From positions 62,001 to 126,000 of IMG/VR virus record IMGVR_UViG_3300022200_000019: 64,000 nt of DNA. One strand, written 5' to 3'. This DNA is from a virus. Below, piece after piece: positions 1-64,000 of this stretch. Position 1 is the first letter of the stretch; the number at the start of each line of letters is the position of its first letter. The position numbers were made by a program, and so were the translations under genes. The notes under the pieces are model-generated. The model searched no databases, was not told where the DNA came from, and worked only from the letters and a program-made list of their open reading frames with translations.

Positions 1-42
1 TTTATTTTGATGCCCACCTAAATGTTTAGGAAGTTCTTTCAT
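1..42 (-). CDS. partial CDS, N-terminus of a possible methyltransferase
   Basis: An ATG at 42-40 opens a frame that runs off the left edge of the window, so only 14 residues are visible. The fragment contains KHLGGHQNK, which resembles the start of phage class I SAM-dependent methyltransferases; this is from memory. It overlaps the 3' end of the next minus-strand gene by 17 nt, the tight packing seen elsewhere here. Too little is visible for a firm function. Confidence 0.5.
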   Translation of the reverse strand, partial: MKELPKHLGGHQNK

Positions 43-664
43 TACAATACTTTATCCATTGGTCTTTAGTGATATCAAGATACCAAGCACGCAGTGGTTT
101 TCCAACCTTCTCACCATTGGGTCGTTGATTTGAAAACCACGCAAATCCTTTCTCAAGTAACCATGATGTCGCCCACCGATCTCGTTTTGCAGTCCAGTTC
201 ATTTTCATAAACACTCGATTAGTGTAATTAAAGATATCGTTTAAGAAATATTCCCAATCGCCTGCGTCTTTGTCAAATGCTCGGTCAAATTCGGTGCGAG
301 TGGCAAAAATAATGTCATAGTGTTTTGGTAGATTCATCGGAGTTTGTGGATGAATCCATAATTCGTATCGATTAACACCTAATAAATCACAACATTCTTT
401 AAATAATCCGTCTTGTACATCAGTACAATCGCATTCGATTCCTCGTTCACGCAAAATAGCAGCAAGGACGCCAATTCCTGCTCCTATATCTAGCGCAGTT
501 TTAACATTATCAATTCCGCCGTTTCTACTGTTAGCATAGTCAACAACATGTTGTTTTTCTTCATAATACCAATCCCATTTACGTCCGTATTTTGCTCCTG
601 ACTGATATTTGTCAACTTCAAAACATCTTTTGATAACCGCTTGTTTATAATCGTCAAGTGTCAT
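26..664 (-). CDS. class I SAM-dependent methyltransferase-like protein
   Basis: A 212-residue protein with a recognisable SAM-binding motif I, DIGAGIGVLA, near residue 58, followed by an acidic residue at the end of the next strand (CTDVQDG), as in Rossmann-fold methyltransferases. The second half (a PKHYDII strand, then RTEFDRAFD) fits the motif IV region. The substrate is unknown. Glycosyltransferase-like genes lie upstream, so a role in glycan or small-molecule modification is possible, but this is inference. It is the second of two or three leftward genes. Confidence 0.72.
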   Translation of the reverse strand: MTLDDYKQAVIKRCFEVDKYQSGAKYGRKWDWYYEEKQHVVDYANSRNGGIDNVKTALDIGAGIGVLAAILRERGIECDCTDVQDGLFKECCDLLGVNRYELWIHPQTPMNLPKHYDIIFATRTEFDRAFDKDAGDWEYFLNDIFNYTNRVFMKMNWTAKRDRWATSWLLEKGFAWFSNQRPNGEKVGKPLRAWYLDITKDQWIKYCNERTS

Positions 665-674
665 GATGACTTAT

Positions 675-1481
675 TTATTGCCAATAAGGTTCTGCTCGGT
701 TGACCTTGAGATCTTTTGCCTTGCTACGACCAAGTTCTTTGCGTTTACCTTTTAAATGATCCAGATACGCACCCCACTCGGTATTAATGAGTGGATGCCC
801 TTCACCACCGTCTAAATGTGCTGACCAATCCTGGTTGTGCATTTCAGGCATACGTCCTCGAACAATATCAAAAACATAACTATCATGCCACTCTTTAAGT
901 GTAAAGATACCGTTTTCTGCATCTTCGTACATATGTTCAAAGTTTTCTAAAAACTTACTAGCATTTGCATGTTCTAAATTTATTGCGTATAAACCGCATT
1001 CGGTATACTTTTTGCCACGACCTAAATAACTCATATCATATTGTTCAGGAATCAAGCGTTTGATCGTCTGCATTGAAATTGGACTGTGGCAATAGTTATC
1101 GCCGTCCATCCATACAAGAATTCCATCCTTCACTTCTTCAGCACACGCAAAAATGGCATATACCTTGTGAGCAAATCTAATGGCATCCCATTTAAATGCT
1201 TTTTTGCCATCTTTGCGGTCTGTTCTTGAAGGATCGGTATCATTATGCCCAGTAGCACGAGGATCATTCTTCCAGCGTTCTTTAAACGCCACAAGTTTTG
1301 GACTTGCTGTATTTAAATTTCTAACAATCAAATTGGGTGCGCTTTCTGCAACATCAAAGCCTTCTGCGTACACATAGAGTGCAATTTCAGATGGCCAATT
1401 TTGGAGAAATGATTGAACCATACGCTTTCCATATAAGTCATATCCGTTTTTGTTAAATGTAGTAACTACTGTATATTGCAT
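675..1481 (-). CDS. putative GT-A type glycosyltransferase
   Basis: A 268-residue protein. The N-terminal YTVVTTFNKNGYDLYGKRM segment and the VWMDGDNY motif near residue 125 look like the nucleotide-sugar-binding start and DxD metal site of GT-A glycosyltransferases. The later YTECGLYAIN and WHDSYVFD segments recur in phage and LPS-type transferases. It is probably cytoplasmic and acts on a glycan of the host or virion. The ATG at 1481 lies 6 nt downstream of a minus-strand TATAAATA box, so its late mRNA may be leaderless. It diverges from the gene at 1495 with only 13 bp between the start codons. Confidence 0.65.
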   Translation of the reverse strand: MQYTVVTTFNKNGYDLYGKRMVQSFLQNWPSEIALYVYAEGFDVAESAPNLIVRNLNTASPKLVAFKERWKNDPRATGHNDTDPSRTDRKDGKKAFKWDAIRFAHKVYAIFACAEEVKDGILVWMDGDNYCHSPISMQTIKRLIPEQYDMSYLGRGKKYTECGLYAINLEHANASKFLENFEHMYEDAENGIFTLKEWHDSYVFDIVRGRMPEMHNQDWSAHLDGGEGHPLINTEWGAYLDHLKGKRKELGRSKAKDLKVNRAEPYWQ

Positions 1482-1487
1482 AATTAA

Positions 1488-1495
1488 TATTTATA
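1488..1495 (-). promoter_or_regulatory. T4-type late promoter box
   Basis: TATAAATA on the minus strand, ending 6 nt before the ATG of the glycosyltransferase-like gene at 1481. T4 late promoters use this box, recognised with gp55. The normal start site would fall on or next to the ATG. Confidence 0.6.
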
Positions 1496-2331
1496 TGGCG
1501 CAAAAGAGCATAGCATACTTTCCAAAACAGGTCGCACTCAATGGTTCTGGTGTACTCAAAGATTTTTTAAAAGGTGCGATTAAACACGGAATAGTTCCTG
1601 TGGAAAATAGCATGGATGCTGATTATGCTGTGATATGGTCTGTGCTCTGGAACGGCAAGATGACTGCAAACCAGCGTGTATATGAGCATTACAGGCATTT
1701 CAATAAACCGGTATTTGTAATTGATGTGGGCGCACTGCATCGTGAAGTTACTTGGAAAGTGGCACTCAATAACATCAATGCACACGGTTACTATGGTCAT
1801 GAACTGAATTTAGATCCAGATCGTCCGAAAACTCTGGGAATTAGTTTACGAACTCAAACCCGCAACAACGGCAAAATTTTAATTGCCGCGCAGCACCGCA
1901 GGAGCCAACAAGTCAAAGATGTTAACATTGAACAATGGACCAATCAGATGTACAATAAAATTACATCAATTACTGATCGACCAGTGGTAATACGCCCACA
2001 TCCCAGATGCAATCTTGATTTATATCGTTTGCCCATGGGAGCAGAAATCCAACAACCAGTTAAGATTCCCAACAGCTATGACAAATTTGATTTAGAATAT
2101 GATTGGTATGCCATTGTTAACTATAACAGTGGTCCAGGCATTCAGGGAGCTCTTAATGGATGTCACGTCATAGTAAATGATTCTAGTCTGGCATTTCCTG
2201 TGTCAACCACACTGGAAAATCCTGTTTATACTCCACGTGACGAATGGTTGATAAGTATAGCACACACTGAATATACTCGAGAAGAAATTAAACAAGGTTT
2301 ATGTCTAAAAAGGCTAGCAGAAAGGCTCTAG
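1495..2331 (+). CDS. GT-B-like protein, capsule polysaccharide (KpsC/KpsS) type
   Basis: The 278-residue reading from the ATG at 1495 is preferred over an in-frame upstream TTG, because it starts cleanly with MAQKSIAYFPK. The C-terminal half has a basic strand, VVIRPHPRC, then NYNSGPGIQGALNGCHVIV. That glycine-rich donor-site loop is typical of GT-B enzymes and of the capsule polysaccharide (KpsC/KpsS) family. A role in building or editing a surface polysaccharide is inferred. Its last 31 nt overlap the next gene, another transferase, so the two are probably co-translated. Confidence 0.55.
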   Translation: MAQKSIAYFPKQVALNGSGVLKDFLKGAIKHGIVPVENSMDADYAVIWSVLWNGKMTANQRVYEHYRHFNKPVFVIDVGALHREVTWKVALNNINAHGYYGHELNLDPDRPKTLGISLRTQTRNNGKILIAAQHRRSQQVKDVNIEQWTNQMYNKITSITDRPVVIRPHPRCNLDLYRLPMGAEIQQPVKIPNSYDKFDLEYDWYAIVNYNSGPGIQGALNGCHVIVNDSSLAFPVSTTLENPVYTPRDEWLISIAHTEYTREEIKQGLCLKRLAERL

Positions 2332-3086
2332 ATGCACCACTGGTCCCGGATCCGCCTACAGTGTCTCAGCACAAAACAGGCGATCCTGTTGATTGTGCCT
2401 GTGTGATTCATGGATCATATTATTCATTTGATTATGTACACAAATTATACAATGGTCTGTGTCGTAACTTAACCAGATCAGTTCGTTTACATGTTTATAC
2501 TGAAGCTGAGCGCATTGTACCAGAACCATACATTCATCATGCATTAAAAAATCTGGAAGTGGAAGGACCCAAAAAAAGCTGGTGGTACAAAACACAACTG
2601 TTTGACAGTAATCAATTTTCTGGACAGTTGCTATATTTTGATCTTGATGTGGTTATTGTGGATAACATTGATTTTTTTACTGAACTTTCTACTGATTGTT
2701 TCTGGGGAATCAGAGATTTTAGATATCTGTTTAATAAAACACGACGCAATCTGAACAGCAGCATCATGTATTTTGACACACAGAAGTTCAATTATGTGTG
2801 GCAGCAGTTTATGACCAATCCTGCTGAACATATGCGTCGCCTACATGGTGATCAGGATTTTATTGATCGCGCGATCCCGCCCAACGATAAAAAGTTTTTT
2901 GATGAAGATCTGATAAAAAGCTGGCGGTGGCAACTGCTGGATGGTGGTTATGACGTCAAAAGCAGGCGTCATTATGAACCTGGATCTGGTACTAAAATTA
3001 CAACTCCGACCAGAGTCATGGTTTTTCATGGCAAACCTAAAATACACGAAGTAAATGACGCAATTATTCATAAATACTGGTGTTAA
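2301..3086 (+). CDS. putative glycosyltransferase (GT-A fold)
   Basis: A 261-residue protein with CVIHGSYYSFDYVHKLYNGL at the start and a QLLYFDLDVVIVDN segment near residue 110. The DLD corresponds to the DxD metal-binding site of GT-A transferases, and the preceding WWYKTQLF is often seen in GT8-like and phage transferases. A conserved GDQDFIDRA follows near residue 190. It overlaps the preceding gene by 31 nt. The nucleotide sugar and acceptor cannot be told from sequence. Confidence 0.65.
   Translation: MSKKASRKALDAPLVPDPPTVSQHKTGDPVDCACVIHGSYYSFDYVHKLYNGLCRNLTRSVRLHVYTEAERIVPEPYIHHALKNLEVEGPKKSWWYKTQLFDSNQFSGQLLYFDLDVVIVDNIDFFTELSTDCFWGIRDFRYLFNKTRRNLNSSIMYFDTQKFNYVWQQFMTNPAEHMRRLHGDQDFIDRAIPPNDKKFFDEDLIKSWRWQLLDGGYDVKSRRHYEPGSGTKITTPTRVMVFHGKPKIHEVNDAIIHKYWC
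3069..3076 (+). promoter_or_regulatory. late promoter box
   Basis: CATAAATA inside the 3' end of the preceding gene, 37 nt before the ATG at 3114. It would give a short leader carrying the TTGGAG ribosome-binding site, as expected for an ordinary late structural gene. Confidence 0.5.
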
Positions 3087-3113
3087 CACAAAAACGTTTT
3101 TGGAGAAATAATA

Positions 3114-3644
3114 ATGGCAACACGTACAATTAAATTTCTAGGCAAAGCATACTCAGAATCAGGAGATGTTAGCCTTGAAGTCAGTATTAACGGAAATCAG
3201 GTACACAACGGCACAGTACTAACAAAATCACCAACCGGCACTGAAAACAAAGATGACCTTTATGAAATGTTTACTTTTAACATGGACAGTAGCGTTTCTG
3301 GAAACATCCCGGTTAGTATTGCAGTCAGTGGTGGCACGGCATATTTTGGTCTGCTTAATGGAAACTATTCTGGGTTTGAAGCAACCTACAACGAAGAAGG
3401 AACTATCACAACAATAACTGTTGCTCCAGAAGATTACTATAGAGATTTAAACAATAACACACCAGACAGCGATGGAAAGACTAACATTAACATTGATCCA
3501 GCAGATGGAGATAATCCATCACGCAATCCACTAGATGATGGCTATTATGGTGATTGGCATTATAGTATTCCGGACGGGTCTACGTTTACATGTGATTATT
3601 ACATCGATCCAGAGCTAGAAATTCTGGAAGTACCATCAGTATAA
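3114..3644 (+). CDS. probable virion or decoration protein, unknown
   Basis: A 176-residue acidic protein rich in Ser, Thr, Asn and Gly, with no membrane segment. The N-terminal third (DVSLEVSINGNQVHNG) reads like an immunoglobulin-like or carbohydrate-binding-module beta-sandwich. It has its own late-type promoter box, a TTGGAG ribosome-binding site 6-7 nt before the ATG, and a strong terminator right after it. That layout suits an abundant late virion protein. I do not recognise the family. Confidence 0.5.
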   Translation: MATRTIKFLGKAYSESGDVSLEVSINGNQVHNGTVLTKSPTGTENKDDLYEMFTFNMDSSVSGNIPVSIAVSGGTAYFGLLNGNYSGFEATYNEEGTITTITVAPEDYYRDLNNNTPDSDGKTNINIDPADGDNPSRNPLDDGYYGDWHYSIPDGSTFTCDYYIDPELEILEVPSV

Positions 3645-3680
3645 AATATTCAATAGTATTTCATAAAAATAATTTATTAA

Positions 3681-3707
3681 TAGGGTCTAGACAGACCCTA
3701 TTTTTTT
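3681..3707 (+). terminator. rho-independent terminator
   Basis: An 8-bp stem, TAGGGTCT with AGACCCTA, around a 4-nt AGAC loop (3681-3700), followed by seven T residues. It ends the structural gene at 3644. Its loop and 3' arm also hold the -35 of the next promoter. Confidence 0.9.
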
Positions 3708-3716
3708 GACTATAAT
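3688..3716 (+). promoter_or_regulatory. sigma70-type promoter nested in terminator
   Basis: TAGACA at 3688-3693, a 17-bp spacer, and TATAAT at 3711-3716. The -35 is built from the loop of the upstream terminator. It reads toward the AAA+ ATPase gene at 3840. The same TAGACA variant occurs before 54467 and 58341. Confidence 0.65.
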
Positions 3717-3741
3717 ATGTGTATAGTTTATTACATACCGT

Positions 3742-3761
3742 TTGTTGCAAAAATACAACAA
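3742..3761 (+). promoter_or_regulatory. inverted-repeat operator candidate, copy 1
   Basis: TTGTTGCAAAAATACAACAA is an 8-bp inverted repeat with one mismatch and a 4-nt centre. It ends 9 nt before the -35 of the next promoter. A perfect version sits at the same spacing before the promoter of the SprT-like gene (53674-53693). It is a likely binding site for a dimeric regulator; the regulator is unknown. Confidence 0.55.
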
Positions 3762-3770
3762 AATCAAGTC

Positions 3771-3799
3771 TTGACAATTCTTGTACAATTGGGTATAAT
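3771..3799 (+). promoter_or_regulatory. consensus sigma70 promoter
   Basis: TTGACA at 3771-3776, exactly 17 bp, then TATAAT at 3794-3799: a perfect consensus promoter. The transcript would start near 3806 and carry an AGGAG ribosome-binding site 6 nt before the ATG at 3840. Confidence 0.85.
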
Positions 3800-3839
3800 A
3801 AGCACTCATTCAACAACATAGCAAATATAGGAGTTTACT

Positions 3840-4859
3840 ATGAATGTGCGTATTTCTTATGGTACATATCGTGCAGACAACGGGTCTGTACAAGAAGTAC
3901 ACGACCAAATTTTCGAGTCAATTGCCCCTGTTAAACACGGCAAAAAAGGAGCATACATCACTGTGCGGCCCAATGACACAGTTAAATCACAGCGAGATAA
4001 AATCCGTGTAAAAGTTCAAGAACAAGATCTTGAATATCTGGATGCACCAGTTCTGGCACCAACAATTACACAAATTACAGAAACTGATGAACAAGTAATG
4101 GACCGCATTGAAACACGTTTTGGAGTTCTGGAAGACATGACCCGTGCAGCAATTAATAGCGACGTGCGTGCTATGATTGTAGTTGGTCCGCCAGGCGTGG
4201 GCAAGAGTTATGGAGTTCAAACTCAACTTGAAAAGAGCTCTATGTTTGATCGTCTTGCAGGCAGCAAAGTTAAGTACGAAGTTGTTAAGGGTGCTATGAC
4301 TCCAATTGGATTGTATGCTACGCTTTATAATCATGCCGACAAAGGAAACGTACTTGTATTTGACGATTGCGACAGTATTCTGCTTGATGATTTGTCACTG
4401 AATTTGCTTAAAGCGGCCCTTGATTCTGGGAAGAAGCGTACTATCCACTGGAATGCGGATAGCTCGCTACTGCGTCGTGAGGGTATCCCAGACCGCTTTG
4501 ATTTCCACGGCGCAGTAATTTTTATTACTAACCTGAAGTTTGACCATGTGCGCAGCAAGAAGTTGCAGGACCATTTGGAAGCACTGCAAAGTCGTTGCCA
4601 CTATATTGATTTAACTCTGGATACTATGCGTGATCGTTTGTTGCGAATCAAACAGATTCATCGCCGAGGTGACCTGTTTGAACACTACTTTTTTCAGGGC
4701 AACGAAGGAGATCAGGTAATTACATTTATGGAAGATAATCAGGATAAACTTCGTGAAATGAGCCTGCGCATGGCGCTTAAACTAGCAGACTTAATTAAGG
4801 TTAGTCCTGCACGCTGGAAAGATATGGCAGCAGTAACTTGCATGAAGAATAGTTATTAA
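3840..4859 (+). CDS. AAA+ ATPase
   Basis: A 339-residue protein with Walker A GPPGVGKSY near residue 116, Walker B VLVFDDCD near residue 170, a sensor-like VIFITN near residue 222, and a lid region after it. About 90 N-terminal residues precede the ATPase core and may bind a partner. It resembles small phage AAA ATPases of unknown target, not the sliding-clamp loader. It is driven by a perfect sigma70 promoter, so it is likely expressed early. An AGGAG site 6 nt upstream fixes the ATG at 3840. Confidence 0.8.
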   Translation: MNVRISYGTYRADNGSVQEVHDQIFESIAPVKHGKKGAYITVRPNDTVKSQRDKIRVKVQEQDLEYLDAPVLAPTITQITETDEQVMDRIETRFGVLEDMTRAAINSDVRAMIVVGPPGVGKSYGVQTQLEKSSMFDRLAGSKVKYEVVKGAMTPIGLYATLYNHADKGNVLVFDDCDSILLDDLSLNLLKAALDSGKKRTIHWNADSSLLRREGIPDRFDFHGAVIFITNLKFDHVRSKKLQDHLEALQSRCHYIDLTLDTMRDRLLRIKQIHRRGDLFEHYFFQGNEGDQVITFMEDNQDKLREMSLRMALKLADLIKVSPARWKDMAAVTCMKNSY

Positions 4860-4860
4860 A

Positions 4861-5556
4861 ATGAGTTGGTTCATTGAAAAACCTACTATTTTAGGAATGC
4901 AGTTTAAAAATAAACTGCCAAGACCCTCAAAAACCGGTGTTGATTGGTTTTTATTTTCATACTTCTTAGAGAAGTTTAAGAACCAGCCGATGCTCGAAGT
5001 TGGAGTAGGTCAAGGTGGGAGTGCCTTAACAATGTTAAATTTTACAAAAAACTTAACAATAGTTGACTCATGGGAATATGGGTATTCAAGGGACGCATTT
5101 ATTGAATTAGCCAACAGCCATAAGTTATCATTTAATGAGATTGTGGTTAATTCACAAAATTTTATTCCAACAGAAATATATAGTTTTGTACATTTAGACG
5201 CAGATAAAGAATATAATAGCGTGATGCATACACTAGAGACAGTTAGTAATTATTGTACAGATATTATCTGTGTCGACGATTATTTACAATCGTTGTGGCC
5301 AGAAGTGTCATGGGCGGTAGATGACTGGGTAAAAACGTCAGGTTGGAAGAGGTTTTTTACAGGCAATCATCAAGTCTTTTTAAGTAAAAAAGCATACCCA
5401 ATTAAACAATTAATTGCAGATTTGCCGTTGATGAATAATAAAGAAGGATATCAACTGACTTATGGCAAACTTCCTCAAAATGAGTTTATTGATAACGGAC
5501 CATTAACATATACGTGGCACGAAGTACAACAACGGGAAAAGAGTTTAATACTCTAA
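4861..5556 (+). CDS. class I methyltransferase-like protein (MTase_24 type)
   Basis: A 231-residue protein with a SAM motif I, MLEVGVGQGGSALT, near residue 44, an acidic strand-2 end (TIVDSWEYG), and a FVHLDADKEYNSV segment. The last is typical of the methyltransferase_24 group found beside glycan genes. It begins 1 nt after the ATPase stop, so it is co-transcribed, but its ribosome-binding site is weak. The substrate is unknown; sugar O-methylation is a reasonable guess. Confidence 0.65.
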   Translation: MSWFIEKPTILGMQFKNKLPRPSKTGVDWFLFSYFLEKFKNQPMLEVGVGQGGSALTMLNFTKNLTIVDSWEYGYSRDAFIELANSHKLSFNEIVVNSQNFIPTEIYSFVHLDADKEYNSVMHTLETVSNYCTDIICVDDYLQSLWPEVSWAVDDWVKTSGWKRFFTGNHQVFLSKKAYPIKQLIADLPLMNNKEGYQLTYGKLPQNEFIDNGPLTYTWHEVQQREKSLIL

Positions 5557-5562
5557 GGTTTT

Positions 5563-5610
5563 AAACTAGAGAACACAATTGCTATGTTGAACTCCTAAGT
5601 TCTCTGGTTT
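5563..5610 (+). other. long stem-loop in 3' untranslated region
   Basis: A 12-bp stem (5563-5574 with 5599-5610, one G-U pair) encloses a 24-nt loop just after the methyltransferase stop. It lies immediately before the terminator hairpin at 5615. It could be a processing or stability element, or part of a small 3' RNA. Confidence 0.45.
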
Positions 5611-5614
5611 ATTT

Positions 5615-5646
5615 GGCGCAAGATGAAATACTCTTGCGCCTTTTTT
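5615..5646 (+). terminator. rho-independent terminator
   Basis: A 9-bp perfect stem, GGCGCAAGA with TCTTGCGCC, 8-nt loop, then six T residues. The 3' arm doubles as the -35 region of the next promoter. Confidence 0.92.
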
Positions 5647-5662
5647 ATTTTTGTGTTATAAT
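5634..5662 (+). promoter_or_regulatory. sigma70-type promoter overlapping terminator
   Basis: TTGCGC at 5634-5639 (inside the terminator stem), 17 bp, TATAAT at 5657-5662. Only 6 nt separate the -10 from the ATG at 5669, which predicts a leaderless transcript. Confidence 0.6.
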
Positions 5663-5668
5663 ATTGTT

Positions 5669-6787
5669 ATGATTCGTAAAGTAATCGACAGAGAAACAGC
5701 ACACTTGTGGATGCGTGAGAATTTACGCTTTAGTCGTTATGATATTAACTTCGTAGAAAATGTTGCTCGTTTCATTAATGACAACCGCCCGCTTACTGTT
5801 AAACAGAACGATTTATGGGAAAAGATTGTTCATAAGTATCGTAAGCAGATTTATAACGAAAGTCAGAACACACTCACAGATGAAGATATCCTAGCCAAGC
5901 AGTGGCGCCAAGGCCCTGTAGAGTTTGATCCTAGTTACGCTCCGTTGTTGTGGATCGAAGATGATGTTATTAAACTTCGTTTTCCGTTTAACAAAGACGC
6001 AGTCGCTGACTTGCGTACAGTAATTCAAGATGCTGGTCACGATTATGGATTAATGATGTCTTCTGTACATCATGAGTATATTCACTGGGATAGAGACGAA
6101 CGTGTATGGCGTGGTACCGCGTATCCTACCTTAATTCGAGACTTGTACTATTATTCTAAAGATCATAATTTTACTATAGATAAATCAGTTCAAGACATAG
6201 TAGATAGCATTCCTGGAGATGAGTTTGATTGGCGCCCATACGCTGAGTTATATGGTGACAGCTATATGATTAGTAATTTAAGTCCTGGATTATTAAAAGC
6301 ATTGCCACCTAATGAGATTACTCTCAACGCCGTTAGAGATCTTGTCGGATTAGAAGTTACATTAAGTGATACACTACAAAGTTATGTGGCACAGAAATAT
6401 GGATACCATATTGGACGAATTGCTTGTCAACGCGAAGTACGCATTGATATGAACGATATCAAATTGGTCAAACAGTGGCTTAGAGAAACAGATAACGATA
6501 TCTTTGTTGTACATAAGCAGTATGCTGATTATGCTGAAAATTTTAAATTAGAACAACAAACACTTGTTCCTGAAAAGTTTGTGAGTTTAGCAGACTTCAG
6601 AAACACCGCTGGCGGCATTGGTGATTATCATGTGTTTAGCAAAGATGGCGACAACTATACATTAGATAACGGTGTTGATTGTGTAGTTTATATGCCCGGA
6701 ACAGCGTTTAATTACGAAGCACTTGCACACATTGCTAAAAAGGTTATTACAGTAGTAGAAGATGAAACAAGCACGATTAATAATTAA
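5669..6787 (+). CDS. conserved phage-type protein of unknown function upstream of uvsW
   Basis: A 372-residue protein. I choose the ATG at 5669 over an upstream in-frame TTG because the promoter -10 overlaps the TTG region. The N-terminal region (ARFINDNRPLTVKQNDLWEK) and the C-terminal region (residues 310-360, a Rossmann-like YEALAHIAKKVITVV) recall accessory regions of phage helicases, but no Walker motif is visible. It overlaps uvsW by 26 nt, so a joint role in recombination or replication restart is plausible. I do not recognise the family. Confidence 0.65.
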   Translation: MIRKVIDRETAHLWMRENLRFSRYDINFVENVARFINDNRPLTVKQNDLWEKIVHKYRKQIYNESQNTLTDEDILAKQWRQGPVEFDPSYAPLLWIEDDVIKLRFPFNKDAVADLRTVIQDAGHDYGLMMSSVHHEYIHWDRDERVWRGTAYPTLIRDLYYYSKDHNFTIDKSVQDIVDSIPGDEFDWRPYAELYGDSYMISNLSPGLLKALPPNEITLNAVRDLVGLEVTLSDTLQSYVAQKYGYHIGRIACQREVRIDMNDIKLVKQWLRETDNDIFVVHKQYADYAENFKLEQQTLVPEKFVSLADFRNTAGGIGDYHVFSKDGDNYTLDNGVDCVVYMPGTAFNYEALAHIAKKVITVVEDETSTINN

Positions 6788-8222
6788 AGACGAAGTGAAC
6801 GTCAAGATCGAAGGGTTGGAACTTTCAACCCGGCAAAAACTTGTAAACAAGTTCAAGTACGTTGTGCCACACGCACGTTATTTGCCAGCAGTTCGTCTTG
6901 GTCGGTGGGATGGTAAAGTAGCATTCTTCCAACTTGGTGGCAGCACATATGTTAACTTGTTGCCAGACATTGTTCCTATCTTAGCAGAATATAATTATGA
7001 TGTTGTAGTCGATGATCAACGTGATTATCGTACAGCGTTTGAGTTTGAACGTGTAGAAAAAGGTAGCTATTCGCACATTACTTGGCCTAAAGGTCATCCT
7101 GCTGAAGGACAGCCTGTTGAAATGCGTGATTACCAAATTGAAGTAGTTAATAACTTTCTGGAGAATCCACAGTCGCTACAAGAGATTGCTACAGGTGCCG
7201 GTAAAACCATCATGACAGCATCTCTGAGTCAGCGTGTTGAACAGTATGGACGATCGATTGTTATTGTACCTAACAAAAGTTTGGTAACGCAAACCGAAAA
7301 GGATTACATCAACATGCAATTAGACGTTGGCGTGTTTTATGGCGATCGTAAAGAGTTTGGTAAGACACATACTATTTGTACCTGGCAATCACTTAACTCG
7401 CTATTAAAAGCAACACGCAATCAGCAAGCGCCTATTACTATTGGCGAGTTTTTAGAAGATGTTGTTTGTGTTATTGTGGACGAAGTTCATCAGGCAAAAG
7501 CAGACGCACTTAAAACTCTACTTACAGGCCCAATGGCAAAGATTCCACTACGATGGGGTCTAACAGGAACCATTCCCAAAGAGGAGTTTGAGTTTCAGGC
7601 ACTTCATGTAAGTATCGGACCAGTGATTCACAGAATTGCTGCTACTGAATTACAAGAAAAAGGGGTGCTTGCTAATTGCCACGTTAATATTGTGCAGCTA
7701 CAAGATCATGCAGAGCATGCTAACTATCAAGCAGAACTTAAATTCTTGTTAAGCGATCAAGACAGATTAAATGTTATCGCACAAATGATTGAAGGTATTA
7801 ACGAGTCGGGTAATACACTTGTTCTGGTTGATCGTGTTAGTGCAGGCAATGATTTGGTGGAACGATTGGGTGATCGAGCAGTATTTGTGAGCGGTGCCAC
7901 AAAAGCAAAAGACAGACAAGATCATTATGATGAAGTTTCAGAAGCCGACAATAAAATTATTGTTGCAACGTATGGTGTTGCTGCCGTTGGCATTAATATT
8001 CCTCGTATTTTCAATCTTGTTCTTGTTGAGCCTGGCAAGTCTTTTGTTCGTGTTATTCAATCCATTGGCCGTGGCATACGAAAAGCACAAGATAAGGACC
8101 ATGTCCAGATATGGGACATAACGTCGACATGTAAGTTTGCTAAACGACATTTAACCAAGCGTAAAGCGTTTTATAAAGAAGCAAACTATCCGTTTACACA
8201 AGAAAAGTATGAGTGGAAATAG
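6762..8222 (+). CDS. uvsW: UvsW-like SF2 DNA helicase
   Basis: A 486-residue helicase. Walker A is ATGAGKT near residue 143, motif II is VDEVHQAKAD near residue 238, and motif III is LTGT near residue 267. Motifs V and VI (ATYGVAAVGINIP, QSIGRGIRK) lie in the second RecA domain. The N-terminal 90 residues match the UvsW DNA-binding head. UvsW unwinds branched DNA and R-loops and helps switch T4 from origin- to recombination-dependent replication. Its length is close to that of T4 UvsW (about 500). It starts inside the preceding gene. Confidence 0.9.
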   Translation: MKQARLIIKDEVNVKIEGLELSTRQKLVNKFKYVVPHARYLPAVRLGRWDGKVAFFQLGGSTYVNLLPDIVPILAEYNYDVVVDDQRDYRTAFEFERVEKGSYSHITWPKGHPAEGQPVEMRDYQIEVVNNFLENPQSLQEIATGAGKTIMTASLSQRVEQYGRSIVIVPNKSLVTQTEKDYINMQLDVGVFYGDRKEFGKTHTICTWQSLNSLLKATRNQQAPITIGEFLEDVVCVIVDEVHQAKADALKTLLTGPMAKIPLRWGLTGTIPKEEFEFQALHVSIGPVIHRIAATELQEKGVLANCHVNIVQLQDHAEHANYQAELKFLLSDQDRLNVIAQMIEGINESGNTLVLVDRVSAGNDLVERLGDRAVFVSGATKAKDRQDHYDEVSEADNKIIVATYGVAAVGINIPRIFNLVLVEPGKSFVRVIQSIGRGIRKAQDKDHVQIWDITSTCKFAKRHLTKRKAFYKEANYPFTQEKYEWK

Positions 8223-8223
8223 G

Positions 8224-8252
8224 TTGCAATCAAAACTAAACTATACTATAAT
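8224..8252 (+). promoter_or_regulatory. sigma70-type promoter, leaderless type
   Basis: TTGCAA at 8224-8229, 17 bp, TATAAT at 8247-8252, then 6 nt to the ATG at 8259. There is no ribosome-binding site in the gap. Confidence 0.6.
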
Positions 8253-8258
8253 AATACT

Positions 8259-8762
8259 ATGAGAATTCACACACTAGACAATACAGCATACAACTTAGAC
8301 ACGCTACCGGAAGAAATTGATGATATGCGTTTTGCTATTCTTGATAATAGCGATCCTAACAATCCCGATTATTTTTACATTCCGTTAATCTTTTTAGAAT
8401 CATTTACAAGTCCGGCACTTGTACTAAAGATCGGTAATAAACAAATTAAGATGCCACTGGATTGGCAGGTGTTGATTGGAGAAGATGACTTAGGAGATTT
8501 AGAATCACTTCCGCTTACTAGTCTAAATGATCGCGACTTTAAGGTGTACCAGTATAATAGTTTAAGTTCATATGCACCTACATTCCTTCCGATTGAAATT
8601 GTAGATGTGTACAATGAAGTAAATTGGTATGCACCTAAATTAAAGAATGGACAATTCCTTGCTGTTCCACTAAGTGATGGTGAGAATCCAGAATGTGTAT
8701 ACTTTATTAAAGACGTATCCCGTAACTGCGAAGTAGTAGATTATAATAAAGCGTGGGGGTAA
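8259..8762 (+). CDS. hypothetical phage protein
   Basis: A 167-residue soluble acidic protein. It has a hydrophobic middle (PLIFLESFTSPALVLKIG) and a C-terminal ECVYFIKDVSRNCE segment. No catalytic motif was recognised. It starts 6 nt after a promoter -10, so it is likely the first gene of a replication-accessory operon running to 12751. It may be a conserved T4-like core hypothetical. Confidence 0.65.
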   Translation: MRIHTLDNTAYNLDTLPEEIDDMRFAILDNSDPNNPDYFYIPLIFLESFTSPALVLKIGNKQIKMPLDWQVLIGEDDLGDLESLPLTSLNDRDFKVYQYNSLSSYAPTFLPIEIVDVYNEVNWYAPKLKNGQFLAVPLSDGENPECVYFIKDVSRNCEVVDYNKAWG

Positions 8763-8763
8763 T

Positions 8764-9201
8764 ATGAAAGACAACAACGTTACTGTAACAATGGTAGATA
8801 TCGAAGACGAAAATGGGAACCCAGTAACTATCACGGTTCCGTATAACTATGACGATTACGATGACTATACCATTAACACAGCAGGGTTAAATTGGGGCAA
8901 CATATCCCTTGGCGATGGTAAAAATATTTCCAATGGTATCCAAGTACACGGTGACAAAGGTACTTGGGACGTGGGAGATAGAATTAGAGAAATTGAACGT
9001 GTGTTAAATATTCCAGAACGTGATTATGACATGGAAGCACAACATCCAGAGCTAAAAGACCTTTATGAAAAACATATGCGTAAGATTGAAAAAGTATTAA
9101 AGAAATTACCAGCAGTGTCCGAATATGAACGCGAAGTAGAAAAGCATCGCATGTGGGATACATTAAAAGGTCCAGACAGGAACATCAATGGCGGCTCCTA
9201 A
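8764..9201 (+). CDS. hypothetical acidic phage protein
   Basis: A 145-residue protein preceded by a GGGGGT ribosome-binding site. The N-terminal half is acidic with a YNYDDYDDYTIN tract. The C-terminal half (residues 75-135) is charged and probably helical (RIREIERVLNIPERD onward), like a protein-interaction coil. It overlaps the gp62-like gene by 14 nt, which suggests translational coupling and possibly a shared complex. Confidence 0.65.
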   Translation: MKDNNVTVTMVDIEDENGNPVTITVPYNYDDYDDYTINTAGLNWGNISLGDGKNISNGIQVHGDKGTWDVGDRIREIERVLNIPERDYDMEAQHPELKDLYEKHMRKIEKVLKKLPAVSEYEREVEKHRMWDTLKGPDRNINGGS

Positions 9202-9631
9202 ACTAGACATTTTTAAAATGCTTGCGGCAATGGATCGCAAGGATTATGATTTTTATGATAATCTAAGTGACGAAGAACGTAAAGGATTCAGTGCCTTTCT
9301 TGCGTTAAAATGGGGAGCCAGTGTAGAAGGTTCACGTGAAATTCAGCACTATTATCTAGCAGCAGCAAATCATTATTGTAACAAACATTGGTTTGAAATT
9401 AGCAGACATCCAAAATTACAATGGTTAGAACTTTGCGCAGCAAGTCCAGGCATCGGTCCACAAAGACATAAGTGGCTTGAAATGCAAAAGAAAGATAAAA
9501 AAGCCAACGAGCACGTTAAAAAGTTGACTAATTTATTTCCTAATGTTAAACTAAACGATATTGAAGTATTGTCTAAACTTGTTACTAAACGCGAAGTAGA
9601 TGACTACATTAAGCAGCACGGAACAGACTGA
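9188..9631 (+). CDS. clamp-loader small subunit, gp62-like
   Basis: A 147-residue protein whose pattern (LAAMDRKDYDFYDNLSDEE, then FLALKWGASVEG, NHYCNKHWFEI and HPKLQWLELCAAS) matches the small clamp-loader subunit of T4-like phages. With gp44 it loads the sliding clamp for the replicative polymerase. It is a little shorter than T4 gp62 (187). The large subunit gp44 is not in this window. It overlaps both flanking genes. Confidence 0.72.
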   Translation: MAAPKLDIFKMLAAMDRKDYDFYDNLSDEERKGFSAFLALKWGASVEGSREIQHYYLAAANHYCNKHWFEISRHPKLQWLELCAASPGIGPQRHKWLEMQKKDKKANEHVKKLTNLFPNVKLNDIEVLSKLVTKREVDDYIKQHGTD

Positions 9632-10304
9632 AACATATATCTGCCGATATTGTGAACGCGAGTTTAAACGCGAAAGCAGTCTTGCAGTACATGTCTGCGA
9701 GCAAAAAAAGCGGTTTCAAGAAAAAAACGAGCGTGGCGTGCAAATTGGATATCAAGCATATCTAAAGTTTTTTGAATATACACAAGGCTCAGCAAAGCTA
9801 AAAACATTTGACGATTTTGCTAGTAGTCCATACTATCGAGCGTTTGTTAAATTTGGACGCTATTGTGTATCTATTGGCGCTATTGATGTACCAAAATTTA
9901 TTGAGTATGTAGTTAAAAACAATAAAAAACTAGATCACTGGGCAAAAGATAGTATCTATCAAGAATACCTAATGAATTTGTTAGTAACTGAACGTGCTGA
10001 TCGTGCGCTAGTGCGAGCAATGGAATATAGTATTGCTTGGGGCGAAGAAAACAATGCTAATCCACAAGATGTAATTCGTTTTAATAACCCAAACCGTGTG
10101 TGTCAACTTGTTACAAAAGGTACACTTAGTCCTTGGGTAATATATAATTCATCTAGTGGAATGGACTTCTTGGGTAAACTAAACGAAGAACAACAAAAAA
10201 TTATCTGGGAATACATTTATCCAGAAACCTGGGAACGTATTTTTAGCAAATATATTGCCGATCAAGAATATGTAAAAGAAATGTTACGGCAGGCGGGATG
10301 GTAA
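9600..10304 (+). CDS. zinc-finger protein of the replication region
   Basis: A 234-residue protein with a C2H2-like finger at residues 15-35 (CRYCEREFKRESSLAVHVC, ligands C, C, H, C). A mostly helical domain rich in aromatic residues follows. No nuclease or polymerase motif is visible. It overlaps the gp62-like gene by 32 nt. Nucleic-acid binding in replication or late transcription is inferred from the finger and the neighbours. Confidence 0.7.
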   Translation: MTTLSSTEQTETYICRYCEREFKRESSLAVHVCEQKKRFQEKNERGVQIGYQAYLKFFEYTQGSAKLKTFDDFASSPYYRAFVKFGRYCVSIGAIDVPKFIEYVVKNNKKLDHWAKDSIYQEYLMNLLVTERADRALVRAMEYSIAWGEENNANPQDVIRFNNPNRVCQLVTKGTLSPWVIYNSSSGMDFLGKLNEEQQKIIWEYIYPETWERIFSKYIADQEYVKEMLRQAGW

Positions 10305-11441
10305 GTGAAGATAAATGTAAATGTAGTATCCGCTGATATATCAGTGCAAATAATTGACGCCTTTTATGCATATATACAATCAGGGCTCAATGAGCGCATA
10401 GCAGATTGGGACATTGATATTACGAATACACATAATGATGCAGCAGACGTTAATATTATATGGGCCAACAAAGATACAACCGTTAATATTAATGCAAATT
10501 ATTACGACATCGTAGTTATATCAAACGCAGGAGAACCAGTTACTGTATCGTCGTCTCTTATTCATAATATCTGGCAAAACAACAATGTATTTTTGGTATT
10601 TAATAGCCTACTTACACAAGATCATTCTTTATACAATAAAGTAATACCTTTTCTCGATGCCGCTCAACAATGTCGAGATTACTGGACTAGATATTTCTAT
10701 CCCCATTATCATATAGCTAACAAACTTAAAAAAATTCAGCGCAGTAAAGATTTAATTGCTATTAATGGTTTAAATAGAACAGTTAGACACTATTTTTTTA
10801 AATTGCTCAATGAAAAAACTAATATAAAAATATTAAAAAATATTTCTACTGATATCGTTAACACCAATCATTCTTATTGGGAGACCAAGGAGGATTTTGA
10901 ATTTCGTAATTATTTAGAAGAACAATATTCCAATGTCTTTGAACCAGAACCGGATTACAAGTATTACGATAACGCTAAACATATAGGTATTAATAATAAG
11001 TTTGGCAAAATTAATCCTGGATATGAATTATTACCAGAATATTTTGAATATAGGTGTATAATTTTTCCAGAGTCTTCATGGCAAAATAACGAGCTAGCAT
11101 TGACCGAAAAAGCACTTAAATGTTTTTATGCAGGATCTCTGCCATTTCCTATTGCCGGGGCAAATGTTAATTCATTATATAATAGCTTAGGTTTTGCAAC
11201 GGCGTGGAATTTGTTGCCTAAATATTTGCAATGTTTTGATAGCGAACAAGACCATTTTAAACGGATCGAACAACAAATTAACGCTTTAAAATGGTTTGAA
11301 GATAACGCTATGGTATTTCAAACAGCACAATATACTGAACTAACTAGACAAAATATGATTAATATGCTAACATATTCGCCGATAGAGTTTGGCATTCAAA
11401 AATTAATTAGGATTATTGATGAGCGCAGACGTAGACATTGA
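10305..11441 (+). CDS. putative glycosyltransferase, TEK family member 1
   Basis: A 378-residue protein starting with GTG at 10305, right after the preceding TAA. The C-terminal part has PESSWQNNELALTEKALKCF, then FPIAGANVNSLYNSLGFATAWNL. That pattern is shared with the genes at 17237 and 47305 and resembles the donor-site end of GT10-like or exostosin-like transferases (TEK, then a Gly-rich loop, then GF-T). It is more AT-rich than its neighbours and breaks up the replication genes, so it looks like cargo inserted between core genes. Confidence 0.5.
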   Translation: MKINVNVVSADISVQIIDAFYAYIQSGLNERIADWDIDITNTHNDAADVNIIWANKDTTVNINANYYDIVVISNAGEPVTVSSSLIHNIWQNNNVFLVFNSLLTQDHSLYNKVIPFLDAAQQCRDYWTRYFYPHYHIANKLKKIQRSKDLIAINGLNRTVRHYFFKLLNEKTNIKILKNISTDIVNTNHSYWETKEDFEFRNYLEEQYSNVFEPEPDYKYYDNAKHIGINNKFGKINPGYELLPEYFEYRCIIFPESSWQNNELALTEKALKCFYAGSLPFPIAGANVNSLYNSLGFATAWNLLPKYLQCFDSEQDHFKRIEQQINALKWFEDNAMVFQTAQYTELTRQNMINMLTYSPIEFGIQKLIRIIDERRRRH

Positions 11442-11970
11442 CTTTGGTAACAGAGATGAAGTACTTAAACTTATCAAGCATGTTCCTGCACGACAACAAG
11501 ACCGCAAGCACAACTCTGGTGTATATGTAACACCAATCCCAACTGATCCTGTACATAATTGCGCAAGTATTGATTATAAGAAGGCAGAAGAGTTAGGTTA
11601 TTTCAAAATTGATTTTCTTAATGTTCACGTTTACGAACACATTAAAGATCAAGCACATTATGATCAGTTATTGGGTACAGAACCACCTTGGCACAGATTA
11701 CACGAACGAGAATTTGTAGAAAAGATTATACACATTAATAATTATGCTAATGTGTTGAAGCAATTAGATGTAAACACCATTCCAAGACTGGCAATGTTCC
11801 TAGCGATGATTCGTCCGGGTAAGAAACATTTAATTGGTAAGCCTTGGGCAGAAGTAGCAGAAACTATTTGGGATAAAACAGATGAAGGCTACACGTTCAA
11901 AAAATCGCATGCGGTTAGCTATGCGCATCTTGTAGCCTTACATATGAATAGTATAAATGAGAAATTTTAA
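11419..11970 (+). CDS. mini DNA polymerase III alpha (DnaE)-derived protein
   Basis: A 183-residue protein read from the ATG at 11419. It strings together recognisable DnaE pieces: DVDIDFGNRDEV (cf. the PDIDIDF catalytic-Asp motif), HNSGVYVTPIPTDPV (cf. HAAGVVI), KKAEELGYFKIDFLNV (cf. EGLGLVKMDFLGL), and WDKTDEGYTFKKSHAVSYAHL (cf. FAGYGFNKSHAAAYAL). The bulk of a 1,100-residue polymerase is absent, so it is very unlikely to polymerise DNA alone. Homologues are, I believe, carried by other T4-like marine phages. It could modulate the phage or host replisome. Confidence 0.6.
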   Translation: MSADVDIDFGNRDEVLKLIKHVPARQQDRKHNSGVYVTPIPTDPVHNCASIDYKKAEELGYFKIDFLNVHVYEHIKDQAHYDQLLGTEPPWHRLHEREFVEKIIHINNYANVLKQLDVNTIPRLAMFLAMIRPGKKHLIGKPWAEVAETIWDKTDEGYTFKKSHAVSYAHLVALHMNSINEKF

Positions 11971-12751
11971 CACTATTATTTTATATTTTTTGCCTTATTC
12001 TGGAGGAAATTTCTTAGGTTCATGCTTGCTACTTGACAACGAATGCATGTTACATAATTCAACTTTAATTGAGCTCGATTATACTGGAAAATTAGAATAT
12101 TTAAATAATCAACTTGACTTGGCTCTAGAGTATAGGCATTGGAATGATTTTAATCTAGGAAATGGGCAGCTTGGTATAGATTTTGATAAGTTTCTTAATA
12201 GTAATTTACCAGGCGGATACGCAAAAAACATAGTGCCGGTGTATCCTAAAAAAACTTGCGCGAGTATTCATAATTATGTGGAGTTAATGGTGTGTAAAAC
12301 GTTATATCCACATAACCAAGTTTTATTGTTTACTAATGCGGAAAATATAATTACCTCTCGCAACAAAATATCTTACAAATATCAATATAATACTAAGCTG
12401 TATTCTTATTGGCAAACTATTCGTGATTCTCAATGGCCTGACACTCCTCCGCATACACTTGATGAGTTTGAATTGCTACCAGAGCGTATTCGTACGGAAT
12501 TAATTGAGTGTTTTAATTCCGAAATTTTAAGATATTTAAATTATACCAAAGAGTTTTTAACCGAATGGAACTCGCAACCAGCAGATTTTAAAATTGATGT
12601 TAATTATATGTATTCGTCATTTGAGAATTTTTTTAATGTTTACACAGATGTTTGCAAATACTTGAATCTAGAAATTGCCAACAAAGACGATTTATCACTA
12701 TTATTCAATAAGTGGAAAAAGACCATCACTCAACTCGCCGAACAAGCGTAA
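11957..12751 (+). CDS. sulfotransferase-like P-loop protein
   Basis: A 264-residue AT-rich gene. The start (TIILYFLPYSGGNFLGSCLL) resembles the PAPS-binding P-loop strand of sulfotransferase-like proteins. The rest (VLLFTNAENIITSR near residue 130, then many aromatic residues) fits the 3'-phosphate-binding strand only loosely. It overlaps the mini-DnaE gene by 14 nt and converges with the gene at 13103, overlapping it by 26 nt. Sulfation of a surface glycan is a guess. Confidence 0.42.
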   Translation: MRNFNTIILYFLPYSGGNFLGSCLLLDNECMLHNSTLIELDYTGKLEYLNNQLDLALEYRHWNDFNLGNGQLGIDFDKFLNSNLPGGYAKNIVPVYPKKTCASIHNYVELMVCKTLYPHNQVLLFTNAENIITSRNKISYKYQYNTKLYSYWQTIRDSQWPDTPPHTLDEFELLPERIRTELIECFNSEILRYLNYTKEFLTEWNSQPADFKIDVNYMYSSFENFFNVYTDVCKYLNLEIANKDDLSLLFNKWKKTITQLAEQA

Positions 12752-13103
12752 TTGATTTACGCTTTTTACGATTCTTTGTTAAATCTGACAGACTTGTAAC
12801 TTGTCCTGAAATAACTTCTAAGTTTTTATTATTGAAGGTTTTTAAGTAAGGTTTAAAAATTTCCCAGTCGCTTTTTAAGAAGATGTTAATAGGGATAGTG
12901 TGATTACTTTCCCACCACCAAATCTCACCTAGTTCTAAGAACATTCTTTTTAGTTCTTCTTCAAGTATACTACCAAAATCATACATGGTAGTAACACTAG
13001 CGTCTTGGTTTAGTATGATACCAACGTGCTCATTTTCTGCATACCGAACTATCGACAAGAACGGGTATCTGTCTGTGATTTTATCAAATAGCTCAGTATC
13101 CAT
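12726..13103 (-). CDS. conserved T4-like phage hypothetical protein
   Basis: A 125-residue protein with LGEIWWWESNHTIPINIFL near its centre and a basic C-terminus (NRKKRKSITLVRR). I recall this pattern from a conserved unnamed family of T4-like marine phages. Its start codon overlaps the CATAAATA box that serves the opposite strand. Its 3' end overlaps the convergent sulfotransferase-like gene. The function is unknown. Confidence 0.65.
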   Translation of the reverse strand: MDTELFDKITDRYPFLSIVRYAENEHVGIILNQDASVTTMYDFGSILEEELKRMFLELGEIWWWESNHTIPINIFLKSDWEIFKPYLKTFNNKNLEVISGQVTSLSDLTKNRKKRKSITLVRRVE

Positions 13104-13108
13104 AAATA
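13101..13108 (+). promoter_or_regulatory. late promoter box
   Basis: CATAAATA, 21 nt before the ATG at 13130, feeding the virion-protein genes 13130-14226. Its first three bases are also the complement of the minus-strand start codon at 13103. Confidence 0.5.
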
Positions 13109-13129
13109 GTATATAAAGGCTCCGTGTTT

Positions 13130-13867
13130 ATGTATTCAACTTTAGCATATTTATACCAACAAACCCAGGTGGTGTTGTTATTGGACAACACTGGGGCCTA
13201 TCATAATGTGAGGTGGAATCCTGTGTACAGCAAGAACCTAAAAGCCAGCAAAGGCGTTGATAACGTTATCCTGTTTAGATTTTTAAATCAGGATCAAAAG
13301 CCAGTAGACATTACAGGACTAACATTTACTTGTCGTGTAATGAGTAGAGATGGTACAGAACTACTATTTGCTAGAGATTTAGAAACAGTTAGTGCTACAC
13401 GAGGACAAGCAAAACTTACTATTGTTGAATCAGACTTAGACAATGTACAATCTCAACTAGCAAATTATTCTATCACAGTAGACCGTTCAACACTTACAGA
13501 ACCTGTGTATGTAGACGATAATGCTGGAGCACGTGGCGTACTTTACATCGCTGATAGTGCTATGCCAGAGTTTGTAGCAAGTTCAGAAATAACTCTACCA
13601 AGTTTTACAGCAGGACAAACAAATTACAGTTCTGAATGGCAACCGGAACAGTATTTACAAACAGTACAATACACAAACAGTTCGTTTGTAGGTACTGTAA
13701 CTGTACAGGGATCGCCTACCGGAACAGAATGGTATGACTTGACTTCTGCTACGTTTAGCAGCGCAGACTCAAACACAAAATACATTAATGTAGAAGGCTT
13801 ACACAGCTATATGCGTTTAAAAGTTGATAGTACTAGTGGTACTGTTGGCAGCGTATATGTAAGATAA
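13130..13867 (+). CDS. probable virion structural protein
   Basis: A 245-residue protein. The ATG at 13130 is chosen because AAAGG lies 10 nt upstream; a GTG at 13124 is also possible. Residues 35-150 (NQDQKPVDITGLTFTCRV, then RGQAKLTIVESDL) are like phage baseplate-wedge or tail beta-sandwich proteins. The last 75 residues (a FVGTVTVQGSPTGTEWYDL segment) form a domain repeated in the next gene. A late box lies upstream, so late expression is likely. Confidence 0.6.
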   Translation: MYSTLAYLYQQTQVVLLLDNTGAYHNVRWNPVYSKNLKASKGVDNVILFRFLNQDQKPVDITGLTFTCRVMSRDGTELLFARDLETVSATRGQAKLTIVESDLDNVQSQLANYSITVDRSTLTEPVYVDDNAGARGVLYIADSAMPEFVASSEITLPSFTAGQTNYSSEWQPEQYLQTVQYTNSSFVGTVTVQGSPTGTEWYDLTSATFSSADSNTKYINVEGLHSYMRLKVDSTSGTVGSVYVR

Positions 13868-13870
13868 ATA
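13863..13870 (+). promoter_or_regulatory. late promoter box, leaderless type
   Basis: GATAAATA overlapping the stop of the preceding gene and ending 5 nt before the ATG at 13876. Confidence 0.5.
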
Positions 13871-13875
13871 TTGAT

Positions 13876-14226
13876 ATGGCGCAAATTACTACACAACTTT
13901 TAGTTTCACAACAAACGCATCCAGGCGATAGCTCTGTTCAAACCGTAACTGGTTCTGCTGTTAAAGGCAACGGGTACTATGGACAGACCGACGGGCGTCA
14001 TACTGCGCTATTTTCTGTAACAGGATTTACTGGAACCATTACTATTCAAGGCAGTTTAGTTACGAGCCCAGGTTCTACAGACTGGGCAGACATTACTGTG
14101 TTTTCAGACGGCACAACACAAGAAGCCGGTAATACAGCAGTTAACTTTACCGGTAACTTTGTATGGCTACGTGCTGTAGTTGAATATACAGACGGCACAG
14201 TAAATTCAGTTCGCATTAACTACTAA
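13876..14226 (+). CDS. small structural protein sharing a domain with its neighbour
   Basis: A 116-residue beta-rich protein. FTGTITIQGSLVTSPGSTDWADITVF and the C-terminal DGTVNSVRINY align by eye with the C-terminal domain of the preceding protein, so the two look like a duplicated receptor-binding or decoration domain. It starts 5 nt after a late promoter box. Part of the virion surface is the best guess. Confidence 0.55.
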   Translation: MAQITTQLLVSQQTHPGDSSVQTVTGSAVKGNGYYGQTDGRHTALFSVTGFTGTITIQGSLVTSPGSTDWADITVFSDGTTQEAGNTAVNFTGNFVWLRAVVEYTDGTVNSVRINY

Positions 14227-14239
14227 AATAATTACATAC

Positions 14240-14887
14240 ATGATTCGCAATATTGCCGCGTTTGGCGACAGTTGGATTCATGGTGATGAAATTGTACACC
14301 CAGATCCTAATGCCACCGAAAAAGAAAAACGTTTATACCGAGAAGAAAACTGTACTGTAGGACAGTTAGGAAAACTTCTTGGCGTAACTGTTGAAAATTA
14401 TGGTGTGAGTGGAAATAGCCTACAAGGTACAGTTTGGGAATTTTATCATTGGCTTAATGATGAACATAGACACACAGATGCTTCTCCGCAAGAAACACTA
14501 GTAGTAATAGGTTTAACAGAAGCAAGCCGCAATAGTTGGTGGAATTCGAATAATTTTGTACACAATCATATAATGCACGATCGCCATCCTTGGAATTCGT
14601 TTGTAAAACATCATTATATGTATAACGAAGACGAAACTGTTGAATGTATGCGTTATTGGGAAACCACTGAATTCTTTTATAATTGGTGTAATACAAATGC
14701 GGTTAAATTGTTAATGGTTAATGTATTTCCGCCGCCGTATTTGTCCAATTTAGTCACGAATCCGAGTTGGAATATGCGAGGCGAGGTATCTGGCGATATG
14801 CTTGCTCCGGGCAAACACGCAAATGAATCTGGATCAACACATTTAGCTAAACACTTGCAAATGTATGCAAAATCCATTATAATATAA
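14240..14887 (+). CDS. SGNH-hydrolase-like phage protein (DUF6071-like)
   Basis: A 215-residue protein starting with NIAAFGDSWIHGDE, the block I GDS motif of SGNH/GDSL esterases. YGVSGNSLQG follows (block II-like Gly and Asn), with a final ESGSTHLAKHL that supplies a possible catalytic His. It resembles the phage family I know as DUF6071. An esterase or acetyl-transfer role on glycans is possible. It sits between structural genes and the primase. Confidence 0.6.
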   Translation: MIRNIAAFGDSWIHGDEIVHPDPNATEKEKRLYREENCTVGQLGKLLGVTVENYGVSGNSLQGTVWEFYHWLNDEHRHTDASPQETLVVIGLTEASRNSWWNSNNFVHNHIMHDRHPWNSFVKHHYMYNEDETVECMRYWETTEFFYNWCNTNAVKLLMVNVFPPPYLSNLVTNPSWNMRGEVSGDMLAPGKHANESGSTHLAKHLQMYAKSIII

Positions 14888-14889
14888 CG

Positions 14890-15855
14890 GTGTTAAATGT
14901 ACTATCTTACATCAACGGAAAACGAAAAACCAACAGTTCCGGCTGGACTAGTTTTGATGCTCCGTGTTGCGTGCATAATGGAGAAACTGCCGACCGCAAA
15001 CAGCGCGGTGGCTTCAAATTCTCAAGCGATACAGATTGGAGCTATCACTGTTTCAACTGTGGCTATACTGCTAGTTTTACTCTCGGGTATCCAGTAAGTC
15101 ACAAAGCACACCGACTATTATCATGGATGGGTGTTCCAGATATTGAAATACACCGTTTAACACTCGATAGTTTAAAACACAAAAACATTAAGCAATTAAT
15201 TCGTGAACGACAACAAGAAGAAATACGAATTAGCTTTCCAGAAGTTGAACTACCAAAAACCGCACGACTAATTGACGACAACGACACACCTCTTTTAGAA
15301 TATTTGCGTGATAGAAGTATCGATCCATGGGCATATCCGTACATGACAGATATAGAACAAACACGCCCGGGTATTCTTATACCGTATACATACGATAACA
15401 CAGTTGTCGGTTGGACTACGAGATTTTTAGATGATCGAAAACCAAAATATCTAAACAATTGCTCTGCCGCAGGCTATGTGTTTGGAACAGATTTACAACA
15501 CGACGATTGGCAGATTGCTATTGCTGTTGAAGGCCAGTTTGACGCATTAAGTATAGATGGTGTTGCAATTACAACAAACAGAATTAGCGATACACAAGCA
15601 GCCGTATTAAGACGACTTAATAGAGAAATTGTAGTTGTGCCAGATCAGGATCGTGCAGGATTAGAACTCGTAAACGACGCAGTTAAATATGGCTTTAGTG
15701 TTAGTATCCCAGACTGGGACGCAGATGTAAAGGATGTTAATGACGCAGTAAAGCGTTACGGCAAATTGGCCACATTAATAAGTATTATTGAGAACAAGAA
15801 TTCAAGCAAGATCAAAATTGAGCTAGCACGAAAAGCTCTCGAACGGAAATTATGA
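14890..15855 (+). CDS. DNA primase, gp61-like
   Basis: A 321-residue protein starting with GTG at 14890. The N-terminal zinc-binding region is APCCVHNG near residue 25 and HCFNCGYTA near residue 54, as in CHC2-type primases. The Toprim core is seen as VEGQFDALSIDG near residue 213 and VVPDQDRAGLE near residue 250. It makes the RNA primers for lagging-strand synthesis with the helicase encoded next. Its last 4 nt overlap the helicase ATG, so the pair is translationally coupled. Confidence 0.88.
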   Translation: MLNVLSYINGKRKTNSSGWTSFDAPCCVHNGETADRKQRGGFKFSSDTDWSYHCFNCGYTASFTLGYPVSHKAHRLLSWMGVPDIEIHRLTLDSLKHKNIKQLIRERQQEEIRISFPEVELPKTARLIDDNDTPLLEYLRDRSIDPWAYPYMTDIEQTRPGILIPYTYDNTVVGWTTRFLDDRKPKYLNNCSAAGYVFGTDLQHDDWQIAIAVEGQFDALSIDGVAITTNRISDTQAAVLRRLNREIVVVPDQDRAGLELVNDAVKYGFSVSIPDWDADVKDVNDAVKRYGKLATLISIIENKNSSKIKIELARKALERKL

Positions 15856-17240
15856 AAGAATACACAGTAGACATACAAAAATTATTTCTAGAAATGATGC
15901 TGGCAGATGCACAAAGTTATGTGCGTGTGCAGAACATCTATAACGTAGATAACTTTGACCCAGGTTTACGTGAAGCAGCAACATTCATTAAAGAGCATAG
16001 TGACAAATACAAGACTATGCCAGAACTGGAACAACTTAATGCTGCGGTAGGAGCAAAACTAAAACCAATTCCGCCTGAAATGAAGGATGGACACTATGAT
16101 TGGTTTATGGACGAGTTTGAAAAGTTTACCAAGCGTCAAGAACTTGAGCGTGCTATTCTTAAAAGCGCAGATATGCTTGAAAAAGGTAACTTTGATCCAG
16201 TTGAAAAACTAATCAAAGACGCAGTACAGATTTCCTTACACAAAGACATGGGCACAGATTACTTTGATGATCCACGCACACGTCTAATGAATATTAAGTC
16301 CAATAATGGACAGGTTAGTACAGGCTGGCTTAACTTAGATCGTGCATTATATGGTGGATTTAACAGAGGTGAACTACAGATTTTTGCAGGTGGTTCGGGT
16401 TCGGGTAAATCCTTGTTTATGCAGAATTTAAGTGTAAACTGGGTAACTGCTGGACTCAATGGTGTGTATATTTCGCTAGAACTTTCTGAAGATTTATGCT
16501 CAATGCGTATTGACTCGATGATGACAAATACATCTAGCAAAGAAGTGTTTAAGGACATCGACAACGTCGAAATGAAAGTTAAGATGATGCAGAAGAAATC
16601 CGGTAAATTCCGTATTAAGTATATGCCAGCACAGAGTACAGTAAATGACATTCGCAGTTATATTAAAGAATTACAAATTCAAACTGGTGTTACTGTAGAC
16701 TTTTTGTGTATTGACTACCTGGACTTGTTAATGCCGGTAAGTGCTAAAGTTAGCCCAAGTGACTTGTTCGTTAAGGACAAGTATGTATCAGAAGAAATTC
16801 GTAACTTAGCAAAAGAATTAAATGTTATTATGGTAACTGCATCGCAGCTTAACCGATCTGCGGTAGAAGAAATCGAGTTCGATCACTCACACATTTCAGG
16901 TGGTATTTCAAAGATTAACACAGCAGACAACGTGTTTGGCATTTTTACAAGTAGAGCAATGCGTGAACGTGGACGCTATCAAATACAGTTAATGAAAACA
17001 CGTTCAAGTTCAGGAGTAGGCTCAAAGGTAGACTTGGAGTTTGATATTAATACGTTACGTATTTCAGATTGCGAACAATCTGAAGACAGCGCCATTCCGG
17101 GCACTGGCGGATTTAGTATGAGTAATATTAAGCCTGTTAGCAAAATGTCTAACACAGACGAAACACCTAAAGTGCAAGGCAATGTTGAAAGCGCAATGCT
17201 TAACAACTTGCTAAACAAGATGAAGAGCACTGGACAATGA
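15852..17240 (+). CDS. replicative DNA helicase, gp41-like DnaB family
   Basis: A 462-residue RecA-fold hexameric helicase. Walker A GGSGSGKSLFMQN is near residue 179, Walker B FLCIDYLDLL near residue 284, and motif H4-like ASQLNRSAVE near residue 333. The N-terminal 150 residues match the DnaB/gp41 primase-interacting domain. It unwinds the fork 5' to 3' and partners the primase encoded immediately upstream. Its length is close to T4 gp41 (475). Confidence 0.92.
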   Translation: MKEYTVDIQKLFLEMMLADAQSYVRVQNIYNVDNFDPGLREAATFIKEHSDKYKTMPELEQLNAAVGAKLKPIPPEMKDGHYDWFMDEFEKFTKRQELERAILKSADMLEKGNFDPVEKLIKDAVQISLHKDMGTDYFDDPRTRLMNIKSNNGQVSTGWLNLDRALYGGFNRGELQIFAGGSGSGKSLFMQNLSVNWVTAGLNGVYISLELSEDLCSMRIDSMMTNTSSKEVFKDIDNVEMKVKMMQKKSGKFRIKYMPAQSTVNDIRSYIKELQIQTGVTVDFLCIDYLDLLMPVSAKVSPSDLFVKDKYVSEEIRNLAKELNVIMVTASQLNRSAVEEIEFDHSHISGGISKINTADNVFGIFTSRAMRERGRYQIQLMKTRSSSGVGSKVDLEFDINTLRISDCEQSEDSAIPGTGGFSMSNIKPVSKMSNTDETPKVQGNVESAMLNNLLNKMKSTGQ

Positions 17241-18286
17241 AAGTATTTGTATCTTTTTCACAAAGGAATTTATTATATGAATCGATTAGTAAAACTCAAG
17301 TTACCTCTAGAGAGCTAACGGGAAATATATTACATGTATGGGATGTTATTGACGATGCCACCATTGACAATATCTTTCAAGAATTTGGAACCCCAAAGTA
17401 TATATTCGTCGACAGCATGAGCCAATATAATTCGTCTTTGGATGTTGATGTTTATTCAGTTGATGCTTGGTTGGAAGCTGAGATTTTAAATTGGGAAAGA
17501 AATAAATTAGTAGTCGAAACAAGCCCCGTTGTAACCACGCATATTGCCAATTTCCAAATTAACAAAAAACAAATTAATAGATTTTTAGCAATAAAGTTGT
17601 GTGAAATTTTTAGTATCGATGTTAATTATACCTGGAGCGCAGTTGATAAAACATTTGATTTACAACACATTGTTCAAGAAAATCAAAACTTAAATGATAA
17701 TAATATTAACAAATACTGGGGGCAACTTCTATCTCCGATATCAAAATTCGAAAGAAAATGGGTAAACGTACATACCGATCACGATTTTTCTTCTTCAAGT
17801 GTAGAAGATTATGGTGGAAATTTAGAGGTATGGAATGCAGGTTTGAACGACATCATGTCAAGCACGGCGGTATCAATAATAACAGAAAGTGTTTGGACTC
17901 AAAAATGCGCTACCTTTACCGAAAAAACAGCGTTTTCGGTATTTGCACTTACATTTCCAATTTGGGTTGGGGGATACAATATGGCCACAGAATGGAAAAA
18001 GAAAGGATTTGATACATTTGATGACATTATTGATCATAGCTACGAAAGCATGCCAACTTTACTAGAGCGTTGCTTTTATGCGATTTATCTTAATCTAGAA
18101 ATACTAACGAATATTGAATTAACAAGTGCGCTAAGAAATAAACATATGGACCGATTAATTAAAAATCGAGATATGTTAACGTCAGAAAATTTAAAAAATT
18201 ATAATAGAAAGGTTATTAGTACTTGGCCAGAAGAACTTCAGCAGCCAGCATTAGAGTCGTTACACCGTTATTTAGAATTAAAATAA
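17237..18286 (+). CDS. putative glycosyltransferase, TEK family member 2
   Basis: A 349-residue protein that overlaps the helicase stop by 4 nt. ATFTEKTAFSVFALTFPIW, then YNMATEWKKKGFDTFDDII and DHSYE, are the family signature shared with 10305 and 47305. It is AT-rich compared with the primase-helicase pair and looks like a cargo gene attached to the 3' end of a core gene. Glycan transfer is inferred from the TEK plus glycine-loop pattern only. Confidence 0.5.
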   Translation: MKVFVSFSQRNLLYESISKTQVTSRELTGNILHVWDVIDDATIDNIFQEFGTPKYIFVDSMSQYNSSLDVDVYSVDAWLEAEILNWERNKLVVETSPVVTTHIANFQINKKQINRFLAIKLCEIFSIDVNYTWSAVDKTFDLQHIVQENQNLNDNNINKYWGQLLSPISKFERKWVNVHTDHDFSSSSVEDYGGNLEVWNAGLNDIMSSTAVSIITESVWTQKCATFTEKTAFSVFALTFPIWVGGYNMATEWKKKGFDTFDDIIDHSYESMPTLLERCFYAIYLNLEILTNIELTSALRNKHMDRLIKNRDMLTSENLKNYNRKVISTWPEELQQPALESLHRYLELK

Positions 18287-18289
18287 ATA
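18282..18289 (+). promoter_or_regulatory. late promoter box
   Basis: AATAAATA, 21 nt before the ATG at 18311, serving the structural block that starts there. Confidence 0.45.
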
Positions 18290-18310
18290 CGTTATAGAAA
18301 GAGATCCGCG

Positions 18311-18559
18311 ATGCAAAAACGCACACGAAGCATTCTTGAAGAATTAGAAAGTTTATATGTAGAGCGCGACCGCTCCCATTTGGTTGAAAGTCGTGCTAAT
18401 AATGTAATTTCTAGTGCTATTAGGCTAATGGAATTTATTGACTCTAATTATTCTGAAGAAGATGCTGAAGTATTAAACCGTAAACTATTAAATGCTATTC
18501 GGTCGCGGGATCCAAGAAAATTTGAACGGAGCCTTAAACGTACCGATGAAGATCAATGA
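18311..18559 (+). CDS. small helical hypothetical protein
   Basis: An 82-residue charged protein, mostly helical (RSILEELESLYVERDR onward), with a basic C-terminus. It is translated from the ATG at 18311 after a late promoter box. Its stop lies inside the next gene. I recall similar small proteins at this place in T4-like marine phages; the function is unknown. Confidence 0.6.
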   Translation: MQKRTRSILEELESLYVERDRSHLVESRANNVISSAIRLMEFIDSNYSEEDAEVLNRKLLNAIRSRDPRKFERSLKRTDEDQ

Positions 18560-19499
18560 TATAGTTTCAAAATCAATAATTAATGAGCAATTTTATGGCT
18601 GGGGTGATATTGCTACGGCTGCTCGTTCATTTTTGCAAAATGTTGGCCAGGCAGGGATGACCCCCGCAGAGTTAAAAAGACGAATTACACAGGATCGTGG
18701 TGTTGGGCTGGCTGCCGACGGATTGCTGAATTGGTGGAAAGGTGTTGTGTACAGTCTCAAGCAAGCATATGGTGGAAAAAATCCTGTGCGCGATCGCGGC
18801 CATCTGGAAGAAATATTGGACAAAAAAGTCTATAATTCACCTGCCGAGGGAGGTATCGGGGCCAGCAGATCCAATGACAGAGTTAACACAGCATTCAAAC
18901 ACATTCTGGATTCTGGTGAACGACTGAGCAGTGGCTCAGTCAAGCAAGCATTTGTGACCATTGTGACCAACGCTATTGCAGTTAACATCAGTCCTGAAAT
19001 TGGTGTTTCCACCAAACCCACTAAACAGGATAAACAACAAGCAAAACTTGCTGATCATGAATATGGTGGACCAATTGAATCAACTACTCTGAAACCCGGG
19101 GACATTGTTAAAATCAAAAAGTTCAGAACTATGGACGACAACCGTAATCCAATCTTAATGATTAAGTATCAAAATCGATGGTACAAAGATGCTTCACCTG
19201 ACGACACCCCAGAAAATTTCGTAATTCTGCAGTCGGCACTTGGATCTGCAACATATCAGAATTATATCGAATCTTCATTTAACGAAGCATACAAACAGCA
19301 GCAAGCAGGCAGACTGAAACCAGCAATTGCGTTCAAAACAGGGCTAATATATACTGATAATCCTGGTACAGGATATATCATTCAAACCCCCACGCAGCAT
19401 CAGATCTGGCTGAAATCTCAGAAAGCAGACAGTGCTACAGACCCACAACCAGCACAAGCCGCTGGTGATCCTGATGATGCAGCAGGTACAGAAGTTTGA
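18546..19499 (+). CDS. probable virion-associated protein
   Basis: A 317-residue protein. The ATG at 18546 (MKINDIVSKSIINE) is preferred over an in-frame ATG at 18492. It has a helical N-terminal half and a middle domain with TTLKPGDIVKIKKFRT and NRWYKDASPDDTPENFVIL, like a small beta-barrel. The tail is Ala- and Asp-rich. Leucine codon use (many CTG) differs from genes such as 19566. No family was recognised. Late structural genes surround it. Confidence 0.55.
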   Translation: MKINDIVSKSIINEQFYGWGDIATAARSFLQNVGQAGMTPAELKRRITQDRGVGLAADGLLNWWKGVVYSLKQAYGGKNPVRDRGHLEEILDKKVYNSPAEGGIGASRSNDRVNTAFKHILDSGERLSSGSVKQAFVTIVTNAIAVNISPEIGVSTKPTKQDKQQAKLADHEYGGPIESTTLKPGDIVKIKKFRTMDDNRNPILMIKYQNRWYKDASPDDTPENFVILQSALGSATYQNYIESSFNEAYKQQQAGRLKPAIAFKTGLIYTDNPGTGYIIQTPTQHQIWLKSQKADSATDPQPAQAAGDPDDAAGTEV

Positions 19500-19526
19500 T
19501 CATGCGCACGGTTTTTTTTAATTTTT

Positions 19527-19534
19527 TATAAATA
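19527..19534 (+). promoter_or_regulatory. late promoter, exact TATAAATA
   Basis: An exact TATAAATA box 31 nt before the ATG at 19566, with a TTAGGAG ribosome-binding site in between. It is the best textbook late promoter in the window. Confidence 0.75.
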
Positions 19535-19565
19535 ATAGTAACAAAACAAATTAGGAGAATTTAAA

Positions 19566-19901
19566 ATGGCTTATTATACATCAACAGCTAAAACCCACCT
19601 AAGCAACGGCCTAGGTTCAAAGACTCGCATCGTTAGTGCTACTATCGGTGGCGGTATTTCTGAAGCAGCTCTAAAAGAACTGCTAGAACTAATGTCTGCT
19701 GGTGGTACTGCTGGTACTGACGATGCAGTAACTATCGCTGGTGTTGGTACTGCTACAGGTGCTGCATTTGACGCTGGTACAACTACTGTTGTTTACCTAG
19801 CCGTACAAGGTTCAGGTACACTAACTCCAGGTTCTAGCTACCGTGGTACTTCTTTCACAACTGCTCTAGTTTGTGACTTTGATGATCACCTAGCACCATA
19901 A
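19566..19901 (+). CDS. small, probably abundant, virion protein
   Basis: A 111-residue protein made mostly of Gly, Ala, Thr and Ser, with a helix (SEAALKELLELMSAGG) and a beta-rich rest. It has its own exact late promoter, a strong TTAGGAG site, a uniform codon choice (CTA for Leu, GGT for Gly) and a strong terminator right after it. This single-gene unit with optimised signals suggests a high-copy capsid or tail decoration protein; that is inference. Confidence 0.6.
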   Translation: MAYYTSTAKTHLSNGLGSKTRIVSATIGGGISEAALKELLELMSAGGTAGTDDAVTIAGVGTATGAAFDAGTTTVVYLAVQGSGTLTPGSSYRGTSFTTALVCDFDDHLAP

Positions 19902-19921
19902 GTTAATTATTAACTTATACG

Positions 19922-19950
19922 AAAAGCCCAGTTTCGCACTGGGCTTTTTT
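19922..19950 (+). terminator. rho-independent terminator
   Basis: An 11-bp stem, AAAAGCCCAGT with ACTGGGCTTTT, 5-nt loop, followed by more T residues. Confidence 0.92.
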
Positions 19951-20193
19951 ATGACTGTTAAATACGCTATGCATCACAATCCATTCACTGTTTATGAATC
20001 ACCCGACGGCGGTAAAACTGTATACCAACGTAGCATAGGGTCAACCGAACGCAGATTAGTAAAATCTGGTCAATATGACGAGTGGAATGGGTTTGCGCTT
20101 AGATACGACTGGGACGGTCTGGCAGAACGACACCCAGCAATACTGGAACAACTAGAACGATTAAAAGTATTGGCGGAGTTATGCAACAAATAA
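19951..20193 (+). CDS. small phage hypothetical protein
   Basis: An 80-residue protein starting right at the end of the terminator. Features are HHNPFTVYESPDGGKTVYQR and a C-terminal amphipathic helix (AILEQLERLKVLAELC). An internal ATG at 19969 is a possible start. Its end overlaps the next gene by 13 nt. The function is unknown. Expression would need read-through or an unseen promoter. Confidence 0.55.
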   Translation: MTVKYAMHHNPFTVYESPDGGKTVYQRSIGSTERRLVKSGQYDEWNGFALRYDWDGLAERHPAILEQLERLKVLAELCNK

Positions 20194-20591
20194 AAATATG
20201 CACAGCGTTTGATATAACACCCACTGGAGTCAACAGACCATTCCGCCATCAAAATTTACCAGCCAGAATTAATAATCTGCAAATTAACACCGTTGATGAA
20301 TGGAATCATTATCGACGCCAACACAGCAACTGGCAAACTGTGTTACAAATATTGTTGTTTAGAACTCAGCCTGTGCAAATGTCAGACATAACTGCACAAG
20401 ATAACGTCTGGTGCTTTACATTTGTGAATGAAACCACAGATGTTTTTTTATTAAATAATGACCCAGTGGGCGCACTAAAACAGGACTTTGAAGGAACACC
20501 CATCATAGTGGGTCTGGATGAAAAAACATCAGTGCTACCATATATACACACGCATGGTACAGATCAAAATATCTGGATTACTGAATTATGA
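20181..20591 (+). CDS. conserved phage hypothetical protein
   Basis: A 136-residue protein starting QQIKICTAFDITPTGVNRPF. It has a middle that looks like alternating strands (DNVWCFTFVNETTDVFLLNN) and no catalytic motif. It overlaps the genes on both sides by a few nt, so it belongs to one operon from 19951 to 22608. The family is probably conserved in T4-like marine phages, but its role is not known to me. Confidence 0.6.
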   Translation: MQQIKICTAFDITPTGVNRPFRHQNLPARINNLQINTVDEWNHYRRQHSNWQTVLQILLFRTQPVQMSDITAQDNVWCFTFVNETTDVFLLNNDPVGALKQDFEGTPIIVGLDEKTSVLPYIHTHGTDQNIWITEL

Positions 20592-21049
20592 TTAACATAG
20601 ACAAGATAACCGAGAAAGTCAAACAATTCTTTGATCGTGAAGGATTACCACCCATTGTTCAAGATGGTGAATGTTACCATGTGCTGGGCAAGTACATGAT
20701 CAACCACACAAACCATGTGTATGAATTATATAAACATGATCAGTATGTGAACACAGTAGCATCCAGTGCAGTTGCACTCAGTTGGTGTATATTTGACAAT
20801 AAAAATGATTGGATGCACACACACCAGTTGTTAACAAATGATAAAAAAATTCAGGAATATCGTTTTCAGATCGAAAACAGGAAACGCATACTAAAAACTG
20901 CCAAAGATCCTGATGATCGTGAATGGTTGCTGATCAGAATTGCTGAAGATCTGGAACGTATGCGAGAGGCAAAACGCAATCTTGATAAAACTGTTAAATT
21001 GACTAAATATATTAAAATTAAGGGATTTAACGATTATGAATCTAGATGA
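20588..21049 (+). CDS. conserved phage hypothetical protein with coiled coil
   Basis: A 153-residue protein. The N-terminal half is mixed alpha/beta (EGLPPIVQDGECYHVLGKYM). The C-terminal half is a long basic helix likely to form a coiled coil (YRFQIENRKRILKTAKD onward). It overlaps the scaffold-like gene by 14 nt. An assembly role is possible given the next gene, but this is inference. Confidence 0.6.
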   Translation: MINIDKITEKVKQFFDREGLPPIVQDGECYHVLGKYMINHTNHVYELYKHDQYVNTVASSAVALSWCIFDNKNDWMHTHQLLTNDKKIQEYRFQIENRKRILKTAKDPDDREWLLIRIAEDLERMREAKRNLDKTVKLTKYIKIKGFNDYESR

Positions 21050-21911
21050 TCTATCACCAGAGCTTAATGCACGCAAACTTTCAGAAGCATACAGTACCCA
21101 GTTTGGTCGCAAAGTAAATGTGTCCACAGTTACGCACGATGCTGCTGTAAAAATGTTGCATGAAACACGTGAACGTATTGCTGAAATTAAGAGCAGTCGT
21201 AGTGGACACTTCAGAGAAACCAATCCAACCTATCTAAAATTAATGTTTATGGAACAAGCTCTAAGTGCTAGAGTTGCAGAATCCCAACCAGAATCAAAGG
21301 TTAAAGTTATGAATTCAAAAGCAAAATATATGAATGCTGTTAAAACTGTAGCAGTTGGCGGTAAATTAACTGAAAGCGAACTAAAAGCTCTAGGTGTTAG
21401 CAAGAACTTATTGAGCGTTCTAGAAAGCCGCGATAGTGCTATTAAGTTTATGAGCAAGATTGTCGAAGCTAGCAAGTGCAAGAAAAAGAAAATGATGGAA
21501 GGTACGGAAGTAGATCAAGCGCAGGTTGTACTAGCAGCACAAGACATGGTTGATCAAGTTCAGAAGATGATCGAAAACATGACTGATCTAAAAGTTAAAG
21601 AACTACCAGCATTAGTTGATGGTATTAAAGGCGAGCAAGGTGTTGACGCTGCTGGCCAATTCCAAAGCACAGTTGATGGCGCATTACAAGGCTTAATTGA
21701 CGCACTAAGTGGTGCTAAAGGTGAACTAGAATCAGCAGTTGGTGTTATCACTGGTGAAGAAATGAGCGTACCGGGCGAAGAAGATATGGGCATGGGCGAC
21801 ATGGATATGGACGCTGAATTACCACCAGAACCAGAAATGGATATGGAACCTGAAATGCCTGAAGAAGAGCCAGGCGATGAACTAAGCAACTTAGGTCGGG
21901 AGCGCATCTAA
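21036..21911 (+). CDS. probable prohead core or scaffold-type protein
   Basis: A 291-residue protein: helical and basic in the first 150 residues, then amphipathic helices (ALQGLIDALSGAKGELESAV). A very acidic Met, Glu, Asp and Pro repeat tail follows (GEEDMGMGDMDMDAELPP). Helical charged proteins with acidic tails are typical of head scaffold or core components in T4-like phages. The family match is from memory and not exact. It ends 1 nt inside the next ATG. Confidence 0.5.
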   Translation: MNLDDLSPELNARKLSEAYSTQFGRKVNVSTVTHDAAVKMLHETRERIAEIKSSRSGHFRETNPTYLKLMFMEQALSARVAESQPESKVKVMNSKAKYMNAVKTVAVGGKLTESELKALGVSKNLLSVLESRDSAIKFMSKIVEASKCKKKKMMEGTEVDQAQVVLAAQDMVDQVQKMIENMTDLKVKELPALVDGIKGEQGVDAAGQFQSTVDGALQGLIDALSGAKGELESAVGVITGEEMSVPGEEDMGMGDMDMDAELPPEPEMDMEPEMPEEEPGDELSNLGRERI

Positions 21912-22270
21912 TGAACGAAATCTACACTATCTTACAAAACTTTAACAACGTTGCTAAACCAGTGGCAGAAGAAACTGTTACTGAAGCAGTTGAATTTGAT
22001 CCACAAGAATTTGAATACATCATGGATGAGATCGCAAATCTTGCAGATCAAGCTCTAGGAATGCTACCAGACGAAGAACGCCGCGCAGCCGAATATTATT
22101 GGCATAGACATATTTTAGGTGCTATTGGCGGAGATCACGGCGGTGATATCCTGGGCGGTAGTATGCACACGATGGCAAATTCGTTAACAAACGTAGCATA
22201 TAGCAGCGACGAAGATGAAGACGAAGCCTGGGAATCAATTGAACGCACAGCGCAAAATCTTCTAAAATAA
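21911..22270 (+). CDS. hypothetical acidic protein
   Basis: A 119-residue acidic, helical protein (DPQEFEYIMDEIANLADQAL). EERRAAEYYWHRHILGAIG sits near the middle and a DEDEDEAWESIE tail follows. It shares its start base with the previous stop (TAATG) and ends the same way. It is probably made in fixed ratio with the scaffold-like protein. The function is unknown. Confidence 0.6.
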   Translation: MNEIYTILQNFNNVAKPVAEETVTEAVEFDPQEFEYIMDEIANLADQALGMLPDEERRAAEYYWHRHILGAIGGDHGGDILGGSMHTMANSLTNVAYSSDEDEDEAWESIERTAQNLLK

Positions 22271-22608
22271 TGAACATCCGCGATATCATCCGTGAAGCCG
22301 ACGGCGAAGAATTAGCAGCATTAGCTCAGTTCTTTGTTGGTCGTGCTGATGATGAAAACGCAGCAGGCGAAATCAGTGTAGATGCTTTTATGCAAATGGC
22401 TAGTAAGATGGGCATTAACATTGACCGCGATACACTACAATCAGCAGTTCAATCAGGCCAGTTTGGTGCTATTGCTGACATGAACGACGATAAAATCACA
22501 TTCAAAAGCAAAAAACAAGCAGAAGTAAATCCACAAAACATGAGCATGGATCATGCTAAAATGACCATGAAGCAAGCAGCAAAACGTGCAGCAAACAAAA
22601 GAAAATAA
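22270..22608 (+). CDS. hypothetical protein
   Basis: A 112-residue protein with an acidic N-terminal half (IREADGEELAALAQFF) and an EF-hand-like helix-loop-helix look at DAFMQMASKMGINIDRDTL. The C-terminus is basic (MKQAAKRAANKRK). Last gene of the 19951-22608 operon. No family was recognised. Confidence 0.58.
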   Translation: MNIRDIIREADGEELAALAQFFVGRADDENAAGEISVDAFMQMASKMGINIDRDTLQSAVQSGQFGAIADMNDDKITFKSKKQAEVNPQNMSMDHAKMTMKQAAKRAANKRK

Positions 22609-22637
22609 TTGACAAATCTTGTATAGTGTTATATAAT
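22609..22637 (+). promoter_or_regulatory. consensus sigma70 promoter, near-leaderless
   Basis: TTGACA at 22609-22614, overlapping the preceding stop region, 17 bp, TATAAT at 22632-22637. The ATG follows 8 nt later at 22646. Confidence 0.82.
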
Positions 22638-22646
22638 ATAACACTA
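22624..22646 (+). promoter_or_regulatory. palindromic operator over -10 and start codon
   Basis: Perfect 10-bp arms, TAGTGTTATA and TATAACACTA, around a TAA centre. The palindrome covers the -10 box and the first base of the ATG. A repressor bound here would block both polymerase and translation start. Confidence 0.5.
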
Positions 22647-23368
22647 TGTCTAAATTAATAAAACGATACGATTATAAGAACCTATCTCGTGAACAAGTAG
22701 ACGGCAAACGTTTATATGCCACACCAGACGGCAGCAGAGTTCCTTCAGTAACTACTATCCTGGACAAGACTAAGCCTGCAGAAGCCAAACAAGCTCTCAT
22801 GGAGTGGAAAAAAAGAGTTGGTGTAGAAAAAGCACAACAGATCACCACAGAAGCTGCCAATCGTGGCACACGCATGCACACCTATCTGGAAAACTATGTG
22901 CTTACTGGCGAAATCAAAGACAAAGGAAGCAATCCGTTTGGTTGGGCCAGCCACGACATGGCACAGGAAGTAATTCACAAAGGTCTAATACATGCAGATG
23001 AATTCTGGGGTACGGAAGTTCCACTGTATTTTCCAGGCATCTATGCTGGAACCACAGACTGTGTGGGTGTGCATCAGGGTGCGCCAGCCATTCTGGACTT
23101 CAAACAATCCAACAAACCCAAGAAAACGGAATGGATCACAGATTACTTTTTGCAATTGGCCGCATACTCAGAAGCACACAACGAAGTGTATGGCACTAAA
23201 ATTAACAAAGGTGTCATCCTGATGTGTGTTCGCCCCACAGAATCAGAACCAGGAATCTACACCAAACCACCTGAATATCAGGAATGGATCATTGAAGGTT
23301 CAGAATTTGAACACTGGCGTAATGAATGGTGGAAACGAGTAGAACAGTTTTACATGGAGAAAAAATAA
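22646..23368 (+). CDS. PD-(D/E)XK exonuclease, RecB/Cas4-like
   Basis: A 240-residue nuclease. A conserved RGTRMHTYLENYV helix holds the first active-site His. It is followed by GTEVPLY (Glu), TTDCVG (Asp) and AILDFKQSNKPKK, the D-x-K core of the PD-(D/E)XK fold. YFLQLAAYSEAHNE matches the QhxxY motif of RecB and Cas4 nucleases. It is likely a phage DNA-processing or host-DNA-degrading exonuclease. It is driven by a perfect early promoter with a palindromic operator. Confidence 0.85.
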   Translation: MSKLIKRYDYKNLSREQVDGKRLYATPDGSRVPSVTTILDKTKPAEAKQALMEWKKRVGVEKAQQITTEAANRGTRMHTYLENYVLTGEIKDKGSNPFGWASHDMAQEVIHKGLIHADEFWGTEVPLYFPGIYAGTTDCVGVHQGAPAILDFKQSNKPKKTEWITDYFLQLAAYSEAHNEVYGTKINKGVILMCVRPTESEPGIYTKPPEYQEWIIEGSEFEHWRNEWWKRVEQFYMEKK

Positions 23369-24063
23369 TGCCAATTCATTCTCCAGAATATAAATCTTTT
23401 TATAGAAAAACGAGAAGAAAAGTTTCGAGTTACAAATCAGAAAATGGAGAGTTTGTTGAATCTATTGCACACAATGATTTCATGGCATTGGAAAAGTGGA
23501 TGCGAAGTTTTACTACTGGAGGCTGTCCTAAAAAGAAAGATGTAGAATTAGCAAAACTTGAAATCAAAAACTTGCCAGAAAAATTACACGAGTATGCGTG
23601 GATGAGATTTGATGATTATAACAAGTTTCGTAAGATTTATCAACAGATACAATATCGCTGGAACGATATACAACAGAATAATTATAAAAAAAAGTTTAAT
23701 GAAGAGTTTAAATGGAGGCAACTAGCAAACGGAATCCTTAATCGACAAGAAAAAAAAGAAGTTGAAAAAGAGTGGACACAAGATAAATCTCTTTTAATAG
23801 AATATCTTAAAATGCTATATGAAAAACAAAATAAAATTTGTCCGCTATCTAAACAGCCAATGATTATTGAACGTAATTCTCCAAACTCTCCAAGTGTTGA
23901 CAGAATTGATAGTACCAAAGGATATATCAAGGGAAATATACAAATAACTTGTGTCTGGGCAAATAGAATGAAATTTGATTTGCCCATGGACGAGTTTAAA
24001 GATAAAATAGAAATTTTGCATAGATCATTTGAACAAGACGCAAAGCCTAACTCGTATAAATAG
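23368..24063 (+). CDS. HNH endonuclease-like protein
   Basis: A 231-residue protein from the ATG at 23368, which overlaps the exonuclease stop. The C-terminal part has CPLSKQPM, then SPSVDRIDSTKGYIKGNIQ and ITCVWANRMK. This VDRID, KGY, GNIQ, N-K pattern is the HNH fold of phage endonucleases. The N-terminal 150 residues are basic and helical, likely for DNA binding. It could be a free-standing homing nuclease parked behind a core gene. Confidence 0.7.
   Translation: MPIHSPEYKSFYRKTRRKVSSYKSENGEFVESIAHNDFMALEKWMRSFTTGGCPKKKDVELAKLEIKNLPEKLHEYAWMRFDDYNKFRKIYQQIQYRWNDIQQNNYKKKFNEEFKWRQLANGILNRQEKKEVEKEWTQDKSLLIEYLKMLYEKQNKICPLSKQPMIIERNSPNSPSVDRIDSTKGYIKGNIQITCVWANRMKFDLPMDEFKDKIEILHRSFEQDAKPNSYK
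24055..24062 (+). promoter_or_regulatory. late promoter, exact TATAAATA
   Basis: TATAAATA at the end of the HNH gene, 29 nt before the tailspike ATG at 24092. Confidence 0.65.
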
Positions 24064-24091
24064 TATAATAAATTAACTGGATCATAAACAC

Positions 24092-25714
24092 ATGGCTATT
24101 GTTCAAATTTCTCGCATAACTCACCGCAAAGGTTTATATGAAAATTTACCACAACTTGCAGGCGGTGAGCTTGGATGGGCCGTAGATGAACAGAAATTGT
24201 TCATTGGCAACGGAACCCTTGTAGATGGTGCGCCCATTGTTGGTAATACAGAAATCTTAACCGAACATTCTGATATTTTAAGCATTTTTAATTCTTATAC
24301 TTACAAGGGTGAAGTCGTAAGTCCCTTGGATGCAAATAGTAAAGCAGTGGTGGTGGTACAAACAGGGTCAACACCAACAAATCCTGTTACCAGAACAATC
24401 CAATCCAAGTTAGATGATTTTGCCAGTGTTAAAGACTTTGGAGCAGTCGGCGATGGTGTAGTGGACGACACTGATGCAATCAATCGTGCTCTTAACGAAC
24501 TGTTTACCAATCAAAACAACGAAGAAATACGTCGTAGTTTGTTTTTCCCAGCTGGTGTATATCTGATCACTGGAACAATATTAATTCCATCATATGCCAA
24601 AATTTATGGCGAAGGCAAGGAAAGCACAATTATTCGTTATACCAGTCCTGATAGTACCATTGAAGATTATGTGGTACGGACTGTGGATTCACTTCAACAG
24701 TCGGGTGTTAATATTGCTACTAATGGTGCAACTCGTCCGCAGTATATTGAAGTTTCATCCATGAGTTTTGAAACCACTGAACAAATGAATGTTTTATTGG
24801 TAGAAAAATCCATAGCTTGTAACTTTGACAGCGTGAGATTTGCTGGATCGCTGACACAAGACGAACTTCGAGACAATTTTGAAAATACATCTGCCATCAC
24901 TATTGTTAGCAGCAGCAGTCTGGTCACACAGGATATCATTTTTGATAAATGCACAACTACCGGTACTACCTATGGCATATACATCGATTACAATTGTGAA
25001 GGCATTACATTTAGCAATGGCAGAATGCAAGTACATTACCGCGGAGTATCACTGGGTGCTTCGCCTGTAAACTCTGGCCCCACTGGTGTGCGTATTTTTG
25101 CTACTATTTTTGATGATATTTTTGCCGAGGGTATTTACATTGGTAATGTAATTAACAATGTGAGTTCCATGAATTTGTACCTGGATGTTGGTAATCAGTT
25201 CAACGGTGCCGGTAACCCAGCAGTTTCAGTGATCAACATCAACAATGTAAACAACATCAGTTTTGGAGACATGTTTGCCAGAGATGACACTGATAATCTG
25301 AGTCAACCCAGAATTGAACTAAACGATCTGGGCGGTATTGCGTTTGACGGTGGTAAATCCATCAAATATGGAAATTACGAGCGTTCAGTCTCATTGATTG
25401 CTACACTTGCTGACAATGTGTCTACCCCATTGGCTATCAGTCATGAAGTTCTGGATATTGATTTGCTTTATGGGTTCAGAATTGAATATTCATTAACCAG
25501 AGATAGTTCAGCACGCACTGGTACTATCATTGTTGCTCCAGATCAGTCCGGATCAAACACTCCTATCTATAACGAGGATTATGTTGAGTCTGGAACAACC
25601 GGTGTGACTTTTACTATTTCACAAGTATCAGATAAATTATATCTGAATTATACTACTACCAGTACTGGACAAACTTGTAATTTAAATTACAGCGTTGTTA
25701 AATTCTTAAGATAA
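24092..25714 (+). CDS. tailspike with pectate-lyase-like beta-helix
   Basis: A 540-residue protein. Residues 1-60 (ISRITHRKGLYENLPQLAGG, GELGWAVDEQKLFIGNG) match the N-terminal attachment domain of phage tail fibres. Near residue 115, FASVKDFGAVGDGVVDDTDA is the entry to a pectate-lyase_3 type right-handed beta-helix, followed by about 300 residues of short strands. A C-terminal beta domain (430-540) may trimerise. It is likely to bind or cut host polysaccharide. It has an exact late promoter and CTG-rich leucine codons. Confidence 0.82.
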   Translation: MAIVQISRITHRKGLYENLPQLAGGELGWAVDEQKLFIGNGTLVDGAPIVGNTEILTEHSDILSIFNSYTYKGEVVSPLDANSKAVVVVQTGSTPTNPVTRTIQSKLDDFASVKDFGAVGDGVVDDTDAINRALNELFTNQNNEEIRRSLFFPAGVYLITGTILIPSYAKIYGEGKESTIIRYTSPDSTIEDYVVRTVDSLQQSGVNIATNGATRPQYIEVSSMSFETTEQMNVLLVEKSIACNFDSVRFAGSLTQDELRDNFENTSAITIVSSSSLVTQDIIFDKCTTTGTTYGIYIDYNCEGITFSNGRMQVHYRGVSLGASPVNSGPTGVRIFATIFDDIFAEGIYIGNVINNVSSMNLYLDVGNQFNGAGNPAVSVININNVNNISFGDMFARDDTDNLSQPRIELNDLGGIAFDGGKSIKYGNYERSVSLIATLADNVSTPLAISHEVLDIDLLYGFRIEYSLTRDSSARTGTIIVAPDQSGSNTPIYNEDYVESGTTGVTFTISQVSDKLYLNYTTTSTGQTCNLNYSVVKFLR

Positions 25715-26133
25715 TGTGGGCCACTCGATATGATGATCGCCTGCTTGAATGGAGAAATCTCAGATCTGAATCTGTTATTCTTGATCTGGAACCAGCACTC
25801 ATACAAGTAGATACCTGGTGGCAACGTGCTCCATTATCCAATCGTTATCTGCACATGGATGAATATGAAAAATGGCCGCTTCCCTGGGATTTATTGGCAG
25901 ATGACATCTATGATGATCTTGCAAAGTGCCTGGGAATCTGTTATACTTTAATGCTATTAAAGCATCCAGATATTCAAACCATTGACATATTACAACTAGA
26001 AGACTTTTACGTTGTGGCAGTGAACAATGACTACATATTAAATTATATACCCAACGAAATAGTAAATAGAAATACAATTGATGGTTTCAAAATCAAAAGA
26101 TCGTTATCAAGCGACAACATAACACTAGAATAA
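25714..26133 (+). CDS. hypothetical protein following the tailspike
   Basis: A 139-residue protein rich in Trp and Asp (VDTWWQRAPLSNRYLHMDE, WPLPWDLLADDIYDDLAKC). Its ATG shares a base with the tailspike stop (TAATG). Small genes directly after tail fibres often encode fibre chaperones or tip proteins, but nothing in this sequence proves that. Ends 12 nt before nrdA. Confidence 0.55.
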   Translation: MWATRYDDRLLEWRNLRSESVILDLEPALIQVDTWWQRAPLSNRYLHMDEYEKWPLPWDLLADDIYDDLAKCLGICYTLMLLKHPDIQTIDILQLEDFYVVAVNNDYILNYIPNEIVNRNTIDGFKIKRSLSSDNITLE

Positions 26134-26145
26134 CAAGAGGCAAAA

Positions 26146-28416
26146 ATGAGTGATATTACGGTGACCAAGCGTGACGGACGCAAGGAACTTCTTGACCTTG
26201 AAAAAATGCACAAGGTTGTATTTTGGGCAACAGAAAACATTACAGGTGTAAGTGCTTCAGAATTAGAATTAAAAAGCCACTTACAATTTTATCAAGGTAT
26301 TTCAACACCGGATATTCAAGAGACATTAATCAAAGCAGCAGCAGATCTAATCAGCGAAGAAACTCCTAATTATCAGTATGTTGCTGGCAGACTTATTTGC
26401 TACCACTTGCGCAAAGAAGTCTATGGCAACTTTAAGCCTTGGCACATCAGAAAGTTAGTAGATCAAAACGTAGAACTTGGCTTGTATGATCCAGAGCTTC
26501 CTGCATTATATGACAACGCAGAATGGGATTACATTAATTCGTTTATTAAACATGAACGGGACGAACATCTAACCTATGCTGCTATGGAACAAATGCGCGG
26601 CAAGTATCTTGTTCAAAACCGTGTAACTAAACAAATTTATGAAACACCACAAGTAGCATACGCACTTATTGCTGCTACACTATTTGCCGATCATCCACGA
26701 GATACTCGTATGCGCTGGGTCAAAGACTATTATGATGCAATTTCCACACATCAAGTAAGTCTGCCTACTCCTGTTATGGCAGGTGTGCGTACAAGTCAGC
26801 GTCAATTCAGTAGTTGTGTACTGATTGAAACAGACGACTCGTTAGACTCAATCAATGCAACTACCAGTTCGATTGTTAAGTATGTTTCACAGAAAGCAGG
26901 CATTGGTGTAGGTGCTGGTCGCATTCGCGCTATCAAGAGTCCTATTCGCAAGGGCGATGCGTATCACACGGGTGTTATTCCGTTCTATAAACTATTTCAA
27001 GCAGCAACACGCTCTTGTTCACAGGGTGGTGTGCGTAATGGCGCTGCTACACTATACTATCCTGTTTGGCATCTTGAAGTAGAAGATCTGCTGGTACTTA
27101 AAAACAACAAAGGTACAGACGATAATCGTGTACGTCATATGGATTACGGTGTACAGTTTAATAAGGTTATGTACGAACGCTTGTTGAACAATGATTATAT
27201 CACGCTATTTTCACCAAACGATGTTCCTGAGGTTTACGATGCATTCTTCGCAGATGTAGATTTATTCCGCGAGTTATATGAACGTGCAGAACGTAATACG
27301 CATATTCGTCGCAAACGTATTAAAGCAATGGACTTGTTTTCGCAGTTTGTTCAAGAGCGCAAAGACACAGGACGCATTTATCTAATGAATGTAGACCATG
27401 CTAACTCACACGGTGCGTTTGATCCTAAGGTAGCACCTGTTAAACAATCTAACCTATGTTGCGAAATTGACTTGCCAACTAAACCTTTAAATGATATTCA
27501 TGACGAAGAAGGTGAAATTGCGTTGTGTACATTAAGTGCTATTAATTGGGGTGCATTCAAGCAGCCAGAAGACATGCAACGTGCATGCGAGCTTGCAGTA
27601 CGCGGTTTAGATAATTTGCTGAGTTATCAAAATTATCCTATTATTGCAGCACAAATTGCGACAGAAGGTCGTCGCCCGCTTGGAGTTGGTATTATTAACT
27701 TAGCATATTGGTTGGCCAAGCATAATACAAACTATAGTGATCCAGACTTAAAATTAATTGATGCATGGGCACAACATTGGTCATATTATTTGATTAAAGC
27801 AAGTGCAGATTTAGCAGCAGAAAAGGGTGCTTGTCCTTGGTCAGATCAAACCAAATATCATCATGGTATTCTTCCGGTTGACACATATAAATCAGATGTT
27901 GACGAACTCGTTAAACACGTTGATGCAGTAGATTGGAAAGGTTTGCGTAAACAACTTAAAGAAACAGGAATTCGCAACAGTACACTAATGGCACTGATGC
28001 CAGCTGAAACTTCAGCACAGATTTCAAATGCTACAAATGGTGTGGAACCACCACGCAGTTATGTGTCAGTCAAACAATCCAAAGACGGTGTACTCAAGCA
28101 AGTGGTTCCAGAATTCCGCCATTTGAAAAACAAGTATGAGCTTCTCTGGGATCAAAAGTCTCCACTGGGTTATTTAAAGATCATGGCAGTACTACAAAAG
28201 TATATTGATCAGGGCATCTCTGTAAATACTTCATATAATCCACAGTTCTACGAAGATGAAAAGATTCCAATGAGCGAAATGTTACAACATATTCTATTCT
28301 TTTATAAAATGGGTGGAAAACAGTTGTACTATTTCAACACTTTCGACGGTCAGGGCGAAATTGACGTTAATAAGTTAACTGACGAAGATGATTCTTGCGA
28401 AAGTTGTAAAATTTGA
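26146..28416 (+). CDS. nrdA: class Ia ribonucleotide reductase, large subunit NrdA
   Basis: A 756-residue protein. An ATP-cone covers residues 1-95 (VTKRDGRKELLDLEKMHKVV). The active-site cysteines are visible in QFSSCVLIETDDSLDSI (near 225) and SNLCCEIDLPTKPL (near 440), and a C-terminal CESC redox pair hands electrons in. It converts ribonucleoside diphosphates to deoxy forms in the cytoplasm, using the radical from NrdB. An AGAGG site precedes the ATG. NrdB and glutaredoxin follow, giving a complete reduction pathway. Confidence 0.96.
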   Translation: MSDITVTKRDGRKELLDLEKMHKVVFWATENITGVSASELELKSHLQFYQGISTPDIQETLIKAAADLISEETPNYQYVAGRLICYHLRKEVYGNFKPWHIRKLVDQNVELGLYDPELPALYDNAEWDYINSFIKHERDEHLTYAAMEQMRGKYLVQNRVTKQIYETPQVAYALIAATLFADHPRDTRMRWVKDYYDAISTHQVSLPTPVMAGVRTSQRQFSSCVLIETDDSLDSINATTSSIVKYVSQKAGIGVGAGRIRAIKSPIRKGDAYHTGVIPFYKLFQAATRSCSQGGVRNGAATLYYPVWHLEVEDLLVLKNNKGTDDNRVRHMDYGVQFNKVMYERLLNNDYITLFSPNDVPEVYDAFFADVDLFRELYERAERNTHIRRKRIKAMDLFSQFVQERKDTGRIYLMNVDHANSHGAFDPKVAPVKQSNLCCEIDLPTKPLNDIHDEEGEIALCTLSAINWGAFKQPEDMQRACELAVRGLDNLLSYQNYPIIAAQIATEGRRPLGVGIINLAYWLAKHNTNYSDPDLKLIDAWAQHWSYYLIKASADLAAEKGACPWSDQTKYHHGILPVDTYKSDVDELVKHVDAVDWKGLRKQLKETGIRNSTLMALMPAETSAQISNATNGVEPPRSYVSVKQSKDGVLKQVVPEFRHLKNKYELLWDQKSPLGYLKIMAVLQKYIDQGISVNTSYNPQFYEDEKIPMSEMLQHILFFYKMGGKQLYYFNTFDGQGEIDVNKLTDEDDSCESCKI

Positions 28417-28426
28417 GGCAAAGAAA

Positions 28427-29557
28427 ATGAGTAAAACAGTATTCCCTACTAAAAATAGAAATCATTTAAAATCAACTGCTTTTTTAGATAAAAACGGCGG
28501 GGTTGGCTTACAGAGATACGAGTCTGTAAAGTACAAGCAATTCGATAAATTTACTGATAAGCAATTGGGATTCTTCTGGAGACCAGAAGAGGTAGACGTA
28601 TTGCGTGATGCTAAAGACTTTAAAGATCTCAACGAGCATGAACAACATATCTTTACATCTAACCTAAAGCGTCAGATTCTGCTAGATAGTGTACAAGGAC
28701 GTTCTCCTAACTTAGCATTGCTGCCTATTGTTAGTATTCCAGAACTTGAAACCTGGATCGAAACCTGGGCGTTTAATGAAACTATTCATAGCCGCAGTTA
28801 CACACACATTATTCGTAATATTTACAGCGATCCAAGCAAAGTGTTTGATGAATTATTAGATGTTAAAGAAATTTACGAAACAGCACAGAGTATTAGTCAA
28901 TATTATGACGACTTAATTGAAGCATCAACTTGGTATCAAATGTTAGGTGAAGGTAAACATAGAATTAACAATGATATTATTGACGTTGATTTATATGACA
29001 TTAAAAAGAAACTCTGGCTTGCTATCAATAGCGTAAACGCACTAGAAGGCGTTCGTTTCTATGTATCGTTTGCGTGTTCGTGGGCGTTTGCTGAACTTAA
29101 AAAGATGGAAGGCAATGCTAAAATCATTAAGTTAATCTGCCGAGACGAAAACCTGCATCTAGCAAGCACACAAACAATGATTAAGATTCTTCCAAAGGAT
29201 GATCCAGATTTTGCTAAAATTGCAGATGAATGCCGGGATGAAGTTGCACAAATGTTTGTTGATGTAGTCGAACAAGAAAAACGATGGGCAGATTATTTGT
29301 TTAAAGACGGGTCAATGATTGGACTTAATTCACAACTGCTCGTTGAGTATGTGGAATGGATTGCTAACAAACGTATGACAAGTTTAGGACTTGATACTCC
29401 ATATAAAGGTGGATCAAACCCACTACCTTGGACACAAAAATGGATTGCAGGTGGTGAAGTACAGGTGGCCCCACAGGAAACGGAAATTAGTTCATATGTT
29501 GTTGGTGGCACCAAACAAGACGTAACAGAAGATACATTCAAAGGATTCAGTTTATGA
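28427..29557 (+). CDS. nrdB: ribonucleotide reductase small subunit NrdB
   Basis: A 376-residue protein. The ATG at 28427 with a GAGG site is chosen over the in-frame ATG at 28388 that would overlap nrdA. Iron ligands are visible as WAFNETIHSRSYTH (E and ExxH near residue 115) and CRDENLHLASTQ (ExxH near residue 240). It holds the di-iron centre and tyrosyl radical for NrdA. The 4-nt overlap with the glutaredoxin gene couples their translation. Confidence 0.95.
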   Translation: MSKTVFPTKNRNHLKSTAFLDKNGGVGLQRYESVKYKQFDKFTDKQLGFFWRPEEVDVLRDAKDFKDLNEHEQHIFTSNLKRQILLDSVQGRSPNLALLPIVSIPELETWIETWAFNETIHSRSYTHIIRNIYSDPSKVFDELLDVKEIYETAQSISQYYDDLIEASTWYQMLGEGKHRINNDIIDVDLYDIKKKLWLAINSVNALEGVRFYVSFACSWAFAELKKMEGNAKIIKLICRDENLHLASTQTMIKILPKDDPDFAKIADECRDEVAQMFVDVVEQEKRWADYLFKDGSMIGLNSQLLVEYVEWIANKRMTSLGLDTPYKGGSNPLPWTQKWIAGGEVQVAPQETEISSYVVGGTKQDVTEDTFKGFSL

Positions 29558-29799
29558 TTAAAATTTATACAAAAACAACCTGCCCCTATTGTGACCAGGC
29601 AAAACAATTATTGGAAGCATTTGGATTCGAATACGAAACAATAAACATTGAGCAGAACGCCGATGCACGCACTTGGTTATTGGACCAAGGACATAAATCA
29701 GTACCGCAGCTTTATATTAAGGATAAGCTGTTAGAGGGCGGGTTTAATGGTCTGCAATCTGTGGGTAAAACCGGCGTACAACAATTATTAGAAGGTTAA
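29554..29799 (+). CDS. glutaredoxin
   Basis: An 81-residue thioredoxin-fold protein with the redox motif CPYC at residues 9-12 and a conserved cis-Pro region, SVPQLYI, near residue 50. It likely re-reduces the C-terminal CESC of the phage NrdA, using host glutathione. It corresponds in role to T4 NrdC. It overlaps nrdB by 4 nt. Confidence 0.93.
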   Translation: MIKIYTKTTCPYCDQAKQLLEAFGFEYETINIEQNADARTWLLDQGHKSVPQLYIKDKLLEGGFNGLQSVGKTGVQQLLEG

Positions 29800-29800
29800 T

Positions 29801-30103
29801 ATGTTCGATTTAAAAACAGGCGAAATTTATAGTTTTAAAATGAATTCTGGAGAAGAAGTTGTGGGTAAAATCCAAACTCAAGGTGCAGATGAACTTGTGT
29901 TAGATCATGCGGTTAGTGTTGCAATGACCCCACAAGGTGTACAGATGATTCCCAGCATGTTTACTGCAAATCCGGCAGGAAAAATCACCATAAATACTAA
30001 GAATGTAACCATGGTATCTGAAACATCGGAAGATGTCATAGCAGCGTATACACAAGCTGTAACTGGAATTAGCACACCAAGCAAGAAGATTATTACAGGA
30101 TAA
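29801..30103 (+). CDS. small conserved hypothetical, possibly Sm-like
   Basis: A 100-residue protein beginning FDLKTGEIYSFKMNSGEEVVGKI and continuing with strand-turn-strand segments (ELVLDHAVSVAM). This recalls an Sm-like or SH3-like small barrel. It starts 1 nt after the glutaredoxin stop and ends 1 nt before the PAAR gene. The barrel idea is inference from pattern. Confidence 0.55.
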   Translation: MFDLKTGEIYSFKMNSGEEVVGKIQTQGADELVLDHAVSVAMTPQGVQMIPSMFTANPAGKITINTKNVTMVSETSEDVIAAYTQAVTGISTPSKKIITG

Positions 30104-30104
30104 T

Positions 30105-30392
30105 ATGCCACTAGTTGTTAGAATGGGAGATGTAAATTCAGCAGGAGGTGTTGCAACTTCCGGTGTCGTTACGGTTCTGGCTAATGGACGCCCTGTAGTC
30201 CCTCCAGGTACCAGTGTTACGCCACACACATGCTGCGGAGCAAAAGGGTGTGGTATTCATTGCGGCGCATCGACTACTATGGGTAGCCCTACTGTTTTAG
30301 CAGGCGGAATGCCGGTTGTATTTGTGGGTAGTCCAGACACGTGTGGGCATTCAAGAGCTACTGGTAGTCCAGATGTTATTGTGGGACTATAA
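30105..30392 (+). CDS. PAAR-domain spike tip protein
   Basis: A 95-residue protein with the PAAR layout: VRMGDVNSAGGV at the start, VTPHTCC and GCGIHCGAS in the middle, and GSPTVLAGGMPVVFVGSPD then TCGHSRATGSPDVIVG at the end. The His and Cys residues would bind one metal ion at the tip. PAAR proteins sharpen the central spike of T4-like baseplates (T4 gp5.4) and type VI systems. Its stop shares a base with the start of the next baseplate-type gene. Confidence 0.9.
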   Translation: MPLVVRMGDVNSAGGVATSGVVTVLANGRPVVPPGTSVTPHTCCGAKGCGIHCGASTTMGSPTVLAGGMPVVFVGSPDTCGHSRATGSPDVIVGL

Positions 30393-32338
30393 TGTATAAT
30401 ACACTAAGTCCGTTAATGTTGATCGCAGGAGAGGGGCTAATACAAAATACAGGCCTTGATATTAATGCGACACTTACATCTAGTATGAATAGTTATACTT
30501 CGTTAGATGTCGTTAGCGAGTATGCGGCAGCTATTTCTGCCGCAGAAGCAAACGAAGAAGTAATTGATCCAAGTACTAGTGTTAGCAACCAAGGTGTTCC
30601 TACTGCGTCGATTAATCAAATTAAAAGCTATACTGCAAGTTTATTTCCGTCAGTGAATAATACAATCCCAAGCGGAGTTAGTATTGGAAGCACAACAAAT
30701 AGATTTACAAGTCAACTTATTACACACGCAGATAATATTTTAGGAAACGGTGACCTAAGTAAATTTGTTATACAAATGTATACCGTGATGGCATATACGG
30801 TTAGCTCTGGCAGTTTTATTGATGCAGCCATTACTACAAACTCACAACTAGGTCCAACATTTTCTAATATGGACGAGCTTACCACAGGTAGTATCTCTAG
30901 TATCAGTTTAGCAACGGTTGAGTTCGGTACTGACTTAATTAATACAGGGTTGTTGATCGATTTAGACAAACTTAACACGTATGGAACACCGCATGCGTTA
31001 ATTGTTAAATTAGCAACACGTGGATTATTATCTTACATATCCGAAGAGCTAATTAACGCCGGTGTTAGCCCTACCGCACTAGCGACTAAAATTACTTCGT
31101 TAGCAACTAACGAAACATTGCCATTGATTATTCAGAAAAAGTGCTATGAAGCATTTAAAACTGTTACCGGCAATAAACTGACTACAATTAAATCAGCATT
31201 ACGAGTTAATATACCAAATGGTATCAATACCCTTGCTGATTTAATAGACACACGAAAGATTTTTCCAACATCTTATAAAACATTAACTAGTCCATATAAA
31301 ACTGGTTATAAAGCGATTTATATTGGCGAAAATTCTGTTAACGGATTATTTAAAAATCTAGGGAAAGATTATTATAGCATTTTGTCCACAGGATTGGCGG
31401 ACGCTAATGTAGCGATGCGCCGCGCTTTGCAACAAATTAAAAATGTTCAGAATTTAACCACTTCGCAATTGGGATCAGCAGTACGATTAATTCAAACAAA
31501 TTATGGGTTAAATTTAATTAATTCGCTTGACACTCCGCTTCCTTCTAGTGTATACTCGTATTATACATCAAGTTTTAGCAATGGATCAGGCTCAAATGGA
31601 CGTTATTATTTGAGCGACGGTATTGGGACTCCGGCAGGAATTACGCACAATGATGCATTTGCATCAATGAATACTACATTAACAACTTTAATTGCAAACG
31701 GAGCGTTAAATGGGCTACATGACGGAACATCAAACGGAGCATTTACTGTGCTTAAAGATGCACTAAACGGTGTTTACGGCATTCCGTATATTGACCCAAG
31801 CGATCCATTAATGAGCACTAATTTAGTTATACCGTCAGGCAAAGTTGGTGCAGGCACGTATACCACGTGGGCAAGTGCAATTACTGCTATTCTAAATGGA
31901 ACAACAACCGTTATTAATAGCATTAAAAGTGCATATCCTACTGAAACAGCAAGTGCTGATGCACAATTAACAGCATCAGCAGAACAGATTGAATTAGAGT
32001 TAGCCACACTAGCTAATGCGGGTGTAGTATTTGCTGATACGCCAAGCAGCAAACAGAGTATTCAGGGTATGGTACAGAACTTGCATACATATGCTATTCA
32101 AAATGAATATCGCGGGCCAGCAGAATTGCTGGAAAAAATGGCAGACATGAGTACACAAGCAGGGCAAGCATTAGTTGGTGCATTACGCGAAGGCCGCAAC
32201 ATTTCTGCGCTTAATACAATTGGCATTGGTATGGACAATGTTCCGATTACACCAACAGATCCCGCCGATGGAACTGGCGAGTTTACGGAAGCAATTTATT
32301 CAGTGGACGAAGCAATTGCTAACATTTCAACCAGCTGA
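30392..32338 (+). CDS. large baseplate-associated or hub-type protein
   Basis: A 648-residue protein rich in Ser, Thr, Asn and Ala, with long helical stretches (for example TASADAQLTASAEQIELELA near residue 520) and no enzyme motif. It is translationally coupled to the PAAR tip, so a place in the central baseplate hub is likely. Large low-complexity structural proteins beside the spike are common in T4-like marine phages. The exact part is not known. Confidence 0.55.
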   Translation: MYNTLSPLMLIAGEGLIQNTGLDINATLTSSMNSYTSLDVVSEYAAAISAAEANEEVIDPSTSVSNQGVPTASINQIKSYTASLFPSVNNTIPSGVSIGSTTNRFTSQLITHADNILGNGDLSKFVIQMYTVMAYTVSSGSFIDAAITTNSQLGPTFSNMDELTTGSISSISLATVEFGTDLINTGLLIDLDKLNTYGTPHALIVKLATRGLLSYISEELINAGVSPTALATKITSLATNETLPLIIQKKCYEAFKTVTGNKLTTIKSALRVNIPNGINTLADLIDTRKIFPTSYKTLTSPYKTGYKAIYIGENSVNGLFKNLGKDYYSILSTGLADANVAMRRALQQIKNVQNLTTSQLGSAVRLIQTNYGLNLINSLDTPLPSSVYSYYTSSFSNGSGSNGRYYLSDGIGTPAGITHNDAFASMNTTLTTLIANGALNGLHDGTSNGAFTVLKDALNGVYGIPYIDPSDPLMSTNLVIPSGKVGAGTYTTWASAITAILNGTTTVINSIKSAYPTETASADAQLTASAEQIELELATLANAGVVFADTPSSKQSIQGMVQNLHTYAIQNEYRGPAELLEKMADMSTQAGQALVGALREGRNISALNTIGIGMDNVPITPTDPADGTGEFTEAIYSVDEAIANISTS

Positions 32339-32345
32339 TAATATT

Positions 32346-32654
32346 ATGATTACTTTTTTTAAAAAACTTTTTGCAATTATTTCTAGATTTGTAAAAAATA
32401 TTTTCAAACTTTTTGCAAATCAAATCCCGGGTATCTGTATTGAATGTGACGAACATGAAGTTTGTTGTGATACAAAAGATGTTCGTTACAGTAAAGCACA
32501 CATTACACACAAAGAAGCAGTTCGTTTAATGGCGCAGTACGGTATGAGTGCGGTTCATGATCCTAAAAAAGGATTATGGACAATTAAGTATCTAGATCAA
32601 CAAGTAACGTCTGATTCATTCCGCGAAGCGGTACAAGACATCAAAGTAGGTTAA
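32346..32654 (+). CDS. small membrane-anchored hypothetical protein
   Basis: A 102-residue protein. The ATG at 32346 is chosen because an upstream TTG would run 160 nt into the previous gene. Residues 1-24 (MITFFKKLFAIISRFVKNIF) form an amphipathic or membrane-seeking helix. A soluble domain follows with CIECDEHEVCC, which could bind zinc, and a KEAVRLMAQYGMSAVHD fold. The function is unknown. Confidence 0.55.
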   Translation: MITFFKKLFAIISRFVKNIFKLFANQIPGICIECDEHEVCCDTKDVRYSKAHITHKEAVRLMAQYGMSAVHDPKKGLWTIKYLDQQVTSDSFREAVQDIKVG

Positions 32655-32655
32655 T

Positions 32656-33984
32656 ATGCCAGCGTCCTGGATCCATAAACTCAATGAGAGCAATAGTCGT
32701 ATCCATAAAGAAAAGGTTATCGAACAAGCAATAGCAGCACGCAAATTAGGAGACCAAACAGCAGAATGGTTTTTATTTGGTGCGTTTGCTGCGTATAGTC
32801 CATTTCTAACTTATAATGTTAAGAAAGTGCCTACTACAGAAGGGTTAGTCAACAGAGAAAACCCGTGGGTTGATTTTCGAAAGTTGTTAGCAAGTTTAAG
32901 CGATCGTAACGTTACCGGAAATGAAGCACATACTGAAATAGAGCGTATGTCTGAACGGTTTGATTCGGAACAATGGAATGATTTTTGTGCTCCTGTAATT
33001 CAAAAAGATCTGCGTGTAGGTGCTACATTAAAAACGTTTAACAAATATCTCAAAGGCACAGACCTAGAAATTCCTGTGTTTGAATGTCAGCTCGCTACTG
33101 ATAGTGCTAAACACGAAAGCAAGCTAACTGGCGATAAAATTCTACAACGCAAACTCGATGGTGTGCGTGTAATTGTTTTGTGCGTTCACGGTACCGTGCG
33201 TATCCACAGCCGCAATGGAAAACAGTTTGAAAACTTTAATCACATTATACCGCAAATACAAAAGGTAATGCCGGTTATTCAAAACGTCATGAGTACACCC
33301 AATTTTGTGCTCGATGGCGAAATGATGAGTGATGATTTTCAAACACTTATGAAGCAAGCACATCGCAAATATAATGCAGATGCTTCAGACAGTCGTTTCC
33401 ATATTTTCGACATTCTTAACTACGGTGGGTTTATTCAAGGTGTAAGTCGTGTAAAGCAGAGTGTACGCACAGATACATTGCGTGCGCTAAAAGGACGCAT
33501 TGAAGAACAACCAAATCTTCGAGTAGAACCTGATATGCGTGTTGATTTAAGCACAGGCCATGGCATAGATGTCATGCATCGTTATGCTGACGAATGCGTG
33601 TCACAAGGATACGAAGGAATTATGATCAAAGACGCTAATGCTCCATATGAGTGTAAGCGCACAACACATTGGCTTAAATGGAAGCCAAATATTACTGTTG
33701 ACCTGGAAGTAGTTGCAGTGGAAGAAGGCACAGGGCGTAACGAAGGTCGATTAGGCGCTCTTGTGTGCGAAGGAGTTGATGATGGTAAATCCATCAAAGT
33801 CAACGTGGGCAGCGGTCTTACTGACGCTGATCGTGATTCCTTTTGGAATTCCCGCAATGATATTATTGGCACTGTTGCCGAGGTCCGTGCGGATGCGGTT
33901 ACACAAAACCAGGATGGGTCGTATAGCTTGCGGTTCCCGCGGTTTGTGAGGTTTAGAGGGTTTGAGAAAGGAGAAAAGCTATAA
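32656..33984 (+). CDS. ATP-dependent DNA ligase
   Basis: A 442-residue ligase. Motif I is LQRKLDGVRVIVL, with the AMP-accepting Lys near residue 165. Motif III is VLDGEMM, motif IV EGIMIKD, and motif V THWLKWKP. The C-terminal OB fold follows (residues 345-440). It joins Okazaki fragments and repairs nicks, as T4 gp30 does. The N-terminal helical region is similar in layout to gp30. It starts 1 nt after the preceding stop. Confidence 0.93.
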   Translation: MPASWIHKLNESNSRIHKEKVIEQAIAARKLGDQTAEWFLFGAFAAYSPFLTYNVKKVPTTEGLVNRENPWVDFRKLLASLSDRNVTGNEAHTEIERMSERFDSEQWNDFCAPVIQKDLRVGATLKTFNKYLKGTDLEIPVFECQLATDSAKHESKLTGDKILQRKLDGVRVIVLCVHGTVRIHSRNGKQFENFNHIIPQIQKVMPVIQNVMSTPNFVLDGEMMSDDFQTLMKQAHRKYNADASDSRFHIFDILNYGGFIQGVSRVKQSVRTDTLRALKGRIEEQPNLRVEPDMRVDLSTGHGIDVMHRYADECVSQGYEGIMIKDANAPYECKRTTHWLKWKPNITVDLEVVAVEEGTGRNEGRLGALVCEGVDDGKSIKVNVGSGLTDADRDSFWNSRNDIIGTVAEVRADAVTQNQDGSYSLRFPRFVRFRGFEKGEKL

Positions 33985-33990
33985 AAACCT

Positions 33991-33998
33991 CATAAATA
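33991..33998 (+). promoter_or_regulatory. late promoter box, leaderless type
   Basis: CATAAATA ending 4 nt before the ATG at 34003. This is the shortest gap of the set. Confidence 0.45.
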
Positions 33999-34002
33999 TA
34001 CA

Positions 34003-35295
34003 ATGTTCTTGAATGTACTAACACTACTAACAGCATTAAGCGTTTCCGCTATTGCTATCTATTATAGTGTAGTTGGTTTGACTACTATTTTTGCTGCTAG
34101 TGTGATTCCAGTGGCAATTATGGGTACTGCGCTTGAAATTGCTAAACTTGTTACGGCAGTTTGGCTACACAAACACTGGCGCAATGCTATCTGGTGGCTA
34201 AAATCATATCTATCCATTGCTGTTGTTGTACTCATGTTTATTACAAGCATGGGTATTTTTGGTTTCCTCTCAAAATCACATATTGAACAAACGGCAGCAT
34301 CAGATGAGCAAACAGCTAAAATTGAATCAATTACTGGTACAATTACTCGTGGAGAAGCAAAAGTTGCTAGACTGCAAGGCGAAATTGATAAATTAAATTC
34401 TGGCACAGCAGATACACGTGTTGATACATTAATTGAACGTGAACAAAAAGAATTAGAACGTTTAACTGAGGTAGTTAATGCTGAAAAAGCGGTATTGCGC
34501 GAAGCGGCAGAAAAGAGTATTTCCGGTATTAATGGAAAGATCAATACAGCTCGAGCTGCAATGGAAGCAGAATTATCCAATACATTCTTTGGCAAAGATG
34601 CAGTACGCAAAAAGTTTGATGATACACAAGCAGAATACAACACAGAGATTCAAGGCATTCGCAGAAACTTAGAAGATAATCTAGCCAAAGTAGATACAAA
34701 ATACTCTCCGCAATTTACAGAAGTCAACGATCGCTTATCAAAATTAAAAGAACAATCAGAAGAGAAAACAGGGACAATTGAAACACGCATTGCTGCTATT
34801 GAAACACAGTTAACCGCAGTACAAAAGGAAGTCGACGACGCTCGTGAAAACAAAGCTGTATTAGAAAGTCAATTCCGCAAGTTAGAAGCAGAAGTTGGCC
34901 CTGTTAAGTATATTGCTGAATTTATTTACAGCTCGGAAGCAGATCGTAACTTGTTAGAAGAAGCTGTGCGTTGGGTTATTGTTACCATTATATTTGTATT
35001 TGACCCACTTGCTGTGTTATTATTAATAGCAAGTCAATACTCGTTTGAGATGGCACAATCTAAACGCAAAGAAAAGAACATAATAGAGCCAATAATTGAC
35101 ACATCCAGCGAACAAACTGCTACTGAAGAACTACCTATTGCAGATAGTGTTGATATTGATGATGTATGGAATGACGTTCCTGTAATAGAAGAAAAAGAAG
35201 AACCAAAACCTGCTGCCCTAAAAAAAAAAGAAGACGGCAAAGAAGAAAGCAGTAACAAAAAAGAAAAAAACAACAAAAAAGGAAGTAACCAATGA
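34003..35295 (+). CDS. membrane protein with long coiled coil
   Basis: A 430-residue protein. Three membrane segments lie in residues 1-90 (SVSAIAIYYSVVGLTTIFA, then SYLSIAVVVLMFITSMGIFG). A coiled coil of about 200 residues follows (100-310), then a further membrane region near 325-350 (WVIVTIIFVFDPLAVLLLIA), and a lysine-rich tail. It would span the host inner membrane. An A10 run in the tail codons (35220-35229) is a possible slippage site into the next frame. Function is unknown; similar proteins occur in marine T4-like phages. Confidence 0.62.
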   Translation: MFLNVLTLLTALSVSAIAIYYSVVGLTTIFAASVIPVAIMGTALEIAKLVTAVWLHKHWRNAIWWLKSYLSIAVVVLMFITSMGIFGFLSKSHIEQTAASDEQTAKIESITGTITRGEAKVARLQGEIDKLNSGTADTRVDTLIEREQKELERLTEVVNAEKAVLREAAEKSISGINGKINTARAAMEAELSNTFFGKDAVRKKFDDTQAEYNTEIQGIRRNLEDNLAKVDTKYSPQFTEVNDRLSKLKEQSEEKTGTIETRIAAIETQLTAVQKEVDDARENKAVLESQFRKLEAEVGPVKYIAEFIYSSEADRNLLEEAVRWVIVTIIFVFDPLAVLLLIASQYSFEMAQSKRKEKNIIEPIIDTSSEQTATEELPIADSVDIDDVWNDVPVIEEKEEPKPAALKKKEDGKEESSNKKEKNNKKGSNQ

Positions 35296-35299
35296 GCAA

Positions 35300-35758
35300 G
35301 TGGACACAAACAAAGAGCCCTCACAAGACACGGAACAGACTACAGAAGAAAGCACTGGCCGCATTTCTACGGACGAAGAAGTAAAAGTTAGATTAACACG
35401 TGTAGGCGACGATTATATTTCTTATGACGGTAAAATGTATCGCGATCACGCACTAATAAAATCCCACCCAGAATTAAAATTAGATCTACAACACGAAGTT
35501 CAGTTTGGACTTAGATTTCCTGCAAAATCAAAAGAAGGTAGATTATTTTTACGGTCCGACCTAGAACCAACTAAATTATATAGAAGTAATGGAAAAACCT
35601 GGGATCCGCAAGATAAAAATATTCTAACAAACACAGCATATTCAACTGAATATATTGACATGTTAGTCGACAAAATTGCAAGTGGTGATTATAATCCAGA
35701 GCTTTTAAACGTAATCGAAAAACAAAAGATACAAGAAAAAATAGCAAACGACTTATAG
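35300..35758 (+). CDS. hypothetical protein, frame possibly joined to the upstream gene
   Basis: A 152-residue protein read from GTG at 35300. The first 30 residues are acidic and polar ([20 protein letters not shown]). A folded part then begins at [20 protein letters not shown]. The start is weak: AAGGAA is 15 nt upstream. The same frame is open back to a TAA at 35219, beside the A10 run, so this may be made as an extension of the membrane coiled-coil protein. Ends 1 nt before clpX. Confidence 0.5.
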
Positions 35759-35759
35759 T

Positions 35760-36959
35760 ATGTCACAAACAAATACAGAAACAAGTATTAACGAATGTAG
35801 TTTTTGCGGTAAAGCAAAGGAAGAAGTAGTCAAACTTATCGTCGGCGATGGTGTTAGTATTTGTAATAACTGCGTAGAGTTTTGTGTTGAGTTATTAGAA
35901 GAAGAAAAACCTATTAATAAACAAAAACACGAAGCAAAAGATATTGATCCAGTGGAACTTAAAGAGTATTTAGATCAGTTTGTCATTGGGCAGGAGCAAG
36001 CCAAGATGGTGTTAAGTGTTGCTGTTGCTAATCATTATAAACGTATCAACAAAAAAGGTGATGTTAAAGTTGATAAAAGTAATGTATTATTACTTGGCCC
36101 CACCGGGTCAGGTAAAACGTTACTTGCTAAGTCAATTGCTGAATATTTAGACGTACCATTTGCTATTGCTGATGCTACATCATTAACAGAAGCAGGCTAC
36201 GTAGGGGACGATGTTGAAGTATTAATTAGCCGTTTACTACAAAATGCAAATGGCGATGTAGAACGTGCGCAACGTGGTATTGTGTTCGTTGATGAAATTG
36301 ATAAAATTTCACGCAAGTCCGAATCTGCTAGCGTAACACGAGATGTATCTGGTGAGGGCGTGCAACAAGCATTACTTAAAATGGTAGAAGGCACGGTTGT
36401 GCGTGTTCCTAATACCGGCAATAGAAAACACCCAGCCGGAGAAATGACCGAAGTTGATACCAAAAACATTTTGTTCATTGCTGCTGGTGCATTTGTTGGA
36501 TTAGATGAAATTCTTAAAAAGCGTGTACAGGGTGCTGGTATCGGATTTGGAGCAGATGTTAATCGTGTTGATACTACTAAAGTCGACCTATTGCCAGCAG
36601 ATTTAATCAAGTTTGGACTTATCCCAGAATTTGTAGGACGGTTTGCTAGTTTTGCTTTTGTACAAGAACTTTCTCGTGAAGACATGGTATATATTTTAAC
36701 TAGTGTTGAAAACAGTCTATTGCGTCAATTTGAATATTTGTTTAAGTGTAATGAAGTTGAATTAGAATTTGATCCAGAAGCATTGTTGTTAGTTGTAGAT
36801 AAAACAATTGAACAAAAAACTGGCGCACGTGGATTGCGAGCAGAATTAGAGAAGGTATTGTTGCCGCATATGTTTAATTTAGTGCGCTATCACAAAAATA
36901 ATATAAAAAATGTGGTTATTTCTAGGGATTTAATAAATACACCTATAGCATTATTATAA
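35760..36959 (+). CDS. clpX: ClpX ATP-dependent unfoldase
   Basis: A 399-residue AAA+ protein with every ClpX landmark. The N-terminal C4 zinc domain (CSFCGK, CNNC) is followed by Walker A GPTGSGKT (near 116), pore loop AGYVGDD, Walker B VFVDEIDK, an RKH loop (GNRKHPAGE) and the ClpP-docking IGF loop (GAGIGFGAD). It unfolds tagged proteins and feeds them to ClpP. Because zinc domain and docking loop are intact, it could work with phage ClpP (55803) or host ClpP. Confidence 0.95.
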
Positions 36960-36962
36960 ATA
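36955..36962 (+). promoter_or_regulatory. late promoter, exact TATAAATA, leaderless type
   Basis: TATAAATA overlapping the clpX stop and ending exactly 6 nt before the bS21 ATG at 36969. There is no ribosome-binding site between. Confidence 0.6.
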
Positions 36963-36968
36963 CACTCG

Positions 36969-37202
36969 ATGATCAAACCAAAAGGCACAAAAGTATACGT
37001 AAAAGACGGCAATGTTGAAAAAGCATTGCGTAAACTAAAAAAGAAAGTACAGCGAGGCAACGTACTTCAAGAAGTTAAAGAACGTCAAAGTTACGTACAA
37101 CCATCACAAAAACGTAAAGCCGCTAAAGAAGCAGCAAAGCGACGTTGGGCAAAACACGTTCGTTCGCAAGAATTACCAGTAAAACCTCGCGGTAAGTGGT
37201 AG
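36969..37202 (+). CDS. rpsU: ribosomal protein bS21 homologue
   Basis: A 77-residue basic protein. GTKVYVKDGNVEKALRKLKK matches the bS21 start (KVTVRNNNVEQAIRVLKRK). RQSYVQPSQKRKAAKEAA then RRWAKHVR matches the SEKRKRE region and basic tail. bS21 sits by the anti-Shine-Dalgarno end of 16S rRNA and affects initiation. Phage copies are known in marine phages, including pelagiphages. An exact late box 6 nt upstream predicts a leaderless late mRNA. Confidence 0.88.
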   Translation: MIKPKGTKVYVKDGNVEKALRKLKKKVQRGNVLQEVKERQSYVQPSQKRKAAKEAAKRRWAKHVRSQELPVKPRGKW

Positions 37203-37203
37203 A

Positions 37204-37815
37204 TTGGATCCAAACGTTTATTACTTTACCGGGTATAACGAAAAAACCGGAAATTGTAAATTTTTCTATGTGCCGATTCCTAAAAATGGAAGCACGTCAA
37301 TTCCATATATACTTCCAGAATCAACTTTAATTATTAGCAATGAAGATGAAATTTTATTAGATGCTACAGCACTAATTATTCTTCGGGATCCAATTGAACG
37401 TTGGTTTTCTGGGATTGCTCAATTTTATCATGCTGAAAGATTTAATAACAAATTTTTAAAAGATGATTTATTAGATTCAATATATAATCGTGCAATTAAT
37501 GACATTGCGTTAGACCCCCATACATATATACAAACAAGTTTTTTTAAAGATATACAATGTCAAGGACATATATTTTTTTATATGCTTGATAAATTTAAAA
37601 CCAACTCAAAGAAATGGCGAGCGAAAAATAACATTCACTTTCATTTTGACAAATGGGAGAATTTAAATAATTCAAAAAGTTCAATAACAAAAATTAAAAT
37701 GATTAACTATCTAAAACAACGAGTTACAGCTCAGGATTTAAAAAAAATACGTGATTATTACGCCGACGATTATTTGATTATTAATCTTGTAAAAGAATTG
37801 ACAAAATATTCTTAG
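37204..37815 (+). CDS. sulfotransferase family protein
   Basis: A 203-residue protein from TTG at 37204. FFYVPIPKNGSTSI near residue 20 is the PAPS 5'-phosphate loop of sulfotransferase_2 enzymes. LIILRDPIERWFSGIAQFYH near residue 58 is the 3'-phosphate motif. The substrate, probably a glycan or lipid of the host surface, is unknown. It is AT-rich and follows bS21 by 1 nt, the pattern of cargo genes attached behind core genes. Confidence 0.72.
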   Translation: MDPNVYYFTGYNEKTGNCKFFYVPIPKNGSTSIPYILPESTLIISNEDEILLDATALIILRDPIERWFSGIAQFYHAERFNNKFLKDDLLDSIYNRAINDIALDPHTYIQTSFFKDIQCQGHIFFYMLDKFKTNSKKWRAKNNIHFHFDKWENLNNSKSSITKIKMINYLKQRVTAQDLKKIRDYYADDYLIINLVKELTKYS

Positions 37816-37826
37816 TTTGTTATAAT
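37798..37826 (+). promoter_or_regulatory. consensus sigma70 promoter of hsp20
   Basis: TTGACA at 37798-37803, exactly 17 bp, TATAAT at 37821-37826. It starts inside the 3' end of the sulfotransferase gene. Confidence 0.85.
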
Positions 37827-37831
37827 ACAAG

Positions 37832-37839
37832 GATAAATA
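37832..37839 (+). promoter_or_regulatory. late promoter box of hsp20
   Basis: GATAAATA just downstream of the sigma70 promoter, giving hsp20 a possible second, late start. Confidence 0.45.
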
Positions 37840-37843
37840 ATAT

Positions 37844-37868
37844 TGTAGACGCCAGGGTTGGGTCTACA
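37844..37868 (+). promoter_or_regulatory. 5' UTR stem-loop of hsp20
   Basis: TGTAGAC pairs with GTCTACA around an 11-nt loop in the hsp20 leader, about 37 nt before the ATG. It does not cover the AAGGAG site as drawn, so it may be a stability element rather than a simple thermometer. Confidence 0.4.
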
Positions 37869-37904
37869 TACAAAAATAGACTTGCTTAATTTAAGGAGAC
37901 TAAC

Positions 37905-38336
37905 ATGACAAATCTATCTACATTCGACTTCTCACCTCTTAACCGTAGCGCCATTGGCATTGACCGCCTAATGAGTCATATGGTTCGTAACTTTGAATCT
38001 ACACAGCAGGACAACTATCCTCCATACAATATTGTTGAAGATAGTGAAAATGAGTTCACACTCGAAATTGCTGTTGCTGGTTTTAAGAAAGGTGATATCT
38101 CAATTACTTCACAAGACGGACAGCTAACTGTTTCTGGTGAAAAACAAGCGGAAGATACTCGCAAGTACACCTGGAACAAAATTGCTACACGCAAGTTCAG
38201 CCGTTCGTTCACATTAGGTGAATACGTTGAAGTAACCGGTGCTTCTCAAGAAGATGGCATTCTTTCTATTAAGTTAGAACGCATTGTTCCAGAAGCAATG
38301 AAGCCAAAAACTATTGCTATTGACTACAAAGGGTAA
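37905..38336 (+). CDS. Hsp20 small heat-shock protein
   Basis: A 143-residue alpha-crystallin-type chaperone. The beta-sandwich core is YNIVEDSENEFTLEIAVAGF through KFSRSFTLGEYVEV. The C-terminal IAI (in KTIAIDY) is the IxI motif used for oligomer contacts. AAGGAG precedes the ATG. Hsp20 holds unfolding proteins and is common in marine T4-like phages, where help with head or tail assembly is suspected. Both early-type and late-type promoters are present. Confidence 0.93.
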   Translation: MTNLSTFDFSPLNRSAIGIDRLMSHMVRNFESTQQDNYPPYNIVEDSENEFTLEIAVAGFKKGDISITSQDGQLTVSGEKQAEDTRKYTWNKIATRKFSRSFTLGEYVEVTGASQEDGILSIKLERIVPEAMKPKTIAIDYKG

Positions 38337-38353
38337 TATAATGCAGTAACAGG

Positions 38354-38379
38354 ATAGGGAGGGTAATCCTCCCTATTTT
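38354..38379 (+). terminator. rho-independent terminator after hsp20
   Basis: A 9-bp stem, ATAGGGAGG with CCTCCCTAT, 5-nt loop, then a short T run. Confidence 0.85.
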
Positions 38380-38409
38380 GTTAAATATTAGTATAACAGG
38401 AGAATGGAT

Positions 38410-38718
38410 TTGTCTACTCAAGTTGAAACCAGAACAAGAATCAAGCCAAACATTGCACTGCAAGAACCGCCTATGTTTAAGGTAATCTACCTAAATGATG
38501 AACAAACCAGTATGCAGTTTGTTATTGATAGCCTTGTAGACTTTTTTGATTATGCACCTATTAGTGCTGAAAAGATCACAGAAGATATTCATGTACAAGG
38601 CTCAGCAGTTGTAGCAGTGTTGCCATACGAAATGGCAGAACAAAAAGGCATTGAAGTAACCGTAAGTGCTCGCAGCAACGGTTATCCACTACAAGTCAAG
38701 CTAGAACCCGAAGAATAA
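38410..38718 (+). CDS. clpS: ClpS adaptor
   Basis: A 102-residue protein. FKVIYLNDEQTSMQFVIDSL is the N-degron-binding face of ClpS. DIHVQGSAVVAVLPYEMAEQ then EVTVSARSNGYPLQVKLEPEE is the rest of the fold. ClpS delivers proteins with destabilising N-termini, normally to ClpA. The TTG at 38410 lies 7 nt after AGGAG. An ATG at 38404 is only 1 nt from it and so is less likely to be used, although it is in frame. No ClpA is seen in the window. Confidence 0.88.
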   Translation: MSTQVETRTRIKPNIALQEPPMFKVIYLNDEQTSMQFVIDSLVDFFDYAPISAEKITEDIHVQGSAVVAVLPYEMAEQKGIEVTVSARSNGYPLQVKLEPEE

Positions 38719-38721
38719 CAC

Positions 38722-39087
38722 ATGTATATTATCGTTGGCGAAGATGCTGCCTCACAGGTAGATACCAAATATCTGGTTTTTGAATTAGATACCATTCTTT
38801 ATAATAAAAATGAAGCCCCACTTAAAAGTTATTGTGTTGTTGACAATGAACATGTTCCCTTAATTGAGGTTAATCGAATCGGTGAACTACAAGAACTACA
38901 TCAAAATTTAATTAAAAATTATCATAAACGTAACTGGAATTTTTGCTTACAAGCAATTGAACATCTGAAAGGAAAATTTCGTGGCGAATTAGATACATTT
39001 TATGATGATTTGGAAAAACGCTGCTCGGTATTTCAACAATTCGAACCGCCCGCAAACTGGACTGGTGTTTACGATAAGACCAAGTAA
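38722..39087 (+). CDS. conserved phage hypothetical protein
   Basis: A 121-residue protein starting MYIIVGEDAASQ, with a central EVNRIGELQELHQNLIKNYH helix and a C-terminal QQFEPPANWTGVYDKTK. I recall similar short proteins in T4-like marine phages. No catalytic or membrane feature is seen. It follows clpS by 3 nt and is probably in the same operon. Confidence 0.6.
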   Translation: MYIIVGEDAASQVDTKYLVFELDTILYNKNEAPLKSYCVVDNEHVPLIEVNRIGELQELHQNLIKNYHKRNWNFCLQAIEHLKGKFRGELDTFYDDLEKRCSVFQQFEPPANWTGVYDKTK

Positions 39088-39117
39088 TATACGCCGTTTA
39101 TCATCATAAAACCCCTA

Positions 39118-39125
39118 TATAAATA
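39118..39125 (+). promoter_or_regulatory. late promoter of the curli cassette
   Basis: An exact TATAAATA 27 nt before the csgF-like TTG start. It makes the whole curli cassette look like a late operon. Confidence 0.68.
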
Positions 39126-39152
39126 CTAGGACAAGTAGAATGGGGGTTCAAC

Positions 39153-39644
39153 TTGAAAAGCAACGACGATGGCCTTGCGGCTATTGTAGCAATTATTCTA
39201 ACAGTAATCTTTGTACTGTTTACATTTAAAGCAGAGGCAGGTGAGTTAACTCACCAGTTTCATAGTCCTGCGTTCAGCGGCAATGGGTATAGTACCCACG
39301 TCCTAACTATAGATCAGTTAGAACAACAACGTAAGCAGAAAATAAAAGACGACGAACAAGCCGCTATTGATAAAGCAGAACGAGACGCTAAATCAACTAA
39401 TATCTACAAGTTTAAGAACAACTTAGAAAGTCGTGTTTACGCACAACTATCTAAGCAAATTGCAGACGCTCTTTTTGGCGAAAGCAGTAATTTAGCAGAC
39501 ACAAGTTGGTCGGAAGTAGAAACCCCATTCGGTGATACCATTAAATGGAAACGTGAGAACGATATTGTATATGTTGAAATATACGATAGCAATGGCGATT
39601 TAGCCTCTGAGTTCCAGACACCGGTTGGGGATTTCGCATTTTGA
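39153..39644 (+). CDS. csgF: CsgF-like curli assembly protein
   Basis: A 163-residue exported protein. A signal peptide (GLAAIVAIILTVIFVLF, cut near AEA-G) leads to GELTHQFHSPAFSGNG, which matches the CsgF start TMTFQFRNPNFGGNP. DQLEQQRKQK then fits the NSAQAQN segment, and a basic helix and small C-terminal domain follow. In curli systems CsgF plugs into the CsgG channel and anchors the nucleator outside the cell. The start is TTG with a GGGGG site 6 nt upstream. It overlaps csgG by 4 nt. Confidence 0.8.
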   Translation: MKSNDDGLAAIVAIILTVIFVLFTFKAEAGELTHQFHSPAFSGNGYSTHVLTIDQLEQQRKQKIKDDEQAAIDKAERDAKSTNIYKFKNNLESRVYAQLSKQIADALFGESSNLADTSWSEVETPFGDTIKWKRENDIVYVEIYDSNGDLASEFQTPVGDFAF

Positions 39645-40483
39645 CACGCTTAATTCTACTACTACTCGCTGCTGGTATACTTGGAGGGTGCGTAGCAAAC
39701 CCGCCTAAACAGTACGAACCCCCATCTCGAATTGTAACTCACGTTGAAGGATTTATGGATATCCCGCCTCCTAGTGGCGGTAAACTTGTTGCGGCTGTAT
39801 ATGGTTTTCAAGATAAAACTGGACAGCGTAAACCCTCTGACAAACTTGCGAATATTAGTTACGCAGTAACGCAAGGTGCTGAAGTATGGGTTATTAAAGC
39901 CCTCAAGGAAGTGGGCGGAGGAGAATGGTTTAGAGTTGTAGAGCGTGTTGGATTAGACAATTTAACAAAAGAGCGTCAAATTATCCGACAAGCACGTCAG
40001 CAAGTTAATGACGAAACACCTCTTAAACCAATGCTGTTTGCTGGTGTGTTAGTTGAAGGAGCCATCACTGGTTACGACTCTAACACGTTAACCGGCGGAG
40101 CAGGAGCCAGATACTTAGGTATTGGTCCAAGCACAGAATACCGCCAGGATGTGGTAACTGTGAGTATGCGGTTAATAAGCGTTCAAAGTGGAGAAGTCTT
40201 ACTTAATACAAGTGTTACTAAAACTATTGTTAGTTTTGGCGATCACGTAAGTTTGTTCCGGTTTATTGATATGGGAACAAAGGCACTTGAGCTAGAATCA
40301 GGAACCACTGAAAACGAGCCGGTGAACTATGCTGTTCGTGTAGCAATCGAACAATGTGTAGTTGAACTGGTTAAAGATGGCGAACGCATAGGTATTTGGT
40401 CATATAAGACTCACGAAGAAGGAGCCAATGATACTAAAGAAGAAGTAAAGACGGATGAAAACTCCGTGCGTGGAGAAAAATAA
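39641..40483 (+). CDS. csgG: CsgG-like outer-membrane curli secretion channel
   Basis: A 280-residue lipoprotein: LILLLLAAGILGGC is a signal with a lipobox Cys. The body matches CsgG: VAAVYGFQDKTGQRKP, YAVTQGAEVWVIKAL, WFRVVERVGLDNLTKERQII, then GVLVEGAITGYDSN and a SVSMRL-like strand pair that would form the barrel. CsgG makes a nonameric pore that exports amyloid subunits. Length is close to E. coli CsgG (277). It starts with TTG overlapping the csgF stop, and its own stop overlaps the next ATG. Confidence 0.92.
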   Translation: MTRLILLLLAAGILGGCVANPPKQYEPPSRIVTHVEGFMDIPPPSGGKLVAAVYGFQDKTGQRKPSDKLANISYAVTQGAEVWVIKALKEVGGGEWFRVVERVGLDNLTKERQIIRQARQQVNDETPLKPMLFAGVLVEGAITGYDSNTLTGGAGARYLGIGPSTEYRQDVVTVSMRLISVQSGEVLLNTSVTKTIVSFGDHVSLFRFIDMGTKALELESGTTENEPVNYAVRVAIEQCVVELVKDGERIGIWSYKTHEEGANDTKEEVKTDENSVRGEK

Positions 40484-41172
40484 TGCGCAAAATATTATAT
40501 GTCCTATTAGGACTTTGGAGTTCAACAGTATTTGCCAGTGACGTGTATATTGATCAAGCAGGTTCAAGTACAACTATTGATATTACACAAACTGGTTCAA
40601 GCAACGAAGTTAGCGGCGACGCTGGCACTACAACTGCGGCAAGTGTAGATGGTACAGGTATTGACTTGGACATTACACAAATTGGTTCAAGCAACATAGC
40701 AGAAATTAACTTAGATACTGCTACAAGTGCTGACGTAGAATATACTGCTACAGGTAGTGATAACTTGTTTGACATTTATGTTAATGGTGGTTCCTCAAAT
40801 ACTGCTACAGTAAACGTTACTGGTGACAGCAACGAAGTAACAATTTGTGGAACCAATGGAGCAGCAAACTCAGCAGCAGGCTTTGCTACTATTACAAGTT
40901 CGGGCATAACTACTGCTGGAACAACTTGCTCAACAGGCATTGCGAGTAATGGTAACACTAATACTGTTACTGCGTATGGCGACTATAACTTAGTTAACAT
41001 TGAGCAAGGAGCAGGTGTTGGTGGATCAACTAACACAGTTACCATTGGCACAGCACTAGCAGGCGGCGATAACAACGTTGTAAACATTGTACAGGATAAC
41101 TTGGAAGCAAATACCGTAACATTAACAGTTGACGGTAGCAGCAACCGTGTCAATATTTTACAAGATAACTAA
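40483..41172 (+). CDS. curlin-repeat protein (CsgA/CsgB-like subunit)
   Basis: A 229-residue exported protein. The signal peptide ends near VFA-S. The mature part is a set of curlin-type repeats with Ser, Asn, Ile and Gln patterns: DVYIDQAGSSTTI, DITQTGSSNEVSG, DITQIGSSNIAEI, NVTGDSNEVTI, NIVQDNLEANTVTL and RVNILQDN. This is the strand-turn-strand amyloid layout that CsgG exports. A Cys pair lies in a less regular middle segment. It is larger than E. coli CsgA (151). It is coupled to csgG by TAATG. Confidence 0.85.
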   Translation: MRKILYVLLGLWSSTVFASDVYIDQAGSSTTIDITQTGSSNEVSGDAGTTTAASVDGTGIDLDITQIGSSNIAEINLDTATSADVEYTATGSDNLFDIYVNGGSSNTATVNVTGDSNEVTICGTNGAANSAAGFATITSSGITTAGTTCSTGIASNGNTNTVTAYGDYNLVNIEQGAGVGGSTNTVTIGTALAGGDNNVVNIVQDNLEANTVTLTVDGSSNRVNILQDN

Positions 41173-42262
41173 TTTCCTACTGATAGGGTTGTTCTCAGTA
41201 TCAGCCCTGGCAGCAATAGGAACTATCACAGAGCAACAGGGTCCTGATGCTCAACTTAAACGCGACAGTGAAACTATAGTTGCTCGCAAAGGCACTGGTC
41301 TTGAAATGGATGACGAAGTAAGAACGGCAGCAACTAAACTTAATTTAACATTTGAAGATGATACAAAGGTAGCAATGACTGAACAAAGTGTATTGCTTAT
41401 TGATGACTTTGTTTACGATCCCAATGCTAAAACTGGCAAACTAGCGATGCAAGTAGCAATGGGCACAGTTCGTTATGCGTCAGGCGGCATTGCTAAGAAC
41501 AACAGAGAAAACGTTCGTATGCGCACACCAACAGCAACCATATCAGTACGCGGTACTGACTTTGCTATGGTTGTAGACGAAGTTGGCCGTAGTCTAGTAA
41601 CATTACTCCCCAGTTGTCCAGACTTTGGTTTAGTAGAAAACAAAGATGATGAAGAAAAATGTCCAGTTGGTGAGATTATGGTAAGCACAGATGCTGGGTA
41701 TGTATTAATGAATCAAGCATACCAAACTACAATTGTAGCAAGTGCGTTACAAGAGCCAACGAAACCCAAAATTTTAGACGATAAGCCAACATTAAACAAC
41801 TTGCTTATTATTTCGCCACCGCCTCAATTCCCACGTGGGTTTGACTCAGCAGAAGAAGAAGCACAACAAGTTACATTCTTAGATGCTGACTTGTTAGAGT
41901 TTGATGACTTAGCACAGGATTTATTAGCAGACGATAGTTTAGAGCAAAATGACTTGGATCAAGATAAACTAGAAGGCGAGTTTTTAGATGACATGTTAAT
42001 GATGTTATTAGATCCGGGATTGGATGACGCACTCAAAGAACGTGATGGTGTATTGCCGACCTTAGCAGATTATCCTTGGGTAAAAGGTTATTACAACGAA
42101 CAAGAAATTACAGTTTATTCTGAACGCCCACCACACATTGCGGAAATTAAAACAACTCGCGATACAGACGCAGATGTAGTTATTACGCAGGACGGTGTAA
42201 AAGCAACTATTATTGAGAACGGAGGCGGCAATGTTATTATCAACATTACGCAAACTCAGTAG
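41147..42262 (+). CDS. exported FecR-domain protein with curlin-like tail
   Basis: A 371-residue protein read from GTG at 41147 (a TTG at 41129 is also possible). A signal peptide (KITNFLLIGLFSVSALAA) leads to a FecR domain, seen in AMGTVRYASGGIAKN, then RMRTPTATISVRGTDFAMVVD. An acidic Leu-Asp repeat region follows (270-310). The last 20 residues (TIIENGGGNVIINITQTQ) look like one curlin repeat. FecR-type proteins often sit beside CHASE2 cyclases. It starts inside the curlin gene and overlaps the next one, so it is part of the operon. Confidence 0.8.
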   Translation: MSIFYKITNFLLIGLFSVSALAAIGTITEQQGPDAQLKRDSETIVARKGTGLEMDDEVRTAATKLNLTFEDDTKVAMTEQSVLLIDDFVYDPNAKTGKLAMQVAMGTVRYASGGIAKNNRENVRMRTPTATISVRGTDFAMVVDEVGRSLVTLLPSCPDFGLVENKDDEEKCPVGEIMVSTDAGYVLMNQAYQTTIVASALQEPTKPKILDDKPTLNNLLIISPPPQFPRGFDSAEEEAQQVTFLDADLLEFDDLAQDLLADDSLEQNDLDQDKLEGEFLDDMLMMLLDPGLDDALKERDGVLPTLADYPWVKGYYNEQEITVYSERPPHIAEIKTTRDTDADVVITQDGVKATIIENGGGNVIINITQTQ

Positions 42263-43571
42263 TCTATTATTCTTATTTGCTACAACTGTGTGGGCAGATA
42301 GTGTTCTCATCATTCACCAAAACTACTCCAGTGTTCATTCCAATGTCGGCGGACGTCTAACTAACGAAGGGCATACGGTAACTTACTCTACATCAGAAGT
42401 AAATGCTAGTACTATTGCCAACTACAATCAAGTTTGGGACGTAAGGTATAGTTCGCTGTCAAGCACACAGGCATCAGTGTATGACACGTTTGTTCAGAAT
42501 GGAGGATTCTTATACTTAGTAACAGAGAATCCAAGTTGTTGCGGTACACGAAATAGTGCTGTTGCTTCAATGATATCTAATATGGGCGGCGGCAGTGGAT
42601 TAACGATTGGTGGAAGTGCTGGTTCAACTTCAAACAATATCACACAGGTTAATACAACTTATATGACTGCTTTGTCATCAGGAACTTATATTACATTTGC
42701 CGCAGGTAGTAACATCACAAACTATGGCAACGGACAATGGTTGTTCAAAGATAGCATTGGTAGAGTTGGCGGCGTTATGTGGGTAGGCAATGCTGGAAAC
42801 TTGTCACAAGGGTACTCGGGCACGGTAGTCACGGTTGCTGACATCAACTGGTTAGATGCTACTCGTTTTACAGGAACAAACATCACAGCCTTAGACGATA
42901 TTATCGCAGGTATTGTTGCTGGTACCGTATCAGGTACTATCAGTGGAAGTGGAAACACTGGCGGCGGAGCAGCCGCAACACCTGTGTACAGTTCAGGCAT
43001 AACAGCCGCACAAACCCTAAGAAGAAATGCATTCACAGGAACAGGTGCGGAGATAAATGCTGATATCAACGGTAGTAACAATGATGTTTATATACATCAA
43101 GCAGGAACGCATTATATAGAACTTGGGATAGTAGGAAGTTCAAATACAGTTAACTTAGAGCAAGCATCAACTCAAGTAGGAATCATACATTACGCAGAGA
43201 CAGATATCATCGGCGATAGCAATACATTAGATTTGATACAATCCGGTGATGGCAATAAAACAGCATTTATTACAGTAACAGGTGATAACAATATAGCAGA
43301 TATCGCACAGCGCGATAGCGGACAGCATTATCTACAACTTGATTTAATAGGTGGTGGTCATGATGCCACTGTAGTACAAGAAGGTACAGGCAATCACGCA
43401 GCCACAGTAGAGTTAACAAACTCGGGTGGAGCCTGGACATTTGGGTTGACACAATCAGGCAGTACGGATAAAGAATATAGTTTACCGCACTCAATGAGTG
43501 ACGGTAGCACAACAAGCGGAACGTGTTATGTAGCAGCAGGATGCTCGTTAACAGTCATACAAAGTGATTAA
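42231..43571 (+). CDS. two-domain exported protein with C-terminal curlin repeats
   Basis: A 446-residue protein. The ATG at 42231 has GGAGG 5 nt upstream. A signal peptide (LSSLLFLFATTVWA) is followed by a domain of about 240 residues starting SVLIIHQNYSSVHSN, with YLVTENPSCCGTRNS in it. That domain resembles a flavodoxin- or amidotransferase-like fold in outline only. A Gly/Ser linker leads to curlin-type repeats (DINGSNNDVYIHQAG, GIVGSSNTVNLEQAS, DIIGDSNTLDLIQSGDGN). It may be an adhesin or minor curli component. Confidence 0.75.
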   Translation: MLLSTLRKLSSLLFLFATTVWADSVLIIHQNYSSVHSNVGGRLTNEGHTVTYSTSEVNASTIANYNQVWDVRYSSLSSTQASVYDTFVQNGGFLYLVTENPSCCGTRNSAVASMISNMGGGSGLTIGGSAGSTSNNITQVNTTYMTALSSGTYITFAAGSNITNYGNGQWLFKDSIGRVGGVMWVGNAGNLSQGYSGTVVTVADINWLDATRFTGTNITALDDIIAGIVAGTVSGTISGSGNTGGGAAATPVYSSGITAAQTLRRNAFTGTGAEINADINGSNNDVYIHQAGTHYIELGIVGSSNTVNLEQASTQVGIIHYAETDIIGDSNTLDLIQSGDGNKTAFITVTGDNNIADIAQRDSGQHYLQLDLIGGGHDATVVQEGTGNHAATVELTNSGGAWTFGLTQSGSTDKEYSLPHSMSDGSTTSGTCYVAAGCSLTVIQSD

Positions 43572-43600
43572 CTCTGTATATTTCTAACTGTTTGATTAAT

Positions 43601-43608
43601 AATAAATA
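43601..43608 (+). promoter_or_regulatory. late promoter box, leaderless type
   Basis: AATAAATA ending 6 nt before the ATG at 43615. Confidence 0.5.
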
Positions 43609-43614
43609 TCTTTA

Positions 43615-44025
43615 ATGAAAAAATTGGTGTGTGCGGCACTTGCTGTATACTGCTTAAATGTTACAGCACACAGTCGCGATGATTATGAATACATAAACTG
43701 GAATTCATTTCGTGTTTATGAAGAAATAGAAAAACGCCCAAAACTTGATGTTTTTGCTGGGCATAGTGTTGGTTTTGGTTACACACAAAAGTATAATCAA
43801 ATTGATACACTTGTTGTAGGCGAAGTAGGTGGCGCTCATAGCCGCTGGCTAGGCCCTAGAACTCAATTATACACAGAAGCAAATGTAGCAACAGACTTGT
43901 TTACAGAAGCAAAAGTAAACATCAATCATTTTAACAACAAATATTCAGTTACAAGATTTGTTCTACGCAAAGACAACACTGACCAAGGTGGCTTTGTTGG
44001 ATTTGGTTATATGCGTCGTTTTTGA
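43615..44025 (+). CDS. small exported envelope protein
   Basis: A 136-residue protein with a signal peptide (KKLVCAALAVYCLNVTAHS) and a mature part of alternating strands. It contains FAGHSVGFGYTQKYNQ and ends VGFGYMRRF. A C-terminal aromatic residue in a strand is the usual signal for outer-membrane barrels, so a small barrel or periplasmic curli accessory is possible. It is not an obvious CsgE or CsgC. It has its own late box. Confidence 0.6.
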   Translation: MKKLVCAALAVYCLNVTAHSRDDYEYINWNSFRVYEEIEKRPKLDVFAGHSVGFGYTQKYNQIDTLVVGEVGGAHSRWLGPRTQLYTEANVATDLFTEAKVNINHFNNKYSVTRFVLRKDNTDQGGFVGFGYMRRF

Positions 44026-44039
44026 CACTAAATATCCGT

Positions 44040-46082
44040 ATGAAGAAACTACTGAGTCCATGGTGGGCATTGATTACCTTATTTGTTCTCACGGCTGTAT
44101 TTTTACAACGTCCTAACTTTACTGAAAGTATCAAATTAAATTACTTTGACACACTTATTACTAGTAGAGAAGCAGTAGACAATAACATTTATATTGTTAA
44201 TATTGACGAAGCCGCACTAGAGAAATATGGTCAGTATCCTTTTCCACGTAACATTTACGGCGACATTATCAAAGACATTTACAATCGTGGCGCTGGATTA
44301 GTTATTTGGAATATTATGATGCCGGAAGCAGATCGCTTTGGCGGAGATGAACAGTTAGCAGGAGTTATGACTGAATTTCCTGTTATATTAGCAAGCCGCC
44401 CCTCTGTCAAAAATAAAAATGTTCCAATGCAACCGGCATCAAATACAATCAATGCACAGTATGTGGATCAGTTATTTCCTTATCCAGGTATTATTTCAAA
44501 TATTCCAGAACTTGAACAAGTAGCAGTAGGCTCTGGTATTGTTTCAACTGAACCTGAAATCGATGGCGTTAACAGAAGATTACCAGCACTTGCTGTGGTT
44601 GGTGATTTGGTGTATCCAGGTATTGCTCTTGAAACACTTCGTGTTATTGCAGGACAACCTAGTTTTGATGTTAAACTAGCACCTAATGGTATTGATAAAT
44701 TTAGAATACGTGGTCACGGACCTATTGCTACAGATGAAATGGGACGTATTTGGATTGATTGGGCACAGCGTAGCAAACAGGTTAGCGTAATCAATATGCC
44801 TGCAGACTTTGGCGGCGCAGTAGTTATCGTAGATGTGACTGCGGCAGGCATTGCTAACCCTGTTCCTACAGCGTTAGGAGCAAAATTTCCCGGTGAAGTT
44901 CACTCAGCAATGCTAGGAACAATGTTTAATAAAACAAATATTCAACGTCCATACTGGGCAGATACATTTGAAATTCCTGCGGCATTTTTAGCAGGACTAT
45001 TATTAATTTTAGTATCACGTTGGACCTGGCTAGGACTAGGATTAACTGTTGTGCTTGGCGGTGCTGTTGTCCCTGCGTCAATGTATATGTTTGACACAGA
45101 ACTATTTTTGTTAGACGCAACAGGTCCTCTTGCAATTATTGTCCTTGTGGCATTACACACATACGGTATTAAATTTGTACGTGAGTTCTTAGAAAAGCAA
45201 GCAATCAAGAAACAGTTTGCCGGTTACTGCTCACCGGAAGTTGTTCGTTTATTACAAGAAAACCCGGATCTTATTAAGAAGGGTGTTAAGAAAGACGTAA
45301 GTGTTATGTTCTCAGATTTGCGCGGCTTTACTCCAATTGGCGAACACTTTGGCGCAGACGTTAAAGGTTTAGGAGATTATATGAATGGCTATATGGATGC
45401 TATTACGCAGCCTATCCTAAATCACAACGGTATGGTTATTAAGTATGTAGGTGACGCAAGCATGCACATACAAGGTGCGCCTATTGAAGATGACAGACAC
45501 GCATACAACATTGTCGAAACAGGCTTACAAATGTTAGACGCTGTTGACGCTTATACACGAGAAGCAGAAGCACGTGGTTTGCCACCAGCAGCAATGGGTT
45601 TCGGCATTAACTCAGGCGAAGGCTTTATTGGTGAAATGGGCAGCACAGCAAGACACAGTTATGACATCTTAGGCGATATGGTTTCAACAGCGGCTCGATT
45701 AGAAGCACGTTGTAAAGCATATGGTGTGCTATGTATCATTGGCGCAGAAACATACAACAGAACAGCGGATGACTTCTTCTACTTATATCTGGACAATTTA
45801 CAACCAAAAGGCAAAACAGTAGCAGATTTCATTTATACAGCGTTACGCATCAAAGGAAATATCACGGACTATGGCACTGCACGTGAGTTACATAATAATA
45901 TGCATCAAGCATATAAAGAAAGAGATTTTGATAAAGCAATTGGTATGTGCATGGGCCTGAAAGGTGAATTTGACGGGCAAATGGACAAATATTATAAAAT
46001 GTGGATTGAACGTTGCGAATTAATGAAGACCATGAAATTAGATAAGAGCTGGAATGGCGAGTGGATTGCTAACGAAAAATAA
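44040..46082 (+). CDS. CHASE2-domain class III adenylate/guanylate cyclase
   Basis: A 680-residue protein from the ATG at 44040, 5 nt after a TAAATA box. One N-terminal membrane helix, a periplasmic CHASE2 sensor (about 30-300), three membrane helices (310-385) and a cytoplasmic class III cyclase follow. Both metal Asp are present (VSVMFSDLRGFT near 425, KYVGDASMH near 470). GINSGEGFIGEMGS and SYDILGDMVSTAARLEA follow. The usual transition-state Asn of GDxVNxAxR is Ser here. It makes cAMP or cGMP, if active. Confidence 0.9.
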   Translation: MKKLLSPWWALITLFVLTAVFLQRPNFTESIKLNYFDTLITSREAVDNNIYIVNIDEAALEKYGQYPFPRNIYGDIIKDIYNRGAGLVIWNIMMPEADRFGGDEQLAGVMTEFPVILASRPSVKNKNVPMQPASNTINAQYVDQLFPYPGIISNIPELEQVAVGSGIVSTEPEIDGVNRRLPALAVVGDLVYPGIALETLRVIAGQPSFDVKLAPNGIDKFRIRGHGPIATDEMGRIWIDWAQRSKQVSVINMPADFGGAVVIVDVTAAGIANPVPTALGAKFPGEVHSAMLGTMFNKTNIQRPYWADTFEIPAAFLAGLLLILVSRWTWLGLGLTVVLGGAVVPASMYMFDTELFLLDATGPLAIIVLVALHTYGIKFVREFLEKQAIKKQFAGYCSPEVVRLLQENPDLIKKGVKKDVSVMFSDLRGFTPIGEHFGADVKGLGDYMNGYMDAITQPILNHNGMVIKYVGDASMHIQGAPIEDDRHAYNIVETGLQMLDAVDAYTREAEARGLPPAAMGFGINSGEGFIGEMGSTARHSYDILGDMVSTAARLEARCKAYGVLCIIGAETYNRTADDFFYLYLDNLQPKGKTVADFIYTALRIKGNITDYGTARELHNNMHQAYKERDFDKAIGMCMGLKGEFDGQMDKYYKMWIERCELMKTMKLDKSWNGEWIANEK

Positions 46083-46382
46083 TTAAGGGTGGAAATTACC
46101 TTGGAAACAATGGCGTATTTCGTGCCCAAATATTTCGTGTGAAGTATGCTTATTTGTGTAAACAACACATGATTTGCCATCTATCGACACAGTAGCACAG
46201 CCTAACCACCCATCATATCTGTACGGTAATCCAACCTTTTCGCAATGCTCTGTAATATCGCCAGCAGTAATCCAGGTGATAGTTATTGACTGTGAATCTG
46301 GTTTTTGAACGAATTGAACATCCTGACCAGCGTAAGCCATTGAAGATAAACAAAATATAGTAGGTATAATTACCTTTCTCAT
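46083..46382 (-). CDS. exported small protein with zincin motif
   Basis: A 99-residue protein with a signal peptide (KVIIPTIFCLSSMAYA). The mature part contains four Cys and GHEIRHCFQGNFH, an HExxH zinc-metallopeptidase motif with another His 7 residues on. It is very short for a peptidase, so it might be a minimal envelope protease or only a metal-binding remnant. It ends back-to-back with the cyclase gene. Its ATG is 6 nt from a late box, and it closes the leftward membrane cassette. Confidence 0.6.
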   Translation of the reverse strand: MRKVIIPTIFCLSSMAYAGQDVQFVQKPDSQSITITWITAGDITEHCEKVGLPYRYDGWLGCATVSIDGKSCVVYTNKHTSHEIFGHEIRHCFQGNFHP

Positions 46383-46388
46383 CTAATT

Positions 46389-46396
46389 TATTTATT
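46389..46396 (-). promoter_or_regulatory. late promoter box, leaderless type
   Basis: AATAAATA on the minus strand, overlapping the stop region of the upstream gene and ending 6 nt before the ATG at 46382. Confidence 0.5.
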
Positions 46397-46775
46397 TCTT
46401 AGATGGAGGATTATTAACTGCTGCTTTTTCTGCTTGTCTGTGTAAGTTCTTTTCTTGTACTTTAGTTTGGTCGAACTGCTTACTAATTGAAGCATACTGA
46501 TCAACGATTGCTTGAGCATCTTCTTCTTTGATTTGGCCGTGTTTACCGTAGTATTCTAATACTATGCTTAACTTGGTGTTTAAGCGAATCATGTCATTAT
46601 CTAACATGCGGATACGGTCTACTAGAGCAATAAGTGTTTTCTTTGTATCGCCGATAACCGGATCAATTTCGTCGGTTACCCAACGCCATATAAAATACAC
46701 AAAATATCCAAGACCCATTGCGGCAATAACTGGAAAGCCGTATTCATTGATCGCTTGTACAATATCGTTAGGCAT
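46392..46775 (-). CDS. membrane protein with coiled coil, holin-like
   Basis: A 127-residue protein. Residues 12-32 (YGFPVIAAMGLGYFVYFIWRW) form one membrane helix. A coiled-coil helix follows (TKKTLIALVDRIRMLDNDMI), then a charged tail. It looks like a duplicated relative of the protein at 46993-47271 (GFPI-A-A---GYFV in both). One-helix proteins with a coil are seen among phage holin-like proteins, so a lysis role is possible. Its ATG overlaps the stop of the tiny gene upstream. Confidence 0.6.
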   Translation of the reverse strand: MPNDIVQAINEYGFPVIAAMGLGYFVYFIWRWVTDEIDPVIGDTKKTLIALVDRIRMLDNDMIRLNTKLSIVLEYYGKHGQIKEEDAQAIVDQYASISKQFDQTKVQEKNLHRQAEKAAVNNPPSKK

Positions 46776-46863
46776 ACAGTACTCCTACTAAAAAGCCAAC
46801 TATTAGGCCAGCAACAAATCCGGTTGCTAACAGTAATGTAAAATCACAACATTCTTTGTTCAT
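46768..46863 (-). CDS. 31-residue membrane protein
   Basis: A small gene: ATG at 46863, overlapping the stop of the preceding small gene (ATGA), and TAA at 46770-46768, inside the start region of the next gene. It encodes 31 residues, MNKECCDFTLL followed by a Gly-rich hydrophobic helix (ATGFVAGLIVGFLVGVLYA). The precise overlap on both sides supports it being real. A membrane role, possibly in lysis, is inferred. Confidence 0.55.
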   Translation of the reverse strand: MNKECCDFTLLLATGFVAGLIVGFLVGVLYA

Positions 46864-47000
46864 CTTCCTAGCATAGTCCCAATAAAAATACCAAGCATAA
46901 TACCTAGTGTAAACCCAATACCGCCGTATAACCTACGCATCGGTGCTTCTAGTTTATTTTGTGCTTCTAGATAAGCAAGTGTTGCTTGATGTTTAATCAC
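46860..47000 (-). CDS. 46-residue membrane protein
   Basis: A small gene starting with GTG at 47000 within the last codons of the upstream gene and ending TGA at 46862-46860, overlapping the next ATG. It encodes 46 residues: a polar start (KHQATLAYLEAQNKLEAP) and a C-terminal hydrophobic helix (GGIGFTLGIMLGIFIGTML). It is part of a four-gene overlapping membrane cassette on the minus strand. Confidence 0.55.
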   Translation of the reverse strand: MIKHQATLAYLEAQNKLEAPMRRLYGGIGFTLGIMLGIFIGTMLGR

Positions 47001-47271
47001 GCCGTGCGTCTTCCTTGCCTTCGTTAGCAGCGAGTCTATCTACATTTGGTCGTACACCAATTACATGACTCATAAGTGCGTCAATTTTAACTAAATCATT
47101 GTTCATTGTTTGAACACGGTTGTCCAATGCGTGAATAATGCCTTTAACACCGTTTACGTCACCGGTTACACCGGCTAAGATAAACTTAACTGTTAATAAT
47201 ACAAAATATCCTGCCGCCAATGCGCCGGCAATTGGAAAACCAACTTCACCAACTATTGCTAAAAAATCCAT
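46993..47271 (-). CDS. membrane protein with coiled coil, paralogue of 46392
   Basis: A 92-residue protein. Residues 5-32 (IVGEVGFPIAGALAAGYFVL) form a membrane helix, then a helical coil (IIHALDNRVQTMNNDLVKID) and a charged tail. It aligns by eye with the protein at 46392-46775. A GGGAG site and a minus-strand late promoter lie upstream, so it opens the late membrane cassette. Holin or anti-holin is possible. Confidence 0.6.
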   Translation of the reverse strand: MDFLAIVGEVGFPIAGALAAGYFVLLTVKFILAGVTGDVNGVKGIIHALDNRVQTMNNDLVKIDALMSHVIGVRPNVDRLAANEGKEDARRD

Positions 47272-47301
47272 ATAAACTCCCGTTATATGCTATGTTAACT
47301 T

Positions 47302-47309
47302 TATTTATA
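47302..47309 (-). promoter_or_regulatory. late promoter, exact TATAAATA
   Basis: TATAAATA on the minus strand, 30 nt before the ATG at 47271, with a GGGAG site between. It drives the leftward membrane cassette. Confidence 0.68.
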
Positions 47310-48615
47310 TGCAGATATCAAAAAGGTGCGGATAGGTTTTAATAATTTGATCAGCAAACGCAGGCTGCGTATTTTTTAAATGAGTTAAAATGCTTAAAAT
47401 ATCTTTTTTTGTATTAGGTAAAATTTTTCCAGTTTGCCGATATAAAAAATCTATTTGTTTAAACCGATTAACGTTTAATTCTCTACTATTTTGTTCTTCT
47501 AGTGCATTAGACATGTTTTGGTGTAATTCTTCAAGAATTTGCTGTTCAAACTTATCGCTGTAGAAATGACGGTGATTATGCTCGACTATTTGTTTTGCTT
47601 TGTTGAGTAAATTATTAAATTTATCAATTGGTAGGCTGCTTATTGTATGTATTAATTCTATGATTTTTTGATGCCTAACTTTAGAGTCTGCGATGTTATC
47701 ATAGCTCTCATCCCACAATGACTCAAATGTTTTAAATCCGTAATGTCTGAGATATTTCAAGCTACCAGGCCCCGCAAATAGTATGAAAGGCTGCTTCATA
47801 ACCATGGGTTTAAAAACTTTTTCAGTTAAATGAATTTTTTCGGTATCAAATAATGTTTCTAACACAATTTGTATCTGAAAGTTTTTGCAATCGTTTGGGT
47901 CAATTATAGCACTTGCGTCACTGCCGTGCTCATTTTTGGCTAGGTTCCAGGACAAAAAAATCTGTTGATTCGTTATTTGTTGTTGCATTGTTGGTTGTAT
48001 TTCGAAATAAACTTCGTTAGATACAGGCAACAAGTCATTTAATACATTGTAACGATACGCTCGTGTTCCGGTACAATCTCTGGAATACATTCCAAAACGT
48101 TGTGCATGATTGTTATTTTCCATGTCGTAATGTTTCCAATGTCTAAACCAATCTCTGCTGATTAAACCATGATAAAAATAATAGCAAGAAATAAAACCAT
48201 GGCGCTCAAGTAATTTAATCTCGTTGCTGTTTAATTCGCTATGACCGATGATTGAAGAATTAATGGTTGACAACATCATTATAAATTGTTTAAACTTTGA
48301 TAAATTTTCTGTATAAAGGTCATAGGCTTCTTGATCAAACCATTTTATTCTATTTTTTGAAATTGAGCTTTTGTCAATTTCAAATAATTCAAAATTTAAA
48401 GGTTCTTGGTCTAGCAAGTATATTCTACCATATAACCAATTGTGATTTAAATTATCGGTTTTATGCCTATGTATTTCTTCGTCACATAATGCAACCATAT
48501 TCCATAAATTTCGATTACCATGTTGGTTAAATGCATATACAAAGTTTTTGTTATTTTTATTTGGCCAACCATACTTGTGTGTTAAATAGTCATAAAAATT
48601 ATTAACGGAGAACAT
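47305..48615 (-). CDS. putative glycosyltransferase, TEK family member 3
   Basis: A 436-residue protein. ETLFDTEKIHLTEKVFKP then QPFILFAGPGSLKYLRHYGF and FESLWDESYDNI is the clearest copy of the family signature shared with 10305 and 17237. It resembles the donor half of GT10-like transferases. A C-terminal helical region follows (residues 330-430). Its ATG is 3 nt from the TTG of the divergent dehydrogenase gene, so the two must share or overlap control sites. Confidence 0.55.
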   Translation of the reverse strand: MFSVNNFYDYLTHKYGWPNKNNKNFVYAFNQHGNRNLWNMVALCDEEIHRHKTDNLNHNWLYGRIYLLDQEPLNFELFEIDKSSISKNRIKWFDQEAYDLYTENLSKFKQFIMMLSTINSSIIGHSELNSNEIKLLERHGFISCYYFYHGLISRDWFRHWKHYDMENNNHAQRFGMYSRDCTGTRAYRYNVLNDLLPVSNEVYFEIQPTMQQQITNQQIFLSWNLAKNEHGSDASAIIDPNDCKNFQIQIVLETLFDTEKIHLTEKVFKPMVMKQPFILFAGPGSLKYLRHYGFKTFESLWDESYDNIADSKVRHQKIIELIHTISSLPIDKFNNLLNKAKQIVEHNHRHFYSDKFEQQILEELHQNMSNALEEQNSRELNVNRFKQIDFLYRQTGKILPNTKKDILSILTHLKNTQPAFADQIIKTYPHLFDICI

Positions 48616-48618
48616 ATT

Positions 48619-49875
48619 TTGAAACCTACTATTGCGTTTATTGGATTAGGAAAATTGGGATTAGACTGTGCTGAAGTTTTTGCCACTAAGTACGAAACAT
48701 GTGGTTACGATATTTACCCACGAACTAGCAACAGTGTGAAAGTTTATGAGACTGTGGAAGAAACTGTGGGGGCAGCAGATTGGATTTTTATTGCGGTACC
48801 AACGCCACATTCAATGTGTTATGATGGTTCAGTACCAAGTGCGCACCTGGAGCCAAAAGACTTCGGGTATGATGATGTTAAAAATGTATTAACACAAATC
48901 AATGAATATGCGGATGCAAGCAAGAATATTGTATTAATTTCTACAGTACTTCCAGGCACAACACGTCGTGAGTTCGATCATCTACTAAATAATCATACAT
49001 TGATTTATAATCCATATTTGATTGCTATGGGTAGCGTAAAATGGGACATGGTAAATCCAGAAATGGTTATTATTGGCAGTAAAGACGGCAATGATCCACG
49101 TGTAGCTGAACTCATTGAAATTTATAAGCCTCTTATGGAGAACAATCCCCGTTACGAAACGGGCACATGGGAGGAAGCAGAAGGTATTAAGATTTTCTAT
49201 AATACTTATATTAGTGCTAAAATTGGTATTGCTAACATGATTCAAGACTTTGCTATGAAGATTGGCAATATGAATGTTGATGTAGTAACAGAAGCACTAG
49301 CAAACGCACGTATTCGTTTACAATCACCAAAATACATGACTGCTGGCATGGGCGATGCAGGTGCTTGCCACCCACGTGATAATATTGCACTACGCTGGTT
49401 AGCACAAGAGTATGATTTAGGTTATGACATGTTCTCAACTATCATGGGCGCACGTGAAATTCAAGCAAAGAATATGGCTAACTTCTTAGTAGCACAAGCA
49501 GAAAGTGAAGGTATTAATACAGTTGCTATTCACGGTAAAGCATATAAGCCTAATGTAGAGTATACCATTGGTTCATATTCAACGCTAGTAGGTCATTATG
49601 TAGCAGAAGCAGGTTTACCTGTTGTTTATTTAGACCCACTGGCAGATAACAAAACTGATGTTGTTGATACATTAGATGAACCTGTGGTATTATTGCTAGC
49701 ACACAATCGTCAAATTACATATGGCTATGTGACAGAATTCTCAAATGATGATTTGACTGATGGCTTCTATACAAATATCCCAGCAGGTTCAGTAATTGTT
49801 GATCCGTGGAGAGACATAGATGTTAATAACGAGGATTATAAAGTAGTACATTATGGCAATACCAGAAATCAGTAA
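48619..49875 (+). CDS. UDP/GDP-sugar dehydrogenase
   Basis: A 418-residue enzyme starting with TTG at 48619 after an ACGGAG site. IAFIGLGKLGLDCAEVF is the NAD-binding Rossmann motif. FIAVPTPH, STVLPGTTR and the DAGACHPRDNIALRWLA segment (catalytic Cys) follow. It would oxidise a nucleotide sugar to the uronic acid form for capsule-type glycans. The family usually has 390-450 residues. It is followed by an overlapping oxygenase gene. Confidence 0.85.
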   Translation: MKPTIAFIGLGKLGLDCAEVFATKYETCGYDIYPRTSNSVKVYETVEETVGAADWIFIAVPTPHSMCYDGSVPSAHLEPKDFGYDDVKNVLTQINEYADASKNIVLISTVLPGTTRREFDHLLNNHTLIYNPYLIAMGSVKWDMVNPEMVIIGSKDGNDPRVAELIEIYKPLMENNPRYETGTWEEAEGIKIFYNTYISAKIGIANMIQDFAMKIGNMNVDVVTEALANARIRLQSPKYMTAGMGDAGACHPRDNIALRWLAQEYDLGYDMFSTIMGAREIQAKNMANFLVAQAESEGINTVAIHGKAYKPNVEYTIGSYSTLVGHYVAEAGLPVVYLDPLADNKTDVVDTLDEPVVLLLAHNRQITYGYVTEFSNDDLTDGFYTNIPAGSVIVDPWRDIDVNNEDYKVVHYGNTRNQ

Positions 49876-50389
49876 AGGATTTATGTGGGTTGCGGGCCAT
49901 GTTGACCCCTGGTGGGATAAAATGCATCGCGGATTAAACTATCATCGCGAACCATTTAATAATCCTGCAGATACAGAAATGTGGCGCAAAATGGGATTTA
50001 CACATGAGCATTTCACTGGCGAAATGTACGACATGAAAAATCCAGAACCACCTTGGATGAATATGAAAAAATTCCAAGAAGTGTTTAATTTCGAGCATTT
50101 GTCTTGGAGTTTCTATAAAATGACACCCGGTGTAATTTTACCAGAGCATGTAGATACATTTAGTAGGTTTAAGAAGATTCACAATACAAAAGGTAAAACT
50201 GTTGTTCGTGCGTTAGTAATGATGGAAGACTGGCAACAAGGACATTACCTAGACATGGATGGCAAAGCAATCACAGATTGGAAAGCAGGCGATTATGCTA
50301 TCTGGACAGAACGTTGTCCCCATACTGCTGCTAATATTGGCAGTACTGATCGTTATACACTACAGCTAACTGGATTAGTTACACTATGA
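49853..50389 (+). CDS. 2OG-Fe(II) oxygenase-like protein
   Basis: A 178-residue protein. PEHVDT (HxD) near residue 102 and CPHTAANIG (distal His) near residue 158, then RYTLQL with a likely 2-oxoglutarate-binding Arg, form the double-stranded beta-helix active site. It resembles aspartyl/asparaginyl hydroxylase-type enzymes. The target might be a glycan precursor or a tail protein. It overlaps the dehydrogenase by 23 nt and the amidinotransferase by 4 nt. Confidence 0.7.
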   Translation: MAIPEISKGFMWVAGHVDPWWDKMHRGLNYHREPFNNPADTEMWRKMGFTHEHFTGEMYDMKNPEPPWMNMKKFQEVFNFEHLSWSFYKMTPGVILPEHVDTFSRFKKIHNTKGKTVVRALVMMEDWQQGHYLDMDGKAITDWKAGDYAIWTERCPHTAANIGSTDRYTLQLTGLVTL

Positions 50390-51309
50390 AAATTCACTCC
50401 TATAACGAATGGGATCCTTTGAAATCTATTGTTGTCGGGACCGCTAATAATGCTAACTGGCCAGGATACGATCCTGTATTTTCAAAAGAAATGGCAGACG
50501 CACCCTGGAAGGAAACACCAGCACCAAATGGACCTGTAGAACAATGGATCATAGATGAAGCAAATGAAGACCTGCAAGGGTTATGCGATATTCTAGAACA
50601 GGCCGGGGTAACGGTGTTGCGTCCAAGAGATATGGACTTTCCTAACTTAGGTGGCATGTATAATTATTGCCCGCGAGACCGCTGGCTAATTGCAGGCGAC
50701 ACAGTTGTAGACCCTGTTATGATGTATCCGGCACGTGACATGGAACGAGAAGCATACGAGGATATATTACCTAACTGTATGCCTTGTCGTTTACGCATGC
50801 CGCGGGGTAGAGGTATGGTGCTAGATGCTGCTAATATTACACGGCTAGGCGATACTTGGCTTATGTTAGAATCTGCTTCAGGCAACAGAGATGCATATGC
50901 ATGGCTGCAAATTCAATTTCCTGAAATTAACATTGAACTTGTAAATTTTTACGCAGGCGTGCATATTGATAGCACAATTTCACCCGTTCGGGAAGGACTT
51001 GTTATTGTTAATGGCCATCGTGTTAAACCAGAACAATTACCACAAACATTAAAAGATTGGGATATCATCTGGGTCAACGATGTTGTTCCTCAATCATTCC
51101 ATAATTACCCCTATGCAAGCAAATGGATTGCGATAAATACACTAAGTATCAACCCTAACACAATCATTGTAGATGCTGCTCAAACAGAGTTACACCGTGA
51201 ACTTGAAAAGCGTGGGGTTACAGTTGTTCCGCATACACTGAGACATTCACGAACACTTGGTGGCGGATTTCACTGCGTTACACTAGACTTATGGAGAGAA
51301 CATGCTTAA
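50386..51309 (+). CDS. amidinotransferase (glycine/inosamine type)
   Basis: A 307-residue enzyme. NEWDPLKSIVVG at the start, then PRDRWLIAGDTVV, the His-containing GVHIDSTISPVREGLVIV and GGGFHCVTLDLWRE with the catalytic Cys, match the GATM fold. Such enzymes move an amidino group from arginine to an amine, here perhaps an amino sugar or polyamine. A tail-fibre gene overlaps its end by 8 nt. Confidence 0.85.
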   Translation: MKIHSYNEWDPLKSIVVGTANNANWPGYDPVFSKEMADAPWKETPAPNGPVEQWIIDEANEDLQGLCDILEQAGVTVLRPRDMDFPNLGGMYNYCPRDRWLIAGDTVVDPVMMYPARDMEREAYEDILPNCMPCRLRMPRGRGMVLDAANITRLGDTWLMLESASGNRDAYAWLQIQFPEINIELVNFYAGVHIDSTISPVREGLVIVNGHRVKPEQLPQTLKDWDIIWVNDVVPQSFHNYPYASKWIAINTLSINPNTIIVDAAQTELHRELEKRGVTVVPHTLRHSRTLGGGFHCVTLDLWREHA

Positions 51310-52591
51310 TACTGCTGATCTAGAACAATTAGTTCGCGACCAAGTTGCTAAATCAGTTAATGACGAAATCATCGGGCTATTAGATAGTGCAGATTGGCTA
51401 AACACCGTCGAAGCATCGATTATTGACTATGCACAACGGCGTGTAGTTGCTAAATTTAGCAATGCTGAATCAATGGCTCAAATTTTAAGCACAGTCGAAA
51501 CGTCAGTGAAAAACTTGTTTGAAAAAGGTAGCATTAAAAGTATTAAAGACTTAGTTAGTGAAGAAGCAATTCAAACAGTTATTAACAGCGAGCTTAACAA
51601 TAGTATTGGAACATATGTAGAAAAGTTATTTGCTGACAGTGAATGGGTTTCGAATGTTCGCAATAATGCAGTTGCACATTTTCTACGCAGTTTAGAAAAA
51701 GACTTAAAAGCAGTTAATATTAATCAGCTAGTTAATGAAAATGTCGAAAAACTATTTAAAGAATACGCAAAAACAATTCAATTTAACGGCATTGACGATA
51801 AGTCAACTGCAACGGAATTAACCGTGATGCCTGGCATGGTTGTGGCTGAAAATGATTTTGCAGCAAACACAATTCAGGCAGTTAAAAGTGTAACATCAGA
51901 AGACATTTTTGTGCATGGTTCGTTAATTGTGAAAGGGTCAGTTAACACTGATGGGTCTGCATGGGGAAGTTTAAAAGCATCAATTGAAAATAAAGTAATT
52001 GAAATATTTGACAGGGATTTTAAAAAAGCACTAGTCGATAGTGTTTTAGATATTGCTAGCAAACAGGGTATTGAATTTAATGAGGTTAAAATCAATGGAA
52101 TGCCAGTTCTGTCAGGATCTACTCTGAGTCCGGCTGTAACTGCGTCCGGCTTGCAAACTGTGGGCAATTTAAAAGAATTAACTGTGCTCGGGGAGGCTGA
52201 TTTTAATAACACCGTGTTTGTCGCAAACAAACGACTAGGCATCAATACTCGAGAGCCCAATAGTGTACTAAGTATCTGGGACGAAGAATGTGAAGTGTCT
52301 ATTGGTAAACATTCTGAGCAGACATCATTTATTGGATCAACCAGAAAACAAAATTTAAAAATTGGCGTCAACAATAAAGGTGCAATTACTATTGATACCA
52401 CCGGACTAGTAACCATCGAGCAATTGCGAGTAGGCAAACAACGTATTAGTCATGGTTCTGAGATTCCGGGGTATTCTGGCAGCAAAGGGGATATTGTTTT
52501 TAACATCAATGTTAGTCCCAAAAGTCCAGTATTTGCTTGGATGTGTGTGGGCGGATTTAATTGGATAGCCCTTGGAGCAAGTGTTTCTTAA
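51302..52591 (+). CDS. tail fibre protein
   Basis: A 429-residue protein. The first 170 residues are helical (DQVAKSVNDEIIGLLDSADW and similar repeats), likely a trimeric shaft. The C-terminal half has FVHGSLIVKGSVNTDGSAWG, then NKRLGINTREPNSVLSIWD and GAITIDTTGLVTIEQLRVG, the short beta repeats typical of T4-like fibres. The end is WMCVGGFNWIALG. It overlaps both flanking genes, which ties it to the enzyme group upstream. Confidence 0.75.
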   Translation: MLNTADLEQLVRDQVAKSVNDEIIGLLDSADWLNTVEASIIDYAQRRVVAKFSNAESMAQILSTVETSVKNLFEKGSIKSIKDLVSEEAIQTVINSELNNSIGTYVEKLFADSEWVSNVRNNAVAHFLRSLEKDLKAVNINQLVNENVEKLFKEYAKTIQFNGIDDKSTATELTVMPGMVVAENDFAANTIQAVKSVTSEDIFVHGSLIVKGSVNTDGSAWGSLKASIENKVIEIFDRDFKKALVDSVLDIASKQGIEFNEVKINGMPVLSGSTLSPAVTASGLQTVGNLKELTVLGEADFNNTVFVANKRLGINTREPNSVLSIWDEECEVSIGKHSEQTSFIGSTRKQNLKIGVNNKGAITIDTTGLVTIEQLRVGKQRISHGSEIPGYSGSKGDIVFNINVSPKSPVFAWMCVGGFNWIALGASVS

Positions 52592-53142
52592 TGAATGTTT
52601 GTTGGGCTTTATCGCAGGACACTCCTGCTGGTGTTGTCTCTCATGATGTATTAACCAGCGTAGCACCAATTTGGGGACCACTGTCAAAATGGCGTGAATA
52701 TCAATGCGATAATACTATTTGCTATGACTTAAAAGAAGCTAAACAAATGATTAACCGCGCATTTCACGCAGTTACACACTTTTATGTTCCAAAAAGTTTT
52801 TATATTGACTTAGGACGTCCAGTTGGCGTCAGGATGTTTGAAGGCGAATTCAAAGATAATGCTATTGCCAATAAAGAAGACATTATCTTAATGAATTTAG
52901 TTGCTAACCATGATATTGTGTTAATGTTGGGTTTTGATTTAAGTCCCGTGGATAATGATATTGACCCACTGGAACAGCGTTTTGAAAAAGCATACAGACA
53001 TAATATTAAAACTATTATAAAAGATAATCCAAACACACAATTTGTTCTAGTTAACTACGAGAAAGATTTAGCAGAAAATTTTGAAGATTTAGATAATCTA
53101 ACAATTGACACGGTCGAATCGGTAGTTGAGTTACTCATATAA
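52591..53142 (+). CDS. hypothetical protein following tail fibre
   Basis: A 183-residue protein read from the ATG at 52591, which shares a base with the fibre stop; an in-frame TTG at 52561 is less likely. Features are WREYQCDNTICYDLKEAKQM, DIVLMLGFDLSP and a Rossmann-like QFVLVNYEKD strand. A fibre chaperone is possible from its position but nothing proves it. A strong terminator follows. Confidence 0.55.
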   Translation: MNVCWALSQDTPAGVVSHDVLTSVAPIWGPLSKWREYQCDNTICYDLKEAKQMINRAFHAVTHFYVPKSFYIDLGRPVGVRMFEGEFKDNAIANKEDIILMNLVANHDIVLMLGFDLSPVDNDIDPLEQRFEKAYRHNIKTIIKDNPNTQFVLVNYEKDLAENFEDLDNLTIDTVESVVELLI

Positions 53143-53170
53143 AAAGCGGGCCAATGGCCCGCTTTGTTTT
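53143..53170. terminator. bidirectional terminator
   Basis: A 10-bp perfect stem, AAAGCGGGCC with GGCCCGCTTT, around AAT, and T-rich or A-rich flanks on both sides. It serves the plus-strand gene ending 53142 and the minus-strand gene ending 53186. Confidence 0.9.
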
Positions 53171-53185
53171 TGGAAATAATTCGAA

Positions 53186-53560
53186 TTATTTCTTTTTCTT
53201 AGGTGCTACTTTCTTCTTTTTAACAACAGTTTTCTTTTTAACAACAGTCTTCTTCTTTGGTGTTGATTTTTTCTTAGTAGTTGCTTTCTTAACAGCAGTC
53301 TTAGCCTTGCCCATAGCGACTTTTGCGTCTTTGGCAGTTACTTTGCCGTCACCGTCAACATCTGCAATCTTCTTAGCAGTAGCAGTTGCCTTAGCAGCTA
53401 CTTCTTCGACTTTAGCTTTTGCTTCTGTGCCTAGTACCTTAAGGTCTGCGGCATCTACTTTGCCATCATTGTTCAAGTCGAGACCAGTGCCTTTTTCGCG
53501 AACAATTGAATAAACCAAATATGCTGCGATCGCCACAGCAACAATAATGATAATTTCCAT
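53186..53560 (-). CDS. membrane-anchored EF-hand protein with lysine-rich tail
   Basis: A 124-residue protein with three parts. Residues 3-20 (IIIIVAVAIAAYLVYSI) form a membrane anchor. Residues 26-85 hold two calcium loops of the EF-hand/dockerin type, LDLNNDGKVDAADL and ADVDGDGKVTAKDA. Residues 85-124 are nearly all Lys, Thr, Val and Pro, like a histone H1 tail (KKATTKKKSTPKKK). A minus-strand late box and GGAG site precede it. Its function is not known to me; DNA or envelope binding through the tail is a guess. Confidence 0.72.
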   Translation of the reverse strand: MEIIIIVAVAIAAYLVYSIVREKGTGLDLNNDGKVDAADLKVLGTEAKAKVEEVAAKATATAKKIADVDGDGKVTAKDAKVAMGKAKTAVKKATTKKKSTPKKKTVVKKKTVVKKKKVAPKKKK

Positions 53561-53586
53561 TTTTAATCTCCGTTATAACGTGCAAA

Positions 53587-53594
53587 TATTTATA
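53587..53594 (-). promoter_or_regulatory. late promoter, exact TATAAATA
   Basis: TATAAATA on the minus strand, 26 nt before the ATG at 53560, with CGGAG between. Confidence 0.65.
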
Positions 53595-53673
53595 TTCATT
53601 ATATGCGTATATTAAAAAAAATATATAGAAAATTTAATAAAATATTGGTAAATTTAATAAAAATTACCTGTAA

Positions 53674-53693
53674 TTGTTGTAAAAATACAACAA
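53674..53693 (+). promoter_or_regulatory. inverted-repeat operator candidate, copy 2
   Basis: TTGTTGTAAAAATACAACAA: perfect 8-bp arms with a 4-nt AAAA centre, ending 9 nt before the -35. It matches the site at 3742-3761 in sequence (19 of 20) and in spacing to the promoter. Confidence 0.6.
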
Positions 53694-53702
53694 AATTAAT
53701 GC

Positions 53703-53732
53703 TTGACAAACCGCGCAAAAACATCATATACT
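53703..53732 (+). promoter_or_regulatory. sigma70-type promoter, leaderless type
   Basis: TTGACA at 53703-53708, 18 bp, TATACT at 53727-53732, then 6 nt to the ATG at 53739. Confidence 0.7.
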
Positions 53733-53738
53733 ATGCAT

Positions 53739-54179
53739 ATGAAAGTAAGAGAACTAGCACGAGCAATGAGTAAGCCTGTTCCGGGCAAGGACGACTATTG
53801 GCGTAATCTCTACTTTCCTAGCCGACACAAGATCACTCGTACATACAACGCACTGAACAAACTTATTTTTAATAATAAACTTAATCCTTGCAAGATTGTA
53901 ACCAAGTCGTTGTCCAACGCTTGGGCATTTGCCTATCAAGAACCTGGATTTCGCACAGAGATTCATCTTAATGGTCGTTATCCTTGTGAGCAATATTTTA
54001 TTGCTGTGTTAGGGCACGAAATGGTACACCAATGGCAATGGGATGTTGAGGCTCCAATTCGACGCAAACAAGGTCTAAAAGAGCGCACAGGGCATGGTAT
54101 AAACTTCTACGAATGGAAGGATATATTTGAATATCATGATATCCATTTTGGAAGGACTATTCCACATTATCATAAATGA
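53739..54179 (+). CDS. SprT-like metallopeptidase
   Basis: A 146-residue protein from the ATG at 53739; an ATG at 53733 is also in frame. LNGRYPCEQYFIAVLGHEMV then HQWQWDV holds the HExxH zinc motif (HEMVH), and ERTGHGINFYEWK supplies the usual third His region. SprT/SPRTN-type proteases act on DNA-crosslinked proteins, and phage members are common. It is driven by a promoter with the inverted-repeat operator and appears to be leaderless. Confidence 0.82.
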   Translation: MKVRELARAMSKPVPGKDDYWRNLYFPSRHKITRTYNALNKLIFNNKLNPCKIVTKSLSNAWAFAYQEPGFRTEIHLNGRYPCEQYFIAVLGHEMVHQWQWDVEAPIRRKQGLKERTGHGINFYEWKDIFEYHDIHFGRTIPHYHK

Positions 54180-54442
54180 GTTGGATATCGCTACCGGACC
54201 CTATACGATCTTCATGCTATAATTGTAAGCATTTAGAGTTTACAGAAGAATGGATTACATGTTATCCTTGGGAAGTTGGTCTAGGACATGCAAGCCATTC
54301 GCAAGGTGCTTTTTTAAAATGGCCCGGTGATGCCCATTGCAGTATTCATAATCGAATTGCATCTAATGCATTAATGTGCATGGAATTTGAACATAAATCC
54401 GGATACTCTCACTGGAGTCTTCACCAAAAATATAGACAATAA
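54176..54442 (+). CDS. small Cys- and His-rich hypothetical
   Basis: An 88-residue protein overlapping the SprT-like stop (ATGA). SSCYNCKHLEF, then a later DAHCSIHNR and CMEFEHK, give a spaced set of Cys and His that could bind zinc. The function is unknown; coupling to the SprT-like gene suggests a related job. Confidence 0.55.
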   Translation: MSWISLPDPIRSSCYNCKHLEFTEEWITCYPWEVGLGHASHSQGAFLKWPGDAHCSIHNRIASNALMCMEFEHKSGYSHWSLHQKYRQ

Positions 54443-54461
54443 TCAGCGAAACATATATAAT
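54433..54461 (+). promoter_or_regulatory. sigma70-type promoter, leaderless type
   Basis: TAGACA at 54433-54438, 17 bp, TATAAT at 54456-54461, then 5 nt to the ATG at 54467. Confidence 0.65.
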
Positions 54462-54466
54462 AACAT

Positions 54467-54844
54467 ATGTTCGCAATAGGCGATATACACATGGATCAAG
54501 ATCCACCCAAGAAACCTAATATGGAACGAGACATTAGGCGCTCGTGGCACATTTGCGACAAAATTGAACAAAATGCTGAATATGCGCAACGGATGTATGC
54601 TGCCTTGTGTAACACAGAATGGGGCAAAGCAGATTTATTTGAACGCATCAAAGGAACAACATGGGCCTGCTCTTGGCGCTATGCAGGAGAACTTGTTGCT
54701 AATATAGGCAACAGAAACGAGGATTATTTGGACTATTATTGTTCCGGAGGTGAAGGACACGTAGACGATGAAATACGTGAAGATTTAAAATCAATAGGGT
54801 GGGTATTGGTATCTGCACCCACTACATTAGAAGACTTTATTTAA
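54467..54844 (+). CDS. hypothetical protein
   Basis: A 125-residue acidic protein starting FAIGDIHMDQDPPKKPNMER, with TTWACSWRYAGELVANIGNR and a Gly/Glu-rich turn (YYCSGGEGHVDDEIREDL) toward the end. Expressed from its own promoter, apparently as a leaderless message. No family was recognised with confidence; similar short proteins occur in T4-like marine phages. Confidence 0.6.
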   Translation: MFAIGDIHMDQDPPKKPNMERDIRRSWHICDKIEQNAEYAQRMYAALCNTEWGKADLFERIKGTTWACSWRYAGELVANIGNRNEDYLDYYCSGGEGHVDDEIREDLKSIGWVLVSAPTTLEDFI

Positions 54845-54856
54845 ACGAGAAAAGCA

Positions 54857-55801
54857 ATGACAATTACTGTGTTTGTTGGTGATAACGATGAAATTATTGC
54901 AACAAAGGCTAAAGAATACGATAGCAATGCGTATCTGTTGCATACTAAAAACTTTGAGGAATTTTTAAGATTAGATCCGGAATCTAACGTTACTGTGTAT
55001 ACAGCACTTAGTGATTTACCAAAAATAACTACCGAACGAGCTGTAATTTACGAAGTCTTAACAAAAGCTGATAATATCTATTATATTGAACCTAACCAAT
55101 GGAGCGATGACATTGGAAGTTTTCAATTGGTTGGTCAAAAATATTTAACAGAGTTTTTTCTATACATGAGTCATAGAGAAAAACATAATGTCAAAAATCT
55201 AATTCTAGATGCCTATATTGATAATAACTATATTAAATTAAAAGATTATAGAAAGTCAGATACTCCTAACTTGTTTGTAGCTGGGTGTAGTTGTACTGCG
55301 GGAGTAGGTGTTGACAATCATGAGAAGTTTTCTAGTCTAATTTCTAAAGAAATTAATATGCCTTTAGTAAATTTAGCAAAAGAGGGAAGTTCTATTGAAT
55401 TTGCGGCAGATCAGATTCTAAGATCAGATGTTAGAGAACACGACATTATTATTTGGGGATTGACTCAGGAAATGCGTTTTGTTAAATGGGAAAACAACCA
55501 AGCAATTGGTGGAAACTGGACTAGCAAAGAACATTTGTTTGATGAAACCCATTTGTATAAATCAATAATTAGTGTGCACCAGGTTGTTAACTTTTGTAGG
55601 AAAGTTGGAGCAAAATTAATTTTATTACCATTAATTTCAACCGAGCGCCTTCGATTACTTTTGTCAAACATTGATGAGTATTATGAAAGACCATATCAAA
55701 CTAAGCCCATTGATTATGGAACAGATCATATTCATGCTGGACCAAAACAGCACCGTAATATTGCAGATTTTTGTTTAAACATTATTAATAAAGAGAAATA
55801 A
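54857..55801 (+). CDS. SGNH-hydrolase-like protein
   Basis: A 314-residue protein. Residues 1-135 are a separate N-terminal region of alternating strands. Then [20 protein letters not shown] resembles block I with Ser as nucleophile, [14 protein letters not shown] resembles block II, and [17 protein letters not shown] holds a possible Asp and His pair. A role as esterase or O-acetyl transferase on glycans is inferred. It follows an ordinary gap of 12 nt and ends 1 nt before clpP. Confidence 0.55.
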
Positions 55802-55802
55802 T

Positions 55803-56426
55803 ATGCCACATTTAGTACCGATTGTAGTAGAAAACACAAGCAAAGGCGAGCGCAGTTATGACATTTACAGCCGCTTGCTTAAAGAACGAATTGTAATGCT
55901 AGACACAGAAGTTAACCAGCATTCAGCGAGCCTAATTGTAGCACAGTTGCTATTCTTAGAATCAGAAGATCCGGACAAGGATATTAACTTTTATATTAAC
56001 AGTCCAGGCGGGTCAGTAACAGCAGGACTGTCAATTTATGATACAATGCAATACATTAAATGTGATGTGCGTACTATTGTAATGGGCCAAGCAGCGTCAA
56101 TGGGCAGTTTTCTGGCACAAGCAGGTGCATCAGGCAAACGTATTGTACTCCCAGAATCACGCACGATGATTCATCGTGTAAGTTCGGGAACCCCGGGCAC
56201 TTCCGGATCAGTTCACGTACAAGAGCTGGAATTTGAAGACATGAAGCGCAGCTTGGATGAAGCAAAGCGTCTAAACAAGCGTCTAGTCGAGTTGTATGTA
56301 AAGCACAACAGCAAGGGCAAAAACTACGACGAGCTGTACGAAACTATGAAATTTGACACTTTTCTGAGTGCTCAGGATGCGGTAGAATTTGGGCTTGCAG
56401 ACGAAGTTGCGGAGCCTAGAAAATAA
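55803..56426 (+). CDS. clpP: ClpP protease
   Basis: A 207-residue serine protease. [17 protein letters not shown], then [15 protein letters not shown] with the catalytic Ser (near 99), RTMIHR with the catalytic His (near 124) and [19 protein letters not shown] with the Asp (near 175) complete the triad. There is almost no propeptide. It forms the tetradecameric chamber fed by ClpX, which is also encoded here (35760). The two clp genes are 19 kb apart. Confidence 0.95.
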
Positions 56427-57713
56427 ATGTCTCTAAAAGACACATTTTGTCCTAGTCCGTGGTTTCACATGCGAATCAATAATGGAGGACATTATGAATT
56501 TTGTCGATGGGCTGTAAAAACCAAGGAAAGAAACGAAACTCCAAATATTACAGAAGTTGATCCGGAAACTTTCTTTCGGGACAATATGAAATCAATACGA
56601 AGTCGTATGGTTAATGGAGATGTTATTAACGAATGTGCAGAATGTATGTTAGTTGATAAACACAAAAAAGTTTCCGGAAGGCAACGCCAGTTATTAAAAA
56701 TCGGAGTGCAAATTGAAAATTTTGAAAAAAGTTTATTAAGCAGCACATGGATCAATCAATTTACCCCTGACGGAAGTACAGACCTGTTACCTGTTGATTG
56801 GCAAATCGACTTGGGTAATTTTTGTAATGCGTCCTGCATTTTTTGTACTCCTGTATCAAGTTCAAAAATTGCATCTGAGTGGAAAAAGTTGGGATTTATC
56901 GAAACACTACCAAAAAATTCATGGTGCGATGACGAAAAAAGTCTTTCAACATTTATAGATTTACTAATAAAAACTCCAAATCTAAGATATCTTCATTTTA
57001 TTGGAGGCGAAACATTAATTACACCGGCATACAAAAAAATATTAGAGGCGTTAGTTGCTGCTGGACAGCAAAATTTGACCATTGGATTCACTACAAATTT
57101 AACAGTTTGGGATGAATCCATTATTAATTTAATGTCAAAGTTTGATAGTATTAATGTTGGATTAAGCATCGAGACATTACATCCAGTTAACGATTACGTA
57201 AGATATCCTTCGAAAATCGAAGAGGTAAAATCAACACTAGATAAATGGGTAGAAGTGATATCTAAGTATGATTGGTTGGCACAAATACGTATAACTCCAA
57301 CTGTATTTACTGTTGGTTATTTGGATTCAATTTATGATTATGCATTAACAAATAACGTATCAATTGAAAGTTGTAATTTCCTGAATGAACCGGCATATAT
57401 GAGACCGTCGGTACTTCCGGAGTCGTTGCGTCATGATGCAATAGATAAACTTACGTCGTGGATTTGTAAGCATGAAACTACTATTATTAATAATAATAGT
57501 AATATTATTAATACTAGGAATCCAAACACGTACAAGGATCAATTAATCCAAGATGCAAAAAGTTATGTTAATTATTTAACTAACGAAGCATACGAAACCG
57601 ATCGATCATCAGATTTGATTAAATTTATTAAAACTGTTGAAAAAAATAGAAATAACTCAATTTTAGATTATTTGCCTGAATATGAAGAATTTTTACGAGC
57701 TGCTGGATACTAA
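56427..57713 (+). CDS. radical SAM enzyme with twitch-type Cys region
   Basis: A 428-residue protein starting directly after the clpP stop. Residues 5-75 contain FCPSPWFHMRI-like CPSPWFHM, EFCRW and ECAECM, an auxiliary Cys set. The radical SAM motif is DLGNFCNASCIFCTPV (CxxxCxxC near residue 137), with HFIGGETLI as the GGE motif. Enzymes of this type modify peptides or sugars by radical chemistry. The small gene that overlaps its end may encode a partner or substrate. Confidence 0.85.
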   Translation: MSLKDTFCPSPWFHMRINNGGHYEFCRWAVKTKERNETPNITEVDPETFFRDNMKSIRSRMVNGDVINECAECMLVDKHKKVSGRQRQLLKIGVQIENFEKSLLSSTWINQFTPDGSTDLLPVDWQIDLGNFCNASCIFCTPVSSSKIASEWKKLGFIETLPKNSWCDDEKSLSTFIDLLIKTPNLRYLHFIGGETLITPAYKKILEALVAAGQQNLTIGFTTNLTVWDESIINLMSKFDSINVGLSIETLHPVNDYVRYPSKIEEVKSTLDKWVEVISKYDWLAQIRITPTVFTVGYLDSIYDYALTNNVSIESCNFLNEPAYMRPSVLPESLRHDAIDKLTSWICKHETTIINNNSNIINTRNPNTYKDQLIQDAKSYVNYLTNEAYETDRSSDLIKFIKTVEKNRNNSILDYLPEYEEFLRAAGY

Positions 57714-58122
57714 TCCAACAATAGAACTTATTCTTGAATTAGAAGTTATTAATCATAACGGCGACCCTGTTATTGAAGTATTTTTAAATAACGAGAGAAT
57801 TTATGGGAAATATCCGTTAACAAGTTTCCGCAGAATTTATACTAGGTTGGGTTTATTGGAACCTGTTAAACTAGAAATATCAATGAGCAATAAACAATAT
57901 AATTCTAAACAAGAAACTGCAATTAATATTAAAAACTTTTTTATTGATGATATTAATATAATCCCAACTTATAATCATCTGATAGATTATCAAAACGATC
58001 ATAATATAAACACTAAAACAAATTATCTTGGATATAATGGTACTTGGACACTAGATATCAACCGTCCGTTTTACCAATGGTTACACCAAGCAACTGGTCA
58101 AGGCTGGTTACTTGAGCCATAA
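57682..58122 (+). CDS. hypothetical protein coupled to the radical SAM gene
   Basis: A 146-residue beta-rich protein. Its ATG lies 32 nt inside the radical SAM gene. The ending GYNGTWTLDINRPFYQWLHQ then ATGQGWLLEP is highly conserved-looking. It recalls a small carbohydrate-binding or decoration module found in marine phages (from memory). It may be the substrate of the radical SAM enzyme or a fibre part. Confidence 0.55.
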   Translation: MKNFYELLDTNPTIELILELEVINHNGDPVIEVFLNNERIYGKYPLTSFRRIYTRLGLLEPVKLEISMSNKQYNSKQETAINIKNFFIDDINIIPTYNHLIDYQNDHNINTKTNYLGYNGTWTLDINRPFYQWLHQATGQGWLLEP

Positions 58123-58154
58123 AAATTTTTTATGAAAAAAATTCAAAAAAGTAG

Positions 58155-58183
58155 TAGACATACCAAAAAATAGATTGTATAAT
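58155..58183 (+). promoter_or_regulatory. sigma70-type promoter
   Basis: TAGACA at 58155-58160, 17 bp, TATAAT at 58178-58183. It is the distal promoter of the winged-helix gene, giving a leader of about 150 nt. Confidence 0.6.
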
Positions 58184-58242
58184 ACACATATTGCTCAAGG
58201 AAATCCTGTAGCAAGATTTTTGAAAAATTGTTAACAAAGTGG

Positions 58243-58275
58243 TTGACAAGGTTTCAAAAACGTGTATAATACACG
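58243..58275 (+). promoter_or_regulatory. sigma70 promoter with palindromic -10
   Basis: TTGACA at 58243-58248, 16 bp, TATAAT at 58265-58270. The -10 lies inside CGTGTATAATACACG (58261-58275), a perfect 7-bp inverted repeat, which could be an operator. The 219-bp gap 58123-58340 holds only this and the distal promoter plus the leader. Confidence 0.72.
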
Positions 58276-58340
58276 AACATGTTTAGATATTAAGCATGGT
58301 GATAATTTTAACTTTTAACCTTTTATAAGGAATTTTGAAA

Positions 58341-58586
58341 ATGGCACTTATTAAGCTCTCAACTTCACAGAACCGTTTCCTCCACGATCATCTGCGTGGC
58401 ACCGGTCGCTCACTTACCGCAGCACAAGCTCGTGCAACCTATGGCATTCAGAACATTCGTGCTCGCATGACCGAACTGCGCCACAAGGGTCTGGTTGTAC
58501 GCACTGAAAAGAATACCGCTGGCCATACGGCTTACAGTATCTCAGCTCGTGACATTTGTGGTTCACGTGCTAAGGCATCGGTCTAA
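58341..58586 (+). CDS. winged-helix DNA-binding protein
   Basis: An 81-residue basic protein; the ATG at 58341 has AAGGAA 8 nt upstream. SLTAAQARATYGIQNIRARM looks like the helix-turn-helix, ELRHKGLVVRTEKN the wing, and AYSISARD the final strand. I recall the same pattern in T4-like marine phages. It may be the regulator that binds palindromic sites such as the one over its own promoter; that is inference. Confidence 0.78.
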   Translation: MALIKLSTSQNRFLHDHLRGTGRSLTAAQARATYGIQNIRARMTELRHKGLVVRTEKNTAGHTAYSISARDICGSRAKASV

Positions 58587-58640
58587 CTTACAGTTATAGT
58601 AACTTGACATGCCTCCTTTGTTAGGTTAGACCAAAATACA

Positions 58641-58663
58641 GGGGCTCTTCGGAGCCCCTTTTT
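58641..58663 (+). terminator. rho-independent terminator with TTCG loop
   Basis: A 7-bp stem, GGGGCTC with GAGCCCC, a stable TTCG tetraloop and five T residues. Confidence 0.93.
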
Positions 58664-58689
58664 AATAATCTTGTATCTGGAGTCTTATC

Positions 58690-59046
58690 ATGGAATTCTC
58701 ACTTACCTGGGCAGATCTTCTGAGTATCTTTGCAGGTTACATTGCCGTGCGCTGGTTGATGAAATCGGTCAAAGTAGATGTAATATACAAATATGGTGCT
58801 GATGATATCGAAGAGATCGAAGAAGAAATCATTGAAGCAGTAGATGCAAAACATATTCGTATGCGTGTTGAACGTGAGTGCGGAACACTGCTTGCTTATG
58901 ATGTACACACAAATGCATTTGTGGCGCAAGGACATACCTGGGACGAACTGGGAGAAAACTTCCAGGATCGCTATCCAGAACGCATTGGTTGGGTTATGCC
59001 CGAACGTGATGGTGACCCACATCGTATGATTCCAAACGCCAAATAA
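58690..59046 (+). CDS. hypothetical protein with N-terminal membrane helix
   Basis: A 118-residue protein. Residues 5-24 (LTWADLLSIFAGYIAVRWLM) form a membrane helix. An acidic helix (DDIEEIEEEIIEAVD) and a small mixed domain with ECGTLLAYDVHTNAFVAQG follow. It has its own weak start region and no recognised family. It may sit on the inner membrane. Confidence 0.6.
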   Translation: MEFSLTWADLLSIFAGYIAVRWLMKSVKVDVIYKYGADDIEEIEEEIIEAVDAKHIRMRVERECGTLLAYDVHTNAFVAQGHTWDELGENFQDRYPERIGWVMPERDGDPHRMIPNAK

Positions 59047-59055
59047 GGAAATATT

Positions 59056-59283
59056 ATGGAACTTCGTAATCTTGTACCCGAACAAAAAATTTCAGTTAAA
59101 ATTGCCAATTGGACACACAAAACTACTATTCAAGAATATTCACACATAATTGCTGATCCCAGATATATTGAATCTGTGAGCCAAGGGTTACAATCACTCG
59201 ATGATGGTCTGGAAGATACGATTAACCTGGTGGGTGTTTCTGGTTTTTGGAATGGTATTGAAACGTCAATCGATCTGATCTGA
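59056..59283 (+). CDS. small hypothetical protein
   Basis: A 75-residue protein with a TAAGGA site. MELRNLVPEQKISVKIANWT, then YIESVSQGLQSLDDGLED. No domain or membrane segment is recognised. It is likely in one operon with the HNH gene that follows. Confidence 0.55.
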   Translation: MELRNLVPEQKISVKIANWTHKTTIQEYSHIIADPRYIESVSQGLQSLDDGLEDTINLVGVSGFWNGIETSIDLI

Positions 59284-59311
59284 TACGTAAATACCTTGAC
59301 CAAAGGATTTT

Positions 59312-59833
59312 ATGGGGAAAGGATTAGAGACATTAATTGCAGTATCCAGGGCTCGTGATCCTGATCAGGATGCTCAGTACACTAGCAAATATACAGTTGC
59401 AAAAAGGATAAACTCAACATGTGCTTTGCCTGGTTGTACTGAACATCTGACGCTCTACAAGGGACCTGGTAGCAGGTTGCTTTGCAGAACACATCAGTTG
59501 CGTATGCGAGAATACGGTGGACCCGGTAGACTGGATCGCAAATGGAGTTTCTGGAAAAAAGACTATTGTGAAGAATGCGGCCATAATCCCAAGGACAACA
59601 GTCAACTAGCCCATCTGGATGAACCACTCAGAAGCACGCTGGCAAACATGATGCTGCATGTGGATCATGTTAATGCTGCTGGCAAAGACAAATATTCAAA
59701 TACCGACGTTAATCATCGAGATAACCTGCGTACATTGTGCATGGAATGTCACGCAATAAAAACATTACTGGGCGGAGATCACTGGAAAGACAGCTTCCAT
59801 TCAAATGAATCTGACAACGAAACAAATAACTGA
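59312..59833 (+). CDS. HNH endonuclease with zinc ribbons
   Basis: A 173-residue protein. One Cys set is CALPGCTEHLTLYKG with LLCRTHQ, and a second is YCEECGHNP. The nuclease core is MLHVDHVNAAGKDK, then NHRDNLRTLCMECHAIKT, giving the HNH His and Asn and the Cys ligands. An AAAGGA site lies upstream. It may be a mobile nuclease or take part in host-DNA attack. It overlaps the next gene by 29 nt. Confidence 0.78.
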   Translation: MGKGLETLIAVSRARDPDQDAQYTSKYTVAKRINSTCALPGCTEHLTLYKGPGSRLLCRTHQLRMREYGGPGRLDRKWSFWKKDYCEECGHNPKDNSQLAHLDEPLRSTLANMMLHVDHVNAAGKDKYSNTDVNHRDNLRTLCMECHAIKTLLGGDHWKDSFHSNESDNETNN

Positions 59834-60548
59834 CCGTATTGATTACAATACTCGATTGGCGCTAAATGCCATAAATTCAGGCCAGTCTATTTTTTGCATA
59901 TTGCCTTTCGTCAAAGTGGTTGATTATGATAATCTGCTGCATGGTAACAAAATTATCAGAAACATCAACGACATAATTCCAGCAATCATGTTGGGTCTGT
60001 TGCCAGCAGTTGCCCGTCATGGTTATGATGCCGTAGGCATCGAGGATGATGAAATAATTGAATATGAACTTAAAATTTCATCTTTTAACACCCAACAAGT
60101 ATGGTCTGGTTCACGGGGTGCCTTATACATTGGTCTGGAAAATACGCCTGCACGCAGAGTACGCCTTGTTTCTTATTTGTGCGGTTCATTCAACATTAAC
60201 AGTGACGCTTGTCGAGAGTCAAAAAACAGAAAAACCATCCTATTAGTGGCTAATGAATCTTTGCCACCTGAAGAGTTGTTTGTTGATGCATATGAATTAT
60301 CAGGCAATGTTGTCATGAAATATCTGAACAAATCACTTAATTCAATACGCACTATTAAATTGGGTACATTTTTGAATTATGGCAACCCCAAAACAGGTAT
60401 TGTGCCATTTATTGGATGGCACAGGCATTATAGAGATCTGGAACAGATTGTTGAAAACTACGAAGATTGGAAATACCATCAGGGTAACGATTATCGGTTG
60501 GAAAACCTGTCGCTATCTGACGCTAAACAAACCGAATTGCAACTGTAA
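59805..60548 (+). CDS. hypothetical protein, possible PD-(D/E)XK nuclease
   Basis: A 247-residue protein. Near residue 83, DAVGIEDDEIIEYELKISS has the strand-acid-acid-x-K look of a PD-(D/E)XK core, and ARRVRLVSYLCGSFN and a basic middle follow. The C-terminal part has FIGWHRHYRDLEQIVENY. It is coupled to the HNH gene. A restriction-like or repair nuclease is possible; the call rests on one motif. Confidence 0.5.
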   Translation: MNLTTKQITDRIDYNTRLALNAINSGQSIFCILPFVKVVDYDNLLHGNKIIRNINDIIPAIMLGLLPAVARHGYDAVGIEDDEIIEYELKISSFNTQQVWSGSRGALYIGLENTPARRVRLVSYLCGSFNINSDACRESKNRKTILLVANESLPPEELFVDAYELSGNVVMKYLNKSLNSIRTIKLGTFLNYGNPKTGIVPFIGWHRHYRDLEQIVENYEDWKYHQGNDYRLENLSLSDAKQTELQL

Positions 60549-60551
60549 TCG

Positions 60552-60580
60552 TTGACAATCAGCAAACATGCTGTTATAGT
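60552..60580 (+). promoter_or_regulatory. sigma70-type promoter of uvdE
   Basis: TTGACA at 60552-60557, 17 bp, TATAGT at 60575-60580. GCAAACA and TGTTTGC form a 7-bp inverted repeat whose right arm begins on the last base of the -10. Confidence 0.75.
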
Positions 60581-60622
60581 GTTTGCAGTTACAAAATCCA
60601 TACAAACTTATCTACAAACACT

Positions 60623-61627
60623 ATGACAGGTAAAATTGGTTTTGCATGTAAATATATGCATCCTGATCAAACACAAAAGAAAAAACTTTTGGAAGAAATT
60701 CAGCGGCCGTTAAACACACGTGGAACTACAGTTGCGTGGCTTAACAGACAAACCCGAGAAGTCGCCGAGGAACGCATGTGGGACATTATGGTCCACAACA
60801 CAAACTCAATACAGAGACTTGTTGAATATGTTGGAAGTTTATCCGAACAATATCGAATGGTTCGGCTTGGATCAGATATACTCCCTATGTATACTGAGCC
60901 TACTTGGTCTTACTTTTGGCGCAAGAGTGATGTTATTGAATACGTCGCTCGAGCGTTTAGTACAGTGGGCGATACAGCAAGGCAGCTTGGTGTTCGTCTC
61001 TCATTTCATCCTGGTCAGTTTACTGTGCTGGCAAGCGATCGCGATGATGTTGTAAATAAGAGTATAGACGAGTTCGAATATCACGTTGACATGGCTCGTT
61101 GGATGGGCTATGGACAACAGTGGCAAGACTTCAAGATTAATGTACATATCGCGGGCAAGCGAGGCCCACAAGGTATCATTGACGTTTTACCCAGACTATC
61201 ATCCGAGGCACGAAACACTCTTACAATCGAAAATGACGAAATGTCCTGGGGAATCGACGCAAGCCTCGAGCTTGCAAAACACGTTGCTTTGGTGCTCGAC
61301 ATTCACCACCACTGGGTCGCTACAGGTGAATATATTTTACCAACCGATGATCGATACTTACGTATAGTTGATTCGTGGCGTGGGGTGCGTCCTGTAATTC
61401 ACTACTCGGTTTCCCGTGAAGATTTGCTATTAGGGCATGATCCGGATGTGCTGCCCGATTTGGAAGCACTATTAGCTCAAGGTTACAAAAAAGCAAAATT
61501 GCGAGCACACTCGGATATGATGTGGAATCGTGCGTGTAATCGCTGGGCACTGCAATTTTTAGATACAGCGGACATTATGGTAGAAAGCAAGTTTAAAAAT
61601 CTTGCAAGTCAAAACATAAATATATAA
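60623..61627 (+). CDS. uvdE: UV damage endonuclease UvdE
   Basis: A 334-residue TIM-barrel enzyme. KIGFACKYMHPDQTQ at the start, then RLSFHPGQFTVLASDRDD, KINVHIAGKRGPQ, LTIENDEMSWG, LVLDIHHHWVATGEY and KAKLRAHSDMMW carry the metal-binding His, Glu and Asp residues of UvdE. It nicks DNA 5' of UV photoproducts. A phage copy fits a sunlit surface habitat. The leader lacks a clear ribosome-binding site. Confidence 0.92.
   Translation: MTGKIGFACKYMHPDQTQKKKLLEEIQRPLNTRGTTVAWLNRQTREVAEERMWDIMVHNTNSIQRLVEYVGSLSEQYRMVRLGSDILPMYTEPTWSYFWRKSDVIEYVARAFSTVGDTARQLGVRLSFHPGQFTVLASDRDDVVNKSIDEFEYHVDMARWMGYGQQWQDFKINVHIAGKRGPQGIIDVLPRLSSEARNTLTIENDEMSWGIDASLELAKHVALVLDIHHHWVATGEYILPTDDRYLRIVDSWRGVRPVIHYSVSREDLLLGHDPDVLPDLEALLAQGYKKAKLRAHSDMMWNRACNRWALQFLDTADIMVESKFKNLASQNINI
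61615..61622 (+). promoter_or_regulatory. late promoter box, leaderless type
   Basis: CATAAATA at the end of uvdE, ending 5 nt before the ATG at 61628. Confidence 0.5.
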
Positions 61628-62272
61628 ATGAAACTTGTTGAAGAATTACGCTGGTACATGAATATACTAACTGAAACTGATAACATCAATCAGGGCGTTA
61701 GCGATAATCTTGGTTTGATTAAGGGTGTATTTTCCTCTCAAGGTGTAGATTGGGTAGAACCGTACTTAACAACCGAAGGTGCAATTAATCGACGCGAAGT
61801 TGGTAACCACCGTGGACTGTATTGGATTTGGCCTGAAATTAATTTTTATTTTGGCAAAGCAGCAACTAACACAGTAATTGGGCGGCACAGAACACATCGT
61901 CTAAAACTTGATGTTAATCTATCAGGATTGTACGGTCCACCTGGTGAAAAGAAAGAACCAAAAAACACTTTCCCAGAAGGTTGGAAAGAAGCAGTCTGCA
62001 AGTACATTATTGGTGGATGCCCACAGATTCCCAGCCATTGGGAAAAAGCCACCCATCCAACAGATCCCAACCAGAAAAAATGGGTCAAACCAGGAGTATT
62101 AGATTTTCCTGTTAAACATGTGGTGGATGTGGATAAATTGCCTGTTCTAGTTTGGGATCTAGATCATTTAGATGCAAAAACCATATCAAAATTAGAAGAT
62201 CTGATCAATGTCACCATCTGGCCGTACGCAAATTCAGGCACTTATCGCCGTAGAAAGCAACAAAATCAGTAA
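61628..62272 (+). CDS. GIY-YIG-like nuclease
   Basis: A 214-residue protein. RGLYWIWPEINFYFGKAATN near residue 61 corresponds to a degenerate GIY...YIG pair (GLY and FYFGK). GRHRTHRLKLDVN then holds the usual Arg and His of the second motif. The middle has PEGWKEAVCKYIIGG, and the C-terminus is basic (YRRRKQQNQ). The Tyr changes leave activity uncertain. It may be leaderless from the late box. Confidence 0.55.
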   Translation: MKLVEELRWYMNILTETDNINQGVSDNLGLIKGVFSSQGVDWVEPYLTTEGAINRREVGNHRGLYWIWPEINFYFGKAATNTVIGRHRTHRLKLDVNLSGLYGPPGEKKEPKNTFPEGWKEAVCKYIIGGCPQIPSHWEKATHPTDPNQKKWVKPGVLDFPVKHVVDVDKLPVLVWDLDHLDAKTISKLEDLINVTIWPYANSGTYRRRKQQNQ

Positions 62273-62338
62273 CTTAGGCGCATAAATTTTACTAATAGGG
62301 CCATAAAAACTTTCATCAAAAAATATGATTTTTTTGGG

Positions 62339-62366
62339 TTGACGTATCCTGATGAATTGCTATCAT
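62339..62366 (+). promoter_or_regulatory. sigma70-type promoter
   Basis: TTGACG at 62339-62344, 16 bp, TATCAT at 62361-62366. It has a T/A-rich region upstream and a leader with AAGGAG. Confidence 0.62.
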
Positions 62367-62404
62367 ACGCTTACTGTAAACAACAGCAACAAGGAGCACA
62401 TAGC

Positions 62405-62551
62405 ATGGACTACTACAACTTTGATGACGAAAACCAAATCGTAGACACCCTGGACTACGTAGATGTCGACAACTACTTCACCGATGACTACAATGCTGAT
62501 GAAGCAGAGTGGTCAGACGATGACTTTGATGTTCTTTCTTTTGACGCTTAA
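62405..62551 (+). CDS. 48-residue very acidic protein
   Basis: The ATG at 62405 has AAGGAG 8 nt upstream and is chosen over an in-frame TTG at 62339 that is part of the promoter. Of 48 residues, 15 are Asp and 3 are Glu, with no Lys, Arg or His (for example DDYNADEAEWSDDDFD). Such proteins can mimic DNA and block DNA-binding enzymes, as phage Ocr does. That function is a hypothesis based on composition. Confidence 0.65.
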   Translation: MDYYNFDDENQIVDTLDYVDVDNYFTDDYNADEAEWSDDDFDVLSFDA

Positions 62552-62565
62552 TCAGGAGTTCAAAA

Positions 62566-63018
62566 ATGGGTACTCGCAGCATGATTGCACAGATCACAGC
62601 AGACGCTAACAATAACGTAGTAATCAAAAGTGTATACTGCCACTGGGATGGCTACCTGGAACACAACGGACGCATTCTTAACGAGTTTTACCAGGATCGC
62701 AGCCGTGTAGCAGAACTACTTGAGCAGGGCGATATGAGCTCATTGGGTGCGCAGATTGGTGAAAAGCATGATTTTGATGAGCGTGTAGATGCTCAAGAAT
62801 GGAAGGACACTCGCTGTACTTTTTATAAGCGTGATCGCGGCGAAGACAACGTTGATGCCCGCAAGTTCACTACTACTGATGAACTGCTTGAATACTTTGA
62901 AGAATCCTGGTGCGAGTACTTGTATCTTCAGGATTTTGACGGTGTGTGGCACGTAATTGATCGCTATCACAACAACGACTTGGTAGAACTTGCAGAGGCG
63001 TTTAACCAGGCTGCGTAA
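62566..63018 (+). CDS. conserved phage hypothetical protein
   Basis: A 150-residue acidic protein with an AGGAG site. MGTRSMIAQITADANNNVVI, then SVYCHWDGYLEHNGRIL, is a pattern I recall from a widespread small family in phages. The later DELLEYFEESWCEYLYLQDF and DGVWHVIDRYH complete it. Its biochemical role is unknown. It follows the acidic protein and shares its promoter. Confidence 0.7.
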   Translation: MGTRSMIAQITADANNNVVIKSVYCHWDGYLEHNGRILNEFYQDRSRVAELLEQGDMSSLGAQIGEKHDFDERVDAQEWKDTRCTFYKRDRGEDNVDARKFTTTDELLEYFEESWCEYLYLQDFDGVWHVIDRYHNNDLVELAEAFNQAA

Positions 63019-63070
63019 GTCATTGATTTGGGGCTTATAGACCCATAAAAAACTTTTGTGCAAACAGTGG

Positions 63071-63099
63071 TTGACTGTTTTGGCGAAATTGAGTACACT
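63071..63099 (+). promoter_or_regulatory. sigma70-type promoter
   Basis: TTGACT at 63071-63076, 17 bp, TACACT at 63094-63099. An AAGGAG site follows in the leader before the ATG at 63131. Confidence 0.65.
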
Positions 63100-63130
63100 A
63101 TGCACATAGTTTAACAACAAGGAGTGAACA

Positions 63131-63412
63131 ATGTACACAGTAGAAGTATACAAAGTAGACGGTCGTATCAAGAAGACCAAGGCTAACCCTAACGGTGAGC
63201 GTTTGGTTCGCAAAGTCGACCACAGCACCGCAGACCGTACGGCAGTTGAAGCTGTTTATGATTCTAAATTTCCTACTGCTAAAGGTTATCGTTATGAAAT
63301 CCACGAAACTTATGTAACTCGTAAAAACATGATGAATGGCAAGGAATTTCAAGAGCGTTACGATACACCGCACTATTGTTCACCTAGTTCAGAAGCATAC
63401 TGGAGCATGTAA
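63131..63412 (+). CDS. small hypothetical protein
   Basis: A 93-residue basic protein with AAGGAG before the ATG. YTVEVYKVDGRIKKTKANPN and RYEIHETYVTRKNMMNGKEF suggest a small mixed alpha/beta fold. No family was recognised. First gene of a four-gene operon of small proteins that runs off the window. Confidence 0.62.
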   Translation: MYTVEVYKVDGRIKKTKANPNGERLVRKVDHSTADRTAVEAVYDSKFPTAKGYRYEIHETYVTRKNMMNGKEFQERYDTPHYCSPSSEAYWSM

Positions 63413-63413
63413 G

Positions 63414-63584
63414 ATGATTATTCAAGAATACGAAATGGGCGAAACTGTAGAATACATGGGTCGCATCTGGGAAGTTGCTCAGTACGTAGAAGAGCAGCAT
63501 TTGGTAGAACTTGTAGACTGGGATAGCCAAACAACTGAGTGGGCACCAGCAGAACAAATTGCAGCATGTGATTTTGGATACTAA
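63414..63584 (+). CDS. 56-residue hypothetical protein
   Basis: Read from the ATG at 63414, 1 nt after the previous stop. Residues such as GETVEYMGRIWEVAQYVEEQ and DWDSQTTEWAPAEQI form what looks like a small SH3-like barrel. An in-frame ATG at 63336 is rejected because it would lie deep in the preceding gene. Confidence 0.58.
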   Translation: MIIQEYEMGETVEYMGRIWEVAQYVEEQHLVELVDWDSQTTEWAPAEQIAACDFGY

Positions 63585-63594
63585 GGAGTTAACT

Positions 63595-63831
63595 ATGGAA
63601 ACTTACACTGAAACTTACAAGGGCCGGGAGTATACTGTATATCATGGCTCACCTTTTGATCGCGGTGCTGCTGATTCATATTATGGACGTGGGCGTGATC
63701 CGCACTATTATCCAAACGGTTCATACAACGGCGAACCAGTAGTAGTACTCACAGCAGAAGAGCTTGACGCATACAATGCTGGTTTTGATCATAACGAACT
63801 TGTACTTCGTGACTTTAAGGATTGGGGTTAA
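63595..63831 (+). CDS. 78-residue hypothetical protein
   Basis: The ATG at 63595 has AAGGAG 6 nt upstream and is chosen over an earlier in-frame ATG at 63559. YKGREYTVYHGSPFDRGAAD, then a Gly- and Tyr-rich YYGRGRDPHYYPNGSYNGEP and EELDAYNAGFDHNELVLRDF. The first region resembles other small phage proteins of this operon type. The function is unknown. Confidence 0.62.
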   Translation: METYTETYKGREYTVYHGSPFDRGAADSYYGRGRDPHYYPNGSYNGEPVVVLTAEELDAYNAGFDHNELVLRDFKDWG

Positions 63832-63832
63832 C

Positions 63833-64000
63833 ATGAACGTGACCTTGCATTGTACAGACAAGGACCAAAATGTTGAGGCGGAAATACTAAATCGACGTGA
63901 TGGGGAATTCCTAGAAGTAGTAATTAATCGATCTATTAAGGTTAAACTACAATACAACAAGTCTAACCGAGTTTATGTTGGTTCTGCCGCTGGACTAGAA
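63833..64000 (+). CDS. partial CDS at the right edge
   Basis: An ATG at 63833, 1 nt after the previous stop, opens a frame of at least 56 residues that runs off the window. TLHCTDKDQNVEAEILNRRD, then FLEVVINRSIKVKLQYN and RVYVGSAAGLE, is a pattern I recall from a small conserved protein of T4-like marine phages. The function is unknown. Confidence 0.6.
   Translation, partial: MNVTLHCTDKDQNVEAEILNRRDGEFLEVVINRSIKVKLQYNKSNRVYVGSAAGLE

Follow-up and report, generated by a model that had tools for sequence, protein, structure and literature searches.

The gene studied here was found to encode a CHASE2 class III nucleotide cyclase in which two active-site positions differ from those of its relatives. 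The second purine-selecting residue is Asp, and Ser occupies the place of the usual transition-state Asn. This double change is fixed and marks a single phage clade. The product is probably an adenylyl cyclase of the inner membrane, encoded by the phage, that carries a phage-specific variant of the active site and may sense the envelope. The window, meaning the whole 64-kb stretch that was analysed, comprises bases 62001–126000 of a 212,917-bp virus record, which also contains phage helicases, a DNA ligase and a class I ribonucleotide reductase.

The ATG-started open reading frame specified 680 residues, and an alternative in-frame TTG at 44022 fell inside the end of the preceding gene, with which it would overlap. 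The features of the gene and its operon are given in Table 1. An N-terminal extracytoplasmic CHASE2 domain and membrane helices preceded the cyclase, as in other CHASE2 cyclases. The Pfam Guanylate_cyc profile matched across residues 417–563 (E 1.7e-15), and profile matches to PDB entries reached E 3.6e-45. The catalytic domain modelled alone with AlphaFold2 had a pLDDT of 88.6 and a pTM of 0.88. The cyclase core was poor in the full-length model, and the fold search therefore rests on the catalytic-domain model, for which the best Foldseek matches in the PDB were the class III cyclases 6fht, CyaC (1wc3) and CyaB (3r5g). Cya2 was matched as well, and the TM score reached 0.87 by target. A class III fold is thus predicted with good confidence. 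The helical extension at the C-terminus was found in the family with Asp and Ser (hereafter D/S), whereas the cyclase of phage HTVC008M stops at residue 611 and does not carry it.

Table 1. Features of the cyclase gene, its product and its operon (positions in the window).
Feature	Position	Strand	Evidence or conservation
CsgF-like	39153..39644	+	Pfam E 8.4e-14
CsgG-like outer-membrane curli secretion pore	39641..40483	+	Pfam E 1.9e-50
Curlin-repeat protein 1	40483..41172	+	Pfam E 9.2e-07
FecR-domain protein, phrog_37870	41129..42262	+	Pfam E 7.3e-09
Curlin-repeat protein 2	42213..43571	+	Pfam E 1.1e-06
Small exported outer-membrane-like protein, between curlin gene 2 and cyclase	43615..44025	+	sequence
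CHASE2 + class III nucleotide cyclase, phrog_35576	44040..46082	+	ORF, Pfam, PHROG
N-terminal transmembrane/signal-anchor helix, aa 7-23	44058..44108	+	AlphaFold2 helix 7-23; hydrophobic sequence
Periplasmic CHASE2 sensor domain, aa 15-321	44082..45002	+	PF05226 E 3.7e-30; pLDDT about 90
Membrane helices + signalling helix, aa 307-390	44958..45209	+	AlphaFold2 helices 307-327, 329-354, 361-393
Class III cyclase catalytic domain, aa 389-606 (predicted)	45204..45857	+	PF00211; AF2 pLDDT 88.6; Foldseek CyaC/CyaB/6fht
Asp426, metal ligand (FSDLRGFT)	45315..45317	+	invariant
Lys468, purine-selecting (KYVGDASM)	45441..45443	+	invariant
Asp472, metal ligand (KYVGDASM)	45453..45455	+	invariant
Asp542, second purine-selecting residue (SYDILGD)	45663..45665	+	invariant; Ser/Thr, rarely Arg, in cellular relatives
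Ser549, transition-state Asn position (GDMVSTAARLE)	45684..45686	+	invariant
Arg553, transition-state Arg	45696..45698	+	invariant
C-terminal helical extension, aa 607-680	45858..46079	+	found in D/S family

The six catalytic positions did not vary in any of 45 sequences, comprising the window gene and 44 viral loci. Both metal Asp residues and Arg553, which are features of class III enzymes, were present, and Ser549 stood in place of the usual transition-state Asn in 45/45. The adenylyl type of purine pair (Lys with Asp, Thr or Ser) was found as K468 and D542, again in 45/45. The reading of the earlier note was confirmed in these respects by Pfam and by the residues themselves: the family, both metal ligands and the Arg were correctly assigned, the change from Asn to Ser is real and recurs in phage Melnitz, and so is the Asp of the SYDILGD motif. 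Three phage contigs that had been wrongly binned with bacterial genomes also have Ser at this position. The spacing of seven between D542 and S549 and of four between S549 and R553 equalled that of D157, A164 and R168 in the mycobacterial cyclase Ma1120 (PMC4215837), and Ser549 is therefore in register with the catalytic Asn.

The Ser549 codons (n = 45) were divided between TCN (30) and AGY (15). A change from one serine box to the other requires two base changes. On a tree built from the domain DNA with the Ser549 codon removed, parsimony gave at least seven switches between the boxes, four of which were forced by well-supported branches; recombination could explain part of the switches. Chance, an error of sequencing and an isolated mutation were ruled out by the 45/45 invariance across two codon boxes. 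The median dN/dS was 0.051 for the cyclase half versus 0.148 for the sensor half, so that the catalytic half is under strong purifying selection, the stronger of the two. According to the invariance, the codon-box switches and the low dN/dS, the Ser has been kept by selection. Such selection is evidence of function, not of turnover.

The residues of cellular and viral relatives were surveyed with profiles of the viral protein minus the motif (residues 1–530) or of the catalytic domain. The genomes profiled were 399 Pseudomonadota, 294 Planctomycetota and 385 of one class, in overlapping samples; the cellular survey thus covered Pseudomonadota and Planctomycetota. Among the best cellular loci (about 85), the transition-state position was always Asn and never Ser. 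The purine site of the same loci was Ser or Thr, with Arg in one small group, and never Asp. All 79 readable viral cyclases of the HTVC008M type combined a purine-site Ser with a transition-state Asn (hereafter S/N). Hence, the possibility raised by the earlier note, that Ser is common at this place in CHASE2 cyclases, was ruled out within the sampled phyla.

The D+S motif was searched for in the 399 Pseudomonadota genomes, where it occurred only in two phage contigs and no cellular source was found. As a positive control, 150 genomes were searched with a looser DNA motif in which both positions could vary, and 81 of them gave a match. Among the matches listed for this looser motif, only those two phage contigs lacked Asn, and Asp stood together with Asn in a single cellular match. 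When the whole bacterial genome collection was scanned with the viral profile, only phage contigs binned into metagenome-assembled genomes were matched. FZLS01000092.1, JADHSL010000081.1 and FZLS01000023.1 (L048, L049 and L050, respectively) were phage contigs with the curli–FecR–cyclase module, binned into one Rhodobacteraceae and one Pirellulales genome assembly.

The trees of the two halves of the protein were compared. In the catalytic tree, the D/S clade (support 100) and the S/N clade (99) were separate. The D/S stem was long (1.85), and the geometry of the active site may differ accordingly. In the sensor-half tree, every viral CHASE2 domain fell in one clade (100/100); moreover, Melnitz (L046) and L049, both D/S, grouped with 42 S/N rows (100/100), apart from the group of the window gene. 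The two trees disagree, and therefore catalytic domains have been swapped beneath a sensor, and within an operon, that both kinds of phage share. The presence of D/S and canonical domains in the same operon slot argues that they do the same job. In our view, no other indirect evidence argues as well for a D/S domain that works as a cyclase with the same product. Within the window-type family, loci L002–L004 were 72% identical to the window gene in the sensor and 68% in the cyclase, and most other loci were about 50% and 83% identical, respectively. This discordance between the halves points to recombination within the gene.

In mammalian cyclases, the loss of the transition-state Asn cuts the rate strongly, and work by Yan and colleagues from 1997, cited in PMC4215837, is said to have found both Asn and Arg important in these enzymes. 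The earlier note had expected the change from Asn to Ser to slow catalysis, as in known cyclases. In the usual class III enzymes, the Asn contacts the ribose (PMC3591389). Ma1120 of Mycobacterium avium, which has Lys101, Asp157 and Arg168 and, in the position of the Asn, Ala164, is nevertheless an active adenylyl cyclase, and its activity was drastically lowered by the mutation A164N (PMC4215837). It is unsafe to call the phage enzyme weak because of its Ser, since an enzyme without the Asn is active and is harmed when the Asn is restored; the expectation of the earlier note found no support, the change being both fixed and selected. Ma1120 shares with the phage enzyme the pair of Lys and Asp, the Arg, the absence of Asn and the spacings. 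However, Ma1120 carries Ala instead of Ser and is only remotely related, with E 3e-4 against the phage profile, and PMC4215837 describes no CHASE2 context for it.

A crippled or near-dead cyclase, in which Ser549 cuts turnover and the protein serves mainly as a CHASE2 sensor, a scaffold or a low-output device, was considered in this light. Asn is the residue that some 85 cellular and some 80 other viral cyclases have at this place, which would fit such a loss, as would the mammalian findings. However, the metal, purine and Arg residues were invariant in 45/45, although a pseudoenzyme would be expected to drift; furthermore, dN/dS was lowest in the catalytic half, and the Asn is dispensable in Ma1120. 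A near-dead enzyme is therefore unlikely.

With regard to the substrate, Lys with Asp is the classical ATP (adenine) pair. Asp542 argues for ATP and not for a new substrate because of this pairing, and the suggestion in the earlier note that the Asp might point to another substrate found no support: the deviants are the cellular relatives with Lys and Ser or Thr. Conversion of ATP to cAMP by the phage enzyme is probable. Another product, such as cGMP, or cCMP or cUMP as in Pycsar, might instead mimic or disturb host signalling or defence. The substrate-contact and transition-state positions changed together on one branch, and the PADLOC PycC models matched the domain with a best E value of 6.4e-15. 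However, the S/N enzyme of HTVC008M fitted the PycC models better (9.8e-25), which indicates that the matches reflect the shared cyclase domain, and GTP enzymes typically have Glu with Cys or Gly at the purine-selecting places (PMC3591389, PMC4215837), in contrast to the adenine pair found here. Another product is thus quite improbable. Membership in Pycsar was itself rejected, the PycC matches being at the domain level only and weaker than those of the canonical enzyme; a Pycsar PycC is a cCMP/cUMP cyclase adjacent to PycTM or PycTIR, whereas the neighbours here were curli and FecR genes.

The genes from CsgF to the cyclase were co-directional and mostly overlapped or nearly so, with the cyclase last. 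CsgF, CsgG, curlin repeats, FecR and the cyclase thus formed one co-directional block like the module of pelagiphages and Melnitz, as judged against loci L046 and L047. No counterpart of the small exported protein ahead of the cyclase turned up in the related loci that were fetched. CsgG, FecR and curlin repeats were found nearby in 33 of the 41 window-type loci with enough DNA; most of the misses were cut contigs, and L014, with nearly 8 kb available upstream, was a true exception. In some loci (L023, L025, L034, L037, L038, L041 and L043), the curli and FecR genes were near the cyclase, not upstream on the same strand, and their order differed.

On the other side of the cyclase and convergent to it, tandem genes on the minus strand (46392–46775 and 46993–47271) encoded small proteins of phrog_18771 with a single membrane helix, one of which had a weak holin match. 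A 436-aa protein without a family match (47305–48615, minus strand) lay beside a UDP-glucose dehydrogenase (48619–49875), and the two are possibly a sugar-modification locus. No Rfam element was found within 36000–50000 and no tRNA in the 64-kb window, and promoter and terminator matches were no more frequent than in shuffled sequence. A metallophosphoesterase as a cAMP-hydrolysing partner was sought and rejected, having no match in this record.

FecR and the cyclase are no part of bacterial curli operons (PMC9599517). A FecR domain, detected with the Pfam profile, nevertheless lay within 20 kb of a CHASE2 cyclase in at least 25 of 50 bacterial genomes, mostly adjacent, compared with a chance expectation of about 3% per cyclase. 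A phmmer search of these cellular neighbours with the phage FecR gave no match. In about a dozen of these genomes, the FecR domain headed a giant ORF (996–5575 aa) upstream of the cyclase; directly upstream examples were seen in G289, G037, G367, G337, G387, G219, G161, G202 and others, and the bacterial pairs often adjoin giant surface-repeat proteins. In Sinorhizobium meliloti, cyaK lies directly 3' of a FecR gene. FecR and a CHASE2 cyclase are thus a recurrent bacterial pair in their own right. A related arrangement is found in the CHASE2 cyclase–FecR–TPR–phosphodiesterase clusters of Campylobacterota, which combine a FecR outer-membrane protein with a CHASE2 cyclase (PMC9239204) and are cellular and chromosomal; the passage on them describes no curli genes.

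These observations bear on what the cyclase might sense. The link of CHASE2 to curli and FecR is one of gene order only, and the sensing of an envelope event tied to the FecR and curli products is a tentative proposal, somewhat less likely to hold than to fail. A module that acts as a lysis-timing or pore device, with the cyclase reporting the state of the envelope to time lysis and not to control fibres or host metabolism, is very unlikely. In its favour, CsgGF was proposed as a lysis pore by the Melnitz authors (PMC9004378), and the two phrog_18771 single-membrane-helix proteins, one weakly holin-like, lie just downstream on the opposite strand. However, this phage and most of its relatives have both curlin-repeat genes, for which a pore alone would have no use, and in cells FecR is paired with a CHASE2 cyclase in the absence of CsgG.

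For the adenylyl cyclase favoured here, the periplasmic CHASE2 domain would sense an envelope event, most likely one tied to the FecR and curli-fibre products of the same operon. The signal would cross the membrane helices to the class III catalytic domain, which would dimerise. ATP would then be converted to cAMP with the two metal Asp residues, Lys468 and Asp542 selecting the adenine, and Arg553 with Ser549 would replace the pair of Arg and Asn around the ribose and the alpha-phosphate. No match to a cNMP-binding domain (cNMP_binding) was found in this record and 13 related phage records. Because no receptor was found in these 14 phage records, we infer that the cAMP would act on host receptors, as we infer the activity, the product, the signal and the downstream effect. 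It is rather unlikely, although worth stating, that the purine-site Asp and the transition-state Ser are co-adapted and work together as an alternative class III site, which arose once in phages and has its own kinetics or regulation, coupled to an envelope sensor of FecR and curli built by the phage; if this were true, the site might, for example, be insensitive to a control that the host exerts on ordinary cyclases.

The gene, its family (phrog_35576) and the operon are already known. The curli module has been published in pelagimyophages (PMC7029224) and in Melnitz (PMC9004378), a 141-kb T4-like marine phage of OM43, and the order CsgF–CsgG–curlin–FecR–curlin–adenylate cyclase is explicit in Pelagibacter podo- and myophages (PMC9599517). 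The earlier note had called a membrane sensor cyclase rare in lytic phages, which it is not: at least 585 viral stretches were confirmed to be of the HTVC008M type, and the module is published (PMC9599517). The Melnitz cyclase (MZ577098, gp104; PMC9004378) stands in the same gene order and is 45% identical to the window protein over 99%; its core, SYDVLGDSVSTAARIE, has Asp and Ser as in the window protein, but in its CHASE2 half it groups with the HTVC008M type. The HTVC008M-type pelagiphage cyclases (KC465899; PMC9599517) share the CHASE2 sensor clade and the curli–FecR operon, whereas their catalytic domain is of the other clade, with the canonical core DYSVIGDAVNLAARLE. The bacterial CHASE2 adenylyl cyclase CyaK of S. 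meliloti has the same layout of CHASE2 and class III domains at about 25% identity over 98%, and its core, FDYSALGDAVNLASRLE, has Ser and Asn, in contrast to Asp and Ser in the phage. PMC9004378 is silent on the cyclase of Melnitz, and the catalytic residues are unmentioned in the phage curli-module papers PMC7029224, PMC9004378 and PMC9599517. The fixed core of Asp and Ser, and its exchange with the canonical domain under one sensor, therefore appear to be undescribed.

Few signalling enzymes have been studied as much as the class III cyclases, whose Asn–Arg pair is treated as near-essential. In the lineage of this large aquatic phage, a two-residue change in that active site has become fixed. 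Sister phages carry the canonical domain with the same sensor and operon, and a comparison of the two makes the necessity of the Asn directly testable. Moreover, the published and unexplained curli module of phages gains a signalling frame, in which an envelope-sensing pair that was captured, FecR and a CHASE2 cyclase, seems to have been linked by the phage to a fibre secretion system.
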